Positions 1 through 64,000 of a DNA stretch of 64,000 bases are shown piece after piece. The DNA is from Pseudanabaena sp. UWO311 (GTDB lineage: Bacteria > Cyanobacteriota > Cyanobacteriia > Pseudanabaenales > Pseudanabaenaceae). The notes under the pieces are model-generated. The model was not told the origin of the DNA. It did no database searches and worked only from the letters and a program-made list of their open reading frames with translations. Both the position numbers and the translations under genes were made by a program. Every line of letters begins with the position of its first letter. Position 1 is the stretch's first letter. The stretch lies in the NCBI RefSeq assembly GCF_006937785.1, contig NZ_SJEE01000019.1, positions 1 through 64,000 of the forward strand, written 5' to 3'.

Positions 1-179
1 GTGAACCGTAAAATTTCAACATCTCCGTCTCAAGTTCTTCGCTGTAATAACCCAAAATTATTCCTTTTCTTTCTTTATCTGAGATTATCCTAATTTGCAC
101 AAGTTATTTGTTTTTCATTCCTTAGTACATCTATTTCTTTCTAGTTGAAGAAATAGCCACCATGCTAAACTAAACCGCT

Positions 180-1100
180 ATGCGAACGGACACGTTATTT
201 TTCCAACTATTCCAATCCTTCCACACGTTACTATTCGAGCTAATCGATCACCCTATTTCAGAAGCCGAAGGATACAAATTTAGTTCAGTCGAGATCAAAG
301 AAAAAGCATTTCGATTTGATGGCATCTTCATGCCCGAAACTAAAGACAAACCAATATTCTTAGCAGAAGTCCAATTTCAACCCAAAGAAAACTTTTACTC
401 CGAATTCCTAGCCGAAATATTCCTGTATCTCAACCAATATCGCCCCATCCAAGACTGGCAAGCCGTAGCCATATTCGCCAGACACAACTGCGAGCCAGCA
501 CCCGATAAGTTTTCTCAAGAACTAATCGCATTAGGACGAATTAAGCGCGTATATCTAGAAGACCTAAGACAAGAGACAGATTCACATGGTATCGAAATTA
601 TTCAGCTAATCTTAGCATCAGAGAAGAAAGCCCCAAAACTAGCCAGAAAACTAGCTGAAAAAGTTGAGCAAGAAGCCAATACCGAACTGAGGGATAACAT
701 AGTAGAATTTATAGAAGCAGTATTGGTATACAAATTCCCAAAACTAAGTCGTCAAGAGGTTGAAGCCATGTTTACACATAGCGATCTAAAGAAAACCCGC
801 GTTTATCAAGATGCAGTGCTAGAGGGCAAACAAGAGGGTTTACAAATTGGCAAACAAGAGGGTTTACAAATTGGCAAACAAGAGGGTTTACAAATTGGCG
901 AACAACGCGGTTTAGTGAAAGGTCAGTCTGCAATGCTACAACGCCAACTAACCCGAAAATTAGGCAAAATATCTCCAAGCATAAAATCTAAGATTTCTAA
1001 ATTATCTGTCGCACAGCTAGAAGATTTAGCCGAAGCAATCTTTGACTTTCAAACTTCTGCTGATTTGAACGCTTGGGTAAAAAAACATTTGGCACGTTGA
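180..1100 (+). CDS. Rpn-family recombination-promoting nuclease / putative transposase (DUF4351 tail)
   Basis: The 306-aa product matches the Rpn/DUF2887 proteins of cyanobacteria, PD-(D/E)XK nucleases related to RpnA (YhgA) that act on DNA in trans. The N-terminal half has the typical opening (MRTDTLFFQLFQ) and nuclease-like core strands FRFDGIFMP and FLAEVQFQ, where D and ExQ would be the metal-binding positions. The C-terminal 55 residues fit DUF4351. Between them lies a linker made of three exact copies of an 8-residue unit (GKQEGLQI) plus a degenerate fourth, which looks expandable. ATG 180 is the only sensible start. The gene stands alone, followed by a transposase remnant. The family is confident; the in vivo role is not known. 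Confidence 0.85.
   Translation: MRTDTLFFQLFQSFHTLLFELIDHPISEAEGYKFSSVEIKEKAFRFDGIFMPETKDKPIFLAEVQFQPKENFYSEFLAEIFLYLNQYRPIQDWQAVAIFARHNCEPAPDKFSQELIALGRIKRVYLEDLRQETDSHGIEIIQLILASEKKAPKLARKLAEKVEQEANTELRDNIVEFIEAVLVYKFPKLSRQEVEAMFTHSDLKKTRVYQDAVLEGKQEGLQIGKQEGLQIGKQEGLQIGEQRGLVKGQSAMLQRQLTRKLGKISPSIKSKISKLSVAQLEDLAEAIFDFQTSADLNAWVKKHLAR
825..896 (+). repeat. 24-bp tandem repeat, three identical units, inside the Rpn gene
   Basis: Three perfect 24-bp units lie at 825-848, 849-872 and 873-896, followed by a diverged fourth unit to about 920. Each unit is a whole number of codons, so copy changes keep the frame. Identical nucleotides, not only identical amino acids, point to recent expansion by slippage or recombination. 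Confidence 0.95.
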
Positions 1101-1170
1101 TTGAAGATATAGCATTGCAAATTTCAATCTTTGATGGATAGCTTGGATATCAACTTAAACACTGTGCGAA

Positions 1171-1338
1171 AAAAGAGATCTGGGCTTTAAGTTAGAACCT
1201 CGTCGTTGGGATATAGAACGTACTTTTGCTCGTCTTGGTAAGCAGCGGAGCTTGAATAAAGATTATGTCTTCCTGAACTTAAGTGAAGCTTTTGTTCATT
1301 GGGTCAGGATTGCGCTCATGCTCAAAGAGGCTTTGTAA
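1171..1338 (+). pseudogene. C-terminal remnant of an IS5-type (DDE) transposase
   Basis: A reading frame ending in TAA at 1336-1338 encodes about 50 residues with the signature PRRWDIERTFARL, the C-terminal block of IS5/IS427-group transposases containing the catalytic E. No start codon and no upstream D-D part are present, so only the 3' end of the gene remains. It lies between the Rpn gene and the convergent MBOAT gene. I saw no paired terminal inverted repeats around it. Confidence 0.75.
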
Positions 1339-1373
1339 AAGTTGTTAAATAGCATGCGTTCTACAACTAGTTT

Positions 1374-2876
1374 TTAAAAATCAAAATAGATAAAGGGGAG
1401 TTTCTTGTCGGGGCTGAGGATGCTGACTAGAAAAAGGCTGACGGGAACTAGAAATAATTTCACTTGCCAGTTTAGCTGCCACTTGGCGCGATCGCAACGA
1501 TAGGCAACTAGAGAACACATGCATAGACCAAATAGTAATAACGCAATCTGTCCTGCCGTAATACCGAGAGATTCTACATAGATTTTTACACCGAACTGAG
1601 GATCGCTCTCGTAGCCCCAGAGTCTTTGCAAAAACATATTTGTATCAACTAAATTAGGTAATCGGAACGGAATCCAGCCGATAAATACTACCAACTGGGT
1701 GATTGCAACTGCCAAGAGTCTCATTGGCAAAGGCTTCCAGATTTTATGCAAATCTTCAAATACCCTGCAAACTTCCATCCAGAGGCGATGAGCCACCAGC
1801 GCCGCACCATGCCAGACACCCCAAATAATGAAGCCCCAGTTTGCACCATGCCAAATTCCGACTACAAGCATGATGATCATCAAATTTAGGCAAGTCCGCC
1901 AAAGCCCACCCCTAGAACCCCCCAAAGGAATATACAGATAATTTCGCATCCATGCGCCGAGGGTCATGTGCCAACGCCGCCAAAAGTCGGAAATGCTTGC
2001 TGAGAAATAGGGGAAATCGAAATTTTGAGGCAACTTGAAACCTAATAACAAAGCGCTACCTCTAGCCATATCGATATAGCCGCTAAAGTCACAATAAATT
2101 TGAATGCCATAGGCAAATAGAGCCAACCATAGATCGATACTGCCTGCGCGTTCAGTATTCCGAAAACTAAGATCAACTAGTCGGGCAAGATTGTCTGCAA
2201 TGATCCCTTTTTTGACGGCTCCACAAGCAAATAACCATACACCTTCAGCAATATCTGGTAAAACGGGACGCGATCGCGTGATTAGTTGTGGTGCAAATTC
2301 TTGATAGCGGGTAATGGGACCAGATAGTAGTTTGGCAAAAAATAACTTATAAGCTGCAAAATTTAGAAAATCCTTGGCGGGACTATTACCGCGATAGGTA
2401 TCAACTAAGTAAGCAATTAACTCAAACACAAAAAAGCTGAGCGTGATCGGCGGTACGATGTTTGCCTTCGCCCAGATCGCTAGCGAACTCCCCACTGGCA
2501 AACCCGTAATATTGCCGATCGCCGTTGCGACGAAAGGAATATATTTAAACCCAAATAGCAGTAGCACATCAAAAAATATCCCCACAAAAAGCAGCCACTG
2601 CTTCAGGAATTTGTCGCCTTTGCGAATTTCTCCTCCCAACCAAAAATTAATTGCCAACATCACTAACAACAGCCAAACATATTGCCTCTGAATAAATGAG
2701 TAAAACAGTAAGCTTGCTGTCAAAATAATTAACAAGCGTGCTTGCACATTTGGTAAGAGCCAATAAATAACTGTAACGATGAGCAGGAATAAAGCATAAT
2801 CAAGGGACAAAAAGTCCATTTTTACGCTACTCAAATAATTCAAAAACTGGGAAAAATTGAAGACCAGAAAATCCAT
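1374..2876 (-). CDS. MBOAT-family O-acyltransferase (AlgI-like)
   Basis: This 500-aa polytopic membrane protein has the length and hydrophobic pattern of AlgI/DltB-type membrane-bound O-acyltransferases, which transfer acyl groups to extracytoplasmic polysaccharides. The family signature is clear: YCDFSGYIDMARG, then FWRRWHMTLGAWMRNYLYIP, then GIWHGANWGFIIWGVWHG with the catalytic His. ATG 2876 follows the DUF1830 stop by two bases, so the two are probably co-transcribed; an alternative start is the second MDFL at residue 20. No AlgJ/SGNH partner gene is adjacent, so the acceptor polymer cannot be named. Confidence 0.9.
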   Translation of the reverse strand: MDFLVFNFSQFLNYLSSVKMDFLSLDYALFLLIVTVIYWLLPNVQARLLIILTASLLFYSFIQRQYVWLLLVMLAINFWLGGEIRKGDKFLKQWLLFVGIFFDVLLLFGFKYIPFVATAIGNITGLPVGSSLAIWAKANIVPPITLSFFVFELIAYLVDTYRGNSPAKDFLNFAAYKLFFAKLLSGPITRYQEFAPQLITRSRPVLPDIAEGVWLFACGAVKKGIIADNLARLVDLSFRNTERAGSIDLWLALFAYGIQIYCDFSGYIDMARGSALLLGFKLPQNFDFPYFSASISDFWRRWHMTLGAWMRNYLYIPLGGSRGGLWRTCLNLMIIMLVVGIWHGANWGFIIWGVWHGAALVAHRLWMEVCRVFEDLHKIWKPLPMRLLAVAITQLVVFIGWIPFRLPNLVDTNMFLQRLWGYESDPQFGVKIYVESLGITAGQIALLLFGLCMCSLVAYRCDRAKWQLNWQVKLFLVPVSLFLVSILSPDKKLPFIYFDF

Positions 2877-2878
2877 TG

Positions 2879-3241
2879 TTAGGAGACTACTTCAGGTTCA
2901 GGTAGGTTCAGCAGCGCCGATGGATCGTGAAGTGAGTCATCATCAATATGTTTGATGGGAACCCAGTCAGGTAAAGCGCAGCTAGCTTCTTCTACCTGTA
3001 ATTGGACACAGGGAATTGTATCCGAAAGTATGGAGCTTGCCATCATACCTGTATGAATCTCAACATGTGCCGAGGCGATCGCCTCAAATATAAGATTTTG
3101 CCCAGGGAATACAACCCGCTCGAAATACCATAGAGGGACATCGGTAATCCGAGCTATTTGGATTTTGCTGGTTGCATTTACATAAGAGCAGACAATCTTT
3201 TTGTCGTGCAAATCAGCAGGTAAAGGATCAAATATGGACAT
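2879..3241 (-). CDS. DUF1830 family protein
   Basis: The 120-aa protein matches the cyanobacteria-specific DUF1830 family: CSYVNATSKIQIARITD, then WYFERVVFPGQ, then VEIHTGMMASSILSDTIPC. The function is unknown. It has no signal peptide or membrane segment, and its C-terminus is acidic. It lies immediately upstream of the MBOAT gene with a 2-bp gap, which suggests one transcript, but DUF1830 genes are not known to me as acyltransferase partners. Confidence 0.85.
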   Translation of the reverse strand: MSIFDPLPADLHDKKIVCSYVNATSKIQIARITDVPLWYFERVVFPGQNLIFEAIASAHVEIHTGMMASSILSDTIPCVQLQVEEASCALPDWVPIKHIDDDSLHDPSALLNLPEPEVVS

Positions 3242-3370
3242 AGTATTTTTTATATAAAGTTATTTAAGCAAAAATTAACAAGATTTTTTGGACATTAAAC
3301 CAGCGTTAGTTAGTCATTAACCCAAAAATATTCCTAATTAAATCAAATAAACCCTGCCGATATATTTGGA

Positions 3371-3526
3371 ATGAACAAGAATACTAATCTCGCCATTTTG
3401 CCCGTACATAAAGCTAACACTCAAGACCAACTAGCGATTGTAAACACTACTACCAACTATCAATTCAGCGATCGCCAATTTGATCCCTGTTTGATCCCCG
3501 ATTTATCGATCCCCATGATTACCTAA
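3371..3526 (+). CDS. possible 51-aa small protein in a 425-bp intergenic region
   Basis: The gap 3242-3666 between DUF1830 and the radical SAM gene contains one open frame too short for the ORF track. It runs from ATG 3371 to TAA 3524-3526 and ends in DPCLIPDLSIPMIT. It has one overlapping HIP1-like site and no strong Shine-Dalgarno sequence. I do not recognise it. The rest of the gap is AT-rich with nothing else recognisable. Confidence 0.25.
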   Translation: MNKNTNLAILPVHKANTQDQLAIVNTTTNYQFSDRQFDPCLIPDLSIPMIT

Positions 3527-3666
3527 CTGGTGAGAAAGTGAATATAATTAAGATATGTAAAGACTTAGGGGTAAATAACCATCAATTCACACAAATGAAA
3601 ATTGTGGTAAAAGCCCCAAAAATAATAAAAACAATAATAAATAATTTAGATCAAAGATAAAATTCT

Positions 3667-5289
3667 ATGTCTACTACTGATTTCATAAAAGATCCCCAAG
3701 ATTTAGCTAGTGACATATCTGGTGTAGCCTTAGGCTGCGATCGCATTCTTTACATCCGCCTACCATGCAACCCGATTTTTCCGATTGGCGTAGTTTATTT
3801 ATCAGATCACATTCATAAGGTTGCGCCGCATGTGCAACAAAATATTTTTGATTTAGGCACTGTGCCACCCCTTGATTTTTATGCAGCTCTGGATCGGGCG
3901 ATCAATAAGTTTCAGCCAAATTTATTAGTATTTTCTTGGAGAGATATTCAGATTTATGCTCCAGTAGGTGGGCGAGGTGGCAATCCCCTGCAAAATGCGT
4001 TTGAGTTTTACTATGCCAAAAATCCTTTTAAGAAATTTCGTGGTGCTATCAATGGACTACGACTATTTACGGCTTATTACACTGAGCTTTGGCGCAACTC
4101 AAATTTAATCAAGCGAGGCTTAAGTCGAGCTAGAAGATATCATCCTGAAGCCAGAGCCGTAATTGGTGGTGGCGCGGTCAGTGTTTTTTATGAACAGTTA
4201 GGGAACGTGTTACCCAAAGGAACAATTATTTCTGTTGGCGAGGGTGAATCTTTATTAGAGCGTTTGGTGCAAGGACGTGAAATCGAAGGCGATCGCTGCT
4301 ATGTGGTCGGAGAAACTAAGCCTCGCGCCAGATTAATCCATGAGCAACCCGCACCGATTGAAAAAAGTGCTTGCAATTACGAATATATTGAATCGATTTG
4401 GGAAGATTTTAATTACTACTTCCGCGATCGCGACTTTTATATCGGTGTGCAAACTAAGCGAGGCTGTCCGCACAACTGTTGTTATTGCATTTATACGGTA
4501 ATTGAAGGTAAGCAAGTTCGCATCAATCCCACCGATGAAGTAATCAAGGAAATGCGCCAACTTTACGATCGCGGCGTTCGTAATTTCTGGTTCACCGATG
4601 CTCAGTTTATTCCTGCGAAAAAATTCATTGATGATGCTGTAGAACTTCTCGAAAAAGTCAAAGCATCAGGCATGACTGATATTCATTGGGCAGCCTATAT
4701 CCGTGCTGACAATCTCACGCCTTATCTCTGTCAGTTAATGGTAGAGACAGGTATGAGCTATTTCGAAATTGGTATTACTAGCGGCTCTCAAGAACTTGTT
4801 CGGAAAATGCGAATGGGCTACAACCTCAAGTCGGTATTACAAAACTGCCGCGATCTCAGAGCCGCAGGTTTTAATGAATTAGTTTCCGTTAACTATTCTT
4901 TTAATGTGATCGATGAGACTCTAGAAACAGTACGTCAGACGATCGCCTATCACCGAGAATTGGAAGCTATTTTCGGTGCGGATAAAGTGGAACCTGCGAT
5001 CTTCTTCATTGGGTTACAACCACATACACATTTGGAAGATTATGCTTTCAAAAATAACATTCTCAAGAAAGGCTATAACCCAATGAGTATGATGCCTTGG
5101 ACTGCCAAGAAGTTACTTTGGAATCCTGAGCCTCTAGGTTCATTCTTTGGGGAAGTATGTCTAGAAGCATGGAAGCGCGATGATGACGACTTCGGGCGGA
5201 CGGTAATGGATATTCTCGAAGAGCGCCTTGGACGCGCACCATTGGAAGAAGCTCTCGCTGCGCCGATGAAAGAACTAGTAAATGCTTAA
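3667..5289 (+). CDS. B12-binding radical SAM protein, photosystem II high-light acclimation type
   Basis: The 540-aa protein has an N-terminal cobalamin-binding-like region (residues about 25-230, with RLPCNPIFPIGVVYLSDH and VFSWRDIQIYAPVGGRGG) followed by a radical SAM core. The [4Fe-4S] motif is CPHNCCYC (CxxxCxxC), and the SAM-binding strands include YFEIGITSGSQ. The sequence closely matches what is annotated in cyanobacteria as the photosystem II high-light acclimation radical SAM protein. The substrate is not established. It is monocistronic, with a hairpin terminator nine bases after the stop. Confidence 0.85.
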   Translation: MSTTDFIKDPQDLASDISGVALGCDRILYIRLPCNPIFPIGVVYLSDHIHKVAPHVQQNIFDLGTVPPLDFYAALDRAINKFQPNLLVFSWRDIQIYAPVGGRGGNPLQNAFEFYYAKNPFKKFRGAINGLRLFTAYYTELWRNSNLIKRGLSRARRYHPEARAVIGGGAVSVFYEQLGNVLPKGTIISVGEGESLLERLVQGREIEGDRCYVVGETKPRARLIHEQPAPIEKSACNYEYIESIWEDFNYYFRDRDFYIGVQTKRGCPHNCCYCIYTVIEGKQVRINPTDEVIKEMRQLYDRGVRNFWFTDAQFIPAKKFIDDAVELLEKVKASGMTDIHWAAYIRADNLTPYLCQLMVETGMSYFEIGITSGSQELVRKMRMGYNLKSVLQNCRDLRAAGFNELVSVNYSFNVIDETLETVRQTIAYHRELEAIFGADKVEPAIFFIGLQPHTHLEDYAFKNNILKKGYNPMSMMPWTAKKLLWNPEPLGSFFGEVCLEAWKRDDDDFGRTVMDILEERLGRAPLEEALAAPMKELVNA

Positions 5290-5297
5290 TTAAAGCA

Positions 5298-5322
5298 AGA
5301 GGTGGCGCGTAGCGCCACCTCT
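5298..5322. terminator. hairpin terminator after the radical SAM gene
   Basis: An 11-bp perfect stem with triloop GTA and apex GC-GTA-GC. It belongs to the hairpin class described in the findings. The 3' flank is not a clean T-run, so termination strength is uncertain. Confidence 0.6.
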
Positions 5323-5368
5323 CCCGTTTCGGGTTTATAATATGTAATCAGCGAATGGAATAACATTT

Positions 5369-5950
5369 ATGGTTCAAGCCGCGATTCCCCAAGTCAAGTA
5401 TCTATCCTACGAAGAATACTATGCCTATGATGACGGCAGTGATACTCGCTATGAGCTAGAGGATGGAGAATTAGTTGCAATGCCCCCAGAATCAATTTTT
5501 AACTCTGATGTATCAATGCGACTATTGTTCGCATTAGGTAAATTTATTCCTGCCCATTTATTGAGATATAAAGAAGTCTCGATTGAGGTAAGTGGTCGTA
5601 GAGCTAAGGTCAGAATACCTGATCTGATAATTTTGGGCGAAGAATGTCGGATAGCTTTAGAGATGACGAAGAGAGGAACAATTACCCATGATATGCCACC
5701 GCCATTGGTGGTAATTGAGGTCGTATCTGCTGGACATGAGAATGAATCAAGGGACTATCGCTTTAAGCGCTCTGAATATGCAGCGAGAGGGATTGCTGAG
5801 TATTGGATAGTCGATCCTGTGCGTAGTCAGATTACGCTGCTATCTTGGGTTGAAGGCTTTTATGAAGAAGCTATTTATACAGGTGATGTAGTGATTAAAA
5901 GTGGCGTAATTCCAGAAATTGAGATTGATTTGAGAGATATTCTGGGTTAA
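5369..5950 (+). CDS. Uma2 family endonuclease (DUF820)
   Basis: The 193-aa protein belongs to the Uma2/DUF820 family, PD-(D/E)XK-fold putative restriction endonucleases greatly expanded in cyanobacteria. Family motifs are present in order: YELEDGELVAMPPES near residue 30, the metal-binding D in VRIPDLIILGE, then PPLVVIEVVS, and RDYRFKRSEYAARGIAEYWIVDP with the lysine and tyrosine typical of the family. The stop lies seven bases before the next ATG, so it is probably co-transcribed with the GTPase gene. The biological role of Uma2 proteins is unresolved. Confidence 0.9.
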   Translation: MVQAAIPQVKYLSYEEYYAYDDGSDTRYELEDGELVAMPPESIFNSDVSMRLLFALGKFIPAHLLRYKEVSIEVSGRRAKVRIPDLIILGEECRIALEMTKRGTITHDMPPPLVVIEVVSAGHENESRDYRFKRSEYAARGIAEYWIVDPVRSQITLLSWVEGFYEEAIYTGDVVIKSGVIPEIEIDLRDILG

Positions 5951-5957
5951 CTTTTTC

Positions 5958-7136
5958 ATGCAGGATTATCCACAACAGGTGCGCGATCGCCTAATCAATT
6001 ATCGCAATTTATTCCAAAAAGAATTAACAGAATCTGAGCTAGTAGAAATATTAGGTCTTGAAGAGAAACTTGATAAAAGCGCGATCGCGATCGCAGTTTT
6101 TGGCATGGTATCGCGGGGAAAGTCATCATTAATTAATGCTTTACTGGGACAGAAGCTAAGCGAGACGGGCGCTACTCATGGCACAACTAAAGATGTTGCA
6201 GTGTATGCGTGGGATGCTGGTGGAAAAATTCAACTGCGATTAATGGATACACAGGGGATTGATGAGATTGGTGGCGAAATAAGAGGAGAACTTGCCTTGG
6301 AATCAGCTAAACAAGCTGATTTAATTTTGTTTGTAATTGCTGGAGATATGACGCGGTTAGAACAAGAAGCGATCGCTAATCTACAAAAATACTATAAGCC
6401 GATTTTGTTGATTTTTAATAAAACCGATCTTTATCCTGAGTGCGATCGCGATGCCATTCATCAGGCGTTACAAAATATAGACATGCAGAAGCTGATCTCA
6501 CCGCAAGAGATTGTCTTGACATCAGCAGAGCCGAAGCCTTTTAAGGTAAGGCTCCAATATAGTGATGGGCGCGATAGTCAAGAAGTTTGGGAACAGCCGA
6601 AGCCTAACATCCAATCTTTAAAAGAGCGAATTCTAGATTTGCTGAATACTGAAGGGAAAGAATTGTTAGCGGTGAATGTATTGCGATCGCTATTAGAAAT
6701 CCAAAATGCAGTCACGCAAAGACATATCCAAAAATTACAAGCATCAACTACGATCGCAGCTTTGGTCTTTATATCGGAGGTGATCGGAATGTTGATATCA
6801 CCATTGCGATGGGTCGATGGCTTGATTAGTGGTATTTCTACTGGTCTATTCGTGAGCTGGGCGATCGGCAAATATCCGAGTCAGAAGAAGTATTTATGGT
6901 TAATAGTAGTTTTAGCGATCGCTGTTTTTGTTGGAGCTTCAGGGCTCAATAATGAAGTTGCTCGCTATATTCAAATTGTTGGGGCGGGATTGAGTTTATT
7001 GTTGCTATTTAGGAGCCTCATCGCTGATATCGATCAAAGTCAAGCTTCTGGAAAGCTTGGTGCAAAAACATTAATCACCGAAATTATTCGAGATGTCCCC
7101 GAATGCTCGATATTAAAAAGATTTCAGAACATTTAG
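5958..7136 (+). CDS. Era/dynamin-like GTPase with C-terminal membrane segments
   Basis: The 392-aa protein has a GTPase domain with G1 GMVSRGKS (residues 49-56), a G2-type threonine in GATHGTTKD, G3 DTQG near residue 98 and G4 NKTD near 157. Two or three hydrophobic segments between residues about 260 and 355 should anchor it in a membrane, with a short cytosolic tail. This is the layout of cyanobacterial Era-like membrane GTPases of unknown function. It follows the Uma2 gene by seven bases. The last codons form one arm of a bidirectional terminator shared with the convergent oxidoreductase gene. Confidence 0.8.
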   Translation: MQDYPQQVRDRLINYRNLFQKELTESELVEILGLEEKLDKSAIAIAVFGMVSRGKSSLINALLGQKLSETGATHGTTKDVAVYAWDAGGKIQLRLMDTQGIDEIGGEIRGELALESAKQADLILFVIAGDMTRLEQEAIANLQKYYKPILLIFNKTDLYPECDRDAIHQALQNIDMQKLISPQEIVLTSAEPKPFKVRLQYSDGRDSQEVWEQPKPNIQSLKERILDLLNTEGKELLAVNVLRSLLEIQNAVTQRHIQKLQASTTIAALVFISEVIGMLISPLRWVDGLISGISTGLFVSWAIGKYPSQKKYLWLIVVLAIAVFVGASGLNNEVARYIQIVGAGLSLLLLFRSLIADIDQSQASGKLGAKTLITEIIRDVPECSILKRFQNI

Positions 7137-7179
7137 AGATAAAAATAGGGATTTGCCCTGTTTTTATCTCTAAATGTTC
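7127..7179. terminator. bidirectional terminator overlapping the 3' ends of two convergent genes
   Basis: A 19-bp perfect stem (7127-7145 with 7161-7179) has A- and T-rich outer arms and a small inner GGG/CCC stem. The last codons and stop of the GTPase gene, and the last codons and stop of the oxidoreductase gene, are read from the two arms of the same palindrome. Confidence 0.85.
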
Positions 7180-8453
7180 CAATCACGCCGAAAAGCAAAC
7201 CAGCTCTTGAATTTCGCTTGCTGGCGACAATCACGATGGAGTTTTTCCCATTGCTCTGTAATCTGTAACTCTTGTAAAACGGCGATATTTTGGATTTTGA
7301 CTTTTCCTTGCATGGCGATCGCGATCGCCTCGATCACGAACTTGGCGCGATCGCCAAACATACTTGCACCAAGAATTTGCCCTTTATAGTTACAAATGAT
7401 TTTGCATAAGCTATTCTCTGTAGAGCTTTCTAAAATATACAGAGCTTGCCCATACTTTTGTTTTGCCAATAGTTCAGTCATGCCAACCTGAGCGACGGTT
7501 GGCATTGTTGATACATTGATCATCTTCGGACCTTGAGGAATAGATACTGATCGCCAAAAATCAGTTTGCAAGGTTTGTTTCACAATCTTGGCAATATCTC
7601 GATCACCATGACATTGATAAATATGGCGATCGCTAGGAAAGTAAAACTCTTTTGGCGCTAAGGGTATTAAAAGGCGATCGCATTCTATCGTTTGGTTATC
7701 TATCCAAATCTTTGTGCGGCTATGCTCAGCCTGGCTTACCGCAGTCGTTTGGGTGTTGGTATAAATCTCAATCCCTTCAGCTTCTAGTTGAGCTTGCAAA
7801 GTACGGGCGATCGCCACATCTACGTTTGGTAGAATATGATTACGGTCAGTGATTAAGCTTGTATTTACACCCAGAAAATTTATGGCTTGCGCGATCGCAC
7901 AAGCATAGGAATCATCACCTAGAACAGCGATCGAGTGAGGTAGATCTTCTAAATTTAGGAGCTGATGTGCGGTTAAGTAATTATGTTCAGCAAGCCCAAA
8001 GATTTTCCGATGTGGTGTGATGTCATGGGCGATCGCGTAGGTGCGTGAACTGAGTCTGCGATGAGAAAATGCTCTAGATCTTTCTGTGAGGGCATTTTCG
8101 CTAACTTCTAAAACATGAGAATTTTGGATTTTACCTTGAAATTTACATTCCCCAATAATTACATCAACCCCATTTTTTTGCAGTATTTCTAACCTTTCTT
8201 CCTGCCAAAAATTATCACGAATTGAGGATATCCGATTATTAAAAAGGTGCAAACGCTCAGATTTAGGGCGATCTCTGATCATATTTTGCAATAACAGTAA
8301 AATATAATCAATCTGGACAATGTTTAGATAAGCATCTTTGACTTGATGCTCCAAGACCCAAGCTACTCTGGCTCCACGTTGAGCCGCAAGGCTAACTAAT
8401 TTATAAGCATGAGCGCTCATGCCAATCACAACGAGGTCATAATCGACCGACAT
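7170..8453 (-). CDS. degenerate pyridine nucleotide-disulfide oxidoreductase-like flavoprotein
   Basis: The protein (427 aa from the second Met) aligns in layout with the MerA/Lpd family: N-terminal FAD-binding Rossmann strand (DYDLVVIGMSAHAYKL), central NAD(P) domain (IAVLGDDSYACAIAQAINFLG) and C-terminal dimerisation domain beginning VAQVGMTELLAKQKYG. The glycine motifs are altered (GMSAHA, GDDSYA) and no CxxxxC redox pair is visible, so it may not be a normal disulfide reductase. I start it at ATG 8453 because that Met precedes the FAD strand and leaves 36 bp to the divergent kinase. The substrate is unknown. Confidence 0.7.
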   Translation of the reverse strand: MSVDYDLVVIGMSAHAYKLVSLAAQRGARVAWVLEHQVKDAYLNIVQIDYILLLLQNMIRDRPKSERLHLFNNRISSIRDNFWQEERLEILQKNGVDVIIGECKFQGKIQNSHVLEVSENALTERSRAFSHRRLSSRTYAIAHDITPHRKIFGLAEHNYLTAHQLLNLEDLPHSIAVLGDDSYACAIAQAINFLGVNTSLITDRNHILPNVDVAIARTLQAQLEAEGIEIYTNTQTTAVSQAEHSRTKIWIDNQTIECDRLLIPLAPKEFYFPSDRHIYQCHGDRDIAKIVKQTLQTDFWRSVSIPQGPKMINVSTMPTVAQVGMTELLAKQKYGQALYILESSTENSLCKIICNYKGQILGASMFGDRAKFVIEAIAIAMQGKVKIQNIAVLQELQITEQWEKLHRDCRQQAKFKSWFAFRRDWNI

Positions 8454-8489
8454 TCTAGACAAGCTCTTAATCAATTAACGACTAAACCA

Positions 8490-10907
8490 ATGCTAGTACA
8501 AAACAGCATTTATCTTGATCTTGCAATTGATCGCTACCCAATCGTGGTTGCGCCAGAAAGCTTGGTATTAGAAGCGATTAGTCTAATGAATCAATTGGCT
8601 CAATCATTTCATTCATCAGACTCCAATCATCCCAACGACCATAACAGCTTGATTGAAGCTAGAGCAGGGTGTGTTTTGGTAGTTGACGAAAATAGGTTGA
8701 TTGGGCTTTTGTCTAAGTGGGATATATTAAATCTAGTGCAGCAACAAGTAAATTTACAGAACTTGAAGATTGTTGACGTGCTTGCGGATTCTCCAATGAT
8801 AGTTCGGCGATCGCAAATTCAAGATTTAGAGTCACTGCTCAACCTCTTAAACCAATCTCGATGTCGCCATTTACCTGTGATTGATGACTTTGACAAAATA
8901 ATTGGAGTTGCTACGCAAGAAAGTATTCTCTTCGCAAAAAACAGACTGGCTGAAGATACTCTAGCCAATGTGGAAGCTCAAAAAAGAGCAGTCTTAAACG
9001 CAATTCCCGATCTAATTTATCGTCTTAGTGTTGATGGCATTTATCTAGAATGCTTCTCAAGCAGCTATGTCGTTGATTTACTCCCATCTGACTTTGATCC
9101 GATCAGCAAACATCTTTCAGATGTACTGCCCCATGATTTAGCAAATCGCAAATTAAATGCAATCAAACAGGCGATCGCTACTGATAAGATTCAGTCTTTT
9201 GAGCAGCAGTGGAATATTAATGGGCAAATACAATATGAAGAGGTGCAGATAGTTAAAATTAACGACCAAGAAGTTTTGACAATTATTCGGAATATTAGCG
9301 ATCGCAAGAAGTCAGAAGAAGCACTACGCGAGTCGGAGATGCGATTTAGAAGTGTATTTGACAATGCGGCAGTGGGAATTTCAGTAGCTGCACTTGAGGG
9401 GAAACATCTTGCCGTTAACCAATCTCTATGTCAGATGCTGGGATATACAGAGAATGAGCTACAAGTTTTGACATTTCAGGAGATCACCCATCCTGACGAT
9501 CTGGAGATCGATCTCTATCACTATCAGAAACTACTTAGCAATGAGATTGATAGTTTTCATATTGAGAAGCGATTTCGTCACAAAAACGGACAATTTATTT
9601 GGGGATTGATGAGTGTTTCCATCGTTCGTGACCCTGAAAATCAGCCTATGTACGATATTGCACTGATTCAAAATATCAATGAGCTGAAAACTACTCAACA
9701 AGAACTATGCAAACTCAACCAAGAATTAGAAATTAGAATTCAGCAGAGAACTGCTGATCTGGCGGAAAGCGAAACTCGCAAACAAGAAATACTCAATGCG
9801 ATTCCCGATTTATTACTGCGCCTTAGACGAGATGGGATTTGTCTTGATTATATGTTGCCAATTGTCCCCGACAAAGAAGTATTTGTACCGATCAAGCAAA
9901 ATATTTCTGAAGTTTTATCGCCGACAGTTTTGGCTGAACAACTCGAAGTATTCAATAAAGCAATTATCACTGGTGAGGTGCAAATTTATGAACATAAACT
10001 CCAAAAATATGGCGAATGGGTTTATGAGGAAGTTCGGGTTAGTCCCTGTGGTGAAGATGAAGTCCTCGTATTAGTAAGAAATATTAGCGATCGCAAACGT
10101 GCCGAAGAAGCTCTCCAGTTTAGTAATGAAAGGCTGATTGCAACTAATAAAGAACTAGAACGGGTTACTCATCTTAAGGATGAGTTTCTTGCCGCAATGA
10201 GTCATGAGCTGCGGACTCCGCTCAATGCCATTTTAGGGATTTCAGAAGGTCTACTGGAGCAGGCTTTTGGTGAACTGAATCAGCGTCAACAGGGTTCATT
10301 AAAAACAATTCAAAAAAGTGGTCAACATCTTTTGGAGTTAATTAACGATGTTCTTGATGTTGCCAAAATTGAGGCAGGTATGTTTACCCTAGATCTAACT
10401 TCGGTCTCGGTACGCTATCTATGCGACAGTAGTCTTAGCTTTGTTAAACATCTAGCTATTCAAAAGAATATTCAATTAAATCTCATAATTCATGATGGTG
10501 TACCAACAGCGATCGTGATTGATGAGCGCCGAATGCGACAGTTGCTAATTAATTTATTGAGTAATGCGGTAAAGTTCACCCCAAAAAATGGAACAGTCAA
10601 TCTCGAGGCAAATTTAGCCAATGTTGCCATAGGTTTATCAGAAGCAAATTCCGAAGACAATTTTAAACATGAGCTTCATTTTTCCGTGTCTGATACTGGT
10701 ATCGGGATCTCTATGGAGGATATCAACAAACTATTTCAGCCCTTTGTACAGATCAACAGTAGCCTCAGTCGTCAGTATGCAGGGACAGGGTTAGGGTTGA
10801 ATTTGGTGAAGAAACTTGCTGAACTACATGGGGGAAATGTAAATGTTAGTAGCAAAGTTGGTGAAGGCAGTTGCTTTACTGTCAGCTTTCCCTATGAAAG
10901 TGGATAA
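8490..10907 (+). CDS. hybrid-sensor-like histidine kinase with CBS pair and three PAS domains
   Basis: The ORF track extends to 8409 but would overlap the divergent gene, so I start at ATG 8490 (805 aa). An N-terminal CBS pair (residues about 10-155) is followed by three PAS-type regions near 165-275, 280-400 and 425-545. The second is the most canonical (FRSVFDNAAVGISVAALEG). The kinase core has the H-box MSHELRTPLNA with the phospho-acceptor His572, the N-box LINLLSNAVKFTP, and G-boxes DTGIGIS and GTGLGLNLVKKL. No transmembrane segment, receiver or partner response regulator is visible, so it should be a cytosolic sensor, possibly of adenylate ligands through the CBS pair. Confidence 0.9.
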   Translation: MLVQNSIYLDLAIDRYPIVVAPESLVLEAISLMNQLAQSFHSSDSNHPNDHNSLIEARAGCVLVVDENRLIGLLSKWDILNLVQQQVNLQNLKIVDVLADSPMIVRRSQIQDLESLLNLLNQSRCRHLPVIDDFDKIIGVATQESILFAKNRLAEDTLANVEAQKRAVLNAIPDLIYRLSVDGIYLECFSSSYVVDLLPSDFDPISKHLSDVLPHDLANRKLNAIKQAIATDKIQSFEQQWNINGQIQYEEVQIVKINDQEVLTIIRNISDRKKSEEALRESEMRFRSVFDNAAVGISVAALEGKHLAVNQSLCQMLGYTENELQVLTFQEITHPDDLEIDLYHYQKLLSNEIDSFHIEKRFRHKNGQFIWGLMSVSIVRDPENQPMYDIALIQNINELKTTQQELCKLNQELEIRIQQRTADLAESETRKQEILNAIPDLLLRLRRDGICLDYMLPIVPDKEVFVPIKQNISEVLSPTVLAEQLEVFNKAIITGEVQIYEHKLQKYGEWVYEEVRVSPCGEDEVLVLVRNISDRKRAEEALQFSNERLIATNKELERVTHLKDEFLAAMSHELRTPLNAILGISEGLLEQAFGELNQRQQGSLKTIQKSGQHLLELINDVLDVAKIEAGMFTLDLTSVSVRYLCDSSLSFVKHLAIQKNIQLNLIIHDGVPTAIVIDERRMRQLLINLLSNAVKFTPKNGTVNLEANLANVAIGLSEANSEDNFKHELHFSVSDTGIGISMEDINKLFQPFVQINSSLSRQYAGTGLGLNLVKKLAELHGGNVNVSSKVGEGSCFTVSFPYESG

Positions 10908-10944
10908 AAATAATCCTCAAAATGGCAATGCTATATCAAAACCC

Positions 10945-10983
10945 AAAGAAGAGTTGCGGCGCGAAGCGCCGCAACTCTTCTTT
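10945..10983. terminator. terminator hairpin after the histidine kinase
   Basis: An 18-bp perfect stem with GAA triloop (apex GC-GAA-GC); the left arm begins AAAG and the right ends CTTT. Confidence 0.8.
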
Positions 10984-11024
10984 GAGTCTTATGTCTTACA
11001 GCGTTTTGCTCTCAAACCAAAACC

Positions 11025-11072
11025 AAGATAAGTTTTGAAACGTTGCTTCGCAACGCTTTCAAAATTTATCTT
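11025..11072. terminator. second hairpin between kinase and convergent coiled-coil gene
   Basis: A long imperfect stem with a perfect inner part (CGTTGC, loop TTC, GCAACG) lies 44 bases before the 3' end of the convergent gene. It probably serves the minus-strand transcript. Confidence 0.6.
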
Positions 11073-11115
11073 GTGGCTCATTTGATCGGTAATTGCTGTA
11101 ATGTAGCTAACCCTT

Positions 11116-12321
11116 TTAACGATGTCTAACCAGAAAAGAGGGTAAATCTACTTTTGAATTTGGGCGAAGCGATCGCACTGGTGTTGGGTCTGGTAAAGAT
11201 TCAAGCGATCGCTCTGCTCTGTAACCTTGAACATAGGTAGATTCATTCTGAATCGGTTCAGTTAAATGCTTAACGGGTCTTTCGACTAGCAGACGATCTA
11301 ATGCACCACTAAGTTGGAGGGCATGATGCTGATGACGCACTGATTGCTCTTTCCAATGCTGGATCGCCGCTTCATATTCAGATGCTTTAGATGCTTGATG
11401 TAGAACTTGATTTTGCAATTCTTCGATTTGCTGCTCTAATTCTTGTACTCTTGTCAGATCAGTGACATATTCATTTTCAAGCCCTCGCAAAGATTGCTGC
11501 AATTGTGCTCGATTAGAGAGATGTTGAATTAGTTCTTCTTCTAGTTGATCCCGTTGAGTCGAGACTTCTGATAGTTTAGTCTGTGCTAATTCAAGGGTTT
11601 TAGTGGACTCTTTGAGGAAAACTTGAGTTGACTCTAACTCTGTAGTCAAGGTTTGCTGTGAAATATCTAGCTCTGTGTTTTGATATTGCAGTTGATAAAT
11701 CAATTCATCCTTACTATTGATCTCTTGAATATATTTCTGGGTAACTTTCTGGGTTTCAATTTCTAAGGCGATCGCTAAACGATGTTTAAATTCTTCCTCT
11801 AGTTGCAAAACATGGATGGCAAGGCGATCGCTTAAATCTCGATCATCTGTGGCTGGGGGGTGAGATTGCAACTTAGCAACTTGACTTTGCAGTTGTTCAA
11901 GTTTGGTAGTGAGTTCTGCGACTTGCCGATCGCGATCGTTGCTAACACTAGTAATTTCCTGCTCAAGCTGATCGACATATTCACATTCAAATTGGTGTTG
12001 CAATCGCAGATCTTCTAACTCTTTCTGAATGCGATCGCGATCGGCTGCTAATTCATTAGCCAAATAATTAGATTCGATAATTTCTGGGGGGTTGGATGTA
12101 CTAGGCTGCTGATTATCTACAAGCCATTCATCAGCAAAAGCATCAACGGCAAAAGCATCTACGTCATCTAGGTTGTCTAGCAACATATTGGCAATCTCAG
12201 CGATCTCTTTTTCTTTTAGTCCACCACTACTTAAGAGCGCATCAAGGTCATCGTCATCATTAACGGTTACGGCGCTAACCGAAACTTCTCGTAGTGCTGA
12301 TTCGTGTTTCAATTCACTCAC
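11116..12321 (-). CDS. coiled-coil protein of unknown function
   Basis: I do not recognise a family. The protein (about 401 aa from the GTG at 12321; the track uses an ATG 42 bases upstream) starts with a short acidic region (DDDDLDALL). It then has long glutamine/glutamate/leucine-rich heptad stretches from about residue 75 to 340 that should form an extended coiled coil, and a basic C-terminal tail (PSFLVRHR). No signal peptide or membrane helix is present. The GTG start is preferred because a GAGG lies about seven bases upstream and the extra residues look unlike a protein N-terminus. A structural or scaffold role is a guess. Confidence 0.65.
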   Translation of the reverse strand: MSELKHESALREVSVSAVTVNDDDDLDALLSSGGLKEKEIAEIANMLLDNLDDVDAFAVDAFADEWLVDNQQPSTSNPPEIIESNYLANELAADRDRIQKELEDLRLQHQFECEYVDQLEQEITSVSNDRDRQVAELTTKLEQLQSQVAKLQSHPPATDDRDLSDRLAIHVLQLEEEFKHRLAIALEIETQKVTQKYIQEINSKDELIYQLQYQNTELDISQQTLTTELESTQVFLKESTKTLELAQTKLSEVSTQRDQLEEELIQHLSNRAQLQQSLRGLENEYVTDLTRVQELEQQIEELQNQVLHQASKASEYEAAIQHWKEQSVRHQHHALQLSGALDRLLVERPVKHLTEPIQNESTYVQGYRAERSLESLPDPTPVRSLRPNSKVDLPSFLVRHR

Positions 12322-12626
12322 GTATAACCTCACCCACAATACCGAGGCATTTTTACAAGACAAACATTAACAGACTTTGTCAAGTTTGCAATTCTTTTCC
12401 AGTAATTCTTGTCACAAAGCTTGGTTTTAATGACAATGGCTGATTTTTTCAGTATTTACAGCTATCGCCATTGACAGTTGGTTGAACAGCTTATTGTGCG
12501 ATCGCTGGTTAGCCCCGTAGCAAATTCAACCAATTTTTAACAAGTTTTTGCGATCGGTTACTCATGCTGCCAATCCACATCAGCAGAGGTATCGTGGTTT
12601 TTAAATTACTGATGTAAAGAAAACAC

Positions 12627-12666
12627 AAAAATGTAGGGGCAAATCATGAATTGCCCCTACATTTTT
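12627..12666. terminator. palindrome in the 393-bp gap before the sirtuin gene
   Basis: A 16-bp perfect stem with an 8-nt loop, flanked by AAAAA and TTTTT, so it can terminate in either direction. The arms carry the GTAGGGGCAA unit common in cyanobacterial intergenic repeats. The rest of the gap 12322-12714 shows no gene. Confidence 0.7.
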
Positions 12667-12714
12667 CCCACCTAACTGAAAACCGCTATGGCAGTGCAAA
12701 AGTTTGTCACGATT

Positions 12715-13449
12715 TTATGATGTTGCACCAAACAATAGAGGCACAAGTTCTTCAGCAGATCCTAAATACTCTTCTTTAAAATAAGGATTCTTCGGTTCCA
12801 TTGGCTCCAAGTTGATCAAGATAGTTCTAGCTCCAGCATAATCGGCTGATCTGACAAATCCAGAAGCTGGGTAGACAGTCCCTGACGTACCGATCGCAAT
12901 AAACAGGTCACAATCCCGTAAGGCTCGTTTCGATAACCACTCTTCTTTAACTGGTAGCTGTTCGCCAAACAGTACAGTATCTGGACGTAATGGGGAACCA
13001 CAACTCTGGCAAACAGGCAGCACATCATTATAAGGGTTGCTGTCTAGATAAGGTGTCAGACTACAGTTAGAGTTACTGCATCGAGTACGACGAACATTAC
13101 CGTGGATCTCAATAACGTTAGAGCTACCTGCAAGTTGATGTAATCCATCAATGTTTTGAGTAATGAGTGTGAATTGCTGGTCTAGAGATAAGTTCGCTTC
13201 AAACTTTGCCAGCTTAATGTGAGCAGCATTAGGTTGTGCTGTTGCTAATTGCTTTCTCAAAGCACCATCTAGTTGCCAGATTGCTCTTGGATTGGTTTGA
13301 AGTAGAGAACTATCGGCATATTCAATTGGATTAATTTCATTCCATAATCCGCCCTTACCTCGAAAAGGACGAATTCCCGAAGCAACAGATACTCCAGCGC
13401 CAGTTAAAACGACTATTTTACGGAAACGAGAAAAGTTTATGGCTTGCAT
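12715..13449 (-). CDS. Sir2 family NAD-dependent protein deacylase
   Basis: The 244-aa sirtuin has all core motifs: NAD-binding GAGVSVASGIRPFRG, TQNIDGLHQLAG, catalytic His in IEIHGN, four zinc cysteines (RTRCSNSNC and PVCQSC), and GTSGTVYPASGF. It would remove acyl groups from lysines using NAD+. It is of the short bacterial CobB/SIRT5-like type. The YxxR pair that selects succinyl or malonyl groups in SIRT5/CobB is not apparent where I expect it (LDGALRKQL), so simple deacetylation is more likely. It is monocistronic; the start ATG is at 13449. Confidence 0.9.
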   Translation of the reverse strand: MQAINFSRFRKIVVLTGAGVSVASGIRPFRGKGGLWNEINPIEYADSSLLQTNPRAIWQLDGALRKQLATAQPNAAHIKLAKFEANLSLDQQFTLITQNIDGLHQLAGSSNVIEIHGNVRRTRCSNSNCSLTPYLDSNPYNDVLPVCQSCGSPLRPDTVLFGEQLPVKEEWLSKRALRDCDLFIAIGTSGTVYPASGFVRSADYAGARTILINLEPMEPKNPYFKEEYLGSAEELVPLLFGATS

Positions 13450-13623
13450 GAATATAGCTGGTCTTATCTATTTGAGCTATGGGTTGACAGATAGTATTCC
13501 CAAATTAGACTGGTTCGCTTCACCAATAACCTAGCCAGTTGAGATAATAATCGTTAAATTACATCACAAAATAGGCGATCGCGCTAAGATTAAAGCGTGA
13601 GTAAGCTATAGCCAAGAGCCACA

Positions 13624-13766
13624 ATGTTTACGAAATTACGCATTCAGAATTTTAAGTCATGGGCAGATACAGGCGAGTTTCGGATGGCTCCTCTGACTGT
13701 TTTTTTTTGACGAATAGCTCAGGCAAAACGGCTATCTTGCAATTTCTAATTTCTGTTAATGCTTAA
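13624..13766 (+). pseudogene. truncated and frameshifted AAA ATPase remnant
   Basis: ATG 13624 opens a typical RecF/SMC-like N-terminus (MFTKLRIQNFKSW, then APLTVFF) that stops at TGA inside a run of eight T. Shifting frame continues the Walker A motif (TNSSGKTAILQFL) before a TAA at 13764-13766. The rest of the ATPase is missing. The next gene downstream is a different intact ATPase. This is a remnant of an earlier, related ATPase module. The remaining gap 13450-13623 and 13767-13858 has no recognisable gene. Confidence 0.8.
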
Positions 13767-13858
13767 ACCAACTGTTGTATGATTCCATTTAACCGCAACA
13801 ACTATAATGAATTGGCAACGATATAACCAATAATATTAAAGACAGTCTATACCAATAT

Positions 13859-14974
13859 ATGTTGAACAGAATCTATATAGATAATTTTCGTTCTCTAGTA
13901 AATTTTGAGCTTTCATTTGATTCTATTAACCTATTTCTCGGTGCAAATGGTTCAGGTAAATCAACCGTTTTTGAAGCTATAGAAGCAATTAAAACTTTGA
14001 TTTCTAAAGGAATTAAGGTGGAAAAATGTTTTTACATGTTTGACTGTTGTCGCTGGCAAATATCTAACACTCAGAATTTTGAAATAGAAATAGATGGAAA
14101 TGGAGGTAAGTATAGATATGAGTTAGTTATACAGTATAACGAACAACAAAAACCATTCATTGCAAATGAACGACTATGGTTTGATAGTCAGCCATTGCTA
14201 AAATTTGAATTAGGTAATGCTTACATATATGATGATGATCATTCGGAAGTATCCAAAATCTCTAATTTCGATTCATCACAGTCGTTCCTTTCATTCCTTT
14301 CTCCAACAAATACCAATAAAAAATTAACTTGGTTTAGAAATCGTATAGATCGTTTAGTAGTTGTACAAATTACACCTTTTGCAATAAACGGTGTCAGTGA
14401 GCAAGAAAGCTTTTCTATAACACCTAGAATGGAAAACTATGTATCTTGGTATAGGTATCTTTCACAAGATCAAGGAAAAATTTTTGAGATTACAAATGTT
14501 TTAAAAGATATCTTAGATGGATTTGTGAATTTCAGATTTCAAAAAGTTAGTGAGGCTAATTATGGGTTAAAACTAATATTTGAAAATGAGTCTGACAATA
14601 AAAAAGTAATTGAATATTACTTTAATGAATTATCTGACGGTCAGAAAGTAATTATAGCTCTATATACATTAATTTATGGCACTCAAAATGAAGATTATAC
14701 ATTATGTATTGATGAGCCAGAAAACTTTCTAGCATTACCAGAAGTGCAGCCTTGGCTAGATCGACTTTATGATTTTTGTAGTGAGAAGAAATTACAAGCT
14801 ATTCTCATTTCTCATCATCCTAAACTCATTAATTTTCTTGCAGCAGATGCAGGTTATTGGTTTGAACGTAAGGGCAATTCTCCAGTACGAGTTAAGAGAA
14901 TTAAAGACGAGGATGATACTGGATTACCAATTTCTGATTTAGTAGAGCGTGGTTGGCTTTATGACCCAGAATAG
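13859..14974 (+). CDS. AAA family ATPase (OLD/AAA_21-like), putative defence module subunit
   Basis: The 371-aa ABC-type ATPase has Walker A GANGSGKS at residues 28-35, an ABC-like signature LSDGQKVIIAL near 258, Walker B LCIDEPE near 283 and an H-switch ISHHPK near 320. This arrangement is that of OLD-family and similar stand-alone ATPases that pair with nucleases in anti-phage systems. The DNA is AT-rich and I find no HIP1 site in it or in the next gene, unlike flanking genes, which suggests transfer. Its 3' end overlaps the start of the TOPRIM-like gene by 14 bases, so the two are translationally coupled. Confidence 0.85.
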   Translation: MLNRIYIDNFRSLVNFELSFDSINLFLGANGSGKSTVFEAIEAIKTLISKGIKVEKCFYMFDCCRWQISNTQNFEIEIDGNGGKYRYELVIQYNEQQKPFIANERLWFDSQPLLKFELGNAYIYDDDHSEVSKISNFDSSQSFLSFLSPTNTNKKLTWFRNRIDRLVVVQITPFAINGVSEQESFSITPRMENYVSWYRYLSQDQGKIFEITNVLKDILDGFVNFRFQKVSEANYGLKLIFENESDNKKVIEYYFNELSDGQKVIIALYTLIYGTQNEDYTLCIDEPENFLALPEVQPWLDRLYDFCSEKKLQAILISHHPKLINFLAADAGYWFERKGNSPVRVKRIKDEDDTGLPISDLVERGWLYDPE

Positions 14975-15488
14975 ACAAACTATCGTGATTTTGTGTGAAG
15001 ATCGTCAACAATATGTCTTTGCTCGTTACTTCCTTAAGAAAAAAGGATTAACTGGAAATTTTATTGATAAAAGTTGTCCTAGTGGTAGGCAAGCTGGAGA
15101 GCAATATGTTCGCGAACGTTATGCATCAGAAGTTAAGGCTCATCGGAGTAAAAACTACCTCAATATTTGCTTGATAGTAGTAATAGATGCTGATAGAAAT
15201 ACTGTAGCTGAACGCATAAAACAGTTGGACTCAGTTCTTGAGGAAAAACGTCATCGCAAAGAAAGGATTGCGATATTTGTTCCGAAGAGAAATATTGAAA
15301 CTTGGATATATTACCTCCAGTCAGGAGAATCTATTGATGAAGTTGTTGCTTATAGCAAGCTTGCAAATCAAGGAGAATGTAGGCCATTTGTTGAAAAGTT
15401 AGCCGAGCAATGTGTACTAGGTTTACCTTCCAATGCACCGCCATCAATGCATGATGCTTGTATTGAACTAAAGCGAATCATTGAGTAG
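14961..15488 (+). CDS. TOPRIM-like protein paired with the ATPase
   Basis: I use ATG 14961, inside the ATPase gene; the track GTG at 14949 is an alternative. The 175-aa protein has the elements of a TOPRIM-type catalytic domain: an early glutamate after a hydrophobic strand (TIVILCEDRQQYVFARYFL), a DxD-like acidic motif (CLIVVIDADRN) near residue 75 and a later acidic strand (IFVPKRNIETWI). It is shorter than AriB of PARIS or the nuclease half of OLD proteins and resembles RloB/DUF4276-like proteins in size. Nuclease activity is inference. It converges with the Fic gene, with a 21-bp overlap of coding ends. Confidence 0.65.
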   Translation: MTQNRQTIVILCEDRQQYVFARYFLKKKGLTGNFIDKSCPSGRQAGEQYVRERYASEVKAHRSKNYLNICLIVVIDADRNTVAERIKQLDSVLEEKRHRKERIAIFVPKRNIETWIYYLQSGESIDEVVAYSKLANQGECRPFVEKLAEQCVLGLPSNAPPSMHDACIELKRIIE

Positions 15489-16253
15489 TTGTTTGATTCT
15501 TTGGGGACTTAATATATTTATATATCTTTCTAAAGCAAATAAAACCTTTTCGGCAATTAACAAAATAAAATCTTCTTTATTATTCTCAATCCGTACCTTT
15601 TCTAAAGCGTCATAATAAGCCATTCGACTATCATAATAACCACCAATAATTGCTAATGGAAAACCATATTGCAACAGAATTAGATTCATGATTAAGCGAG
15701 AAGTCCTACCATTACCATCAATAAAAGAATGAATAGTCACTAACCTCTCATGCATTTCGGCGGCTAAAACTACTGGATGCAGATTATCTTTTTCCTGATT
15801 ATAAAATCGAAAATAATCCTCCATCAAATCTTGTAATAAATAGGGTTATGGTGGCAAATGTTTACTTCCTGCGATCGCAACAGGCAGCTTTCGATAAACT
15901 CCTGCATTTTCGCGATCGATTCCATACAAGACAATTCCATGAATTTGCTTGAGGATAGATTCTGATAAATCTAACTTTTGATAAACGAGATCATCAATAA
16001 ATAAAATAGCTTCTTTATGATTAATTGCTTCTAAATGCTCACGCATACTTTTGCCACTAATCGTCATTCCCTCATTGATGACTAACTGAGTTTCACGTAA
16101 CGTTAAAGTATTACCTTCGATACGATTACTTTCATACAAAAACTCGACTGCTAACGCTTCTTTGATCGTGGAATTGTCCAAAGATTGACGCAAAATATCT
16201 AGCTCTACTTTGAGTTGATCAATATCAGCAAGGATTGATTCGATGGTTCTCAT
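15468..16253 (-). pseudogene. Fic family protein, interrupted by one in-frame TAA
   Basis: The two track ORFs 15846-16253 and 15468-15827 lie in the same frame, separated by a single TAA at 15846-15848 and a few sense codons. Read through, they give one Fic protein of about 260 aa. The inhibitory motif SNRIEGN ((S/T)xxxE(G/N)) lies near residue 45, as in class II Fic proteins, and the catalytic motif HSFIDGNGRTSR follows in the second half. The stop falls in the SKHLPP loop before the Fic core. Fic enzymes usually AMPylate proteins. Unless the stop is suppressed or is a sequencing error, the gene is inactive. Confidence 0.85.
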
Positions 16254-16269
16254 AAATTCAGAATGTAAA

Positions 16270-17769
16270 TTACATTGCGCCCAAAGCCTTTAACAAAGCT
16301 GCGAACTTAATCGTAGTTTCACTTTGCTCGTTTTCAACTTGCGAATTAGCGACAATTCCTGCACCAGCAAAAATCCTTGCCCGATCGCCTTGAATATAAC
16401 CCGCTCTAATCCCCACACCAAAAGTCCCCTCACCATTACCATTTAGCCAACCGATGGGCGCAGCATACCAACCGCGATCGCAGGCTTCCCATTGCTGCAT
16501 AAAACATACTGCACGATCCCTTGGTTCACCACCAACTGCCGCCGTTGGATGTAACTGTTGCAGAATATCAAGAGCAATTAACCAGTCAGAATCATCAATT
16601 TGGGCAGTGATCGGCGTATATAAATGCTGCACATTAGAAAGTCTTAGTAAACTAGTCTCCGCTTGCGGATCGATCGCCGCACCCATACTTTGCAAGCGAT
16701 CGCAGATCGAGCGAATCACAATTTGATGCTCGCACATGTCTTTTTCGCTATTGAGCAAGCGATCGCCGAGCATCAGATCCTCTTGGACAGTCTTGCCACG
16801 CTCGATCGAACCTGCCACCGCATCACTACGTAACCAAAGGCGATCGCTTTGAGCTTTAAATTGCAACACCACTTCAGGAGTCGCACCCAAAAAGGTTTTG
16901 CCCACACCATAATCTAGCAAAAAAGAAATGCATTCAGGATATTCACAACGTAATACATGCAGCACCTGAAACGGATCGAAATTGCGATCGGCTAACACAT
17001 CCAACGCCCTAGCCAATACCACTTTCTCAAAATGTCCTTGATGAATTAAAGCCAATGCACGTTCGACGATCTCTGTCCAGATTTGTTGACCTTGAACCTC
17101 GACGATTTTACTCACTTCATGCACTGTTGGCGCTTCATAGTGGGAGCTTTCTTGTAAATGCGATCGCAAAGTCTCTATACGCTCTAATACTTCATCTGGC
17201 TTGTCCCAAGGCTGAATGTAGTGATTTAGAGTTAAAGTACAGCTTTTATCTTTGCGTCGTACCATCCAACGGGGAATAAAAAAGAGTAAAGTCGGAAACT
17301 CGATCGCTGGTTGATAATCGCTTGGTTCTGCTAAATCGAGGTAGTCACTCGCATTACTACCATTGCGATAAAACGAAAATGCACCAAAAAAATGTATAGG
17401 AATTTGAAGTTCTGGCGATTCAAGATCAGCAATCTTAGCAATAATCGCATTAGCTAAATGGTTTTTGATAAATTTTTTGGCACAGTCAAAGCGATCGCTT
17501 AAATCATGATTAGGAACTGAAACTTCCGCTACCGAACCAGCCGCCGCTAATACTAAATCGGCATTTGGCTGTTCCCAATAAAATTTTGGCTGTTGGGGAT
17601 CTGACTTACTTGCCAACAACAATAAAGGATTAATGCACTCCCAGCTTTGAGAGTAACTAAATAAAATCGGTGACCCTGTGATCTGCGCTTGAGCGATCGC
17701 TTTAACAATCCAATCGTGCAGAGATTTAGAATCGATACTGCTATAGGTGACACTCTGACGAACTTGCAT
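16270..17769 (-). CDS. menF: isochorismate synthase MenF
   Basis: The 499-aa enzyme converts chorismate to isochorismate, the first committed step of phylloquinone (vitamin K1) synthesis for photosystem I. The chorismate-binding domain occupies the C-terminal half: FLGATPEVVLQF, EKDMCEHQIVIRSI, LYTPITAQI, LHPTAAVGGEPRD and GWYAAPIGWLNGNGEGTFGVGIR, ending with AGAGIVANSQVENE. The length is typical for MenF/EntC-type synthases. menE of the same pathway is 38 kb downstream in this window. The gene follows prfA on the same strand but is separated from it by a strong hairpin. Confidence 0.93.
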   Translation of the reverse strand: MQVRQSVTYSSIDSKSLHDWIVKAIAQAQITGSPILFSYSQSWECINPLLLLASKSDPQQPKFYWEQPNADLVLAAAGSVAEVSVPNHDLSDRFDCAKKFIKNHLANAIIAKIADLESPELQIPIHFFGAFSFYRNGSNASDYLDLAEPSDYQPAIEFPTLLFFIPRWMVRRKDKSCTLTLNHYIQPWDKPDEVLERIETLRSHLQESSHYEAPTVHEVSKIVEVQGQQIWTEIVERALALIHQGHFEKVVLARALDVLADRNFDPFQVLHVLRCEYPECISFLLDYGVGKTFLGATPEVVLQFKAQSDRLWLRSDAVAGSIERGKTVQEDLMLGDRLLNSEKDMCEHQIVIRSICDRLQSMGAAIDPQAETSLLRLSNVQHLYTPITAQIDDSDWLIALDILQQLHPTAAVGGEPRDRAVCFMQQWEACDRGWYAAPIGWLNGNGEGTFGVGIRAGYIQGDRARIFAGAGIVANSQVENEQSETTIKFAALLKALGAM

Positions 17770-17813
17770 GATTATATTTTATCCATACAACGCCGTTCAG
17801 CCACAATAAAAGA

Positions 17814-17860
17814 GTTTCTTAAATTAAAGGGTCGCAAAGCGACCCTTTAATTTAAGAAAC
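17814..17860. terminator. terminator between prfA and menF
   Basis: A 22-bp perfect stem with AAA triloop (apex GC-AAA-GC). The prfA stop codon and last codons lie inside one arm. Confidence 0.85.
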
Positions 17861-18958
17861 TAGATCGTCACCAGTTGCGATCGCCAATTCCTGTAAACGC
17901 TCTTGTTGATCCTTAGAAATACAGCTTTGAATTACTTCTTCGAGATCCCCCTCCAAAATCGGCGGCAAAGTAAAATTCTGCCCCAAACGATGCTCGGTTA
18001 AACGACTATCTTTATAGTTGTAAGTACGAATTTTTTCGGAGCGAGAACCTGTGCCAACCTGCGATCGGCGCATCGAGGTGATCTCTGCTTGTTGTTCACG
18101 CAACTTAATTTCATAGAGCTTAGCCCGCAAAATCTGCATCGCACGTTCTTTGTTTTGTAACTGCGATCGCTCTTCAGTACAAAAAATTCTAATCCCCGTC
18201 GGTTTGTGAAATAAATCGGCGGCAGTTTCTACCTTGTTGACGTTTTGACCACCAGCTCCGCCCGATCGCGCTGTTGACATTTCAATATCCTTGGGATCAA
18301 TATGAACCTCGACTTCATCAACCTCAGGCATAATCGCCACTGTTGCTGTTGAAGTATGCACCCGCCCCTGTGACTCTGTTGCAGGAACACGCTGCACCCG
18401 ATGCACTCCCGACTCAAATTTAAGTTTGCTGTAAACGCGATCTCCCTGAACTTCAATGATCGCTTCTTTAAAGCCACCCATTTCGGCAAGAGTCTCACTG
18501 ATCATTTTTACTCGCCAGCCTTGACGCTCGGCATAGCGCGTATATAGACGCACCAGATCTCCAGCCCAAATTCCTGCTTCATCACCACCCGTACCCGCAC
18601 GGATTTCCAACATGATGTTCTTATCATCATTAGGATCTTGGGGCAGTAGCAGGATTTGCAGCTTTGCTTCTAGTTCTGTTAGTTTCGCTGATAACTCCTC
18701 AACTTCTAAAGCCGCCATTTCCATCAGTTCGGGGTCATTCGACTCCTTCAAGATTTCTTGTGACTCTTTGTAATCTTGCTCAGCCTTACGAAAAGTCTCG
18801 TAGGTCAAAACTGTCTCTTCTAGAGAAGCACGCACCTTAGCAATGCGCTGAAACTCGCCATGATCGGTCGCCACGTCAGGGTCACCCATCCGACGAGTCA
18901 GTTCATTGAAGGTTTGTTCAACAGATTCGAGCTTTTTGATTAAGTAAACAGCAGGCAT
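17852..18958 (-). CDS. prfA: peptide chain release factor 1
   Basis: The 368-aa RF1 recognises UAA and UAG stop codons. The peptidyl-hydrolase loop [12 protein letters not shown] carries the GGQ motif, and the codon-recognition tripeptide PAT is seen in [13 protein letters not shown], which fits RF1 rather than RF2. The N-terminal coiled domain and total length are normal. It lies directly downstream of rpmE on the same strand, the usual cyanobacterial order, and ends in a hairpin terminator. Confidence 0.97.
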
Positions 18959-19030
18959 GGAATTTGAGTTACCGCAAAAGAAAATGAAAAATTAGCAAGC
19001 TAGAGGTCAATCTTAGACTTATCCCTTTGG

Positions 19031-19267
19031 CTAGACCTGATTTTCCACAGCAGCGTTTTCGTCAAACATACCGTACTTACGCAAGAAGCGTTCTACGCGA
19101 CCTTCGGTATCGATAATCTTTTGTGTGCCTGTGTAGAAGGGGTGATTGCCCGACCATACATCAACATTAATCTCAGGATGAGTAGAACCAATGGTTGCTA
19201 CCACTTCACCGTTGCAAATTACTTTTGCTTCGGGATACCACTTCGGGTGAATTCCAGCTTTAGGCAT
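19031..19267 (-). CDS. rpmE: 50S ribosomal protein L31
   Basis: The 78-aa protein starts MPKAGIHPKWYPEAKVICNG and has the conserved WSGNHPFYTGTQKIIDTEGRVERFLRKYG block. It lacks the CxxC zinc pair of some bacterial L31 proteins, as is usual in cyanobacteria and plastids. It precedes prfA by 72 bases on the same strand, consistent with co-transcription. Confidence 0.96.
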   Translation of the reverse strand: MPKAGIHPKWYPEAKVICNGEVVATIGSTHPEINVDVWSGNHPFYTGTQKIIDTEGRVERFLRKYGMFDENAAVENQV

Positions 19268-19333
19268 AGTCTTAGCTATAAAAAATCAAAAATTAAGCTT
19301 TTCTAGACTAGCATAGAATTATGCAATCTAAAA

Positions 19334-19362
19334 CAAGATGTAGAGCGAAGCTCTACATCTTG
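19334..19362. terminator. terminator downstream of the GNAT gene
   Basis: A 13-bp perfect stem with GAA triloop lies just past the minus-strand stop of the GNAT gene and before rpmE on the same strand. TTTTT follows on the plus side; the minus side ends in TTTT. Confidence 0.7.
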
Positions 19363-19366
19363 CTTT

Positions 19367-19885
<519 letters not shown>

Positions 19886-20000
19886 CTATTACAAATTCGT
19901 TACAGATATTCTAAACGCCTTTGTATTGTATCTGCTTTTGTTGAATTCAGGCGATCGCAAATACTAAAATGCTCTTGTTTATAGCTTTTGCTAGTCTTAC

Positions 20001-20100
20001 TACCCAAATACAAAATGGCGTAGCCATTTTGTATTTTTAAAACCTTTACTGGGTTTGGCTTTTAATTCACAAAAGTATCACGACACTTTTGTGAATTGAT
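20001..20100. repeat. MITE-like repeat, copy A
   Basis: About 100 bp closely similar to the element at 43476-43579. It starts with the same inner hairpin (arms ACAAAATGGC and GCCATTTTGT, loop GTA), then has AAAACC..GGGTTTGG and ends with the hairpin AATTCACAAAAGT..ACTTTTGTGAATT. The outermost ends are more degenerate than in the other copy. It lies in the 578-bp gap 19865-20442, which otherwise holds the hairpin at 20110-20172 and a leader with no recognised RNA. Confidence 0.8.
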
Positions 20101-20109
20101 ATTGCTGAG

Positions 20110-20172
20110 ACAGAAAACCTAAGATATTGGAGACGACGCTTCGCGTCGTCTCCAATATCTTAGGTTTTCTGT
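20110..20172. repeat. 30-bp perfect-stem hairpin
   Basis: Left arm 20110-20139 and right arm 20143-20172 are exact reverse complements around a TTC triloop (apex GC-TTC-GC). It lies about 270 bases upstream of the ACT gene and 250 bases from the start of the GNAT gene. It does not immediately follow a gene, so terminator function is not obvious. Confidence 0.9.
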
Positions 20173-20442
20173 AAGACTGGCAACAGATATAAATGCTAGG
20201 CATATCCAGTCTTGTCTCTATGTTGGTAGAATTATGCCAGCATTGCTGCATTTAATTAATCCCCCGAAATATTAGCTTTTATTTTTTTAATTTCTGAAAC
20301 AAGCAATGTTAAATTCGATCGCAATATTTCAAAGTTATAGTCATCCAATATCAGCAATTGCGCCTAAAACAATAGGTGCGGCAATATTTTTGGCTATATT
20401 CTGGATCATGAAATGCGATTGTGAGCGCTCAGGAGGTTGGCT

Positions 20443-21159
20443 ATGACGTTTGGGCTAAAAACCTCAACGGTCGAATTACTGAAACGCTTTAACATGAGCT
20501 TTCCTCAGTTTTACGAGCAATTTGTTAGTAGTGATATTCAACTGCAAAATCTACGTTTGGCTTATCAGCTCTATCAAACTAAGGAAGCAGTAATTGAGTT
20601 AAAGTCTGAAAGCAGCAAGAGTGTGCTGTATTTTGCCTATCGCAATCAGTCTTTTTTGCTAAGTGATATTTTTGGGGTACTAGCTGCCTATGGCTTGACG
20701 ATCCATAGTCTTAGCTTGTATGGGCAAATCCACACACCGATGTTGGTATTTATCAAGTTGGTAATTTCTCGCGGGGGGAAATCTCTGCCCCAGAAGACGG
20801 CGGAAAATGTGCGGAAGGCGATCAAGGAGACTCTGTTAGGTCGTTTTGAGGTTGAGGAAATGTTGGCGCTAGAGTTTAACCTTGATAGCGGGCTTAAGAA
20901 AGTAGAGACAAACTTTTATGTCGATCGCGTGTTTCATTTACCAGCATTGTTAGTAGAGGCAGATAGCCAACCTGGGTTGTTTTATAAAGTGATGAATGCG
21001 ATTTGGCAAGAAGATTTATTAGTAGTGAATGCCAATTTGCTGGTTTGGCGAGGACGCACAAGGTTGATTTTGTATCTGTTGGGGCCAAACGAAAATTTAA
21101 TTCCTGAGTATTTAGGAACAAAAATTGCGGAAAGCCTCAAGCAGCGGTTGTCTTATTAA
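20443..21159 (+). CDS. ACT-domain protein (GlnD-C-terminus-like), cyanobacterial
   Basis: The 238-aa protein appears to hold two ACT-type domains. The first is YFAYRNQSFLLSDIFGVLAAYG at residues about 65-115 and the second, HLPALLVEADSQPGLFYKVMN, starts near 165. This resembles the tandem ACT region of uridylyltransferase GlnD without its catalytic part. ACT domains bind amino acids, so a nitrogen- or amino-acid-sensing role is plausible but unproven. The start is ATG 20443, not the track TTG, because AGGAGG lies six bases before it. A shared terminator follows immediately. Confidence 0.7.
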   Translation: MTFGLKTSTVELLKRFNMSFPQFYEQFVSSDIQLQNLRLAYQLYQTKEAVIELKSESSKSVLYFAYRNQSFLLSDIFGVLAAYGLTIHSLSLYGQIHTPMLVFIKLVISRGGKSLPQKTAENVRKAIKETLLGRFEVEEMLALEFNLDSGLKKVETNFYVDRVFHLPALLVEADSQPGLFYKVMNAIWQEDLLVVNANLLVWRGRTRLILYLLGPNENLIPEYLGTKIAESLKQRLSY

Positions 21160-21192
21160 AAAAAGAGTGACGCTTTGCGTCACTCTTTTTTT
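21158..21192. terminator. bidirectional terminator between convergent ACT and SelO genes
   Basis: A 16-bp perfect stem with TTT triloop, A7 on the left and T7 on the right. It overlaps the stop codons of both genes. Confidence 0.9.
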
Positions 21193-22618
21193 AGTCTTTG
21201 AGTTGCGCGATCGCATCATATAGAGGCTGCCAATCATCATCAACGGTAATCCTCTCCCAGAGTTCTTCAATTTTAGGACGCAAGAAAATGATGGTGGGAT
21301 TAGCTTGTTTAAGTTGATGGGCAATGTTTTCCATTTCTGCGATCGGCTGACGGATTAGCAATTGATGGTAAACGACGCGCCATTTTTCTAATAGCGGCAA
21401 TTGCTCATCACTTAGTTGCCAATCATGTTCAGCAAAAATATTGTTTGTATCTTCGCGCCAATTAGTTTGGAAAGATTGGCGGAGCTTAACAAAAAACTGG
21501 TTATAGCCGATTGCTTGCACACCTGACAGCAATTCTAAAGTTGCCCCAATTAAATCCTCTGTTTCAGGCTCAGAGAGAGTGATAAACCCTAAACGCTTTA
21601 ACATCATTTCGCAATAGGCTTCGCGATAGAAGTCCTTAAACTTCTCTAGAGAAGAACGCATATCATCTTTGTCCATCACCATGCTGAGAGGATCTTGCAG
21701 CTTTTCGAGATTCCAATAGCAAGCGGCGGGTTGATTGGCGTAGCTATAGCGTCCTGCATAATCGAAGTACGCGGCAGTAAATCGCGGATCATAAGTAGGA
21801 ATAAAGGCAAAGGGCCCATAATCAAAGCTTTCACCAGTAATCGACATATTGTCTGTATTGAGAACTGCATGACAAAAACCTGCTGCCATCCATTGAGCGC
21901 AAAGATTAGCAACTCGTTCGACAAGTTCTAAATAAAATATGCCATCTTGGTTCTCTTTACCCCAAATATGTGGATAGTAAATTTGGAGAACATGATCTAG
22001 TAAGTTGCGGGTGAGATCGGCACGTCCAATCCAGCGTAGGCGCTCGAAAGTACCGAAGCGAATATGCGATCGCGAAAACCTCACCATTACTGACGATCTA
22101 GTTGGTGAAGGCTCATCTCCTCGCCATAGGTCTTCGCCTGTTTCAACGAGACTAAGACAGCGAGAAGTTGTCACGCCCATGCGATGCAGAGCCTCTGAAG
22201 CAATTATTTCGCGGACACCACCTTTGAGGGTGAGTCTACCATCTGCGGAGCGAGAGTAAGGAGTTCGTCCAGAGCCCTTTGTTCCAAAATCATAAAGTTC
22301 ATCATCGAGTCCACGTACTTGTCCATAGATAAAGCCCCGTCCGTCGCCGAGTTGAGGATTATATTCTCCAAACTGATAGCCATGATAACGCAGGGCTAGA
22401 AATGGGCGCACGGAACGAAAATGCCCGAAGGCTTCGATAAAGTCATCGTCGCTGACCTCTGAGGGGGCGAGTCCAATGGTCGGCAAAATATCGTCATTAC
22501 GCCAACGTAGTTTGTGCATCGGATATTCGGCAGCAGTAACGATGTCGTGATAGTCTGCTAAAGATTCGATCGCAGGTTCGTAGTTGAGATTAAGGAAAGG
22601 GTTGCTAGGGTGACTCAT
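21191..22618 (-). CDS. SelO (YdiU) family protein adenylyltransferase
   Basis: The 475-aa pseudokinase-fold enzyme belongs to the SelO/YdiU family, which transfers AMP to protein hydroxyls during redox stress. Motifs include YDFGTKGSGRTPYSR, GRLTLKGGVREIIASEALH, HAVLNTDNMSITGESFDYGP and YDPRFTAAYFDYAGRYSYANQP. The length is normal, and no selenocysteine or C-terminal Cys tail is seen. It is divergent from the pseudouridine synthase gene, with starts essentially back to back. It ends in the bidirectional terminator. Confidence 0.92.
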   Translation of the reverse strand: MSHPSNPFLNLNYEPAIESLADYHDIVTAAEYPMHKLRWRNDDILPTIGLAPSEVSDDDFIEAFGHFRSVRPFLALRYHGYQFGEYNPQLGDGRGFIYGQVRGLDDELYDFGTKGSGRTPYSRSADGRLTLKGGVREIIASEALHRMGVTTSRCLSLVETGEDLWRGDEPSPTRSSVMVRFSRSHIRFGTFERLRWIGRADLTRNLLDHVLQIYYPHIWGKENQDGIFYLELVERVANLCAQWMAAGFCHAVLNTDNMSITGESFDYGPFAFIPTYDPRFTAAYFDYAGRYSYANQPAACYWNLEKLQDPLSMVMDKDDMRSSLEKFKDFYREAYCEMMLKRLGFITLSEPETEDLIGATLELLSGVQAIGYNQFFVKLRQSFQTNWREDTNNIFAEHDWQLSDEQLPLLEKWRVVYHQLLIRQPIAEMENIAHQLKQANPTIIFLRPKIEELWERITVDDDWQPLYDAIAQLKD

Positions 22619-22639
22619 ATCGAAGAAGTAAGCAGCGAA

Positions 22640-24274
22640 ATGTTAAAGGCTTCTGCCATGATACTTGGTTCAGATCATGATCAAGATGCAACCTACTGGT
22701 ATGAGGGGCGTTGTCCCTATAGTGGTGAAGTATTGAGCTTACCAAGGACTCTGCAAGCTGAGGCGATCGCAAAAGATTTAATGCAAGAACTAGGGCGCAT
22801 TTATCCCCATGATGTAGAAGGCAAAATGTATGGGGTATTACTAGCAGAATCATTAACAGGGGAAAGAGTAGTTCTGAAAGCTTTTTCTGGTTTGCTAAAT
22901 GGAGAGAGTCAAATCCAAGGATGGGTTCCACCGATCGCAGGTCGAGAAAAAGTTGCTACCGAGGAATCCATTACTCTGAGCAAGTTAGCAACAATTAAAC
23001 AGGAACTAATTGAGTTAAGCGAAATTCCTGAAGGTTTAGAATATGAGAAAAGATCCCTAGAATATGAGTTGCAATTTCAAGCTTTATGCGATCGCCATCA
23101 GGTTTCCAAACAAGCAAGACAGCTAAAAAGAAATCTCAATGATTTAGAAGCAAAAGAGATAGAAAAATTAGATCGTGAAAGTCAATTAGAAAAGATGGCA
23201 AGACGCGATTTCAAACGCGATCGCGATCGTGTTTTGTTGCCATTAAAAGAAGCAGTTTCCTTAGCTGATGCAAAAATGCAAATCCTTAAAAAGCAACGCC
23301 GAGAGCTATCACGCACTTTACAAACACAGATGCATAGCGCTTATGTATTAACAAATTTCGCAGGAGAAACGCGATCGCTACGAGAATTAATTACGGAAGG
23401 AGCAATGCCTACGGGTATGGGAGATTGTTGTGCTCCCAAGTTGTTGCATTATGCAGCAACGAACCATCTCACACCTAAAGCTATGGCAGAATTCTGGTGG
23501 GGAAATCCTTCGGCTGATGGTTACAAAATTCAAGGTGAGTTTTATGGTGCATGTGTGGAGAGATGCCAACCTTTGATGGGATTTTTATTGTCAGGAAGAA
23601 GATCGCCCACAGCCCCTCATATATCTGCAAATCTTGCTCCGCAAGATTTGCAGATCATCTATGAAGATGAGCATCTAATTGCGATCGCCAAACCCGCAGG
23701 ACTTCTTTCTGTGCCTGGGAGGTACTTGGATACTCAAGACAGCGTTCTCAGTAGGTTACGTCAATCTCTAGGCGCAGATATACCTATTTATCCAGTGCAT
23801 CGCCTCGATCGCCAGACCTCAGGGATTTTATTGTTTGTGCGTGATTTAGAATCTCTTCGCAGTTTAAACCATCAATTTGCACAAAGACAAATTCACAAAA
23901 TATATGAGGCTTTACTCTCTGGAAAGATAGAGCATGAGCATGGAGAGATTGATTTACCATTGTGGGGTAATCCCGAAAATCGTCCTTTTCAACAGGTGGA
24001 TTTTGACCGTGGCAAGCCTAGTGTGACTAAATTTCGCCTGTTAGAAAATAAAGATAATTATCCGCGCATAGAATTTGTTCCATTAACTGGCAGAACGCAT
24101 CAATTGCGGGTTCACTCCGCCGATCCGCGAGGATTAGGCACGACAATTTTAGGTGATCGCCTTTATGGTTGTGATGCTGCAACTGATCGATTGCATCTTC
24201 ATGCTCGCGAGATAACTTTCATACATCCGCGATCGCAAGAGCTAATTCATTTACAAATTCCTGTCCCCTTTTAA
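22640..24274 (+). CDS. RluA family RNA pseudouridine synthase with long N-terminal domain
   Basis: The C-terminal third (from about residue 345) is an RluA-type pseudouridine synthase: IIYEDEHLIAIAKPAGLLSVPG, catalytic Asp in PVHRLDRQTSGILLF, and the late GRTHQLRVH motif. The first 340 residues form a separate region with a central charged coiled coil (about 130-230), seen in a subset of large cyanobacterial and gamma-proteobacterial RluA proteins. The track GTG at 22610 would overlap the SelO start, so ATG 22640 is preferred. The RNA target is unknown. A palindromic repeat encodes the linker between the two parts. Confidence 0.85.
   Translation: MLKASAMILGSDHDQDATYWYEGRCPYSGEVLSLPRTLQAEAIAKDLMQELGRIYPHDVEGKMYGVLLAESLTGERVVLKAFSGLLNGESQIQGWVPPIAGREKVATEESITLSKLATIKQELIELSEIPEGLEYEKRSLEYELQFQALCDRHQVSKQARQLKRNLNDLEAKEIEKLDRESQLEKMARRDFKRDRDRVLLPLKEAVSLADAKMQILKKQRRELSRTLQTQMHSAYVLTNFAGETRSLRELITEGAMPTGMGDCCAPKLLHYAATNHLTPKAMAEFWWGNPSADGYKIQGEFYGACVERCQPLMGFLLSGRRSPTAPHISANLAPQDLQIIYEDEHLIAIAKPAGLLSVPGRYLDTQDSVLSRLRQSLGADIPIYPVHRLDRQTSGILLFVRDLESLRSLNHQFAQRQIHKIYEALLSGKIEHEHGEIDLPLWGNPENRPFQQVDFDRGKPSVTKFRLLENKDNYPRIEFVPLTGRTHQLRVHSADPRGLGTTILGDRLYGCDAATDRLHLHAREITFIHPRSQELIHLQIPVPF
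23623..23655. repeat. GC-NNN-GC hairpin inside the pseudouridine synthase CDS
   Basis: A 15-bp perfect stem (ATCTGCAAATCTTGC and complement) with TCC triloop, of the same class as the intergenic hairpins. It is translated as SANLAPQDLQI, exactly at the junction between the N-terminal region and the catalytic domain. Confidence 0.85.
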
Positions 24275-24307
24275 GCAAATTGAGATCGCAAATATCTTTA
24301 TACCAAG

Positions 24308-24726
24308 CTAAAAATAGTGCTCCAAAAAATCCTTAGCTGTCATAATCTGAATATTTTGATATTCTCGCAAAACTAACAAATCTTGATCGCCTGTAATAAA
24401 ATAATGACTTCAGCATTAGCTGCGATCGCTGTAGCCAAAACAATTGCATCATCTGGATCTCGAAGCTCTGAAACTATCAATTCCTCAATCGGGTATAAGC
24501 TTATAGAATCATAGACAAGGTTTATTGCGGAGACAATTGTTAACTGTAAAGCTGCTAATTTTGACTGGATTTTCTTCTAGTTAAATGTATTCTCTAATTC
24601 ATTTAACAATTTTTGAGAGGAAGCGATTTCTATTTGTCCCCGTTCATGTAATAAGACAATCTCATCGGGTATACCGCCCCAGATGATTGCTGACACCCAA
24701 ACATTTGTATCTAAAACTACTATCGT
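24308..24726 (-). pseudogene. PIN-domain toxin (VapC-like), decayed
   Basis: Reading the minus strand from 24726 gives IVVLDTNVWVSAIIWGG (PIN strand with the first Asp), then ELRDPDDAIVLATAI, and after a frameshift ITGDQDLLVLREYQNIQIMT and a TAG at 24308-24310. Three lesions are visible: the start position reads ACG where ATG would overlap the antitoxin stop, an in-frame TAG follows the ELENTFN segment, and a one-base frameshift precedes ITGDQD. PIN toxins are RNases. This one cannot be made intact. Confidence 0.85.
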
Positions 24727-24980
24727 CTAACTGCTTTTTTACGTACTTCCTTCACAATTTCGCAAATCTCTTCATTAGAGAGAGGATTTGGATCAGTACC
24801 AAGCAGTTGTCTTTTTTCTCTCAGTTCTTGCCAACCTGATTTAGGAGCTTTCCTGAATGTAATTGTATCTTTACCTGTAATAACCAAATACTGTTCACCA
24901 TTAGAGAACTGTTCACGAATCTCCAGTGGAAGTTGTAAGTTTCCTTCTGGAGTTAGATTAATAGTTATTGTTTTTTGCAT
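24720..24980 (-). CDS. AbrB/MazE-type antitoxin of the decayed PIN module
   Basis: The 86-aa protein starts with a swapped-hairpin AbrB DNA-binding domain (TITINLTPEGNLQLPLEIRE, then QYLVITGKDTITFRK) and ends in a basic helix (EIVKEVRKKAVRR) that would hold the toxin. Its stop overlaps the old toxin start, the usual coupling in VapBC modules. It is intact while its toxin is broken, the expected order of decay. It may still repress its own promoter. Confidence 0.85.
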   Translation of the reverse strand: MQKTITINLTPEGNLQLPLEIREQFSNGEQYLVITGKDTITFRKAPKSGWQELREKRQLLGTDPNPLSNEEICEIVKEVRKKAVRR

Positions 24981-25113
24981 TGTATTTACCTAGTTTTCGT
25001 GTTTAATTACTTAATATTGCGTGAAAGTAATTCTTGCAATGGCAAAAATATAGTGCTTTAAGGCTGGCTGTGCTTTTAGTATAGCAAATGCACCACCTCA
25101 GAATAATTGATTC

Positions 25114-25152
25114 CAGAATATTGCGGCAGGCTTAGTCTGCCGCAATATTCTG
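25114..25152. terminator. hairpin after the TPR gene
   Basis: A 16-bp perfect stem with a 7-nt loop lies 17 bases beyond the minus-strand stop of the TPR gene. Confidence 0.7.
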
Positions 25153-25168
25153 TTGAGATATCTATAAG

Positions 25169-26113
25169 CTAGCGAGCTAGTAATTTACCTAGATGTTGAT
25201 GTGCTTCTACCCAATCAGGAACAAGCTCGATCGCAGATTGGAAACAGGCGATCGCTTCATCGATTTTGCCGATGTTATTTAAGAGAATACCGAGATTAAA
25301 GTAAGGTTGAGCAAAATTTGGATCAACATCGAGCGCTTCTTTGTAAGCAATGATTGCATCTTTAATCTGATCTTTATGGATGAAAGCACTTCCCAAATTA
25401 CAATGAGCATCAGCATAGGCAGGATCGATTTGAATTGCCTGCTGGAAGCAAGCGATCGCATTATCTAGACAATCATTGGGCATAGATTTCCCATCAGCAC
25501 TTAGAGAGTTAAACTTAAACATCCATGCCACCCCAAGAGCATTGTAGTCCTTACTTTGCAGCAGTTCAGAATTATGAGCATCGGCACGTTCATAAATCGA
25601 CTGCACCGCTTCAGGATCGTTTTGGCGCAAATATACTAACGCGATCGCCCGATATCCTTCAGCATAATCGGGATTTGTGGCGATCGCTCTTTCATAACTA
25701 GCTAGTGCTTCTGCGATTTTGCCGCGCTCTTTAAGGCTATCCCCCAATTTGCAGTGATATTCCGCTAGAAATCGATCGGGGTGAAATTCAAGTGCTTTTT
25801 GAAAATGAGTAATTGCTAGCTCAGCCCATCCCATCTGTTGATAGACATTGCCTAGGCCTAACTGGGCTTCCAACAATTTGGGATCGATCTGTACGGCGTG
25901 ACTAAAACTGGCGATCGCATCCATCGCATTTCCTTGCTGTTGATTAATTATCCCAATGCGTTCATGTGCTGGAGCAAATTCTGGGTTGATCGCTAAAGCC
26001 CGTTGATAATTTTTTAGCGCGAGGGGAATATTGTCAGAGTTTCGATAGCGATCGCCAAATTGTAGATATGTCTCTGGGGATTCAACAGTTGATGGATGGA
26101 TAACATCATTCAT
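25169..26113 (-). CDS. TPR-repeat protein
   Basis: The 314-aa soluble protein consists almost wholly of tetratricopeptide repeats, about seven units. Examples are ALKNYQRALAINPEFAPAHE, HFQKALEFHPDRFLAEYHCK, DAIIAYKEALDVDPNFAQPY and AIACFQSAIELVPDWVEAHQ. No signal peptide or catalytic domain is present, so it is a protein-interaction scaffold of unknown partner. It is monocistronic with its own terminator and is divergent from the M23 peptidase gene. Confidence 0.88.
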   Translation of the reverse strand: MNDVIHPSTVESPETYLQFGDRYRNSDNIPLALKNYQRALAINPEFAPAHERIGIINQQQGNAMDAIASFSHAVQIDPKLLEAQLGLGNVYQQMGWAELAITHFQKALEFHPDRFLAEYHCKLGDSLKERGKIAEALASYERAIATNPDYAEGYRAIALVYLRQNDPEAVQSIYERADAHNSELLQSKDYNALGVAWMFKFNSLSADGKSMPNDCLDNAIACFQQAIQIDPAYADAHCNLGSAFIHKDQIKDAIIAYKEALDVDPNFAQPYFNLGILLNNIGKIDEAIACFQSAIELVPDWVEAHQHLGKLLAR

Positions 26114-26252
26114 GGCGATTAAAGTCGGCTATAGTATTTGGATTTCTGATACAGTGCTTGGCACTAAGACAAAAATCTCATACCATAATTCCCCAAAACA
26201 TTGCTGCAATTTCAGCCAAATTTATAAAAATTGGTACGTCTGATTTAATTTC

Positions 26253-26894
26253 ATGAAAAGATCGATCTTGGTTGCGACGTTATTACATATTTCGTTAGCA
26301 CCAGCTTATGGTCAAATCTGTAAGAACGGTTACTCTAATCAGACGTTAGAGGAAGTTGCTCCTGTCCAGCGACTCGGGACTGCTCGTAGCGAGAGAGAAC
26401 TAAAATTACATTGGCTTCAGCCAGCTAATTATACAGAAATCTTCCCTTTTATAGGCAAATCTTATCAACTATCCGAACATGAGGGTATTGACTTCATTAA
26501 TACTAATCAGTCAATTACTCAAGTTTCAGTGCGCTCGGTTGCAGACGGCAAAGTTGTTTATATTCGTTGTGGCTGTCCTCAATCTAGTCCATTTGGCTTT
26601 AATGAGAAATTGCACAACTGTGGAGGAGGTTGGGGGAATCATATTGTACTCTTGCATCCTAATGGATTATTTACAAGGTATGCTCACCTTTATCCTGATA
26701 CCATTCAAGTTCAGGTTGAACAAAAAGTTCGTCGTGGGGAAGAGCTAGCAAAAATGGGAAACTCAGGTCGGAGTGATACGAGGCATCTTCATTTTGAATT
26801 GGGTGTTGCGATTAAATTCAATTCTTGTGAACCAGCGAAATCTTTTGTATACGTTTACAATCCAGCAGTAGTGTTTCTAAATGGCGATCGCTAA
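26253..26894 (+). CDS. M23 family metallopeptidase (LytM-like), secreted
   Basis: The 213-aa protein has a signal peptide (MKRSILVATLLHISLAPAYG) and a LytM/M23 domain. The zinc ligands lie in HEGIDF and HLHFELG, with the conserved YAHL and MGNSGRSDTRH blocks between. Such enzymes cut peptidoglycan cross-bridges or act as amidase activators. An insertion with two extra Cys pairs (IRCGCPQ, HNCGGGWGN) could form disulfides in the periplasm. Its 3' end overlaps the next gene by 14 bases, which suggests a joint envelope role. Confidence 0.87.
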   Translation: MKRSILVATLLHISLAPAYGQICKNGYSNQTLEEVAPVQRLGTARSERELKLHWLQPANYTEIFPFIGKSYQLSEHEGIDFINTNQSITQVSVRSVADGKVVYIRCGCPQSSPFGFNEKLHNCGGGWGNHIVLLHPNGLFTRYAHLYPDTIQVQVEQKVRRGEELAKMGNSGRSDTRHLHFELGVAIKFNSCEPAKSFVYVYNPAVVFLNGDR

Positions 26895-28455
26895 CCGTTA
26901 TAATCTGGTTATGTCAGCACCAATCTCAACTAAAGTCTTTACCCTTGCTTTAGTCACCAACTTATTGGGGATGAGTATTTATTATGACCCTACCTTTGCT
27001 CAAGTTGGTGAATATTGTCAATTTGAACGTGAGGCGATCGCTACCAAAGAAAATTTACGTAATGCTGTTTTTCAAGACACAAGTAAAAGTAGAAATCTAG
27101 AGGCTACTAAAGAATATCAAGCGATTATCAAAGAGCATAGCCAATCGCTAAACACTTGTCGGCAGAAATCTTGGCTCAAAACCCAAGGAATTTGGCTGCG
27201 CCTATATCCCTGTGATCTACTGTCAGGCAAGCTTGATGAAGTGATGGATCGGATCGTGAATAAGGGATATAACCAAGTCTTTATAGAGGTTCTCTCTGAC
27301 GGCAAGATTCTGTTGCCACTATCAGAGAATGCGACTGCTTGGAATTCTCTAGTTCTATCGGAGAAGTATAAAAATGCAGATTTATTGAAACTGGCGATCG
27401 CTAAGGGGCAAGAACGCGGTATTAAGGTTCATGCATGGATATTTACTTTGAATGTGGGTACTGGCTATGGAAGAGGCATAGATCGTAATGGATTGTCGAA
27501 ATCAACAGTGGCTCGTCAAAATGCGATCGCTCGCAATGCCAATGGTGACAGTACAATTTCTATAGTTGAGAACTTGGGAAAAAATAGTGCGGGAGAAGTT
27601 CCAACTAAGGATCAGCTATTTGTCGATCCCTACAACTATCAAGCTCAAAGTGATTTGTATTTGGCAGTGAATGAGGTTGTTAAGCGCAAACCTGACGGTG
27701 TGGCATTTGATTATGTGCGTTACAAGCGCGGCGCGGGTGCTGCTTCCGTGGTAAGCAATGTCCGCTACCTGTGGATTTATGGAGCTTCATCATTACAGGC
27801 TTTTCGCGATCGCGCTGAGAATTTCCAAGGTCGAGAAATTATCAATCGCTTTCTCAAACAGGGCTACGTCACCCCAAATGATCTTAAATTCGTTAAAAAA
27901 CTCTATCCCCAAGAAACAGAACCTCTCTGGCAAGGTCGCCAACCATCCGATCAATCTGGTCAAAAAGAGCCTGCGATCGCATACTGGCAGAAAGAACTAT
28001 GGCAACTGGCTGTTGGTCATGCTTTTATTGGTGTGACCTATTATTTAGATACTGTTTCCAAGCCTGTTTTTCAGCAAAAAATTCCTGCTAGTATTGCCTT
28101 CTTTTCCGATGGCAATCAACCCGTAGGCGAAGGATTTGATTCGCGAATGCAGCCTTGGCATTTGTTCACTAGTTCCTATGAGTGGCAACCGATGGCATAT
28201 GCTGTCTGCGGTAGGTCAGACTGTATTGTGAATCAAGTACTCAGGGCTGCGAACTATGCGCCAAGTGGAACTAAAATTGCACCAATTTTAGTCGGTCAAT
28301 GGAATGAACCCTTTACAAATCGTCCATCCTTGGAAGTGCAAATGCAAGCAATTCGATCAGCCGTACCTGCGATTACTTCTATTAGCCATTTTGCCTTTGG
28401 TTGGCAAACACAAGAAATTGAATTTTCGCGATCGCGCCAAATATGTAAGCTATAG
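26881..28455 (+). CDS. glycoside hydrolase-like protein (GHL/family 10-like), secreted
   Basis: The 524-aa protein has an N-terminal signal-like segment (STKVFTLALVTNLLGMSIYY; ATG 26911 is an alternative start giving a more usual signal peptide). It continues with a TIM-barrel type domain typical of the family 10 glycosylhydrolase-like/DUF187 group: TQGIWLRLYPCDLL, ERGIKVHAWIFTLN, KPDGVAFDYVRYKR. Acidic residues in DYVRY could be catalytic. The substrate is unknown, perhaps a glycan of the wall or sheath. Coupling with the M23 gene supports an envelope function. Confidence 0.78.
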   Translation: MAIANRYNLVMSAPISTKVFTLALVTNLLGMSIYYDPTFAQVGEYCQFEREAIATKENLRNAVFQDTSKSRNLEATKEYQAIIKEHSQSLNTCRQKSWLKTQGIWLRLYPCDLLSGKLDEVMDRIVNKGYNQVFIEVLSDGKILLPLSENATAWNSLVLSEKYKNADLLKLAIAKGQERGIKVHAWIFTLNVGTGYGRGIDRNGLSKSTVARQNAIARNANGDSTISIVENLGKNSAGEVPTKDQLFVDPYNYQAQSDLYLAVNEVVKRKPDGVAFDYVRYKRGAGAASVVSNVRYLWIYGASSLQAFRDRAENFQGREIINRFLKQGYVTPNDLKFVKKLYPQETEPLWQGRQPSDQSGQKEPAIAYWQKELWQLAVGHAFIGVTYYLDTVSKPVFQQKIPASIAFFSDGNQPVGEGFDSRMQPWHLFTSSYEWQPMAYAVCGRSDCIVNQVLRAANYAPSGTKIAPILVGQWNEPFTNRPSLEVQMQAIRSAVPAITSISHFAFGWQTQEIEFSRSRQICKL

Positions 28456-28749
28456 GATTTACGCAAACAACCCAAGAACTGAAGTTCTTGGCTAAAAGCT
28501 CAAGTCCACTTCAGTGGACTACAGAATACTGTTAGGACTTATGCAAATCAACCAAGAACTAAAGTTCTTGGCTCAAAGCTCAAGTCAGTTAAAACTGACT
28601 AAAGAAAACCTCAAGCTAACCTGTTTCAACTGGTTTAAGCTTTTAGCCCGCAATTTATTGCAGGGCAGATGCGTAAGTCCTAACTGTTAATCAACCCGTT
28701 CCAATTGTTTTGAGCTTTGAGCATCGCACTTGAGTTTAGGACTTACGCA
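28454..28749. repeat. cluster of MITE-like repeats with GGACTTACGCA ends
   Basis: The gap between the GH-like and helicase genes is filled by repeat DNA. A 154-bp unit (28531-28684) has 15-bp terminal inverted repeats (GTTAGGACTTATGCA against TGCGTAAGTCCTAAC, one mismatch). A partial direct copy of its left half lies at 28454-28505, and another end (TAGGACTTACGCAG) at 28736-28749. Inside are small hairpins such as AAGAACT..AGTTCTT. There is no coding content, so these look like non-autonomous elements. Confidence 0.75.
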
Positions 28750-28848
28750 GTAGTCCCAAACTACAAAGAAATTTCCGTTCAAACGCACAGCGCTGTAAGA
28801 TCAACTCAAAACCTTAGACGACTAGGTAAAACAACAAAACAACAAAAT

Positions 28849-30333
28849 ATGCCCCGCATTCCTCAACTAACTTATGATCGCGGAACCTTAATTCTTCATC
28901 CACCACCCAAGGGTAAAGCATGGATTGAATTTGCCACATGGGATGATCGCATTGAGAAATTTCGGATTCCTGCTAATTGCTATCGCGAGTTGATTTTGAC
29001 TTTGAGATCAGAAGGAATTGCGATCGAAGATAAGTCACGGGGATATCAAGAAGTTAAGTTGATTTCTCATACCAAAATGGAGCCTTATCCGCACCAGAGC
29101 GAAGCTCTTGTAGCATGGCAGCGAGTCGGGAAATGTGGTGTGGTTGTTTTACCGACTGCCGCAGGTAAAACTTATCTAGCACAGCTAGCGATGCAAGTTA
29201 CAAATCGCAGCACCTTAGTTGTCGTGCCCACCCTTGATTTGATGCATCAGTGGTATGCCCATTTATTAGCAGCTTTCCCTGATGTGGAAATTGGTTTATT
29301 GGGAGGAGGTTCTCGCGATCACACCTCGATTTTAGTAGCAACTTATGATAGTGCAGCCATTCAAGCAGAATCTCTAGGTAATCTCTATGGCTTGATCGTG
29401 TTCGATGAATGCCATCATTTACCCACGGATTTTTTTCGTGTGATTGCGGAATATGCGATCGCGCCCTATCGACTGGGCTTAACCGCTACGCCTGAACGTA
29501 GTGATGGTAAACACTCAGATTTAGAATTTCTAATTGGCGAAGAAGTTTATCGCAAATCCTCCGAAGATTTGGCAGGACAAGCCTTAGCAGAACATAAAAT
29601 TGTCCAGATTAAAGTTTCTCTTTCAACGCAAGAACGCGATCGCTATGATTCTCTAATTCAAAGTCGTAATATGTTTCTCAAGGAATCAAAAATTTCCCTT
29701 GGCAGTCTCGAAGGATGGCAAAGATTTGTGCAGGCGAGTGCGCGATCACAAGCAGGTAGAAGAGCAATGCTTGCCCATCGAGAATCAAAGGATATATCTT
29801 TAGGAACAGAAGCGAAATTACGGGTTTTGTCAGATTTATTGGCTCAACACTTCGGTGAGAGGATTCTAATTTTCACGAACGACAATGCCACGGTTTATCG
29901 TATTTCGCAAGATTTATTAATTCCAGCACTCACGCATCAAACTCCTGTGAAGGAACGCCACGAAATCTTAACGTTCTTTCGTGAAGGCAAATATAAAACC
30001 CTAGCTGCTTCCCATGTTTTAAATGAAGGTGTCGATGTACCTGATGCAAGAATTGCCATCCTGCTATCAGGTACAGGCTCAGCCCGTGAATATATTCAGC
30101 GCTTAGGGCGAGTGTTGCGGCGGGGGACTGAGGCAAATAAGCAAGCAATTCTCTATGAAGTGGTAACTGAAGATACTAGCGAAATACGAACTTCAGAGCG
30201 ACGCAGAGGCATCGAGCGATCTCGTTCAGAGCTTCCTCAGGACAATGTCGTGCAAATAGGAATTAAGTACAACAAAGATCTCCATAAGAAACAGGCGATC
30301 GCCGCCGAAAATCCAAATGATTACGATATCTAA
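28849..30333 (+). CDS. XPB-like DEAD/DEAH-box helicase
   Basis: The track ORF opens at 28717 inside repeat DNA; the real start is ATG 28849 (MPRIPQLTYDRGTLILHPPP), giving 494 aa. It is an SF2 helicase of the XPB/ERCC3 type: Walker A PTAAGKTY, motif II VFDECHH, motif III GLTATPERSDG, and motifs V-VI NEGVDVPDARIAILL and QRLGRVLRRG. The N-terminal damage-recognition-like domain fits prokaryotic XPB. A role in nucleotide excision or other DNA repair is inferred from the family. A long hairpin follows the stop. Confidence 0.9.
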   Translation: MPRIPQLTYDRGTLILHPPPKGKAWIEFATWDDRIEKFRIPANCYRELILTLRSEGIAIEDKSRGYQEVKLISHTKMEPYPHQSEALVAWQRVGKCGVVVLPTAAGKTYLAQLAMQVTNRSTLVVVPTLDLMHQWYAHLLAAFPDVEIGLLGGGSRDHTSILVATYDSAAIQAESLGNLYGLIVFDECHHLPTDFFRVIAEYAIAPYRLGLTATPERSDGKHSDLEFLIGEEVYRKSSEDLAGQALAEHKIVQIKVSLSTQERDRYDSLIQSRNMFLKESKISLGSLEGWQRFVQASARSQAGRRAMLAHRESKDISLGTEAKLRVLSDLLAQHFGERILIFTNDNATVYRISQDLLIPALTHQTPVKERHEILTFFREGKYKTLAASHVLNEGVDVPDARIAILLSGTGSAREYIQRLGRVLRRGTEANKQAILYEVVTEDTSEIRTSERRRGIERSRSELPQDNVVQIGIKYNKDLHKKQAIAAENPNDYDI

Positions 30334-30340
30334 ACCCAAA

Positions 30341-30411
30341 AAATAAAAACCAATATTTTTGTTGAGAGTGTTGCTTTGCAACACTCTCAACAAAAATATT
30401 GGTTTTTATTT
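30341..30411. terminator. 34-bp perfect-stem terminator
   Basis: Arms 30341-30374 and 30378-30411 are exact complements around TTT (apex GC-TTT-GC). It is the longest perfect stem in the window and lies eight bases after the helicase stop. Confidence 0.88.
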
Positions 30412-30513
30412 CAGCGCAAAGCGCTGTAACAAAAAAATGTATACATTTTTTGACGTAAGAAACCAGAAAAAATCGTTTAAAATAAGTTAGACCGCAATCA
30501 TTTGGTAGCCATT

Positions 30514-31710
30514 ATGGAACTTGCAGCATATATATATGATGCATGGGCATATGAACAAGCCAATCAAGGAGCGACAGATCGCAATCTGCCTACTTGTGAT
30601 GTGCTTGATGCTGATGAGCATCAGTTAAATAAGCTTGACTGGAATTTTGCTGCAATGAAACAGCAAGCCTATTTACTATCAGCGATCGCCTTTACTAGTC
30701 TCAGTGGGTTGAGCTGGAATTTAGCTCCTGCGGTCGCTGCTCATATGTTAGAGCCTTCGGTCAATGTTGCGCCTTGGTGCAATCAGTTATATCTCTGCAA
30801 TACCAGCTATATGTTAGAGGTGCAAACTTTACTAGCTCAACGTGGATTTGCGGTCGGAGAAATTGATGGGGTTTATGGCAGATATACCAAGCAAGCTGTA
30901 ATTGATTTTCAGAAAACTCAAGCTAATCTGGTTGCCGATGGGATTCCTGGGGAAAAAACCTTAGCATTGTTGCGAAATTCATCAGGGGGGCAGCCCTTAG
31001 CATCTCAGCGCCCAAATCAAACTACAGGAAAACCAACAGGGGCAATTACGAGCGATCGCCCAAATCCATCATCAAGCCAGTCACCAAACCAGACAATTGT
31101 GATTGTGCGATCAAATAATGCTCAAGTCAGCAGCTCTCAGCAGCCAGTGATAAGCGAGATCGGGAATTTACAAATGCTTCTGAAACAAAGGGGATTTTAT
31201 CAAGGCGAAATTGATGGACAGCTAGGGCAAACCACGACTAACGCCATATTGAAAGCACAACAAGCCTATGCTCTATCTCAAGATGGCTTCGTTGGACCAT
31301 TGACAATGAGATCGTTGTTGGCTGGTGGCAACAATCTGTCCTTCACTCAGCCTGCTTTGCCCCGACTGCCGACAACACAAGATGTTTTGGCAATCCAAAC
31401 ATTACTGAAGGAACGAGGCTTTTATGATGCAGATCTTAGTGGTTTATACAACATTCAGACTAAGGCAAGTATTTTGAAAGCTCAACTTGCTTACGGACAG
31501 ACTGCCACAGGTGATTTGACATCAGATTTGCTGACAGCCCTTAAATCGCAAAATCCTGCTCAGAATATTGCTCAAATCCCTTCCAGTAGCCCAAATCAAA
31601 CTATTCAGCCAATTCCTAGCAGTCCTAGCGGTACTCCGTTAGGTAATGGAACCCAAGTGCCAACCTCTAGTCAAAATGCACCAGCAGCCAAAAATGCTAA
31701 TTCTTCCTAA
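30514..31710 (+). CDS. peptidoglycan-binding domain repeat protein (three PG_binding_1)
   Basis: The 398-aa exported protein starts at ATG 30514, matching its paralogue downstream (both begin MEL-x-AYI). An unusually long polar lead of about 50 residues precedes the hydrophobic signal segment (AYLLSAIAFTSLSGLSWNL). Three PG_binding_1 domains follow near residues 105-150, 220-270 and 290-340, each with the GxxxGxIDGxxGxxT pattern, separated by Ser/Gln/Pro-rich linkers. There is no catalytic domain. It probably binds cell-wall peptidoglycan in the periplasm. It lies 83 bp upstream of the paralogue and may share its transcript. Confidence 0.85.
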   Translation: MELAAYIYDAWAYEQANQGATDRNLPTCDVLDADEHQLNKLDWNFAAMKQQAYLLSAIAFTSLSGLSWNLAPAVAAHMLEPSVNVAPWCNQLYLCNTSYMLEVQTLLAQRGFAVGEIDGVYGRYTKQAVIDFQKTQANLVADGIPGEKTLALLRNSSGGQPLASQRPNQTTGKPTGAITSDRPNPSSSQSPNQTIVIVRSNNAQVSSSQQPVISEIGNLQMLLKQRGFYQGEIDGQLGQTTTNAILKAQQAYALSQDGFVGPLTMRSLLAGGNNLSFTQPALPRLPTTQDVLAIQTLLKERGFYDADLSGLYNIQTKASILKAQLAYGQTATGDLTSDLLTALKSQNPAQNIAQIPSSSPNQTIQPIPSSPSGTPLGNGTQVPTSSQNAPAAKNANSS

Positions 31711-31793
31711 ATAAAAGCTGAACAAATCTCGTCAATTCCACCGAATTTTTCTCAATCGCAAATCTTAATTTTCAATCTCAACAAGGTCTAATT

Positions 31794-33578
31794 ATGGAAC
31801 TCTTAGCATATATCCAAGAAGAATTTATCCATGCTGACGATGCGATCGCTAGTGAAATACCTGAAACCTTCCAAACATGGTTCAAGAAATTCACTACTAA
31901 TTCCGCCAAACTCAGCTTAAACATACTCTTAACAGGTACAACCCTGCTGATTGGGTTAGGATCGACTTTAAATACTTTAGCCGCCGAAGCCCCATCATCG
32001 GATGTGAAGTATGTGCAATCGCTACTAGCAAAAAACGGCTTTGATCCCGGGGCGATCGATGGTGTCGCTGGAGCATCAACTAAAAATGCTATTCTTCGCG
32101 CTCAAAAAGCCTTTGGACTCACTCCCGACGGAATTGTTGGTAGTCGCACGATCGCTGCTCTCGAAGATGGCAAATCCGTAGATGAAAGTGCTACAAAAGT
32201 CGATGTCGTTGATACCAAAGTTAATGTCAGCGAAACTACGAGTAGTGCTTCATCAACTGTGATGAATCTCCAGAAACTACTTGCAGATCGTGGCTTTTAC
32301 AACGGTGCTGTTGATGGCATCATGGGATCGCAGACTCGCTCAGCAATCATCGCGGCTCAAAAAGCTTATAACCTCACTACCGATGGTGTTGCAGGGCCAC
32401 AGACTTTGGCAGCTCTAGAGTCGGATGGAGCTAAAGCATCCACAGCAACTAGCAGCTCTACAACTAGCACCAAAAGTGAACAGGTTTCCAGCCTACAAGA
32501 GTTGCTAAGCAAGCGCGGTTTTTACAATGGTGCGGTGGATGGCATCATGGGATCACAGACTCGTAATGCGATCATCGCGGCTCAAAAAAACTATGGCTTA
32601 GTCACTGATGGTATTGCAGGTAGTCAAACCCTTGCGGCTCTGGAATCGGGAGCTAGTCCCGTCACTATTGCCGCCAAAAATCCTACAACTACATCTGCAA
32701 CCGTCGCGGCAAAGACCAGTGACAAGGATGTTGCTGCATTGCAACAGTTACTAGCCAAACGCGGTTTTTACAATGGTGCGATTGATGGAGTCAAGGGAGC
32801 TCAGACTAATGCCGCGATCGCTGCTGCTCAGAAAAACTACGGCTTAACAGTCGATGGCATTGCAGGCGCTCAAACCATAGCTGCGTTGCAAACCGATGCA
32901 AAACCATCGGCAGCATCCCCTAAGCCAACCACAAGTAATCAAGCTGCGAATACTGTGATTCCAGCTATTGACGGTGGAGTAGCCAACTTACAAAATTTGC
33001 TAACTGATCGCGGATTTTATAATGGGCCGATTACAGGATTTTTAGGTACACGTACTAGGGAAGCAATCATTGCTGCACAAAAAGCCTATGGTTTAACTGC
33101 GGATGGTGTGGCGGGAGCAAGAACGATTGCCGCGCTAGAAGCAGGTGCTCCAAAACAACCAATTGCTGCCGCTAATACCACGCCAGCGCCAGCTAATGTT
33201 ACACCAGCTATTCGGGTTGAACCAAAATCACAGGTAACACCTGCACCGCAACCGCAAGCCGCAGTCACACCTCAACCAACGCTCCAATCAACTCCTACTC
33301 CTAAACCGACAACTCCAGCAGTCCAGCCCACAACCGCACCAGTAGCACAGCCCACGACTCCAGCCGCAACTGCCAACACACAAGTCTCAGAATTGCAGAG
33401 ATTACTGGCTCAGAGAGGTTTCTACACTGGTAAAGTCGATGGTGTATTGAGTGGTGAAACTCGAAATGCGATCATCAGAGCACAAAACTTTTACACGATT
33501 AGCCCTGCCGATGGCTCACCAAGCAATAAACTGATTGATAGTCTTAGCAAAGATACATTTATTTCTGAAGGCAATTAA
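31794..33578 (+). CDS. peptidoglycan-binding domain repeat protein (six PG_binding_1)
   Basis: The 594-aa paralogue of the preceding protein has the same MELLAYI start, a long lead and a hydrophobic segment (LNILLTGTTLLIGLGSTLN) ending at an ALA-like site near residue 65. Six PG_binding_1 repeats follow, most with the core RGFYNGAVDGIMGSQT or a close variant. Repeats two and three are nearly identical, which indicates recent internal duplication. A long Pro/Thr/Gln linker (about 450-530) spans towards the last repeat, a likely wall-spanning spacer. It has no enzyme domain. It ends five bases before the next gene, so they are an operon. Confidence 0.87.
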   Translation: MELLAYIQEEFIHADDAIASEIPETFQTWFKKFTTNSAKLSLNILLTGTTLLIGLGSTLNTLAAEAPSSDVKYVQSLLAKNGFDPGAIDGVAGASTKNAILRAQKAFGLTPDGIVGSRTIAALEDGKSVDESATKVDVVDTKVNVSETTSSASSTVMNLQKLLADRGFYNGAVDGIMGSQTRSAIIAAQKAYNLTTDGVAGPQTLAALESDGAKASTATSSSTTSTKSEQVSSLQELLSKRGFYNGAVDGIMGSQTRNAIIAAQKNYGLVTDGIAGSQTLAALESGASPVTIAAKNPTTTSATVAAKTSDKDVAALQQLLAKRGFYNGAIDGVKGAQTNAAIAAAQKNYGLTVDGIAGAQTIAALQTDAKPSAASPKPTTSNQAANTVIPAIDGGVANLQNLLTDRGFYNGPITGFLGTRTREAIIAAQKAYGLTADGVAGARTIAALEAGAPKQPIAAANTTPAPANVTPAIRVEPKSQVTPAPQPQAAVTPQPTLQSTPTPKPTTPAVQPTTAPVAQPTTPAATANTQVSELQRLLAQRGFYTGKVDGVLSGETRNAIIRAQNFYTISPADGSPSNKLIDSLSKDTFISEGN

Positions 33579-33583
33579 GTCAG

Positions 33584-34375
33584 ATGCGGTTCCGAAACCT
33601 TGCCATTAATTTGGGGGCGATCGCGATTTTGGGAGCGATCACCCTCAGTTTACAGTTGCCCAAGCTCAATCAAAGATTAAGTGGGCAAACTCAAGAAGAA
33701 ACTCGTAAAGCAGTTAGAGACGAAGAGGCTCGTCTTAAGCTAATTCGGCAATTACCGCCACGCGGATTTGGCTTTAACAATATGATTGCCAACTTTGCTT
33801 TTTTACAATTTTTGCAATATTTTGGTGATGATATTGCCAGAAATGACTTTCAAACTGGATATAGCCTCAGTCCGCTTTATTTTGACAACATTATTGAGCG
33901 TGATCCCAGATTTACTCGTAGTTACATATATATGTCTGCTAGTGTTTCCCTGTTTGCAGGAGTTCCTAGTAAAGCAATTGAAATCTATAATAAGGGTCTA
34001 AATTTTTTAAATCCTGATCAACAACCACTTGCATATACGGTTTGGAGATATAAAGCAACCGATCAACTATTGTTTTTAGGGGATGCTAAAGGTGCTAGGG
34101 AGTCCTATTTGAGATCTGCTGAATGGGCTGATAAAGCGAGTTTGTCAGGAAAAACACTTGTTGAAGACCCGAAAGTATCTGCCGAATTATCTCGCCAATC
34201 GGCACAATGGCTCGAAGAAGCTCGGGATCTGACTAAGGCTCAAGTTGGCGCTTGGTCACTAGTTTTGCAAAATGCTACAGACAAAAAAACTGTCCAAATT
34301 GTTGCTCAAGAGCTAGATAAGCTGGGCATGAAAATTGAGATTAAAAATGGTCAACAAGTTGTGGTTGCTAAATAA
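33584..34375 (+). CDS. conserved cyanobacterial membrane-anchored protein, TPR-like
   Basis: The 263-aa protein has one N-terminal membrane segment (LAINLGAIAILGAITLSLQL) and a helical soluble domain with TPR-like spacing (SKAIEIYNKGL, GARESYLRSAEWADKA). The motif GFGFNNMIANFAFLQFLQYFGDD is typical of a conserved cyanobacterial hypothetical family. No catalytic motif is seen. It follows the PG-binding gene by five bases, which suggests a periplasmic or membrane scaffold function linked to the wall proteins. Its stop lies inside the terminator hairpin. Confidence 0.75.
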   Translation: MRFRNLAINLGAIAILGAITLSLQLPKLNQRLSGQTQEETRKAVRDEEARLKLIRQLPPRGFGFNNMIANFAFLQFLQYFGDDIARNDFQTGYSLSPLYFDNIIERDPRFTRSYIYMSASVSLFAGVPSKAIEIYNKGLNFLNPDQQPLAYTVWRYKATDQLLFLGDAKGARESYLRSAEWADKASLSGKTLVEDPKVSAELSRQSAQWLEEARDLTKAQVGAWSLVLQNATDKKTVQIVAQELDKLGMKIEIKNGQQVVVAK

Positions 34376-34406
34376 AAAAGGGCGCAACGCGCCCTTTTTT
34401 ATTTAG
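34368..34406. terminator. bidirectional terminator overlapping two convergent stop codons
   Basis: An 18-bp perfect stem with AAC triloop (apex GC-AAC-GC), A- and T-rich outer parts. It contains the TAA of the upstream gene and the last codon and stop of the DUF2996 gene. Confidence 0.9.
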
Positions 34407-34813
34407 TTTGCTGTTAGCCACTTCTGGGCATTTAACCGTTGAATTACACCGAATACGAGTAAGTCGAGAGGTGCTTTGCGCTCATCGATCAAAAATGGCT
34501 CAATCGTACTAGGCGATCGCCCAGCATCAGCACAGGAAAAAGCCTTCTGAGCATTGAGATCAGATTTAGAAAAATAAACTGTAAACTGGCGTGAACCTTG
34601 CGCCCAGATCCCACGCACTTGCGAGTTGCCAAACTCTAATTGCAAATCATCAACGCCTTGCTTGCCAAAGGCTTTGGTTAGGGCGGGTAGATAATGCTTG
34701 TTAATAAATTCGTCAAAGGGTAACTCTTCGATCGCAGGTGGCTTTTCGGCTTTGGGCTTTGCGGCAGGTTTAGCCTTTGGCTCTTCAGAAGTTGGTGCAG
34801 TGGTTTCAGACAT
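34403..34813 (-). CDS. DUF2996 family protein
   Basis: The start is set at the internal Met (MSETTAPTSEEPKAKP) because the preceding 14 track residues look non-coding. The 136-aa protein has a Lys/Pro/Ala-rich disordered lead and then a compact domain (PFDEFINKHYLPALTKAFG, DLQLEF, WAQGSRQFTVYFSK) characteristic of cyanobacterial/plant DUF2996. The function is not established. It is downstream of ndhM on the same strand with a 63-bp gap, so co-transcription is possible. Confidence 0.85.
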   Translation of the reverse strand: MSETTAPTSEEPKAKPAAKPKAEKPPAIEELPFDEFINKHYLPALTKAFGKQGVDDLQLEFGNSQVRGIWAQGSRQFTVYFSKSDLNAQKAFSCADAGRSPSTIEPFLIDERKAPLDLLVFGVIQRLNAQKWLTAN

Positions 34814-34876
34814 AATTTTTAAAATATTGCTAAATTTTATAACAAGAATACACAACGCGCAGCGTTGTCTATGTCT

Positions 34877-35227
34877 CTATTTGGCTTCGGTATTAACAAT
34901 CTGGGGTAGTCCCATACTGTAGTTAAGCGATCGATGATTGAGGTTGTAGGTAACTTCGCCTTGCTGCAATAGCGATCGCACAAAATGCTCTAAATCTGAA
35001 CCAATGCGACGCAAGTTGTAATCTGTCAAATCAGCTCCTTTGTAGTCTGCTACCAGCTCATCGAACTTGCGATAAACCTTTTGCAAAGCACCATCTGTCC
35101 AGTTCAGTTCATTGTCAGGATCAACATCTATAGTCAAAGTATTTTCACTGTCGATCAGCTCATCATTCTGCTCCTCAACAATGGCAGCATAGATCTGAAT
35201 ATGACGGGTTGTAGATTTGAGCGGCAT
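34877..35227 (-). CDS. ndhM: NAD(P)H-quinone oxidoreductase subunit M
   Basis: The 116-aa NdhM is an oxygenic-photosynthesis-specific subunit of the thylakoid NDH-1 complex, which carries cyclic electron flow and respiration. Family blocks are clear: LKSTTRHIQIYAAIVE, LTIDVDPDNELNW, LQKVYRKFDELV, DLTDYNLRRIGSDLEHFVRSLLQQGE and LNYSMGLPQ. The length is normal. It is soluble and expected on the cytosolic side near the ferredoxin-binding arm. Confidence 0.95.
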   Translation of the reverse strand: MPLKSTTRHIQIYAAIVEEQNDELIDSENTLTIDVDPDNELNWTDGALQKVYRKFDELVADYKGADLTDYNLRRIGSDLEHFVRSLLQQGEVTYNLNHRSLNYSMGLPQIVNTEAK

Positions 35228-35334
35228 AAAGATATGTGACTTGGGTAAGTATCGAAGAACTAACTTTAGATTATTGCAAATTTTTAGAGATTCCTAACCA
35301 AACAATTTCTCTATGTGTATACATCAATTCTATC

Positions 35335-35463
35335 AAAACCTAAAGAGTGTAAGGTAGCGCTTCGCGCTGCCTCACACTCTTTAGGTTTTAAGTAACTCAG
35401 CAAAATTCAAAAAACAAACCCAAAATCTGTACCGCCCGCTAGACATGCAGTACAGATTTTGGG
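35335..35463. repeat. two long hairpins upstream of ndhM
   Basis: The 338-bp gap between ndhM and the sigma factor gene holds a 26-bp stem at 35335-35389 (one mismatch, TTC loop, apex GC-TTC-GC) and a 14-bp stem at 35419-35432/35450-35463 with a larger loop. No gene is seen. Confidence 0.8.
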
Positions 35464-35528
35464 TGCGGCAGCTATACCCCCAGCAATTTTAATAGTGAAA
35501 TCGATTTTTTATGTGAGGAGTTGCATAT

Positions 35529-35566
35529 AAACAAATAGGAGGTGCAAAAGCACCTCCTATTTGTTT
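35529..35566. terminator. terminator of the sigma factor gene
   Basis: A 17-bp perfect stem with AAAA loop that touches the minus-strand stop codon of the sigma factor gene. Confidence 0.85.
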
Positions 35567-36576
35567 TAGCTAGCCAAATATTCTTGCATACGGGCTTTGC
35601 GCTTGCGAAGATAATCCATAGCTTGACGCTCTAATTGCCTTACTTGCTCACGGCTAAGATCCATACGCTTGCTAATACTAGCTAACGACATTTCCTGTCC
35701 ATCTTCTAGTCCATAGCGCAAAATCATCACTTGACGTTGCTTTTCGGGTAGCTCCTTGAGTAAGCTCTGGATATCTGTTCGCAAAGATTCCCTTTCTACG
35801 TAGTTATCAGGAGAACGTCCTGTATCTTCTAGAAGTTCAGCAAGTTCAGTATCTTGGTTATCACCAATACGTAAATCAAGGGAAATTGGCTGACGCGATA
35901 GCGACAAACATTCACGCACTTGATCGGTCTTGATATTTAGCTCATAGGCAATCTCTGCTACCGTGGCAACTCGACCAAGATCCTGAGAGAGTTGGCGTTG
36001 AGCTTTTTTGATTTTGTTGAGCTTCTCAGTGATGTGAACTGGTAAGCGAATAGTGCGTGCTTGTTGAGCGATCGCTCTCGTAATCGCCTGACGAATCCAC
36101 CAATAAGCGTAAGTTGAAAACTTAAAGCCTTTGGTAGGGTCAAACTTGTCTACCGCACGCTCTAATCCGAGCGTTCCTTCCTGTACTAAATCTAGAAGCT
36201 CTAAGTTTCTTTTTTGATATTTCTTAGCCACAGATACTACTAAGCGGAGGTTTGCCTCGATCATTTTGCGTTTAGCACGTGTGCCTACGCGAATAAGGCT
36301 AAGCAAAATCTCTCGCTCTAGACCAACAGCTTCAGCCCATTCTTGCTCAGTTGGTAGGCGATCGCTATTTTGAGCGATCTTTTCTTGTACTTCAAACAGC
36401 GCCATCATCTGTTGTACTTGCTTTCCATAGATAATCTCCTCTTCATTACTGAGTAAGGGGATTTTCCCGATTTCATGCAAGTACGTGCGAACCATGTCAG
36501 CAGACAGGCCGACCTGCTTGTTAGCTTGCCTATCCACTGTCTTTGGTGTGGGTTGGATCAATGGTTCTTCAGACAT
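35566..36576 (-). CDS. group 2 RNA polymerase sigma factor (RpoD/SigA family)
   Basis: The 336-aa sigma factor has region 1.2 (VRTYLHEIGKIPLLSNEEE), the long 2.1-2.4 core (NLRLVVSVAKKYQKRN, LDLVQEGTLGLERAVDKFD and YWWIRQAITRAIAQQ), region 3 (RLPVHITEKLNKIKKA) and region 4 (RYGLEDGQEMSLASISKRM, SREQVRQLERQAM). The short N-terminus without region 1.1 marks it as group 2, but I cannot tell SigB/C/D/E apart by eye. ATG 36576 is chosen over the upstream ATG because AGGAG sits five bases before it. The target regulon is unknown. Confidence 0.92.
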   Translation of the reverse strand: MSEEPLIQPTPKTVDRQANKQVGLSADMVRTYLHEIGKIPLLSNEEEIIYGKQVQQMMALFEVQEKIAQNSDRLPTEQEWAEAVGLEREILLSLIRVGTRAKRKMIEANLRLVVSVAKKYQKRNLELLDLVQEGTLGLERAVDKFDPTKGFKFSTYAYWWIRQAITRAIAQQARTIRLPVHITEKLNKIKKAQRQLSQDLGRVATVAEIAYELNIKTDQVRECLSLSRQPISLDLRIGDNQDTELAELLEDTGRSPDNYVERESLRTDIQSLLKELPEKQRQVMILRYGLEDGQEMSLASISKRMDLSREQVRQLERQAMDYLRKRKARMQEYLAS

Positions 36577-37971
36577 ATCGCTCCTCATTTTTTTAAACTA
36601 AGCGTTTTTCAAGAGTGCTTCTCCAAGACCAGAAGACTGAGACAAAGGGGACTTCATAACTTTAAAAATTAAATTTATTAGTCCAGTATATTAAAATCGC
36701 AATCTTTAAGTTTTATAAAGTTGATGTACTAATACGTCATTTGCTCCAAAGTTGATTTGTATAATACAGGATTAACCTTTTTTTATCTTGCGTCTAGAGT
36801 TACATATTATTACGAATCAACTAGAAAAGTCAAAGGACGGCTACCACTATCTCTCTAAAGATTTGACAAGGTTTGAATAAGTATTTACACTCATTGGATT
36901 GGGGGATCCTATGGTATTCAGAACTTACATTTATTGTTGTTAATGAAATCAGAAAGCCTTGATGTCAGAAGCAGCTAAGGAGCCACAATGTTGTTCTAAA
37001 AATTAAATATAATCAAATACAAATAAAGTTACGTATGTAACTACTTATTTAGATTTAATAAGTAAGTAATAGTTACAATTGTTTAGGTGCTTAGGGCAAT
37101 TGTTGAGACATCAAAATCTAGATATAGGGAAAACTGAAACCCGAATTGACAAACTCAAAGTACATAGTAGGAATTCCTTACACAAGTTCTGAGCAATAAT
37201 TAGGATATTGAAACTATCGTACTGACTGCTAAATTACATGGGACGGGTTTAGCAAACTAGAGGTTCCCAATGCTTAGGCTTCTGGAATTAACCGTATAAG
37301 CTTGTTAAATCTAAAGTGTCTCGATAATAATTAACATGATGTGAACTTTGCATTAATTATTCCCTGCATTCACCTTTACTTATCTTTAATTTTGCTTAAG
37401 AAAGCGGTATAAATTTGCTTGCAAGTCTCAATAACCTGAAGAATAAACTCTAGTCACTCCCCTTATGATTAATTGTCACAAACGATTCATTTGTGCGATC
37501 ACGTAATTTAATAACCTTTATTGTTAGATAAAATCGATAAAATGCAATCACTCATCTGGGTGAAGTAAAACATCAAAACTAGCATCTCAAAGTAAAATTT
37601 TTTATGATTTTGCGCCTACTACTATTGAGTCTGTTGGTACTCAAGAAATGGCTGAGGCGATCTCATCCATTTCTGCCCCATAATATTGTTGAATTCGCAA
37701 TTGTCGGTAACGATAGCGTTTACAATTGCAAATTTAGTTTTATTACATAAGAGCTGTTTAAGCTCTAGAGAGCCACAAGTTTTTTGTTAAAATTGCTACG
37801 GAGGGGCTCTTTCAACAAAAAATTTGGTTGTTAGTTCATATAAAAACAAAAAAATTTGTATTTTAAGGAACTTGTTATCCCCAACTCTCGACCTTAAATC
37901 TATAGAAAATTTAGGCTTTGATAAAGTGATGTTGTGCTGAAGCTAGTAACAACAAACTAGAAAAAACTGGG
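36577..37971. other. 1.4-kb AT-rich gene-free region
   Basis: No ORF of convincing quality lies between the sigma factor start and the first DUF928 gene. The sequence is clearly AT-rich and almost lacks HIP1 sites. Small inverted repeats are present (CTACTTATT..AATAAGTAAG near 37040; AGTTTTTTGTT..AACAAAAAATT near 37780-37830). It must hold the promoters of both divergent genes and may hold a non-coding RNA, but I recognise no RNA family. Confidence 0.6.
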
Positions 37972-38856
37972 ATGATTTCAATGACTTTAACTATGACTCA
38001 AATTAAAAACAGTATCAAAAATGCGATCGCCCTTAGTACGCTCTGTATAGCCACTGTCGCTAGTCCGACAATCATTGCACCTTCTGCTTTTGCCCAATAT
38101 GGCTTAGGTCTACCAAAATCAGCAGGTTCGGGTGGTGCAACTAGAAGCGTCGATTCTTTGCCTCATGTTACGATTCTTGTACCTGGTGATGGGGCAAGAA
38201 CCTTGGCATCTCGTCCGACATTTTACTGGTATATCGCTCCTCAAGATATTGCCGCAACTACCTCAACTAACCCAACAACGGTTCTTCAAGCTGATGATGG
38301 GAAAAGCCCATTTAAAGTGACTTTCTTTTTGCGTGATGGTAATGAAAGAGCTTCAAGATCCATTTTTAAGGCTGAAGGTAAAGCCCAAGGTGCAGGACTG
38401 TATAAGTTTACCCTGCCCGAAAATGCTCCTGAGCTAAAGAAAGGAAAAGTTCAGCGTTGGCAAATTCGTTGGGAAGGTACTAATGGTGCAGTGCAAGTTG
38501 ATGTTAACGCTCTCATCCGTCGCGATGATGATCCTCTAGTCGCCGAAGAGATTGCCTCAGCCAAAAACGATTTAGAAAAAGCAAGAATCTATGCGAAAAA
38601 GGCATATTGGTATGATGCGATCGATGCTTACACTAGTTGGATATCCAAAAATCCTAAGGACAATGTAGCTATTGCTGAGCGCAGTAATCTATTAAAGGCA
38701 GGATTGCCGAATAATCCAGCTTTTATAAATGTAAATAAAGATGAGAATGGGCGTGTAACTGAGGAATTTGTTCCAGCTAGGTTCACAAACTTTCTGACTA
38801 CATTAGATAAAAGCAAGAGTGCCCTATCTATTGCATTAGAGCCTAAAAAAAACTAA
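37972..38856 (+). CDS. DUF928 family exported protein, copy 1
   Basis: The 294-aa protein has a signal peptide ending SAFAQ and the DUF928 opening QYGLGLPKSAGSGGATR. It continues with TFYWYIAPQD and a beta-rich middle (PFKVTFFLRDGN, YKFTLPENAPELKKGKVQRW), and ends in a helical part (YAKKAYWYDAIDAYTSWI). DUF928 proteins are cyanobacterial, often near CHAT/TPR surface proteins, and of unknown function. It is about 70 percent similar by eye to the next gene, including the leader before the ATG, so the pair is a recent duplication. Confidence 0.85.
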   Translation: MISMTLTMTQIKNSIKNAIALSTLCIATVASPTIIAPSAFAQYGLGLPKSAGSGGATRSVDSLPHVTILVPGDGARTLASRPTFYWYIAPQDIAATTSTNPTTVLQADDGKSPFKVTFFLRDGNERASRSIFKAEGKAQGAGLYKFTLPENAPELKKGKVQRWQIRWEGTNGAVQVDVNALIRRDDDPLVAEEIASAKNDLEKARIYAKKAYWYDAIDAYTSWISKNPKDNVAIAERSNLLKAGLPNNPAFINVNKDENGRVTEEFVPARFTNFLTTLDKSKSALSIALEPKKN

Positions 38857-38946
38857 CAAAGTCAGAGACTATAAATTTTACTCTTTCTCACAACCCAAGT
38901 TGTGCTCTGCTGAAGCTAGTAAAAACAAACTAGGAACACTGGGAAG

Positions 38947-39798
38947 ATGACAACCATGACTTCAACTAAGACTCGAATTAAAAACAGCATTAAAAATGCG
39001 ATCTCCATTAGTACGGTCTGTATAGCCACTATTGCTAGTTCGTCGATCTTTGTGCCTTCTACTTTTGCGCAATATGGTTTAGGTCTCCCCAAATCCGCAG
39101 GTTTGGGTGGTGCAACTAGGGGAGACTTACCTCTACTGACGATTCTTGTGCCTGACGACGGCGGAAAGACTTTATCATCTCGTCCAACATTTTATTGGTA
39201 TATTGCGCCTCCCGATGTTACGCCAACTGACTCAACGACAGTTCCTCAGATTGATAATGGCAAAAGCCCATTTCAAGTAACTTTCATTTTGCGTGATAGT
39301 AACGGGAGAGAGTCAAAGCCTATCTTTATGGCTGAAGGTAAAGGAGAACAGTCGGGACTCTATAAATTTACGCTGCCCGAAAATGCGCCTGAGCTAGTTA
39401 AAGGAAAAGTACAGCGTTGGCAAATTCGTTGGCAAGGTAATGGTGGTACAGCGCAGGTTGATGTTAACGCTGCCATCCGTTACGATGATGATCCTGTGCT
39501 TGTAAAAGAGATCGCTACAGCCAAAAATGATTTAGAAAAAGCCAAAATCTATGCGAAGAAAGCATATTGGTATGATGCGATCGATGCTTATACCAGTTGG
39601 TTATCCAAAAATCCTAAAGACGAGGTCGCTAATGCTGAGCGCAGTAATTTATTAAAGGTAGGTTTGCAAAATCATCGAGCATTTGCGAAGGTGAATACTG
39701 AAGAATTTGACCCAGCAAAATTCGCCAAATTCCTGAGCAAATTTGATGAAAGCAAAGGTGCAATATCAATTGCATTGCAGCATAAACCTCTTCGTTAA
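38947..39798 (+). CDS. DUF928 family exported protein, copy 2
   Basis: The 283-aa paralogue of the preceding protein has the same signal peptide pattern (ISTVCIATIASSSIFVPSTF, then AQYGLGLPKSAG) and the same C-terminal helices. Differences cluster in the acidic loop after TFYWYIAPPD and in the last 40 residues, where copy 2 lacks an insertion present in copy 1. The 90-bp spacer repeats the copy 1 leader (GCTGAAGCTAGTAA), so the duplicated unit includes regulatory sequence. A hairpin terminator follows. Confidence 0.85.
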   Translation: MTTMTSTKTRIKNSIKNAISISTVCIATIASSSIFVPSTFAQYGLGLPKSAGLGGATRGDLPLLTILVPDDGGKTLSSRPTFYWYIAPPDVTPTDSTTVPQIDNGKSPFQVTFILRDSNGRESKPIFMAEGKGEQSGLYKFTLPENAPELVKGKVQRWQIRWQGNGGTAQVDVNAAIRYDDDPVLVKEIATAKNDLEKAKIYAKKAYWYDAIDAYTSWLSKNPKDEVANAERSNLLKVGLQNHRAFAKVNTEEFDPAKFAKFLSKFDESKGAISIALQHKPLR

Positions 39799-39820
39799 TT
39801 ACAGCGCTTTGAGGTTCTCC

Positions 39821-39877
39821 AAGCTCCAAAAAAGTTATAGTTGGTGCTTCGCACCAACTATAACTTTTTTGGAGCTT
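39821..39877. terminator. 27-bp perfect-stem terminator after the DUF928 pair
   Basis: Arms 39821-39847 and 39851-39877 are exact complements around TTC (apex GC-TTC-GC); the right arm contains TTTTTT. Confidence 0.88.
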
Positions 39878-40096
39878 ATAGAATCGCTATGCATCAACGT
39901 AAACCAAAATGATATGATGTGCAAAAATTCATACTGTTTACAGCAAATCGCGAACATAAAAACTACTATATTTTTTATGAAAGACATACTTTGCTTGATC
40001 CAAATAAAGAATATAGGTTTAGTTCTATCGGAATTTGTTGTAAGTAACGCTTAAGCATTATGTCAATGTTGTTGATGAGATCGTTAGGGCAAATCT

Positions 40097-40414
40097 ATGG
40101 CAGATAATTCAGGTAATTTTTGGGGAGGTTTTCTCTTCGGTGCTGCTGTGGGCGGCGTAGTTGGCGCATTGGTAGCAATTAAGCTCAGTGAGCCTGAAGA
40201 TGGTTTGATCGATCAGCCATCCGATCTTGATCGCCTTATTGATAAACCTCAAACCTCTAATGAATTTGCTCGTCGTAACCTCGAAAAGAAAATTGCTCAA
40301 CTTAACGCTGCGATCGATTCAGTTAGTCAAGAATTGGCTTCGGCTGAAGGGAAAAATGGCAGCAAGCAAATATCAGTTGAATCATTACGAGACATGACCG
40401 TTGATGATAAGTGA
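40097..40414 (+). CDS. conserved cyanobacterial YtxH-like small membrane protein
   Basis: The 105-aa protein has one glycine-zipper transmembrane helix at the N-terminus (GNFWGGFLFGAAVGGVVGAL), an acidic linker and a C-terminal amphipathic helix (LEKKIAQLNAAIDSVSQELA). This is the layout of YtxH-like/cyanobacterial conserved hypothetical proteins. The function is unknown. It precedes the YggT gene by 84 bases on the same strand. The gap before it (39878-40096) shows no gene. Confidence 0.75.
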   Translation: MADNSGNFWGGFLFGAAVGGVVGALVAIKLSEPEDGLIDQPSDLDRLIDKPQTSNEFARRNLEKKIAQLNAAIDSVSQELASAEGKNGSKQISVESLRDMTVDDK

Positions 40415-40498
40415 TGATAAAATCCTGATTTCTGCTGTATTCAGTAGAATAGTGGCATCTATAATTATTCTAATTGTTCTATAACCTCACAAACTACT

Positions 40499-40774
40499 AT
40501 GGCAGTTATTCTTGGCACAGTCAGCTCATTTATCACGATCTATTTGGGTTTGCTATTTATTCGGGTCTTACTGACTTGGTTCCCAAACATTGATTGGTAC
40601 AACCAACCCTTTGCTGCCCTTGCTCAGATTACCGATCCTTATCTCAATATATTTCGTTCGATTATTCCTCCTCTAGGAGGCATGGATTTATCGCCCATGC
40701 TTGCTTTCCTTGCACTTAGTTTTCTGCAACGTGCCCTTGCTCCATTCGCTACAAGCGCGAGTATGGGCTTTTAG
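40499..40774 (+). CDS. YggT family (Ycf19-like) membrane protein
   Basis: The 91-aa protein has two transmembrane helices with the YggT/Ycf19 pattern: ITIYLGLLFIRVLLTWFPN, then ITDPYLNIFRSIIPPLGGMD. Plastid and cyanobacterial members help distribute nucleoids or assemble cytochrome and photosystem complexes. Which applies here is not known. It ends 60 bases before fabI, so it may share a promoter with it. Confidence 0.9.
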   Translation: MAVILGTVSSFITIYLGLLFIRVLLTWFPNIDWYNQPFAALAQITDPYLNIFRSIIPPLGGMDLSPMLAFLALSFLQRALAPFATSASMGF

Positions 40775-40834
40775 GGTAAGCTTATTTCTAATTACAAATT
40801 ACGAATTACGCTGCGTTCACGTTAGGAAATATAC

Positions 40835-41620
40835 ATGACGGGTTTGTTAGATTTGAGCGGGAAAACTGCTCTTGTGACTGGGATTGCCAACAATCGTTCG
40901 ATCGCTTGGGGTATTGCCCAAAAGTTACATCAGGCTGGCGCTAAGCTTGGTATTACTTATTTACCAGACGATCGCGATCGCAACAAAGGTAAAGTTGCTG
41001 AGTTGACTGATTCCTTGACACCGAGCTTTCTGTTGCCTTGCAATGTTCAGGATGATGCACAAGTAGATTCACTGTTTGCCTCAGTTGCTGAGCAGTGGGA
41101 AAAAATTGATATTTTGGTGCATTGTCTAGCATTTGCAAACAAGGAAGATTTATCTGGCAACTTTACCGATATATCTCGCTCAGGCTTTCAACTTGCCCTT
41201 GATGTGAGTGCTTACTCTCTGATCCATTTATGTCGTGCCGCAAGACCTCTATTAAAAGATGGTGGTAGTGTGATTACCCTCACTTATATCGGTGGTGCAA
41301 AAGTTGTCCCTAACTATAATGTGATGGGGATCGCTAAGGCCGCATTGGAAATGAATGTGCGCTACCTAGCTTCAGATATGGGACCCGATAATATTCGGAT
41401 CAATGCCATCTCTGCAGGTCCAATTCGCACCCTTGCTTCAGCTGCGATCGGTGACTTCCACAAAATGTTGCACCATTATGAAGAAACAGCGCCTTTACGT
41501 CGCTTAGTTACCCCTGATGATGTGGGTAATGTGGCAACTTTCTTGGGTAGCGATCTGTCAAGTGCTGTAACTGGGCAAATTATCTATGTGGATGCTGGTT
41601 ATGAAGTCATGGGTGCTTAA
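40835..41620 (+). CDS. fabI: enoyl-[acyl-carrier-protein] reductase (NADH)
   Basis: The 261-aa FabI reduces enoyl-ACP in the last step of each type II fatty acid elongation cycle. The SDR cofactor motif is the FabI form TGIANNRSIAWGIA. The catalytic pair lies in YNVMGIAKAALE, and the C-terminal AGPIRTLASAAIGDF substrate loop and GQIIYVDAGYEVMG are typical. The length is normal. The next gene downstream is a Crp-family regulator, 67 bases away, with no visible terminator between. Confidence 0.96.
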   Translation: MTGLLDLSGKTALVTGIANNRSIAWGIAQKLHQAGAKLGITYLPDDRDRNKGKVAELTDSLTPSFLLPCNVQDDAQVDSLFASVAEQWEKIDILVHCLAFANKEDLSGNFTDISRSGFQLALDVSAYSLIHLCRAARPLLKDGGSVITLTYIGGAKVVPNYNVMGIAKAALEMNVRYLASDMGPDNIRINAISAGPIRTLASAAIGDFHKMLHHYEETAPLRRLVTPDDVGNVATFLGSDLSSAVTGQIIYVDAGYEVMGA

Positions 41621-41687
41621 TAAACTCCCTTGTCTCTTGCGATCGCCAAAATTCTTGCTCACCAGATAAGTTTTTTAAAAAATTCCC

Positions 41688-42371
41688 ATGCAAACGGATA
41701 TCTTCAAAGAGCTATTTCCACTATTCGATGCTGCTAGCGTTGAAACTTTGGAGTGGCTCCTCGCTGAAGCAGTAGAACGTGACTACCCTCCTGGGCGAGC
41801 CGTGCTAATGGAAGATGCTTGGGGCAATGCTGTATATTTCATTCTTTCTGGCTGGTTAAAAGTTAGATTTTTGAGAAGTCAGGATGCAACAACCCTTGCA
41901 ATACTTGGTAATGGTGACTTTTTTGGAGAAATGGCGATTCTGGATGAGTCTCCAAGATCTACTGATGTAGTTGCTTTTACACCAGTACGTGTTCTGAGTG
42001 TTCCTGCTCAAAAATTTATCCAGTTTTTATTTAAAGATCCGCAATTGCATCACCGTATGTTGCAGTTGATGGTGCGACGGTTGCGCAAAACCAATCAGCG
42101 CATCCAGTTACGCCAACAAGTTCCTGCGGTGAGGATTGCCACTATTCTGACTAGTTTGGCTCAGGCTTATGGCAGTAAGACTGAGGTAGGGATTGATATT
42201 TTCAATATACCTGTTCAAGATATTGCGGATCTCACAGAGGTAAGTCCAGACGACACTACCAAGGTTTTAGAAAAACTTAAAGAAAAGGGTTGGATTACGA
42301 TCGATCCTAAACGTCAGGTGATGAGTATCGCCAACGAAAAACAAATGTTGCAACTAGCAACATTTCGCTAA
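41688..42371 (+). CDS. Crp/Fnr family transcriptional regulator
   Basis: The 227-aa protein has a cyclic-nucleotide-binding beta barrel (residues about 15-125) with the phosphate cassette GEMAILDESPRSTDV, a dimer helix (HHRMLQLMVRRLRKTNQRI) and a C-terminal winged helix (DIADLTEVSPDDTTKVLEKL). The conserved E and RS in the cassette would allow cAMP-like ligand binding, but the recognition helix is atypical for NtcA or SyCRP1. It has no Fe-S cysteines. It is likely a SyCRP2-type or orphan regulator; targets are unknown. Confidence 0.88.
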   Translation: MQTDIFKELFPLFDAASVETLEWLLAEAVERDYPPGRAVLMEDAWGNAVYFILSGWLKVRFLRSQDATTLAILGNGDFFGEMAILDESPRSTDVVAFTPVRVLSVPAQKFIQFLFKDPQLHHRMLQLMVRRLRKTNQRIQLRQQVPAVRIATILTSLAQAYGSKTEVGIDIFNIPVQDIADLTEVSPDDTTKVLEKLKEKGWITIDPKRQVMSIANEKQMLQLATFR

Positions 42372-42423
42372 AACCCAAAAGACGAGTGGCGGCGCTTTGC
42401 GCCGCCACTCGTCTTTTGGGTTT
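42371..42423. terminator. 25-bp perfect-stem bidirectional terminator
   Basis: Arms around TTT (apex GC-TTT-GC) begin at the last base of the Crp gene and reach the stop of the convergent oxidoreductase gene. Confidence 0.9.
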
Positions 42424-43426
42424 AGATGGAGATCGCAATTTTCCCGGTCATTGATCCTGTCTCTAATAATTCATGGGCTTTAGCTGCATCCGCAAGCTGA
42501 AACACTTCACTGACATGGATTTTGAGCTTGCCTGAGTCAAATAAATCTGCACATTCACTAAGAATTTTGGCTTGTTGAATTTGCAGATCAGCCTTTCCGA
42601 GTAACATCGGCGTGAGCATTAGTTCAAAGCTAAATCTCAAGTTGCGGGTACGGGCAACTTTCCAGCTAATATCGGTAGGTGGTTCAAGAATGGTGACAAG
42701 ATCCCCATAGATTTTGACGGCAGGAAAAGTCTGCTCGATCAGTTTCCCCCCGACAGTATCAAAGGCAATATCTACACCTTCGCTGTTCGTCCACGCGATC
42801 GCTGCTTCTACAAAATTAGTTTGCTTATAGGCGATCGCTAAATCTGTTCCCAAATCCCTTACAAATCGTCCTTTAGCCTCCGATCCAACGGTCGTGCAGA
42901 CCTTTGCGTTTCTAAGTTTTGCTAACTGAATCGCCACATGACCCACACCGCCTGCTCCTGCATGAATTAAGACATTGCGACTGGGTGATGCTGATTGTAG
43001 ATTGCCGCGATCGTATAGGGCTTCCCATGCAGTAATCAATACAAGAGGAGCAGCAGCAGCTTCTTCAAAACTGAGAGATTTGGGCTTATGGGCGGCAAAT
43101 TTTTCGTCTATCGTAGTTAGTTCGGCATAGTTACCTTGATGAAAACCTAACCCACCATTACAAAAATAAACCTGATCGCCTACTTTAAACTTAGTAACCT
43201 CTGAGCCGATCGCTTCTACGATTCCTGCACCGTCACAACCGAGAATCGATGGCAAGCGATCGGGCTGAAATGTGCCACGGCTCCGTAGTTTTGTGTCAAT
43301 GGGATTAATGCCTGCGGCTTTGAGGCGTACCAAAATCTCCGTCGGAGATTGAATAGTTGGTTCTGGGATATCGGCAAGTTGCAGCACATTGGGTTCACCT
43401 GCTGCGGTCATTAAAATTGCTTTCAT
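42422..43426 (-). CDS. NADPH:quinone oxidoreductase-like zinc-type alcohol dehydrogenase family protein
   Basis: The start is ATG 43426 (MKAILMTAAGEPNVLQ) because GAGG lies seven bases upstream; the track adds 21 unlikely residues. The 334-aa MDR protein has the GroES-like fold (RLKAAGINPIDTKLR, LGCDGAGIVEAIGSEV) and a Rossmann motif HAGAGGVGHVAIQLAKL. It lacks the zinc-binding residues of alcohol dehydrogenases, which fits quinone reductases (QOR/zeta-crystallin type). The substrate is unknown. Confidence 0.88.
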   Translation of the reverse strand: MKAILMTAAGEPNVLQLADIPEPTIQSPTEILVRLKAAGINPIDTKLRSRGTFQPDRLPSILGCDGAGIVEAIGSEVTKFKVGDQVYFCNGGLGFHQGNYAELTTIDEKFAAHKPKSLSFEEAAAAPLVLITAWEALYDRGNLQSASPSRNVLIHAGAGGVGHVAIQLAKLRNAKVCTTVGSEAKGRFVRDLGTDLAIAYKQTNFVEAAIAWTNSEGVDIAFDTVGGKLIEQTFPAVKIYGDLVTILEPPTDISWKVARTRNLRFSFELMLTPMLLGKADLQIQQAKILSECADLFDSGKLKIHVSEVFQLADAAKAHELLETGSMTGKIAISI

Positions 43427-43449
43427 AGGTTTATCCTCATAATCACCCA

Positions 43450-43639
43450 TTTTATAGCTGTCGCCAAGTGTACTAATACCAAAACACAAAATGGCGTAGC
43501 CATTTTGTGTTTTTAAAACCCTTATGGGGTTTGGGTTTTAATTCACAGAAGTGTTGCCACACTTTTGTGAATTGGTATAAGACATGAAACCCAATTCTTT
43601 GATGGCGGCGCTCCGCGCCGCCATCAAAGAATTGGGTTT
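43450..43639. repeat. composite repeat: dispersed element interrupted by a MITE
   Basis: Left part 43450-43475 (TTATAGCTGTCGCCAAGTGT..) and right part from 43580, including the 25-bp perfect hairpin 43587-43639 (apex GC-TCC-GC, arms AAACCCAATTCTT..), together match the reverse complement of 55796-55882. Between them sits the 104-bp element described next. This is a nested insertion. Confidence 0.85.
43476..43579. mobile_element. MITE-like element, copy B, inserted in another repeat
   Basis: The 104-bp element has ends ATACCAA and TTGGTAT and two inner hairpins (ACAAAATGGC..GCCATTTTGT with loop GTA; TTCACA..TGTGAA). It is similar along its length to 20001-20100. The flanks read GTAC-TA before and TA-AGACAT after, compatible with a TA target duplication as for IS630/Tc1-type transposition. 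There is no coding capacity. Confidence 0.8.
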
Positions 43640-43717
43640 TGATTAGTCCAAAGACAAGTGACATTAGCTATAAAGATGCGATGAAGCGCTTCACACTACC
43701 TCCAATCTTGAATGAGT

Positions 43718-44299
43718 TTATTGTGGGGGCGTAGTAGGTTTGGCGATCGGACTAGGTGGCTGACGCATGGTGTTATTGTCGCCAGAACGGGGAGCGTTCT
43801 GCACAGAGTGCGTTTGCCAATCTCCAAAAAATCGATTTAATGTTGTAAAACCTAAGGCTGCTGCACCGCTCATGATCGCTAATAACACAATGATCGTTGT
43901 CAAAGTTTCCACACTCTCAGCGATGCCATAACGGGTGCGATAGGGATCGATTTTACAATTAGTGTCGCGATCGCGAGCAGTTATGGGACGGCGAAACCTT
44001 AATCGATGATCGTCCAGCTTTTCTAATAAAATCCAGCCTGCTTGGGACTCTTCGGTGCAGACTTTGTTCAATACCTTGCGCCCACGAAACCCGCCGCTAC
44101 TGGTACGCAAGATTTTAAATTCCCAGCCCTTAGGCTGATCGCTAGATGTGTTGGACTCGTAGCGAGTAAGGTTTTCTTCTTCCACTTCTTCCCGCCGTCT
44201 ATTACCTTGTTTTGCTCGAAATATTCTGTCGATAATCACGGACTGAATCCCAACATCGAGAATGATTGTACTGATGATGATTGCATTGACGGTCAGCAT
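43718..44299 (-). CDS. cyanobacterial two-helix membrane protein, unknown function
   Basis: I recognise no named family. The 193-aa protein has a hydrophobic N-terminal helix (TVNAIIISTIILDVGIQSVI), a basic/acidic linker and a folded segment (GWEFKILRTSSGGFRGRKVL, AGWILLEKLDDHRLRFRRP) that recurs in cyanobacterial hypothetical proteins. A second helix (TLTTIIVLLAIMSGAAALGF) and a Pro-rich tail follow. The topology suggests a cytosolic central domain held to the membrane at both ends. It is monocistronic. Confidence 0.65.
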   Translation of the reverse strand: MLTVNAIIISTIILDVGIQSVIIDRIFRAKQGNRRREEVEEENLTRYESNTSSDQPKGWEFKILRTSSGGFRGRKVLNKVCTEESQAGWILLEKLDDHRLRFRRPITARDRDTNCKIDPYRTRYGIAESVETLTTIIVLLAIMSGAAALGFTTLNRFFGDWQTHSVQNAPRSGDNNTMRQPPSPIAKPTTPPQ

Positions 44300-44460
44300 A
44301 TGTGCGTGACTAATCCTAATAGCAGCATAGCAGCTTGATAATCAGCAAAAGTATACATGTTGATGCAGACTATTGCACTCAAGATTTTGCCTGAAATAAC
44401 ATACCTAGCTTTTTGGTAGTTTTAGATCAGAATTTTGGATGATTGCTTACTTCCTTTCCC

Positions 44461-44629
44461 GCCCAATAGTTAATGGTGCGGCGCGGAGCGCCGCACCATT
44501 AACTATTGGGCTTCACTGGCTATTTCTTAAACTAGGAAGGGGATAGCGAGTGCTAACTAAATAATTTGTGCAATTGAAAAGCCAAAACTGTGGTGAAGAG
44601 CTTTGCTCTTCACCACAGTTTTGGCTTTT
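44461..44629. repeat. two long perfect hairpins in the gap before ssb
   Basis: Stem 1 is 24 bp (44461-44484 with 44488-44511, loop GGA, apex GC-GGA-GC). Stem 2 is 25 bp (44577-44601 with 44605-44629, loop TTT, apex GC-TTT-GC). The 407-bp gap 44300-44706 has no gene. Their position between divergent genes means they are not simple terminators. Confidence 0.88.
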
Positions 44630-44706
44630 ATTTAATTTACGATCCTTTGCGATCGCGATATTATGATGATTAATAAAAATAAGCCGTAAGCTTTTGATAC
44701 AAACCT

Positions 44707-45162
44707 ATGAATTCTATTGTCCTAATGGCTGAAGTCCTGACCGATCCTGAGCTACGCCGCACTCCTGACAATCAAAGCTCGATCGCTTCATTTCTGGTTC
44801 AGTTTGCAGGTGGACGTGCTGAAGACTCTCCTTATCGGATCAAAGTTGTTGGCTGGAATAGTTTAGCCGATGAGATGGTTGAGAAATATCATAAGGGTGA
44901 TCAAGTTGTCGTAGAAGGTCGGTTGCGTCTAGATACAGTTGATCGCGGTACTTACAAAGAAAAGCGTACAGAACTAATTGCTCAGCGTGTCCACAGTTTT
45001 GGAGTTGGTGGTAGTACAGCTAACAATGCTTCTGCTCCTGCACGCACAGAAAGAATTGCCAATAATCCTACTCCCGCTGCAAACGTTGTCCCAATGTCAA
45101 CATATGTGCCTGTATCAGCACCCGCAGCCGATGCACCTGATTATGACGATATTCCATTTTAA
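44707..45162 (+). CDS. ssb: single-stranded DNA-binding protein
   Basis: The 151-aa SSB has an OB-fold N-terminal domain (MNSIVLMAEVLTDPELRRTP, YRIKVVGWNSLADEM, GDQVVVEGRLRLDTVDR), a Pro/Ala-rich linker and the acidic C-terminal tip DYDDIPF that recruits replication and repair partners. It is the shorter cyanobacterial type. It is monocistronic, followed at once by a shared terminator. Confidence 0.93.
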   Translation: MNSIVLMAEVLTDPELRRTPDNQSSIASFLVQFAGGRAEDSPYRIKVVGWNSLADEMVEKYHKGDQVVVEGRLRLDTVDRGTYKEKRTELIAQRVHSFGVGGSTANNASAPARTERIANNPTPAANVVPMSTYVPVSAPAADAPDYDDIPF

Positions 45163-45201
45163 AAAACAAGAGAGAGTGCAAGGCACTCTCTCTTGTTTTT
45201 T
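45161..45201. terminator. bidirectional terminator between ssb and tRNA-Thr
   Basis: A 19-bp perfect stem with AAG triloop, A6 on the left and T6 on the right. It serves ssb and the convergent tRNA gene. Confidence 0.9.
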
Positions 45202-45205
45202 ATTA

Positions 45206-45277
45206 AGCCGATGATGAGATTTGAACTCACGGCCTGCTGATTACGAATCAGCTGCACTACCCCTGTGCTACATCGGC
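45206..45277 (-). tRNA. tRNA-Thr (anticodon CGU)
   Basis: The reverse complement folds as a 72-nt cloverleaf: acceptor GCCGATG/CATCGGC, D-arm GCAC..GTGC, anticodon arm GCTGA-TTCGTAA-TCAGC with anticodon CGT, and T-arm GTGAG-TTCAAAT-CTCAT. The discriminator is T and CCA is not encoded. It reads ACG threonine codons. Confidence 0.95.
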
Positions 45278-45364
45278 AAGTTAGCTAATTTGGTCAAATA
45301 CAAATTTTTTGCGATTGCTATTATAGCATCATCGCACATATTACATAATTCAGTATTGCCAAGG

Positions 45365-45472
45365 CAGCAATTCTCATTATAAAAATCATTTTTTTTGAAA
45401 GTCCGCCGTAGGCGGACTTTCAAAAAAAATGCATTTCCAGAGCCAAAATTGGTTTCATAATGAGAATTGCTG
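45365..45472. mobile_element. 108-bp MITE-like element with 16-bp inverted ends
   Basis: Terminal inverted repeats CAGCAATTCTCATTAT (45365-45380) and its complement (45457-45472) enclose a second inner palindrome centred on CCGCCGTAGGCGG with A/T-rich outer arms. There is no coding content. It lies in the gap between tRNA-Thr and the hydrolase gene; a short GGCGGCGC-type hairpin follows near 45486-45501. Confidence 0.8.
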
Positions 45473-45552
45473 TTCTAGGGATAAGCGGCGCTTCGCGCCG
45501 CCTATTCTTAAGTGCCAGATAATTTTGTAAAATTAATATTTACTGGATTGTT

Positions 45553-47238
45553 ATGGGGAGACTACGACTAAAGTTGATTGATCGCAGAGCGGTGATTGCA
45601 TCCCTAGGTTTTGGAATTGTGATCGCCATTGGCAATATTTTTGCTAATCCAGTACCAGTGCATAGTGCTGAACAAATTCGCTTTTGGTATGCCCCTTTTG
45701 GTGAATTTACAATCTATGTTAGTGATTTAGAAAAATTTGCGAAAGAGGGGAAACTAACCAAGCGTTTAGAGTTCTATCTAGAAAGATTATCACCTCAACA
45801 ACAAACTCAACTTCGTGAAGCTCTAACAACCCGCTATAGCCTCAGCCATACTACAGCAGCGCAATTTTCCTATTCTCCCATTGGCGAGATTTTATTACGG
45901 CGCTTAGGTAAGATTTTGCAGATGACTCCTGAGCTAAATGGGTTCTCGGCATTGCGAGCTTCGTTGATTCTTTCTGCACAAAGTGAGGAAGGGCTCAGCA
46001 TTCTTAATCTATTGCGACGATATCCCGTCCCAGTTATCTATTTAGACTTATCTCGCGGACTTCAGGCTTATGCAGAAGTCTCACAATTGCTCTACAAAAA
46101 AGAACAAGCGATCGCCGCCATCGAAAAACAAGCAATGTCTGAATCTCAGAATCAGAACGAGAATAAAGCTCTAGTAAACCCTCAAAAAGAGCTACGGGTT
46201 GCGGGGGATGTAAAATGGACAAAAGAGCAATTTACCTATTTGCAACGCGATCGCAATGTCAAAATATCGGCTGATGTATATATACCCCAAGGATTAGCAA
46301 CTCCAGCACCGCTAATTGTGATTTCCCATGGATTGGCTTCTAATCCTGATACTTTGCAATATTTATCGCAGCACCTTGCTTCTCATGGATTTGCTGTAGC
46401 CGCATTAGAGCATCCCAAAACAGGTAGTCGCGACTTTGCGGCGTTCCTATCTGGCTTCAGCAAAGCGCCCCAGACTGAAGAAGCAGTGCAACGCCCCTAT
46501 GATGTGAAATATTTACTAGATGCATTGGCGCAAAAGGTTAAAACTGATCCCCAATGGCGCGATCGCTTCAACCCAGAGCAAGTAGGCTTAATAGGGCACT
46601 CACTCGGTGGCTATACTGTTTTGACTTTGGGAGGTGCTCAACTTAATTTCAATCAAATCAATAAAGAATGCAGTATTCCCGAACCCAATGTCTCTTCTTT
46701 TAATGTGTCTAAGATTCTCCAATGCCGCTTTAGTTCATTAGATGTAAATAATATTAATCTTAGAGATCGCCGAGTGAAAGCAATATTAGCTCTCAATCCG
46801 CTCGGTGGCAGTACGCTACTGGGTAAAGAAGGAATTCAAAATATCAAGATTCCTGTAGCGATTTTTGCTAGTGGAGATGACTTATTTACGCCTGCTGTTC
46901 CTGAACAGTTTTTCCCTTTTGTATGGTCAACTAGTCCCCATAAGTATCTAGTAACTTTTCCTAAAGGAACGCATTTCTCTTTTTTAGAAAGAAGCGATCG
47001 CGGAGTATTGGTAGTTCCAGCAACCATATTAGGTGAAAAGCCCGAATTTACACATCCCTATACAAAAGCGTTAAGCCTAGCTTTTTTTCAAACTCATCTC
47101 AATAACCGCCCTGAATTTGGGGCTTATCTCAATAATGCTTATGTGCAAGCGATCGCATCCCCTCGTTTTCCTGCCTCATTGACAACTAACTTCTCAGAAG
47201 CACAACTTTTGCAATCTCTGGACATGTCGTCAAAATAG
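45553..47238 (+). CDS. DUF1400 / alpha-beta hydrolase (PAF-acetylhydrolase-like), exported
   Basis: The 561-aa protein starts with a signal segment (AVIASLGFGIVIAIGN, cleavage after VHSA) and a DUF1400 domain (EQIRFWYAPFGEFTIYVSDL) to about residue 150. This is followed by an alpha/beta hydrolase: oxyanion region LIVISHGLASNP, nucleophile elbow GLIGHSLGGYT, acidic residue in IFASGDDLFTP and His in FPKGTHFSF. The layout is that of cyanobacterial DUF1400 hydrolases, lipase/dienelactone-like enzymes of unknown substrate. The mobile island begins 20 bp after its stop. Confidence 0.88.
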   Translation: MGRLRLKLIDRRAVIASLGFGIVIAIGNIFANPVPVHSAEQIRFWYAPFGEFTIYVSDLEKFAKEGKLTKRLEFYLERLSPQQQTQLREALTTRYSLSHTTAAQFSYSPIGEILLRRLGKILQMTPELNGFSALRASLILSAQSEEGLSILNLLRRYPVPVIYLDLSRGLQAYAEVSQLLYKKEQAIAAIEKQAMSESQNQNENKALVNPQKELRVAGDVKWTKEQFTYLQRDRNVKISADVYIPQGLATPAPLIVISHGLASNPDTLQYLSQHLASHGFAVAALEHPKTGSRDFAAFLSGFSKAPQTEEAVQRPYDVKYLLDALAQKVKTDPQWRDRFNPEQVGLIGHSLGGYTVLTLGGAQLNFNQINKECSIPEPNVSSFNVSKILQCRFSSLDVNNINLRDRRVKAILALNPLGGSTLLGKEGIQNIKIPVAIFASGDDLFTPAVPEQFFPFVWSTSPHKYLVTFPKGTHFSFLERSDRGVLVVPATILGEKPEFTHPYTKALSLAFFQTHLNNRPEFGAYLNNAYVQAIASPRFPASLTTNFSEAQLLQSLDMSSK

Positions 47239-47313
47239 TTTAGGGATTACACTTCAGAACTTAGAAACCATTTAAGAATTACGTTCTGAAGTCAAAAAAT
47301 CTAAGAAATCACC

Positions 47314-47362
47314 CCTTTATAAAGGCGTTAATATACTTGACACACCAAGCTTAAAATTTTAG
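47314..47362. repeat. outer inverted repeat, left (49 bp)
   Basis: Identical over 49 bp to the reverse complement of 51968-52016. It begins with the small palindrome CCTTTATAAAGG. Confidence 0.95.
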
Positions 47363-47398
47363 ATATTTCTCGTAATTAGAAATTATTTTTTAATTCCC

Positions 47399-47427
47399 TA
47401 TTGCATTTAATACCACTATCGTATATA
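47399..47427. repeat. inner inverted repeat, left (29 bp)
   Basis: Matches the reverse complement of 50943-50971 at 28 of 29 positions (core TTTAATACCACTATCGTATA). It is the candidate terminal repeat of the IS1595-type element. Confidence 0.9.
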
Positions 47428-47464
47428 TTAGAGAGGTAAGGAAAACGCCTTACAAAATAAATAC

Positions 47465-47477
47465 AAAAGGAGGTGAT
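47465..47477 (+). promoter_or_regulatory. full-length Shine-Dalgarno sequence
   Basis: AAAAGGAGGTGAT pairs with essentially the whole 3' tail of 16S rRNA (ATCACCTCCTTT) and lies three bases before ATG 47481. Such a complete match is rare in this window. Confidence 0.85.
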
Positions 47478-47480
47478 TAA

Positions 47481-47669
47481 ATGAATGAATCCAAAAACAA
47501 CGGCAAAGGTAACGGGAATGGACAAAAGGAATATAACCCTGAAGTCGAATTTGAATACCTAGATGCCGATGTTTGGGTCAAAAGTAGCGAAGCTGGCAAG
47601 AGCGTCGCTTATACCGAAGAGGTTCTAGAAGCCCTAGATGAAGATGAAGAATCCGAATCTGAAGACTAA
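47481..47669 (+). CDS. small acidic protein, first passenger gene
   Basis: I do not recognise this 62-aa protein. It has a Gly/Asn/Lys-rich start (NNGKGNGNGQ), a middle with EFEYLDADVWVKSSEAGKS and a strongly acidic tail (EALDEDEESESED), so it is probably disordered and DNA- or protein-mimicking. The near-perfect ribosome binding site and its own terminator predict high expression. It lies just inside the inner left repeat, where it would be driven by a promoter in the element end. Whether it serves the transposition process or the host is unknown. Confidence 0.7.
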   Translation: MNESKNNGKGNGNGQKEYNPEVEFEYLDADVWVKSSEAGKSVAYTEEVLEALDEDEESESED

Positions 47670-47692
47670 CCTCTAACTAACTCAATTTACCG

Positions 47693-47713
47693 CCCCTAGC
47701 TAGCAACTAGGGG
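47693..47713. terminator. terminator after the small acidic gene
   Basis: A 7-bp GC-rich stem (CCCCTAG/CTAGGGG) with a 7-nt loop followed by TTTCTTCCTTT on the plus strand. Confidence 0.75.
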
Positions 47714-47748
47714 TTTCTTCCTTTGTAGCTTAATAGGAGTATATCTTA

Positions 47749-48069
47749 ATGCAAAGTATTGTTCACCCTCTACATTATTTAGTAGTAGAGAGGCAAGGAA
47801 TAACTTGGTATTTTAAATTTGATGAATCTGAAGTTTTTTATAATTCACGCAATTGTCCTACTCCAAAGACAGTAGACGACTTATTTCATCGGTTTAGGCT
47901 AACTGCTTCAAAAGTCGTAGTTGAACTGTTTCGCTTGCACGGCGGTAAGTCTGGCTACTATCTGGCTAACTTGCGCGACAAAAAATATCACTACTGTGGT
48001 TCTAATTGGCAAGACGTTCAAGAAACCTTGCTAGATCTAGGTATTGGTAAGCGTGAGGTAGAGAGGTAG
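47749..48069 (+). CDS. passenger protein of unknown function (106 aa)
   Basis: No family is recognised. The 106-aa protein is mixed alpha/beta, rich in aromatic residues (ITWYFKFDESEVFYNSRNCP, YYLANLRDKKYHYCGSNW) with two widely spaced cysteines, and no membrane segment or signal. It is followed two bases later by a small zinc-finger-like gene, so the two are coupled. The aromatic, basic surface suggests nucleic acid binding, but this is a guess. Confidence 0.7.
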   Translation: MQSIVHPLHYLVVERQGITWYFKFDESEVFYNSRNCPTPKTVDDLFHRFRLTASKVVVELFRLHGGKSGYYLANLRDKKYHYCGSNWQDVQETLLDLGIGKREVER

Positions 48070-48071
48070 CT

Positions 48072-48317
48072 ATGGCACGTCCAAAGAAAGAAAAGGCTTT
48101 TGCTAGCGCTTGCCCTCACACCGATCGCGTAGCTTACTCAAAAGGTATGTGTAAATCCTGTTATAACAAGTCAAAATTGACAGCTGAGGCGATCGCTAAG
48201 ACTAATGCTAGTGATGCTGCAAGACTAGCCAAACAACGCTATGAGGAGGAAAATAGAGAAGAGCGCAATGTCCAGCGTAAGGAATACGCTAGGCGATCGC
48301 GCTCTTCTGAGGGTTAG
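48072..48317 (+). CDS. small zinc-motif protein (81 aa), passenger
   Basis: The 81-aa basic protein has one treble-clef-like metal motif CPHTDRVAYSKGMCKSCY (C..H..C..C) near residues 14-31, then an alanine/arginine/glutamate-rich helix (LAKQRYEEENREERNVQRKE). The motif resembles the N-terminal zinc element of phage HNH/endonuclease VII-type proteins, but the nuclease part is missing. It probably binds DNA or RNA. It is directly coupled to the 106-aa gene. Two HIP1 sites lie in this gene, unlike its downstream neighbours. Confidence 0.7.
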   Translation: MARPKKEKAFASACPHTDRVAYSKGMCKSCYNKSKLTAEAIAKTNASDAARLAKQRYEEENREERNVQRKEYARRSRSSEG

Positions 48318-48406
48318 GCGTATCGGGTGATTACTAGGATCGTTGTTGTGTTATAAGATATTGTATTTAAATTATTAATTAAGGAGATTTAAATCTAGAA
48401 ATATAT

Positions 48407-48880
48407 ATGGATAATAATTTACAAATCAAGTTCTCTTGGGGTACATTCTGCCGCAGGGTAATTATAGATAAAGATACAGAAGAAGTATCTTTAATTGATA
48501 TTATTCCAGCATTAAATGTGGAGCAAGTTTCCCAAATTAAGCTAGAAAATGACAACCAAAAGATTATTGCGTCTTTAGGACAAGTTTATGTAGCTGCTTT
48601 ATTTGAAAAAGTAGATTGTTCAGACGATGAAATTAATGAAAAATTAAATATTGAATTATTGCAAACTGGATTGCCGTCCGTATCTATGCAGGTTGATATT
48701 CTAATAAAAAGTATAGAGTCTTCTACTTTTCTAAACCTTAATCTAGGGAATTTACTTTTGACTACTTCATTAGATATTTCTGAGTATAACTTTGAAGTTA
48801 TTTACAGATTAAAAGAGCAAGAATTGGGAAGAGTTGTAATGCCAGTAAGAGTTAAATTTAAATTATTGGACAATAAATAA
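48407..48880 (+). CDS. passenger protein, DUF6941-like (tentative)
   Basis: The 157-aa beta-rich protein opens with KFSWGTFCRRVIIDKDTEEV followed by SLIDIIPALNVEQ, a pattern that reminds me of DUF6941-type small proteins; I cannot confirm this. No catalytic motif, signal or membrane helix is visible. It is the first of three genes with 1-bp gaps (48407, 48882, 49399) that form one operon in AT-rich DNA. A purine-rich AAGGAG lies about 19 bases before the ATG, too far for a normal ribosome binding site. Confidence 0.65.
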   Translation: MDNNLQIKFSWGTFCRRVIIDKDTEEVSLIDIIPALNVEQVSQIKLENDNQKIIASLGQVYVAALFEKVDCSDDEINEKLNIELLQTGLPSVSMQVDILIKSIESSTFLNLNLGNLLLTTSLDISEYNFEVIYRLKEQELGRVVMPVRVKFKLLDNK

Positions 48881-48881
48881 T

Positions 48882-49397
48882 ATGAATACTATTTTATCTG
48901 CTAATCAAAAAAACATATCTTATCTGCCGACTAACGCAAAACCTTCTTATAATAGTGGTAAATCCATTAAATTGTTTGTGGCTGTAAGTATGCCTAGTGT
49001 TGTTAGTAACTCCTCTAATATAAATAGTAGTTATCAAATAACTAAACAGCGTCTTCTTGATATTGATGATACAAGCTGTGAAGATAATGAAGACGACTGG
49101 GGTGCTACTCGTCCAACTCACTTTGCATGGCAAAAAAGCCTAGAGCTTCTACAGGAAATAGAAAAATATATGAAATCCAATTTCCCATTAGGATTTGCTA
49201 ATTTGGCGAGTACTGGTGGTATTGATCTAATATGGAAAAATCGCAAAACAGAAAATGAAGTTATAGTATTTATCCCTTCAACAGAAAATGAAAATATATC
49301 CTTATATATTGGAGATTTATCAGACAAAAAAAGTAATCTTTGGATCAATCCTTCAATTCAAGTATTAGTTACAGTTTTGCAATTTTTATATCAATAA
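48882..49397 (+). CDS. passenger protein A of a conserved two-gene pair
   Basis: The 171-aa protein has a disordered Ser/Asn-rich first 50 residues and then a compact domain: CEDNEDDWGATRPTHFAWQK, FPLGFANLASTGGIDLIWKN, EVIVFIPSTENENISLYIG. This order (DDWxG, a GG-I-x-L-x-W strand, then a short beta-sheet) is found in many bacteria directly upstream of proteins like the next gene. I know no function for the pair. The one-base gap on both sides implies tight co-expression. Confidence 0.65.
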   Translation: MNTILSANQKNISYLPTNAKPSYNSGKSIKLFVAVSMPSVVSNSSNINSSYQITKQRLLDIDDTSCEDNEDDWGATRPTHFAWQKSLELLQEIEKYMKSNFPLGFANLASTGGIDLIWKNRKTENEVIVFIPSTENENISLYIGDLSDKKSNLWINPSIQVLVTVLQFLYQ

Positions 49398-49398
49398 T

Positions 49399-49752
49399 GT
49401 GATTAACCAAGAATTTCCCCCATTATCAGATGAGGAAAAAGTTTATCGTGCAATTGCTAGAAAGAAAGGATGGATAGATCCTGAAACAAATGATGTTACC
49501 TATGCAGCTTTCGAGTTGCGTCTTAGCAGAGACCCTCCAGAACTAAAACTTTCTGTTTTGATATCTCCTGAAAAGCCTTCTAATTTCACTACTTATGGAT
49601 TTATTGAAATTCAAGTAAAAGATATTCGTGCTTTAGGTCTTGATGTAATTCGAGATTCTAAAACTCATTTAAGTATTATAGGAATACAACAAGATCTTAA
49701 AACCGCCACAGATACCGCAAGAAAATTAGCTAAAAAAGCAAAAGTTGTTTGA
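49399..49752 (+). CDS. passenger protein B of a conserved two-gene pair
   Basis: The start is GTG 49399, one base after the upstream stop. The 117-aa protein begins LSDEEKVYRAIARKKGWIDP, followed by AAFELRLSRDPPELKLSVLI and a C-terminal helix (ATDTARKLAKKAKVV). It fits a widespread small family (charged start, R/S-rich strand, then ALGLDV) that accompanies proteins like the previous one. No enzymatic motif is seen. A toxin-antitoxin or defence role would fit gene size, pairing and mobile context but has no direct support. Confidence 0.65.
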   Translation: MINQEFPPLSDEEKVYRAIARKKGWIDPETNDVTYAAFELRLSRDPPELKLSVLISPEKPSNFTTYGFIEIQVKDIRALGLDVIRDSKTHLSIIGIQQDLKTATDTARKLAKKAKVV

Positions 49753-49822
49753 GTAGCTAATTATTATAGATGGGTTATAGAATATTTACTTTTAGATACA
49801 CCTACAAAAGGCAGGGAAGGAT

Positions 49823-49963
49823 ATGGATAACCAAGATAAAAACTTAGATAAGCCATTATCTGAATTTAACAAATTTGCTGATTTTGCCAAAAAATTACTA
49901 GCAGTACCAAAGCCAGAAGTCCAAGCAAAGGCAATAAGAGTAGTTAAGCGCAAAACCAACTAA
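49823..49963 (+). CDS. 46-aa ORF, passenger
   Basis: Too short for the ORF track. The ATG follows GGGAAGG by two bases. The peptide (PLSEFNKFADFAKKLLAVPK, then VQAKAIRVVKRKTN) is a probable amphipathic helix with a basic tail. Phrases like FAKKLLAVPK resemble the C-terminal ends of small antitoxins. It ends 11 bases before the convergent transposase gene. Confidence 0.5.
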   Translation: MDNQDKNLDKPLSEFNKFADFAKKLLAVPKPEVQAKAIRVVKRKTN

Positions 49964-49974
49964 GGCATAAATTC

Positions 49975-50907
49975 TTAGTCGTTTTTACCAGTCAAGTTTT
50001 TATAAGTGAGTCTTTTACCACTCAAAGAGCTAGCAGCAAAAACAAATCTTTCGCCATCATTAGCTTTGCGATAGTTAAAGCGAAAGCATTGCTCATCTAA
50101 ATAGCGGAATAAGTGAAAAGGTTCTACGCTGATGTAAGTACCCTTTAAAGCACGTTTCAGCAAGCTCCAAAAGTTCTCAATTCCATTGGTAGAAATATGA
50201 CCATCTACATAAGCTTTAGCGTGGTCAATAATCATATGGATGTATTGCTCATCAGTTAGCAAATCATAGCCAGAATGAGCATCTGTATAGACGGTAGAGC
50301 CTGTTTCTACAACTTCCTTAACTTCTTCTGTTAATACTTCTCTTTTGGTGCTAGAGATAACTTTAGCTTTTACCTTGCGAGTAGTTCTATCTAAAACACC
50401 TAAAACGATAGTTTTGCCAGAAGTACCACGACCTCCAAGCTTAGCGCGTTTAGCTCTGTGCATAAATCTAGCTTTACCGCCTACATAGGTTTCATCAATT
50501 TCTACAGCACCAGACATCTTTTCAAAACTACCATTTTGCATCGCTAATCTAATTCTTGACAGTAGAAACCAAGCTGTTTTTTGAGTAATACCGATCGCTC
50601 TATGGATTTCATAGGAGCTAACACCATTCTTACAATTAGCGATCATCCAGATAGCGATTAACCACTTATCAAGCCCTAAAGGGCTATCTTCCATAACAGT
50701 ACCAGTCTTAATAGAGAACTGCTTGCGACATTCTTTGTTTTTGCACTTCCAGATTTTACGAGTACAAGTATATCCAACTTCCTTAGAGCCGCAATGGGGG
50801 CAAGTAACACCATCAGACCAACGAAGATTAACAACAGTTTCAAAAGCTTTCTCTGGATCTGCAAAGTATAAAACTGCTTCTTGTAATGTTTGTGGTAATT
50901 CGCTCAT
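49975..50907 (-). CDS. IS1595 family transposase (ISXO2-like), intact
   Basis: The 310-aa transposase has an N-terminal zinc ribbon (CPHCGSKEVGYTC..KCKNKECRKQF) and an ISXO2-type DDE domain: first D in EIDETYVGGKARF, second D in VYTDAHSGYDLL, and the N/E region STNGIENFWSLLKRALKGTY. Length and motifs are complete, so it could be active. It is on the strand opposite to the passenger genes, ending near the 46-aa ORF and starting 35 bases inside the inner right repeat. IS1595-family elements are known to carry passenger genes, but not, to my knowledge, this set. Confidence 0.93.
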   Translation of the reverse strand: MSELPQTLQEAVLYFADPEKAFETVVNLRWSDGVTCPHCGSKEVGYTCTRKIWKCKNKECRKQFSIKTGTVMEDSPLGLDKWLIAIWMIANCKNGVSSYEIHRAIGITQKTAWFLLSRIRLAMQNGSFEKMSGAVEIDETYVGGKARFMHRAKRAKLGGRGTSGKTIVLGVLDRTTRKVKAKVISSTKREVLTEEVKEVVETGSTVYTDAHSGYDLLTDEQYIHMIIDHAKAYVDGHISTNGIENFWSLLKRALKGTYISVEPFHLFRYLDEQCFRFNYRKANDGERFVFAASSLSGKRLTYKNLTGKND

Positions 50908-50942
50908 TTAATTCTTTTAACCCCTCGTTTAATATAATTAAT

Positions 50943-50971
50943 TATATACGATAGTGGTATTAAATACAATA
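50943..50971. repeat. inner inverted repeat, right (29 bp)
   Basis: Reverse complement of 47399-47427 with one mismatch. It lies just upstream of the transposase start, as expected for an IS end. Confidence 0.9.
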
Positions 50972-51038
50972 AGTTTACATAGAAAAATCCTAAATTATTG
51001 CTAAAATTATCAAAATATTTTTTTTAGCGGTAAATCTA

Positions 51039-51954
51039 ATGAAAAACAAAATTACGCATGAAGGTGAAATAAAGCTAGGTGATTTTTCAATTCCTTGCTA
51101 TGTCCTTGAAGATGGTAAACGGGTTTTGTCTGGTAGAGGGATGCAATCAGCCTTGAAAATGGTTGATGAGACACCAGAAAACAAGAAAACGTCGGGGGCC
51201 AGATTTAGACCGATATTTGAATCAAAAAACGCTAGAACCCTTTATATATAAGGATAAAAAGGTAGACCACTTCAGCCCGATTGATTGCTATAAAGGTAAT
51301 CAAAAAATCAATGGTTTTGAAGCTACGATCCTTATTGATATTTGTGATGCTTTTCTAGAAGCACGAAGAACTATTGAGCTTTCTTCTAGGCAGCAAATAA
51401 TAGCCGATCAATGTGAAGTCCTTGTAATGGGATTTGCGAAACTAGGTTTGATAGCTCTTATTGATGAAGCTACAGGCTATCAATACGACAGGGAGAAAGA
51501 TGAACTTCAAAGGTTGATCAATATCTACGTTGTTGAAGAGTTAAGACCATGGAGCCATACCTTTAAAGATACTTACTACAAAGAAATATTTCGATTGAGA
51601 GGATGGGATTTTACCGTATCAGGTATAAAAAAACGACCAGGAGTTGTTGGCACATGGACAACTAAGCTGATTTATGATCAGCTTCCAAAAGGAGTTGTAG
51701 ATGAGCTGAAGAAAAAGACTCCTAAAAGTGAAAGTGGCAACTATACCGCAAGATTGCATCAAAGTTTAACGAGTGATATTGGAGAGCCTCATTTAAAATC
51801 CCAATTAGATTCCGTTATTACACTCATGGAAGCATCTGACACATGGGATGAATTTATAAAAAACTTCAACAAAGTTGTAGCAAGAAGGCAGGGATATCAT
51901 CAGTTGGATTTAAAACTTGAATTAAAACCAGAAGATTTCCCAGAGGACAAGTAA
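51039..51954 (+). pseudogene. P63C-domain protein with a +1 frameshift in a G run
   Basis: The track ORFs 51039-51251 and 51163-51954 are one gene. The first gives GDFSIPCYVLEDGKRVLSG and the second DLDRYLNQKTLEPFIYKDKK through KLIYDQLPKGVVDELKKK, the P63C domain seen in phage and plasmid proteins. The frames join if one G is removed from GGGGG near 51196, giving about 304 aa. The gene is between the inner and outer right repeats. It may be a true pseudogene, a sequencing error or a slippage site; the function of P63C proteins is unknown. Confidence 0.8.
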
Positions 51955-51967
51955 AAACGAAAAAAGA

Positions 51968-52016
51968 CTAAAATTTTAAGCTTGGTGTGTCAAGTATATT
52001 AACGCCTTTATAAAGG
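51968..52016. repeat. outer inverted repeat, right (49 bp)
   Basis: Perfect reverse complement of 47314-47362. It starts 13 bases after the P63C stop. Confidence 0.95.
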
Positions 52017-52051
52017 CGGCTGGGTGGATCTAGACAATTCTTAAATGGTTT

Positions 52052-52081
52052 CTTAGAAGCAATTCATGAATTGCTTCTAAG
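52052..52081. terminator. 30-bp perfect palindrome at the TPR gene stop
   Basis: CTTAGAAGCAATTCA and its exact complement with no loop bases, followed by GTTTTTTGG on the plus side. It contains the minus-strand stop of the TPR gene, and its first bases touch the island edge. Confidence 0.8.
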
Positions 52082-53735
52082 TTTTTTGGTTCATTAAAGC
52101 TTCCTTTGCGTCAAGCAGATTTTGTATTAATTCTGGTACATCTTGACGATCATCTAAATTCTTTTTAATCGTCAAAGCTTGCTGATAAGCATCGATTGCT
52201 TTTTGATATTGCTTAATTGCAAAAAAAGAATTACCTAGATTAGATAATAAACTAGCTTGACTTGCAAAATTTTTAAATTCTTTAAAGATAGATAGACTTT
52301 CTTGATAGCTAGCGATCGCCTGTTGATAATTATCTAGCGCGAAGTAAGAATTTCCTAGATTCCAGAGAATCGCTCCTGCACTCCTTCGATCACGCTTAAT
52401 TTTTCCATAAATAGAAAGACTTTCTTGATAGTTATCAATTGCCTTCTGATAATTCTTACTATCATAGTAGGCATCACCTAAGCTCCAAAGTACATCTTCT
52501 TCAGTAAAGGAAACAGATTTAACATTATCTCTATTATTCTTATTGTATAGTTTTGCAATGGCTAAAGAGCGGGTATAGTAATCAATTGCTAGTGGATACT
52601 GCTTTAATTCGCCATAGGATCGAGCAATATCTTTAAACAAATAATATAGTCCGAGATTTTCTGAATGGATAGCTGTCTCTAAAACTGGCGACTCAAATTT
52701 TAAAGCTTGAAAATAAAAATCAATTGCTTTTTGATATTGTCCCAATTCATGATAGGTATTACCTAAACTAGCGATTGTTCCCTTTTGTAAATCGCGATCA
52801 TTAGTTTGTTGTGCGATCAATAATGTTTGTTGATAGTATTTGATTACTTGCTCTTTACTAATTACATCTTCATAGCTGCTAGACAAAAAATGTAAAAGCT
52901 TAATTGTATTTGGGACATCCTTAATCTGAGAGAAAACATCTAAAGATTTTTGACAGTAGTTAATCGATTTTTGCCACATTTCTATCTTGCTCAGAGATAG
53001 TTTATCGATATAACTTGAGTCATCTTTATGATACAAACTACAGAGTTCCTTTAATACAGATGCTTCTAATTGATGATCGCTAGTTTTTTTAGCGATCACT
53101 AAAGATTGCTGATATAAGTCTAAGACTTTTTGAAAATACGATCCGTTACTATGAGTAACACCAAGATATTTAAGAACTCTACCTTCTAATGGAAGATCGC
53201 CAATTTTTTTAGCGATCGCTAAAGCTTGCTCGTAATATTTTATTGCTCGATCATAAAAACTCGTTCTATCAACATGACGACCTAATCCAATTAAAGCTTC
53301 AGCTTCTAGTTTTGGATTACCAATTTTTTTAGCGATCGCTAGAGCTTGCTTGAAATGGTTTTCTCTCTCTGTAAAACCAAAACCCTCAAAATAAACAGGC
53401 TTATACCTATACAAACCTATTTCCAATGCATCCTGATTATAGTAAGCCGTGCTCATTCCATTCAGAGACTCAGCTTCCCCCTGAAGATCTCCCACCTGCC
53501 GATAAATCTTTAAAGCCTTTTGATAGGCTTTAAAGGCTTCCAGATTTTGACTAACCTCAAGATTTTGCTTCGCTTGCTTGAGTAAGTTATCTGCCAGAGA
53601 TTTCTGATCTTGAATTGTTGCTACTGATTGCGCCCATGCTGCACTTTTGCTCTCAAGAATTAGCATGGATGTACTCGGTAAAGAAACCAACAGTAGCAAT
53701 GAAAATGCGATCGGCGAAGTTAAATTTTTATACAT
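52077..53735 (-). CDS. exported TPR-repeat protein
   Basis: The 552-aa protein has a signal peptide (SPIAFSLLLLVSLPSTSMLI, cleavage near AWAQS). About ten tetratricopeptide units of 36-40 residues follow, such as AIKYYEQALAIAKKIGDLPL, AIDYYTRSLAIAKLYNKNN and AIDAYQQALTIKKNLDD. The spacing matches TPR_12-type repeats common in cyanobacterial surface and CHAT-linked proteins, but no CHAT domain is present. It is a periplasmic scaffold of unknown partner. Confidence 0.88.
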   Translation of the reverse strand: MYKNLTSPIAFSLLLLVSLPSTSMLILESKSAAWAQSVATIQDQKSLADNLLKQAKQNLEVSQNLEAFKAYQKALKIYRQVGDLQGEAESLNGMSTAYYNQDALEIGLYRYKPVYFEGFGFTERENHFKQALAIAKKIGNPKLEAEALIGLGRHVDRTSFYDRAIKYYEQALAIAKKIGDLPLEGRVLKYLGVTHSNGSYFQKVLDLYQQSLVIAKKTSDHQLEASVLKELCSLYHKDDSSYIDKLSLSKIEMWQKSINYCQKSLDVFSQIKDVPNTIKLLHFLSSSYEDVISKEQVIKYYQQTLLIAQQTNDRDLQKGTIASLGNTYHELGQYQKAIDFYFQALKFESPVLETAIHSENLGLYYLFKDIARSYGELKQYPLAIDYYTRSLAIAKLYNKNNRDNVKSVSFTEEDVLWSLGDAYYDSKNYQKAIDNYQESLSIYGKIKRDRRSAGAILWNLGNSYFALDNYQQAIASYQESLSIFKEFKNFASQASLLSNLGNSFFAIKQYQKAIDAYQQALTIKKNLDDRQDVPELIQNLLDAKEALMNQKT

Positions 53736-53772
53736 AGCAATTTGTTTGTTTCTAGGCTAAAAAAATGAGATT

Positions 53773-54147
53773 TTATTTCTGTAACCTTTTGAGTTCATCT
53801 TGTAAGGCTTGAACTTTGCTTTTGAGAGAATCCACATCGCTTACAGTTTGATTAGAATCACCATCTTCCTCATCATCAATTGAGATTGTGCGTGGGGCAT
53901 CTTTGCTGCTAGGATTTGGAGCACTCTCCCCAATCGGCTTTTGAGAGTTACGGACTAGGTCATCTACAAACTTTTTCGCTTCTTCGGTTGTCATCTCGCC
54001 ACGTTCAACTAGGTCGTCAGCTAATTTACTAGCCTGTGTGCGAAGTTCACCGAGAGTCTCACCAGCCTTTTCACCTGCGACAGTCGCCAAGCCTAGACCT
54101 AGATAAAATGCTTTTTGGACGATGCCACCAAATGGATTCATTGCCAT
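53773..54147 (-). CDS. phasin-family-like protein
   Basis: The track start at 54285 runs into the menE promoter and hairpin, so ATG 54147 (MAMNPFGGIVQKAFYLGLGL) is chosen. The 124-aa protein has a hydrophobic helix, then ATVAGEKAGETLGELRTQAS and LVERGEMTTEEAKKFVDDLV, an acidic linker and a C-terminal heptad helix (DVDSLKSKVQALQDELKRLQ). This is the pattern of cyanobacterial phasin-like/PHA-granule-associated homologues. Direct PHA involvement is unproven. It is divergent from menE by 76 bases. Confidence 0.75.
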   Translation of the reverse strand: MAMNPFGGIVQKAFYLGLGLATVAGEKAGETLGELRTQASKLADDLVERGEMTTEEAKKFVDDLVRNSQKPIGESAPNPSSKDAPRTISIDDEEDGDSNQTVSDVDSLKSKVQALQDELKRLQK

Positions 54148-54163
54148 TACTCCATAAAATTTT

Positions 54164-54212
54164 ATGATAGTCATTATGGAGATTGCAAAGCAATCTCCAT
54201 AATGACTATCAT
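54164..54212. repeat. hairpin inside the divergent phasin-like/menE promoter region
   Basis: A 23-bp perfect stem with AAA triloop (apex GC-AAA-GC) fills most of the 76 bp between the two start codons. It must be transcribed in at least one 5' leader or overlap promoters of both genes. Confidence 0.9.
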
Positions 54213-54223
54213 ATCTCGATATT

Positions 54224-55714
54224 ATGAAATTTCCCAACTGGCTATCACAACGAGCGGTGCAAAAGAAAGATGCGATCGCGCTCATCTTTAGAGCGCCTTT
54301 TGATCAAGAAGTAGAACGCTGGACATATGCGGAATTGGAAGCCAAGGTTAATCGCTGGGTAGAACACTTGCAAACATTGGGGATAAAATCTGGCGATCTC
54401 ATTGGATTGTTACTTACCAATCATCCGAGATATATCATACTTGTTCATGCATTAGTGAAGTGTGAAGCGATCGCAGTTTTCCTCAATATTCGCCTCACTA
54501 CTGAAGAATTGCGTTGGCAGATAGAAGATAGTCAAGCTAAATATTTGCTTTGTGATGAGCTTACTAAATCAACTGTAAACAATCTGGATAAACAAATCGA
54601 TCGTTTAATCATTTCTGAAATATCTAGTTTTTCTCTGCTAAATTTTCAATTAAATGGCTGTAAACCTTGCAGCGAAAGTATAGATCTGGAAAATACACAG
54701 GGTATTTTCTATACATCGGGAACAACGGGTAAGCCCAAGGGAGTTCCCTTAACTTATAACAATCATTTCCATAGCGCGATCGCATCGGCGTTAAATTTAG
54801 GTATAGAGCCAAATGATAATTGGTTGCTCTGTATGCCATTGTTTCATGTAGGCGGATTGGCGATCGCATGGCGAAGTGTGATTAATGGAACGACGATTAC
54901 GCTTTTACCAAAATTTGATGAGCAGGAAGTTTTAGATGCGATCGCCATTGAGAAAGTGACAATCATTTCTCTGGTACCAACGATGCTGAGCCGTTTGCTG
55001 ACACATCCCCAATGGCAAAGCCTTCAGAAATTACGTGTGATTTTATTGGGTGGCGCACCAGCGAGTCCAGAACTAGTTGAACAATGCCTGCAATTGAATT
55101 TACCAATAAGTCCTACCTATGGCATGACTGAAACAGCTTCGCAAATAACTACGCTTTCATCCCATGAAGTACCTCAAAAAAGAGGATCATCGGGCTTACC
55201 ACTTTTTGGCAATCGACTGCGGATTGTCGATGATCAACAGCAAGATCTTGATGTTGGTGTGATCGGGCAAATTCTCATTCAAGGTGCAAGCGTGATGAAT
55301 GGTTATCTCAATCAGCCGAATGATTCTATTCAAGATGGTTGGCTGCATACAGGTGATTTAGGCTATCTCGATCGCGATGGCTATCTCTATGTGGTCAGTC
55401 GTCGTTCTGATTTGATTATTAGTGGTGGTGAAAATATTTATCCGACGGAAATTGAGGCGATTTTACTAGAACATCCTGCGATCGCAGAGGTTTGTGTTGT
55501 AGGCATATGCGATCGCGAATGGGGGGAAACAGTTACAGCCATAATCGTGAGTAATGTGCAATTATCACTAACAGAAATTAGAAGCTTTTGTGAGCAAAAA
55601 TCTTTAGCACGATATAAATTACCCAAGTCTATATATATTTGGGAGTCTTTGCCCAAAACTGCTTCTGGCAAATTATTGCGTCAAGAAATTCGAGATCGCC
55701 TAGAGCCTGCATAA
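54224..55714 (+). CDS. menE: 2-succinylbenzoate-CoA ligase MenE
   Basis: The 496-aa acyl-adenylating enzyme activates o-succinylbenzoate with ATP and CoA in phylloquinone synthesis. AMP-binding motifs are complete: P-loop FYTSGTTGKPKGVPLTY, then LPKFDEQEVLDAI, LLGGAPASPELVE, PTYGMTETASQITTL, GWLHTGDLGYLDRDGYLYVV and the catalytic Lys in PKTASGKLLR. The short length and GMTETASQ support MenE over long-chain acyl-CoA synthetases. Together with menF it covers two of the pathway steps in this window. Confidence 0.9.
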   Translation: MKFPNWLSQRAVQKKDAIALIFRAPFDQEVERWTYAELEAKVNRWVEHLQTLGIKSGDLIGLLLTNHPRYIILVHALVKCEAIAVFLNIRLTTEELRWQIEDSQAKYLLCDELTKSTVNNLDKQIDRLIISEISSFSLLNFQLNGCKPCSESIDLENTQGIFYTSGTTGKPKGVPLTYNNHFHSAIASALNLGIEPNDNWLLCMPLFHVGGLAIAWRSVINGTTITLLPKFDEQEVLDAIAIEKVTIISLVPTMLSRLLTHPQWQSLQKLRVILLGGAPASPELVEQCLQLNLPISPTYGMTETASQITTLSSHEVPQKRGSSGLPLFGNRLRIVDDQQQDLDVGVIGQILIQGASVMNGYLNQPNDSIQDGWLHTGDLGYLDRDGYLYVVSRRSDLIISGGENIYPTEIEAILLEHPAIAEVCVVGICDREWGETVTAIIVSNVQLSLTEIRSFCEQKSLARYKLPKSIYIWESLPKTASGKLLRQEIRDRLEPA

Positions 55715-55795
55715 AATCCACAAATTATAGCGATGCGCTACAATGATCAACTCGACAGCCTGATTGTCAAATTTATGGCTAATACTTGTCATATT

Positions 55796-55882
55796 AAAAC
55801 CCAATTCTTGGGTGGCGGCGCTTAGCGCCGCCACCCAAGAATTGGGTTTTATGTCCTAGTACACTTGGCGACAGCTATAAAA
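55796..55882. repeat. uninterrupted copy of the 43450 repeat
   Basis: The hairpin 55796-55850 (26-bp perfect stem, loop TTA, apex GC-TTA-GC, arms AAAACCCAATTCTTG..) is followed by ATGTCCTAGTACACTTGGCG..TATAAA. The reverse complement aligns with 43450-43639 minus the MITE. The surrounding gap 55715-56029 has no recognised gene. Confidence 0.85.
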
Positions 55883-56029
55883 GAACACAAAGTACCACCA
55901 AAGATGTTCTTGAAACAAAACATCGTCGTTTCCATTAAAGATCGTCGATGAGAAGCTGAGCCACGGTTCCATTCTTTACGCCAATTCGGTAGTGCGATAA
56001 AGTTCATTAGTACAAATTACTATGTGTGG

Positions 56030-57451
56030 TTAAACTAGCTTTTTGATATCGCCAAAGGTGCGATAAAAGCTGCCGTTGGAAGATTCGCGAATTTCGTCAA
56101 CGAGGTAACGTGCGCCAGCTTCGCGAATATCTTTAGGGAATTGCACCTTCCAATTTTGGTCATAGCCATCAGAGATGACTCGAATTCTTAACTTGCTTCC
56201 TTCTTGGAAACATTCTAACAATACACCACGGCTACTATCTGAAGTAGTTTCCAATGTCGTAGATGGTAAAATGTCCTCTAATTTCGGAGACTTGATATTA
56301 ACGGCTTGAGTGAATGTCCCTGCTTGAGCAGCTTGAATTGCAGATTCACTAGCATCAATACAAGCAAAAGAGCCGTCAGTTGTGACGATGTATAACCTCC
56401 CATTAAAGAACTGCATTGAATAAGCAGAGCCGCAACCAGTTCCCAATTTCCAGAGGCGATCGCCATTACGATTAAAACAATAGATCGAAGAACAGTTATC
56501 ACCAGCAAATACATACTCACCATCGCCTGCGGTAGCACAGGAATAGATGGCAGCATCACATTGATAGGCAGTGCCGATTTCGCCTTTTTTGGTGAAGCTT
56601 TGGACTAACTTGTTATAAGTACCAACATAAATCATGGACTCCTCTTGCCAACCAAATAGGACATCGCCTTGGGTGGGCTGATTCCAGATCACTTGTCCAT
56701 CTTCCCAGTCATACATCGTTACGCCTTGACTATGCCCGTGATAGATGCCAATCTCATCGCAACGCACCATCCAGCCAGCATTGCCACTGCTGCGCTTTGT
56801 CCATTTCGATTCATCCTCATGATTGATCGTGGTAATTCCGCCATCTCGATCTGAGACCCCTAAAATACCATCGCTAATATCCAGCCAAAAAATATCAACA
56901 TCACGCGCAATCTCATAGGCAACACGCGGCACTTTTCCACCCAAATCATAGACCTTGCCGTCATCACATCCCGCATATAGCCAATCGCGATCGCTAACAA
57001 TACACTTCACGCCATCAGGTAGTTTGAACTGATTCGTAACTTGACCATCGTGAGTGAGAGTATAGATCCGCCCATCTTGATTACCAACCCAGCAGCCCAT
57101 TTCATCGACAGAGACACCAAAGGCAGATGCACCAGTGGCAAACTTCCAGATGACTGGCGACTGTTTAGAAGTTGATTTGGTACTGGTAATTTGTCGGCGA
57201 GTAACAGATCTTTTCTGGCGCTCGCCCATTACAGCTAGGGCATAACCTTTACGCTTCTTTTCGTTGATTTTTTTGGTGGCATCAGCTAGAGCTTTCTCAG
57301 GTGTATCAAAGGTAGAGACTTTAGTTTGTCCGCGATCGCCAATGCGACCATAACGAATCGATACATTTGCATCATTCACAATTACTTCATAAAACTTGTG
57401 AGAACCACTATCTCCTTCAGATAGCTCTAAATATGTTGTTTGTTCAGACAT
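56030..57451 (-). CDS. WGR-domain and beta-propeller (PQQ/WD-like) protein
   Basis: The start is the internal Met at 57451 (MSEQTTYLELSEGDSG), since the track lead is unlikely. In the 473-aa protein, residues about 5-85 form a WGR domain (KFYEVIVNDANVSIRYGRIG, then DTPEKALADATKKINEKKRK), the nucleic-acid-binding module best known from PARPs and MolR-like proteins. A basic linker follows, then about seven beta-propeller blades (FGVSVDEMGCWVGNQDGRIY, YVFAGDNCSSIYCFNRNGD) without catalytic motifs. A C-terminal SWIM-like or PARP domain is absent. Function is unknown. Confidence 0.82.
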   Translation of the reverse strand: MSEQTTYLELSEGDSGSHKFYEVIVNDANVSIRYGRIGDRGQTKVSTFDTPEKALADATKKINEKKRKGYALAVMGERQKRSVTRRQITSTKSTSKQSPVIWKFATGASAFGVSVDEMGCWVGNQDGRIYTLTHDGQVTNQFKLPDGVKCIVSDRDWLYAGCDDGKVYDLGGKVPRVAYEIARDVDIFWLDISDGILGVSDRDGGITTINHEDESKWTKRSSGNAGWMVRCDEIGIYHGHSQGVTMYDWEDGQVIWNQPTQGDVLFGWQEESMIYVGTYNKLVQSFTKKGEIGTAYQCDAAIYSCATAGDGEYVFAGDNCSSIYCFNRNGDRLWKLGTGCGSAYSMQFFNGRLYIVTTDGSFACIDASESAIQAAQAGTFTQAVNIKSPKLEDILPSTTLETTSDSSRGVLLECFQEGSKLRIRVISDGYDQNWKVQFPKDIREAGARYLVDEIRESSNGSFYRTFGDIKKLV

Positions 57452-57535
57452 AAGAAATCCATTGGCAGTTTTATAAAATATAACTCTAGCAGCCTGTCGG
57501 GGAAACCCCAAATTGCTCCTAACTCTTAGCTAGTA

Positions 57536-57647
57536 GGGTGTGTTAGCGTCAGCGTAACGCACCCAATAACCGCAGGTGTGTTAGCGATAGCGTAACGCAC
57601 CCTACCAAAGAGTTGAAGCAGAGAGGTGCGGCACACCTCTCTGCTTC
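57536..57647. repeat. cyanobacterial GGTGCGTTACGC-type repeats plus hairpin
   Basis: Two near-identical palindromic units (57536-57564 and 57575-57604, core GTGTTAGCG..CGTAACGCACC) are followed by a 14-bp stem at 57615-57647 (GAAGCAGAGAGGTG and complement). They lie between divergent genes. A further related unit is at 60417-60446. Confidence 0.8.
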
Positions 57648-57650
57648 GTT

Positions 57651-59324
57651 TTGAGTCCATTTAGATATGGCATAATAGCGATATTGCGATATATTCCCGA
57701 AACGTTGAACCAATCCTACTTTCAGTCCGAACATTTACTCTTTGACCCAGCCACACCAGATCACGATGCAGTAAATATTGTCTTTGCTTTTCCCAATACC
57801 TACACCGTGGGAATTACGAGCTTAGGCTATCAAGGTGTATGGGCAAATTTGGCTACGCGATCGCAGATCAACGTGAGCCGATGGTTTACCGATGCCCATG
57901 AGGACTTACCACGGAAGATTGAAATATTAGGATTTTCGTTTTCATGGGAACTAGATTATGTCAATATTCTTGCCGCTTTAAAAAAATTTGAGATTCCCAT
58001 CGATACCTGCGATCGCACTGATGATCATCCATTAATATTCGGCGGGGGACCAGTTCTCACCGCCAATCCAGAACCATTCGCAGCGTGGTTTGATATCGTG
58101 CTACTTGGTGATGGCGAAGAATTGATTGGGAACTTCTTAAATGCTTATCAAGAAGTTCGCCATGCTACTCGTGAAGTGAAATTGCGCCATTTAGCGAAAT
58201 TAGATGGAATTTACGTTCCGTTATTGTATGAAGTAACCTATGAGTCCAATGATGGAGCGATCGCTTCCATTCAACCCATCGATCCTGAAATTCCTGCCAC
58301 AATTCACAAACAAACTTATAAGGGGAACACCCTCTCCGCTTCTACAGTTGTTACAGAGAAAGCTGCTTGGGAAAGCATCTTTATGGTGGAAGTAGTGCGG
58401 AGTTGTCCTGAGATGTGTCGCTTCTGTTTAGCAAGCTATTTAACACTTCCCTTTAGAACCGCTAGTTTAGAGTCAAGTCTGATACCTGCGATCGCAAAAG
58501 GATTAGCGGTAACTAAACGCCTAGGCTTACTTGGGGCATCGATTACCCAACATCCTGAATTTGATTTATTGCTAGATCATCTCGCTCAGCCTCAATTTGA
58601 TGATGTGCGGCTCAGCCTTGCCTCAGTCCGCACCAATACCCTAACGGAAAAATTAGCCCGAATCCTCTCTACCCGTGATAGTCGCTCTGTTACGATTGCG
58701 ATCGAGAGTGGTTCTGAACGTTTGCGCGAAATCATTAATAAGAAGTTACATAATGATGAAATCAAGCAAGCGGCGGTCAATGCTCAAGCTGGTGGTTTGA
58801 AATCTCTAAAGCTTTACGGCATGGCAGGCGTGCCCATGGAAAATGATGACGATATCGAACAAACTATCGAGATGCTAATTTCTCTCCGCAAAATTGCACC
58901 AAAGCTGAAGCTTACTTTTGGTTGTAGTACGTTTGTGCCTAAATCTCATACGCCTTGGCAATGGCAGGGTGTCAGCACGACTGCCGAAAAGAAAATGCAA
59001 TATTTCCGTAAAAAGCTACTTCCTAAAGGGATTGATTTTCGCCCTGAAAGTTATAAAGACTCGATTGTGCAAGGGCTAATTTCCAGAGGCGATCGCCGTC
59101 TAACCAAGTTATTGCGTCTAGCTTGCAGCTATAGTGATGGCAATGTTCCTAGTGATGGTTCCTATAAACGTGCTTTTAAGGAATTGCGTGGACAGTTACC
59201 GACTCTAGCTTGGTATGTCCATGAAGATTGGGATGTCAATCAAGTTCTACCTTGGCAACATCTTCGCAGCGCTTTGCCTGTAGAGACATTAATCAAACAT
59301 CGCGAAACTTCTCTGGCTTTTTAA
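57651..59324 (+). CDS. B12-binding domain radical SAM protein
   Basis: The track start is TTG 57651; TTG 57705 (NQSYFQSEHLLFDPATP) is a better match to the likely homologues, so the N-terminus is uncertain. The protein has a B12-type Rossmann lead (VNIVFAFPNTYTVGITSLGY, IFGGGP), then a radical SAM domain with the [4Fe-4S] cysteines in CPEMCRFC. SAM-binding features ESGSERLREIINKKL and KLYGMAGVPMENDDDIEQT and a C-terminal family block (FVPKSHTPWQWQG) follow. This is a large cyanobacterial/bacterial family of unknown reaction, not the same as the protein at 3667. It is monocistronic. Confidence 0.85.
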   Translation: MSPFRYGIIAILRYIPETLNQSYFQSEHLLFDPATPDHDAVNIVFAFPNTYTVGITSLGYQGVWANLATRSQINVSRWFTDAHEDLPRKIEILGFSFSWELDYVNILAALKKFEIPIDTCDRTDDHPLIFGGGPVLTANPEPFAAWFDIVLLGDGEELIGNFLNAYQEVRHATREVKLRHLAKLDGIYVPLLYEVTYESNDGAIASIQPIDPEIPATIHKQTYKGNTLSASTVVTEKAAWESIFMVEVVRSCPEMCRFCLASYLTLPFRTASLESSLIPAIAKGLAVTKRLGLLGASITQHPEFDLLLDHLAQPQFDDVRLSLASVRTNTLTEKLARILSTRDSRSVTIAIESGSERLREIINKKLHNDEIKQAAVNAQAGGLKSLKLYGMAGVPMENDDDIEQTIEMLISLRKIAPKLKLTFGCSTFVPKSHTPWQWQGVSTTAEKKMQYFRKKLLPKGIDFRPESYKDSIVQGLISRGDRRLTKLLRLACSYSDGNVPSDGSYKRAFKELRGQLPTLAWYVHEDWDVNQVLPWQHLRSALPVETLIKHRETSLAF

Positions 59325-59498
59325 TAACTGATGTTACGTGGAAGGAATTCCTGCAATGTTGAAGGATCTGGGCTGGCACGGAGGCACAGCCCCTACAAAA
59401 AATTTAAATTATTCAGGTAGGGGCAATCCCCCCGTGGTTGCCCTGCTGTGCTAGCAGCAAGAAATTCATGCCCTGAGTTCCACGTAACACCAGTTAAT
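59323..59498. mobile_element. MITE-like element with about 20-bp inverted ends
   Basis: Ends AACTGATGTTACGTGGAA (59323-59343) and its near complement (59478-59498) enclose a GGCACGGAGGCACAGCCCCTAC..GTAGGGGCAA inner inverted region typical of cyanobacterial intergenic repeats. The left end overlaps the radical SAM stop codon. The remaining gap to 59654 shows no gene. Confidence 0.75.
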
Positions 59499-59654
59499 AA
59501 CTAAAAAGGTAATGACCAAAAAGCGGATGATAGCCGAATAGATAAAGAAAACTTTTCTCATGCCTTCAGTTAATGTCTAACGCTGAAGTTGAGCCGCCAC
59601 AATCAAACTTTAGCGTTTAAAGATCACTGTTTAGTAGTCGGATCCAACGCAGTG

Positions 59655-60053
59655 TTAGACTGCTTTTGGTTGGTTAACAACGAGGTGTGACAAGTCTGTG
59701 ATTACCACCAATCCACCCTCAATTGTATCTACTTGCAGTCTATACCCCCGAAGCATACTCATCCCAATTAGTGGATCTGTTTCTGCTGAATTTACTTCAA
59801 TTTCTTGAGATTTGCCGTCCCAAATAGCTACTGCATCATAAATATCAAATAGAACTTCACTTCCATCTCCTAATGTTCCACGATCGCGATAGCTCCACGG
59901 CAGACCAAGCTCAGTAATAATGTCGTTGGGAAGACTCAGGAACCCAGTAAATCCTGTATCAATAACAGCATTAATGGATTTTAGTTTTGCATTGTGACGA
60001 ACGACTACAAGAATCGTGGCTTCACAATTCTTATTGACGTAGCCTTGCATCAT
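59655..60053 (-). CDS. clan AA aspartic protease-like protein
   Basis: The start is ATG 60053, overlapping the upstream TGA as ATGA. The 132-aa protein has a retropepsin-type site (NAVIDTGFTGFLSLP) and a late block PLIGMSMLRGYRLQVD, and would work as a dimer. Such small cyanobacterial proteases are regularly encoded directly after a protein like the next one, in an antitoxin-toxin-like arrangement. The substrate is unknown. Confidence 0.82.
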   Translation of the reverse strand: MMQGYVNKNCEATILVVVRHNAKLKSINAVIDTGFTGFLSLPNDIITELGLPWSYRDRGTLGDGSEVLFDIYDAVAIWDGKSQEIEVNSAETDPLIGMSMLRGYRLQVDTIEGGLVVITDLSHLVVNQPKAV

Positions 60054-60325
60054 ATCTTTTCTTTCAAGCTCCGCGCACCGAAACGATGAACAGCGCGATA
60101 ACCGATTCGGACTACCCAAGTTTGGGAATCGGGCAAACGCTCTCGAAGACGACGAGTAGCGGTCATCGTATCATTGGCAATTTCAAACGCGCCTGTCTCA
60201 ATATCAATAGCAACTATTTTGCCATGATTATTTGCTTCGACTTGTGGACGAATTTGCGTTTGATAAATAAGATCGCCACGTTGGGCAAACTCTTCTTTGC
60301 TATAGCGTGGTTGACGGACTGCCAT
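60050..60325 (-). CDS. partner protein of the aspartic protease pair
   Basis: The 91-aa protein begins VRQPRYSKEEFAQRGDLIYQ and has KIVAIDIETGAFEIANDTMT and WVVRIGYRAVHRFGARSL. It belongs to a small cyanobacterial family of unknown function that precedes clan AA proteases. The four-base stop/start overlap with the protease gene shows strict coupling. No HTH or enzyme motif is seen. Its DNA contains a normal share of G+C for the window. Confidence 0.8.
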   Translation of the reverse strand: MAVRQPRYSKEEFAQRGDLIYQTQIRPQVEANNHGKIVAIDIETGAFEIANDTMTATRRLRERLPDSQTWVVRIGYRAVHRFGARSLKEKI

Positions 60326-60610
60326 GATTGCGAATTTTCCTAGATCATTGCCTTGTCTAGCATTATAGCTGACCAGAAATCGCTATGAATAGATTGCTTT
60401 TGTTAAAGCAAAAATAGGGTGCGTTACATTTCATTAACGCACCTACAAGATCGGCGATCACTAAACGATCTGCGATCGCACTTTATTAAATCGCAAATCC
60501 CTAACTACATAGACTGTAATAGGGAACAGGATAACTGACTGTCATCCAAGATTCCATCCATCAAGTAAAAGGCAAACTGTCTTAGCATCTCGATCGCTGA
60601 GTGAGTCAAT

Positions 60611-60874
60611 CTATTTATCTACGTCTTCCCATGCTTCTCCTGCGATCGCCATATCACTTCTACGCAACGCTGACGCAATAGGGGAAAGCAAGTCAACGGC
60701 AACGGTTGCATTTATACCTTGTCTCCTAAGATAGTTCTTGAGCCTTGTCTTGTAAGTGGCTTTGTTTACAATTTCTACAATCTTTCCTATAACTGGAATT
60801 CTTCTCCAAAAATTAGACAGAATCTTCCTCAAAACAACTAGCAAAAAAGCTGAATGGAGGGAAAATAACGTCAA
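60611..60874 (-). CDS. hypothetical 87-aa protein
   Basis: Not recognised. It has a hydrophobic start (LFSLHSAFLLVVLRKILSNF), a basic middle (NKATYKTRLKNYLRRQGINA) and an acidic end (GEAWEDVDK). The composition is plausible for a small membrane-associated protein, but the start is uncertain and it may be a fragment. It stands alone between the protease pair and the tautomerase gene. Confidence 0.4.
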   Translation of the reverse strand: MTLFSLHSAFLLVVLRKILSNFWRRIPVIGKIVEIVNKATYKTRLKNYLRRQGINATVAVDLLSPIASALRRSDMAIAGEAWEDVDK

Positions 60875-60931
60875 AAGTGAGCCGAGACCATGCTTGGCAC
60901 GGTCTCGGCTCTACTGACTTGTTCGGCTCCG

Positions 60932-61141
60932 TCATTTTTTGTTGTTCTGGGTTTTTCGGTAATCGTCTGTAAGCATTCCGGCATATCCCCAATTCTCGTC
61001 TTCGACTTCATCGATTACGATATGAATATGCTCTGGCTTCTTTCCTAAATGATTCACAAGCGAAGCCGTAAATTCTTCCACTATTTTCTTTTTTTGATCT
61101 CTCGTCGCACCCTTTGTGATCTGTAAATTGATGTATGGCAT
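60932..61141 (-). CDS. 4-oxalocrotonate tautomerase family protein
   Basis: The 69-aa protein has the catalytic Pro2 (MPYINLQITKGATRDQKKKI) and the 4-OT block HIHIVIDEVEDENWGYAGML. Members tautomerise enols, but no aromatic degradation genes are nearby, so the substrate is unknown. The length is normal, and it is monocistronic. Confidence 0.9.
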   Translation of the reverse strand: MPYINLQITKGATRDQKKKIVEEFTASLVNHLGKKPEHIHIVIDEVEDENWGYAGMLTDDYRKTQNNKK

Positions 61142-61753
61142 AGCCGTGGTTTTGTTTTTTTTACGTTTGATTTGAACCGCATTAGCTACGTTAAGCGGTT
61201 AACTAGAAGCCGTTTCATGTCGGTTCCAAGGACTTGTTCTATCTGCCGCATTTCGTGATTTTATCATATTTAAGCGGCGATACAACTATCTATTAGACGG
61301 AATTTTTCTGGCTAATCTGAACTATAGGGTATATAGGCTGAAAGTCAAGTTTCTACTTATGCACCCTATACGGGATGATACACAGAAAAATTCTGACTAA
61401 GATCTCATTTTGGGATGATTAGGCAGAATTTTTATGGCTAATCGCCTATTTGGTTTGTTAGCCCGACAATATCATGTATTATTTAGCTATATAAACCTGA
61501 ACCACTGAATATAAAAATACGCAAGTTGAGCCACAACCACGCAAATTTTTAGATCTGATCCCAGACTTAGTTAGAGAGATTATTTTACTCTTTGGCTTTG
61601 GTTGCGATCGCCCCAACAATCTATCTGCTGTGCCAAAAAATTAATTTACCTAAAATAAAAGGGATAGTGATTTGCACTACCCCTTTTATTTTAGGTAAAT
61701 CGTCAAACGCTCCCCCCACAAAATATAAGACCCGCAAAGCGAGTCTTATAACC
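61142..61753. other. 612-bp gene-free region with repeats and hairpins
   Basis: It holds a direct repeat (GAATTTTTCTGGCTAATC at 61300-61317 and a one-mismatch copy at 61426-61443), a 26-bp stem with one wobble at 61644-61700 (arms ATTTACCTAAAATAAAAGGG..), and the terminator at 61727-61751. The track ORF 61592-61804 runs through these and is not credible. Confidence 0.7.
61727..61751. terminator. terminator of the 47-aa minus-strand ORF
   Basis: ATAAGACCCGC-AAA-GCGAGTCTTAT, an 11-bp stem with one mismatch and apex GC-AAA-GC, directly past the ORF stop on the minus strand. Confidence 0.7.
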
Positions 61754-61897
61754 TTAATAGCGACTAACGCGCCGAGAGTTATTTCTTACTGGTATAGGAA
61801 TTAACTCAGGCTGGGGCTGATTTTGTCCCAAAAGGGCTTCCAGAACGCGATTTAGAATTTCGCCGATCTCTTTCAGTGCTTTCTTGATCGCTTTCAC
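61754..61897 (-). CDS. 47-aa protein missed by the ORF track
   Basis: The minus-strand ORF starts at GTG 61897 behind a GGGAG about 11 bases upstream and ends at TAA 61754-61756, followed by a hairpin terminator. The peptide is an amphipathic helix (AIKKALKEIGEILNRVLEAL), then LGQNQPQPELIPIPVRNNSR. I recognise no family. The helix followed by a Pro-rich end could bind a membrane or partner protein. It lies downstream of cinA on the same strand. Confidence 0.6.
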   Translation of the reverse strand: MKAIKKALKEIGEILNRVLEALLGQNQPQPELIPIPVRNNSRRVSRY

Positions 61898-61930
61898 TAT
61901 AATTGGCTCCCTATCATCGTCTAGGTTTAT

Positions 61931-63190
61931 TTACTTAATCATAACAAATCTTTTCCTAAACAAATCTAAAGCTGACATTACAGTTGCCTTTCTAATCCAA
62001 TTTCTACCTCTAGAGGGACTAAAACGCAACTCGATCGCCTCGACTTTGCCATCTGGATGCGCGATCCCAACATAAATCAAGCCAACAGGTTTAGTCTCAG
62101 TGCCACCATTTGGTCCCGCGATCCCCGTAATACTAATCCCCCAATCCGATTTGAGTTTTGTTTTGATCCCGATCGCCATTTGTTCAGCAACGATCGCACT
62201 GACCGCCCCATGCTGATCAAGAACTTGGCGATCGACACCTAATAAATTAACTTTGACATCATTGCTATAACTAATTACGCCACCAAGGAAATAGCTAGAA
62301 CTTCCAGAAACCTCAGTTAAAGCTTCACCTAACCATCCGCCCGTGCAGGATTCAGCAACTGCAAGAGTTTGCCCACACCCTTGCAAAAGTCTACCAGCTA
62401 CACTCGCAAGCGTATCCTCATCAGTGCCATAGCAAAACTCGCCCGTGAGTTCACGAATCTCGGCTTCGACAGGAGCGATTAAGGCGATCGCCTCTTCTTG
62501 AGTATTAGCCCTTGCAGTGATCCGTAGTCTTGCTTGTCCATAATTGGCATAGGGGGCTACAGTTGGATTCTTAAGATCAAATAAGTGATTGACTTTCGTT
62601 GCAAGAGCAGATTCAGCTATACCCCAGTACAGCAAAACCTTAGAGTGAAATGTACCTTGTCCATAGTTTCGGGATAGCAGCAATGGTGCAGCAGTTTGCT
62701 CCCACATGGGATGCATCTCGCTAGGCACACCAGGAAAAGTAAGGATCAATAAATTGGGCTGTGGTTCCCAGATCATCCCTGGAGCAGTCCCAACGGGATT
62801 ATGTAATATTTCTGCACCCTTGGGCAGTAGCGCTTGTTTGCGATTATTAGGTGTGAGAGTCCGTCCAGTTTGCGCCGCCATCTGCTGGATGCGCTCCCAA
62901 ATTTCGGGACGTTCTTCGAGGGGTGTATTGAAAAAATTGGCGATCGCTTCGGTAGTGAGATCGTCGGGTGTGGGGCCAAGTCCACCAGTAGTGATGATTA
63001 AGTTAGAGCGACTAGCCGCAATTTCTAAAGCTTGATGAATGCGATCGGGGTTGTCACCAACAACAGTTTGATAAAAATGTGGCACTCCCAACAAGGCAAG
63101 TTGCTGCGCTAAATACTGAGCATTACTATTGAGAATCTCGCCCAACAATAATTCTGTGCCAATACAAAGGATCTCCGCGCCAACATTCAT
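61931..63190 (-). CDS. cinA: CinA: competence/damage-inducible protein, NMN amidohydrolase type
   Basis: The start is ATG 63190 (MNVGAEILCIGTELLLGEI). The 419-aa protein has an N-terminal MoCF-like/COG1058 domain (TTGGLGPTPDDLTTEAIANF) and a C-terminal CinA domain (AVAESCTGGWLGEALTEV, GGVISYSNDVKVNLLGV, ITGIAGPNGGTETKPVGLIY) that deamidates nicotinamide mononucleotide in pyridine nucleotide salvage. In some cyanobacteria it also affects natural transformation. The length is normal. Confidence 0.94.
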   Translation of the reverse strand: MNVGAEILCIGTELLLGEILNSNAQYLAQQLALLGVPHFYQTVVGDNPDRIHQALEIAASRSNLIITTGGLGPTPDDLTTEAIANFFNTPLEERPEIWERIQQMAAQTGRTLTPNNRKQALLPKGAEILHNPVGTAPGMIWEPQPNLLILTFPGVPSEMHPMWEQTAAPLLLSRNYGQGTFHSKVLLYWGIAESALATKVNHLFDLKNPTVAPYANYGQARLRITARANTQEEAIALIAPVEAEIRELTGEFCYGTDEDTLASVAGRLLQGCGQTLAVAESCTGGWLGEALTEVSGSSSYFLGGVISYSNDVKVNLLGVDRQVLDQHGAVSAIVAEQMAIGIKTKLKSDWGISITGIAGPNGGTETKPVGLIYVGIAHPDGKVEAIELRFSPSRGRNWIRKATVMSALDLFRKRFVMIK

Positions 63191-63223
63191 ATATTTGCTC
63201 TCACTGGATTTACAAAAATAAAA

Positions 63224-63240
63224 GGGGTGCAACGCACCCC
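63224..63240. terminator. short hairpin between the KH gene and cinA
   Basis: A 7-bp GC-rich stem with AAC triloop (apex GC-AAC-GC). It may weaken read-through from the ribosomal gene group to cinA. Confidence 0.55.
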
Positions 63241-63260
63241 CAATATTTTAGTTATTGATT

Positions 63261-63638
63261 TTAATTAACGATTTCCCGTCGCTTCGGTTTTTCGACATTG
63301 ATCCGAGGACGCTCAACTTGTATTTGTTGTCGTTCGGGATCTGAATACTCTGCATTTCGGTCTTGATAATCGTCAGAATTTGAGTTGGGGTTTGGGTCAA
63401 AAACTTCAAATCTGGCGCTATGTCCAGCTTCTTCAGCGGCAGTCATCACCACAGTCCGAACTGCTTGAATCGTCCGTCCCCCTTTACCAAAAATTCGCCC
63501 CCGATCTTCTGGATCGAAAGCAACTCTGATCCAGACGCGATCGTTTTTGCTATTTGACTCAAAATCTACCCGCAGCGCGTCTGGATGAGCTAATAATGGC
63601 TTCAGCAAAAAACTAATTAAGGCGTTATAGTCTGGCAC
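63261..63638 (-). CDS. KH domain RNA-binding protein (KhpA-like)
   Basis: The 125-aa protein has one type II KH domain with the GxxG loop in GRIFGKGGRTIQAVRTVV, preceded by the KhpA-like opening (LISFLLKPLLAHPDALRVD). A disordered Arg/Glu/Pro-rich tail of 45 residues follows. The gene follows rpsP by 38 bases on the same strand, the common bacterial order, so it is likely a small RNA chaperone linked to translation. Confidence 0.92.
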   Translation of the reverse strand: MPDYNALISFLLKPLLAHPDALRVDFESNSKNDRVWIRVAFDPEDRGRIFGKGGRTIQAVRTVVMTAAEEAGHSARFEVFDPNPNSNSDDYQDRNAEYSDPERQQIQVERPRINVEKPKRREIVN

Positions 63639-63676
63639 AAGTTTAGATTTGCACGAATTTAGAATTAATTCAAAAA

Positions 63677-63925
63677 TTAAGCAGTAACGAGATCGAATAC
63701 TTTTGCTTTTTCGAGGATGCGACGCACTGTGTCAGTAGGTTGAGCGCCTTGCTTGATGCGAAGAACGATCGCTGGTACATCGAGTTGGGTTTCTTTGGTG
63801 CGTGGGTTATAGAAACCGAGTTCAGCAAGGGGACGACCATCGCGACGGCTGGTGCTGTTTACGGCAACGATGCGATAGCTGGCTTCAAATTTCTTGCCAA
63901 ATCGCTTTAATCTCAACTTCATCAT
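63677..63925 (-). CDS. rpsP: 30S ribosomal protein S16
   Basis: The 82-aa S16 has all the usual blocks: [39 protein letters not shown] and [19 protein letters not shown]1 and M2 are both possible starts. It is the first gene of the group followed by the KH protein and cinA. Confidence 0.97.
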
Positions 63926-64000
63926 TGGTTTATGGCTCTAGTTTCTTTGGTTGATCTAGTTCAATACTATTTGGATATTTTAGCAGGCTTATCAATATAG

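Follow-up and report, generated by a model that had tools for sequence, protein, structure and literature searches.

The island at positions 47324-52006 of the window (the whole 64,000-nucleotide stretch of Pseudanabaena sp. UWO311 DNA that was analysed) is very probably a single IS1595-family transposon of the transporter-IS type, 4683 bp in size and flanked by the 8-bp sequence TTTATAAA. A first-pass annotation of this DNA had described one element inside another and could name neither. The island has a GC content of 35.3%, compared to 41.0% for the window, and contains two HIP1 sites (GCGATCGC) in 4.7 kb as opposed to 1.9 per kb outside, which bears out the AT-rich, HIP1-poor interior described earlier. 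The IS1595-type transposase reported within it is likewise complete. It is encoded on the minus strand (49975-50907; 310 aa) and combines an N-terminal zinc ribbon (PF12760; Bitscore: 41.3, cut-off: 25.4; e-value: 1.5e-10) with the IS1595 DDE catalytic domain (DDE_Tnp_IS1595, PF12762; Bitscore: 137, cut-off: 27; e-value: 6.5e-40).

When compared with one another, the outer arms at 47314-47362 and 51968-52016 are identical and inverted, as the first-pass annotation had noted for its 49-bp perfect repeats, but the true transposon end comprises only 39 bp. This outer repeat opens with GGCGTTAATATACTTGACACACC and occupies 47324-47362 on the plus strand (GGCGTTAATATACTTGACACACCAAGCTTAAAATTTTAG) and, by sequence match to the left end, 51968-52006 on the minus strand. 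Alignment of the window element with a second copy on contig C13 of the same genome sets the element end at GGCGTTAATATAC. The remainder of each arm consists of an 8-bp palindromic target-site duplication (47316-47323 and 52007-52014, exact copies of each other) and two chance bases (CC/GG): as TTTATAAA is its own reverse complement, it extends the inverted match, together with the neighbouring CC/GG, from 39 bp to an apparent 49 bp. The register of the duplication is that observed in miniature inverted-repeat elements (MITEs) of the genus and in five relatives.

The end motif, allowing up to three mismatches, occurs in 13 of 26 genomes of the genus, mostly as pairs approximately 140 bp apart, which represent MITEs. 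When the 8-bp flanks of 27 elements bounded by these ends were compared, 176 of 216 positions agreed and the signal peaked at precisely 8 bp; in 10,000 shuffled re-pairings, agreement averaged 98.8 positions and never exceeded 138. These target-duplication statistics rule out that the outer repeat is merely an unrelated terminator. Hairpins followed by T-runs do lie just within the ends, for example CCTAAAGTTTTAGG-TTTTTTTT in the C13 copy, as would be expected if the outer repeats terminated transcription or were a palindrome arisen by chance, and were not the ends of a transposon; set against the exact 8-bp duplications, the many genomic copies as MITEs and the conservation of the ends in relatives, this explanation has a negligible probability. 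MITEs of approximately 140 bp with IS1595 ends were located at L054-L090 (genomes G002, G003, G007, G011, G014 and G020-G022), where no close relative of the window transposase was detected, and many of these insertions appear by eye to lie in hairpins of the CCCC-TTTTTAA-GGGG type. Searches with the left end produced no match in phage collections and chance-level matches only in plasmid collections.

The assignment of the transposase to the outer repeats, rather than to the inner unit to which it had been attributed, derives from comparison with its relatives. These are found in Verrucomicrobiota, Acidobacteriota and Scytolyngbya, mostly at 50-61% amino acid identity, and in another cyanobacterium at 39% (L122), and in most of them a terminal repeat directly precedes the transposase gene. 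The end sequences include GGTAATAATATACTTGACAAACC, GGTATTTATATACTTAACTCACC, GGCGATTGTATACTTGACGTACC and similar ones, and the outer end of the window element shares 16-19 of 23 bases with those of seven relatives, a match equalled by none of 2000 shuffles, while the inner repeat matches them no better than shuffled sequence (p 0.39-0.97). Exact 8-bp duplications, among them CTCCGGAG, AAACGAAC, TAGCGAAG and ATCTGCAA as well as AAGTGTTT in L125, flank five of the seven (L122, L124, L125, L126 and L127) and are absent in the other two (L128 and L130). Since the outer end matches the ends of the relatives and the inner repeat does not, the outer repeats are, as judged from sequence comparison, the ends recognised by the IS1595-family transposase of the island, which thus constitutes one transposon. 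Further IS1595 transposases encoded in the genus, with ~30% identity, were also considered as owners of the inner repeats and were rejected; where found, their ends read GGCTCAATAGGTG... and are unlike either repeat.

The first-pass annotation was correct in observing a second inverted pair nested inside the first: the inner arms (47399-47427 and 50943-50971) are inverted and match at 28 of 29 positions. It had taken them to delimit an inner unit (47399-50971) within a 1.1-kb P63C element; spelled out, this would be an IS1595 transposon inside a non-autonomous P63C cassette with unrelated ends. Three features could be reconciled with such an arrangement, namely the near-identity of the inverted arms in the window copy, the extra genes which both copies carry beyond the inner pair and which differ between them, and the homology of the transposase module between the copies, which breaks off precisely where the right inner arm has its outer boundary (50971; L018:8375). 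However, no target duplication occurs at the inner pair in either the window or the C13 copy, the inner arms resemble the ends of none of the relatives examined, all of which match the outer arms, and the inner motif is present nowhere in the genome beyond these two elements. Furthermore, in a decayed relative in genome G004 the motif occurs once, simply upstream of an 81-aa gene. The stand-alone 1.1-kb P63C element that had been suggested as a search target was not found either, and neither of the genus's two intact P63C relatives is flanked by such inverted repeats. A nested origin of this kind is therefore highly improbable. A related candidate, in which a mobile insertion cassette (MIC) or other non-autonomous outer element carries a nested IS, was rejected because the inner arms lack a duplication and are unlike the ends of relatives.

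The only nesting supported by the alignments is that of the IS1595-family transposon inside an older dispersed repeat of approximately 150 bp. The further ~20-bp inverted match noted around the arms is present (47260-47280 / 52036-52056), but it lies outside the element and corresponds to the two ends of this repeat, of which the left half occupies 47253-47315 and the right half 52015-52057. When the element and one duplication were removed by script, the joined flanks were collinear with one repeat in L003, L005, L009 and L012. The transposon jumped into the central hairpin of this MITE-like repeat, whose two ends now flank the island. The repeat itself is a hairpin with ends TTTAGAAACCATTTAAGAATT, unrelated to IS1595 ends, and is found in at least eight other places in the genome, on contigs C22, C33, C27, C50, C54, C8 and C41. 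An exact empty site between the hydrolase and TPR genes, which had been proposed as a check, was not found in any strain examined; in G013 these two genes are adjacent, without either the transposon or the target repeat, while at orthologous loci, where the hydrolases are 91-95% identical, they are followed by a different gene.

A second copy of the transposon was located by searching the host genome with the left end (contig C13, G000:C13:329284-336502; L018:3285-10503). This 7219-bp element has the same ends as the window element and an exact duplication, TTAATTTT. Its transposase shares 91% identity with that of the window element and is itself frameshifted. Apart from an 81-aa gene that both copies have, the cargo is different: a TIGR04255 gene accompanied by two partner genes, a gene with a Panacea domain, and one for a 646-aa GHKL ATPase. 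The latter shows weak similarity to the BbrUII/HgiDII restriction enzymes and is 41% identical over 629 residues to the GHKL ATPase of a 6.2-kb relative in Scytolyngbya (L125:6160-12322), which is flanked by the exact duplication AAGTGTTT and also carries a PD-T4-6-like kinase. The decayed G004 relative (L189:7600-9420, contig C277) retains one recognisable end and a single copy of the inner-repeat core, followed by the 81-aa gene, DUF6978 and DUF1828; no transposase match was obtained at this locus. In the passengers of two further relatives, L124 and L128, RNxxxH motifs (HEPN-like) were seen by eye only and no Pfam family scored above the cut-off, so that a defence or toxin-antitoxin function is a lead rather than a result.

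Eight passenger or accessory genes lie within the ends of the window element, and a single genome holds two copies with different cargo. The seven small passenger genes reported earlier were recovered as seven plus-strand open reading frames, encoding 62, 106, 81, 157, 171, 117 and 46 amino acids. No family could be assigned by domain search to the products of the first two (47481-47669 and 47749-48069). The third (48072-48317) encodes an 81-aa protein with a Cys/His motif (CPH..CKSC), a candidate regulator, and is common to the window element, the C13 copy and the decayed G004 relative (79% and 76% identity). Its predicted structure comprises a short, irregular Cys-rich part and one long helix, with no recognisable DNA-binding fold in a model of low confidence (pTM: 0.36). 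The next three genes form a module, in which gene A (48407-48880; 157 aa) is followed by gene B (48882-49397; 171 aa) and gene C (49399-49752; 117 aa). Relatives of gene B were identified in 11 other cyanobacterial genomes of 390, in most of which gene C adjoins it, and this uncharacterised B-C module (171/117-aa type) is scattered over the cyanobacteria (L170-L180), with a gene A of approximately 230 aa ahead of it in two cases (L171 and L172). Homology between gene B of the window element and its positional counterpart in the C13 copy (207 aa) was not significant. The 46-aa gene (49823-49963) is convergent with the transposase gene and encodes a companion conserved in this transposon subgroup at 46-55 aa; a profile built from five copies recovered held-out ones near the transposase in L127, L128, L129, L133 and L134. 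The eighth gene, the P63C gene (51039-51954, plus strand), is present as reported (PF10546; e-value: 1.5e-29), but in this assembly a frameshift interrupts it, with the start in one frame (51039-51251) and the P63C part in another (51163-51954); alignments to homologues begin only at approximately position 51205.

Since the inner pair shows no target duplication and is confined to the two elements, it most likely represents internal regulatory DNA. The 13-bp core, ACCACTATCGTAT, occurs at four sites in the host genome, two per element and inverted, and none of 193 other cyanobacterial genomes contains the 27-bp inner pattern. The core precedes the operon with the 81-aa gene in all three elements and the transposase gene in two of two. 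A -35/-10 arrangement with a 17-bp spacer fits at three sites (TTGCAT/TTGTAT ... TATATT/TATAAT/TATAAC). Most of the inner sites are located ~35-55 bp upstream of start codons. In the window element, the left repeat (TTGCAT-17-TATATT, plus strand) faces the cargo operon, and the right repeat (TTGTAT-17-TATAAT, minus strand) lies 36 bp upstream of the transposase start. We therefore consider it probable that the inner repeats, with a putative operator written ACCACTATCGTATATA, constitute the same regulated promoter in duplicate, in convergent orientation. In a generic promoter scan, the inner sites were missing from the list and promoter-like sites were not in excess. In both the window and C13 copies, a hairpin-like sequence with a T-rich tail can be seen just inside the end, which could stop incoming transcription, in which case a separate promoter within the element would be of use. 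Alternatively, the inner repeats could be subterminal binding or recombination sites, of an enhancer or resolution type, for the transposase or another protein of the element. There are exactly two per complete element, always inverted, and the core is invariant at all five sites, that of G004 included, while the -35-like part varies, all of which would suit such a role; but no comparable inner pair exists in L125, the closest outside relative, or in L124 and L127, and the promoter-like 17-bp spacing and the position just upstream of start codons also speak against it, making this alternative unlikely.

Members of the IS1595 family usually generate 8-bp duplications and, outside the IS1016 group, carry an N-terminal zinc finger (PMC8101967). 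The window element shares with this family both transposase domains, ends beginning with GG and 8-bp target duplications, its own being AT-rich. However, at 4.7 and 7.2 kb it and the C13 copy are not one-gene insertion sequences, and in the window element the transposase gene is situated in the middle of the cargo and accompanied by the small companion gene. Transporter ISs (tIS), a class described in PMC3129680 with citation of the 2009 IS1595-family paper of Siguier et al., similarly carry passenger genes unrelated to transposition, but the window element differs from that description in having passengers on both sides of the transposase gene and a repeated internal promoter-like sequence. 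The short, transposase-less copies in the genus, with the same ends and 8-bp duplications, resemble MITEs and MICs, whereas the window element has a cognate transposase gene of its own and is as such not a MIC.

The transposase would bind the outer ends and insert the entire 4.7-kb unit with staggered 8-bp cuts, so that the passengers to the left and right of the transposase gene are carried along in the same move; at this locus, the recipient was the older ~150-bp dispersed repeat. The transposase may also act in trans on the 7.2-kb sister copy, whose own transposase is dead. Within the element, one inner promoter would drive the transposase gene and the other the cargo operon with the 81-aa gene, and the two would be coupled or held in check by a common regulator, for which the 81-aa product is a possible candidate.

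It is possible, although we hold the view only tentatively and rate it as rather doubtful, that this IS1595-type subgroup serves across phyla as a shuttle for toxin-antitoxin-like or defence-like modules together with the ~50-aa companion, and that in this lineage a regulator of the element controls both transposase and cargo through two operator copies. A literature search on IS1595 elements with anti-phage cargo returned no paper combining all terms. The analysis turns an unnamed island into a named and testable transposon, and the end sequence TATACTTGAC near a GG terminus provides a handle for finding related cargo carriers and MITEs across phyla. The cargo across the elements, which includes Panacea-domain, TIGR04255, GHKL-ATPase, PD-T4-6-like kinase and DUF1828/DUF6978 genes, suggests that the carriage of candidate defence genes is not restricted to large islands but extends to small insertion sequences. 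If truly such, the paired operator-like repeats would show in a simple form how a transposon can tie its mobility to the expression of its cargo.
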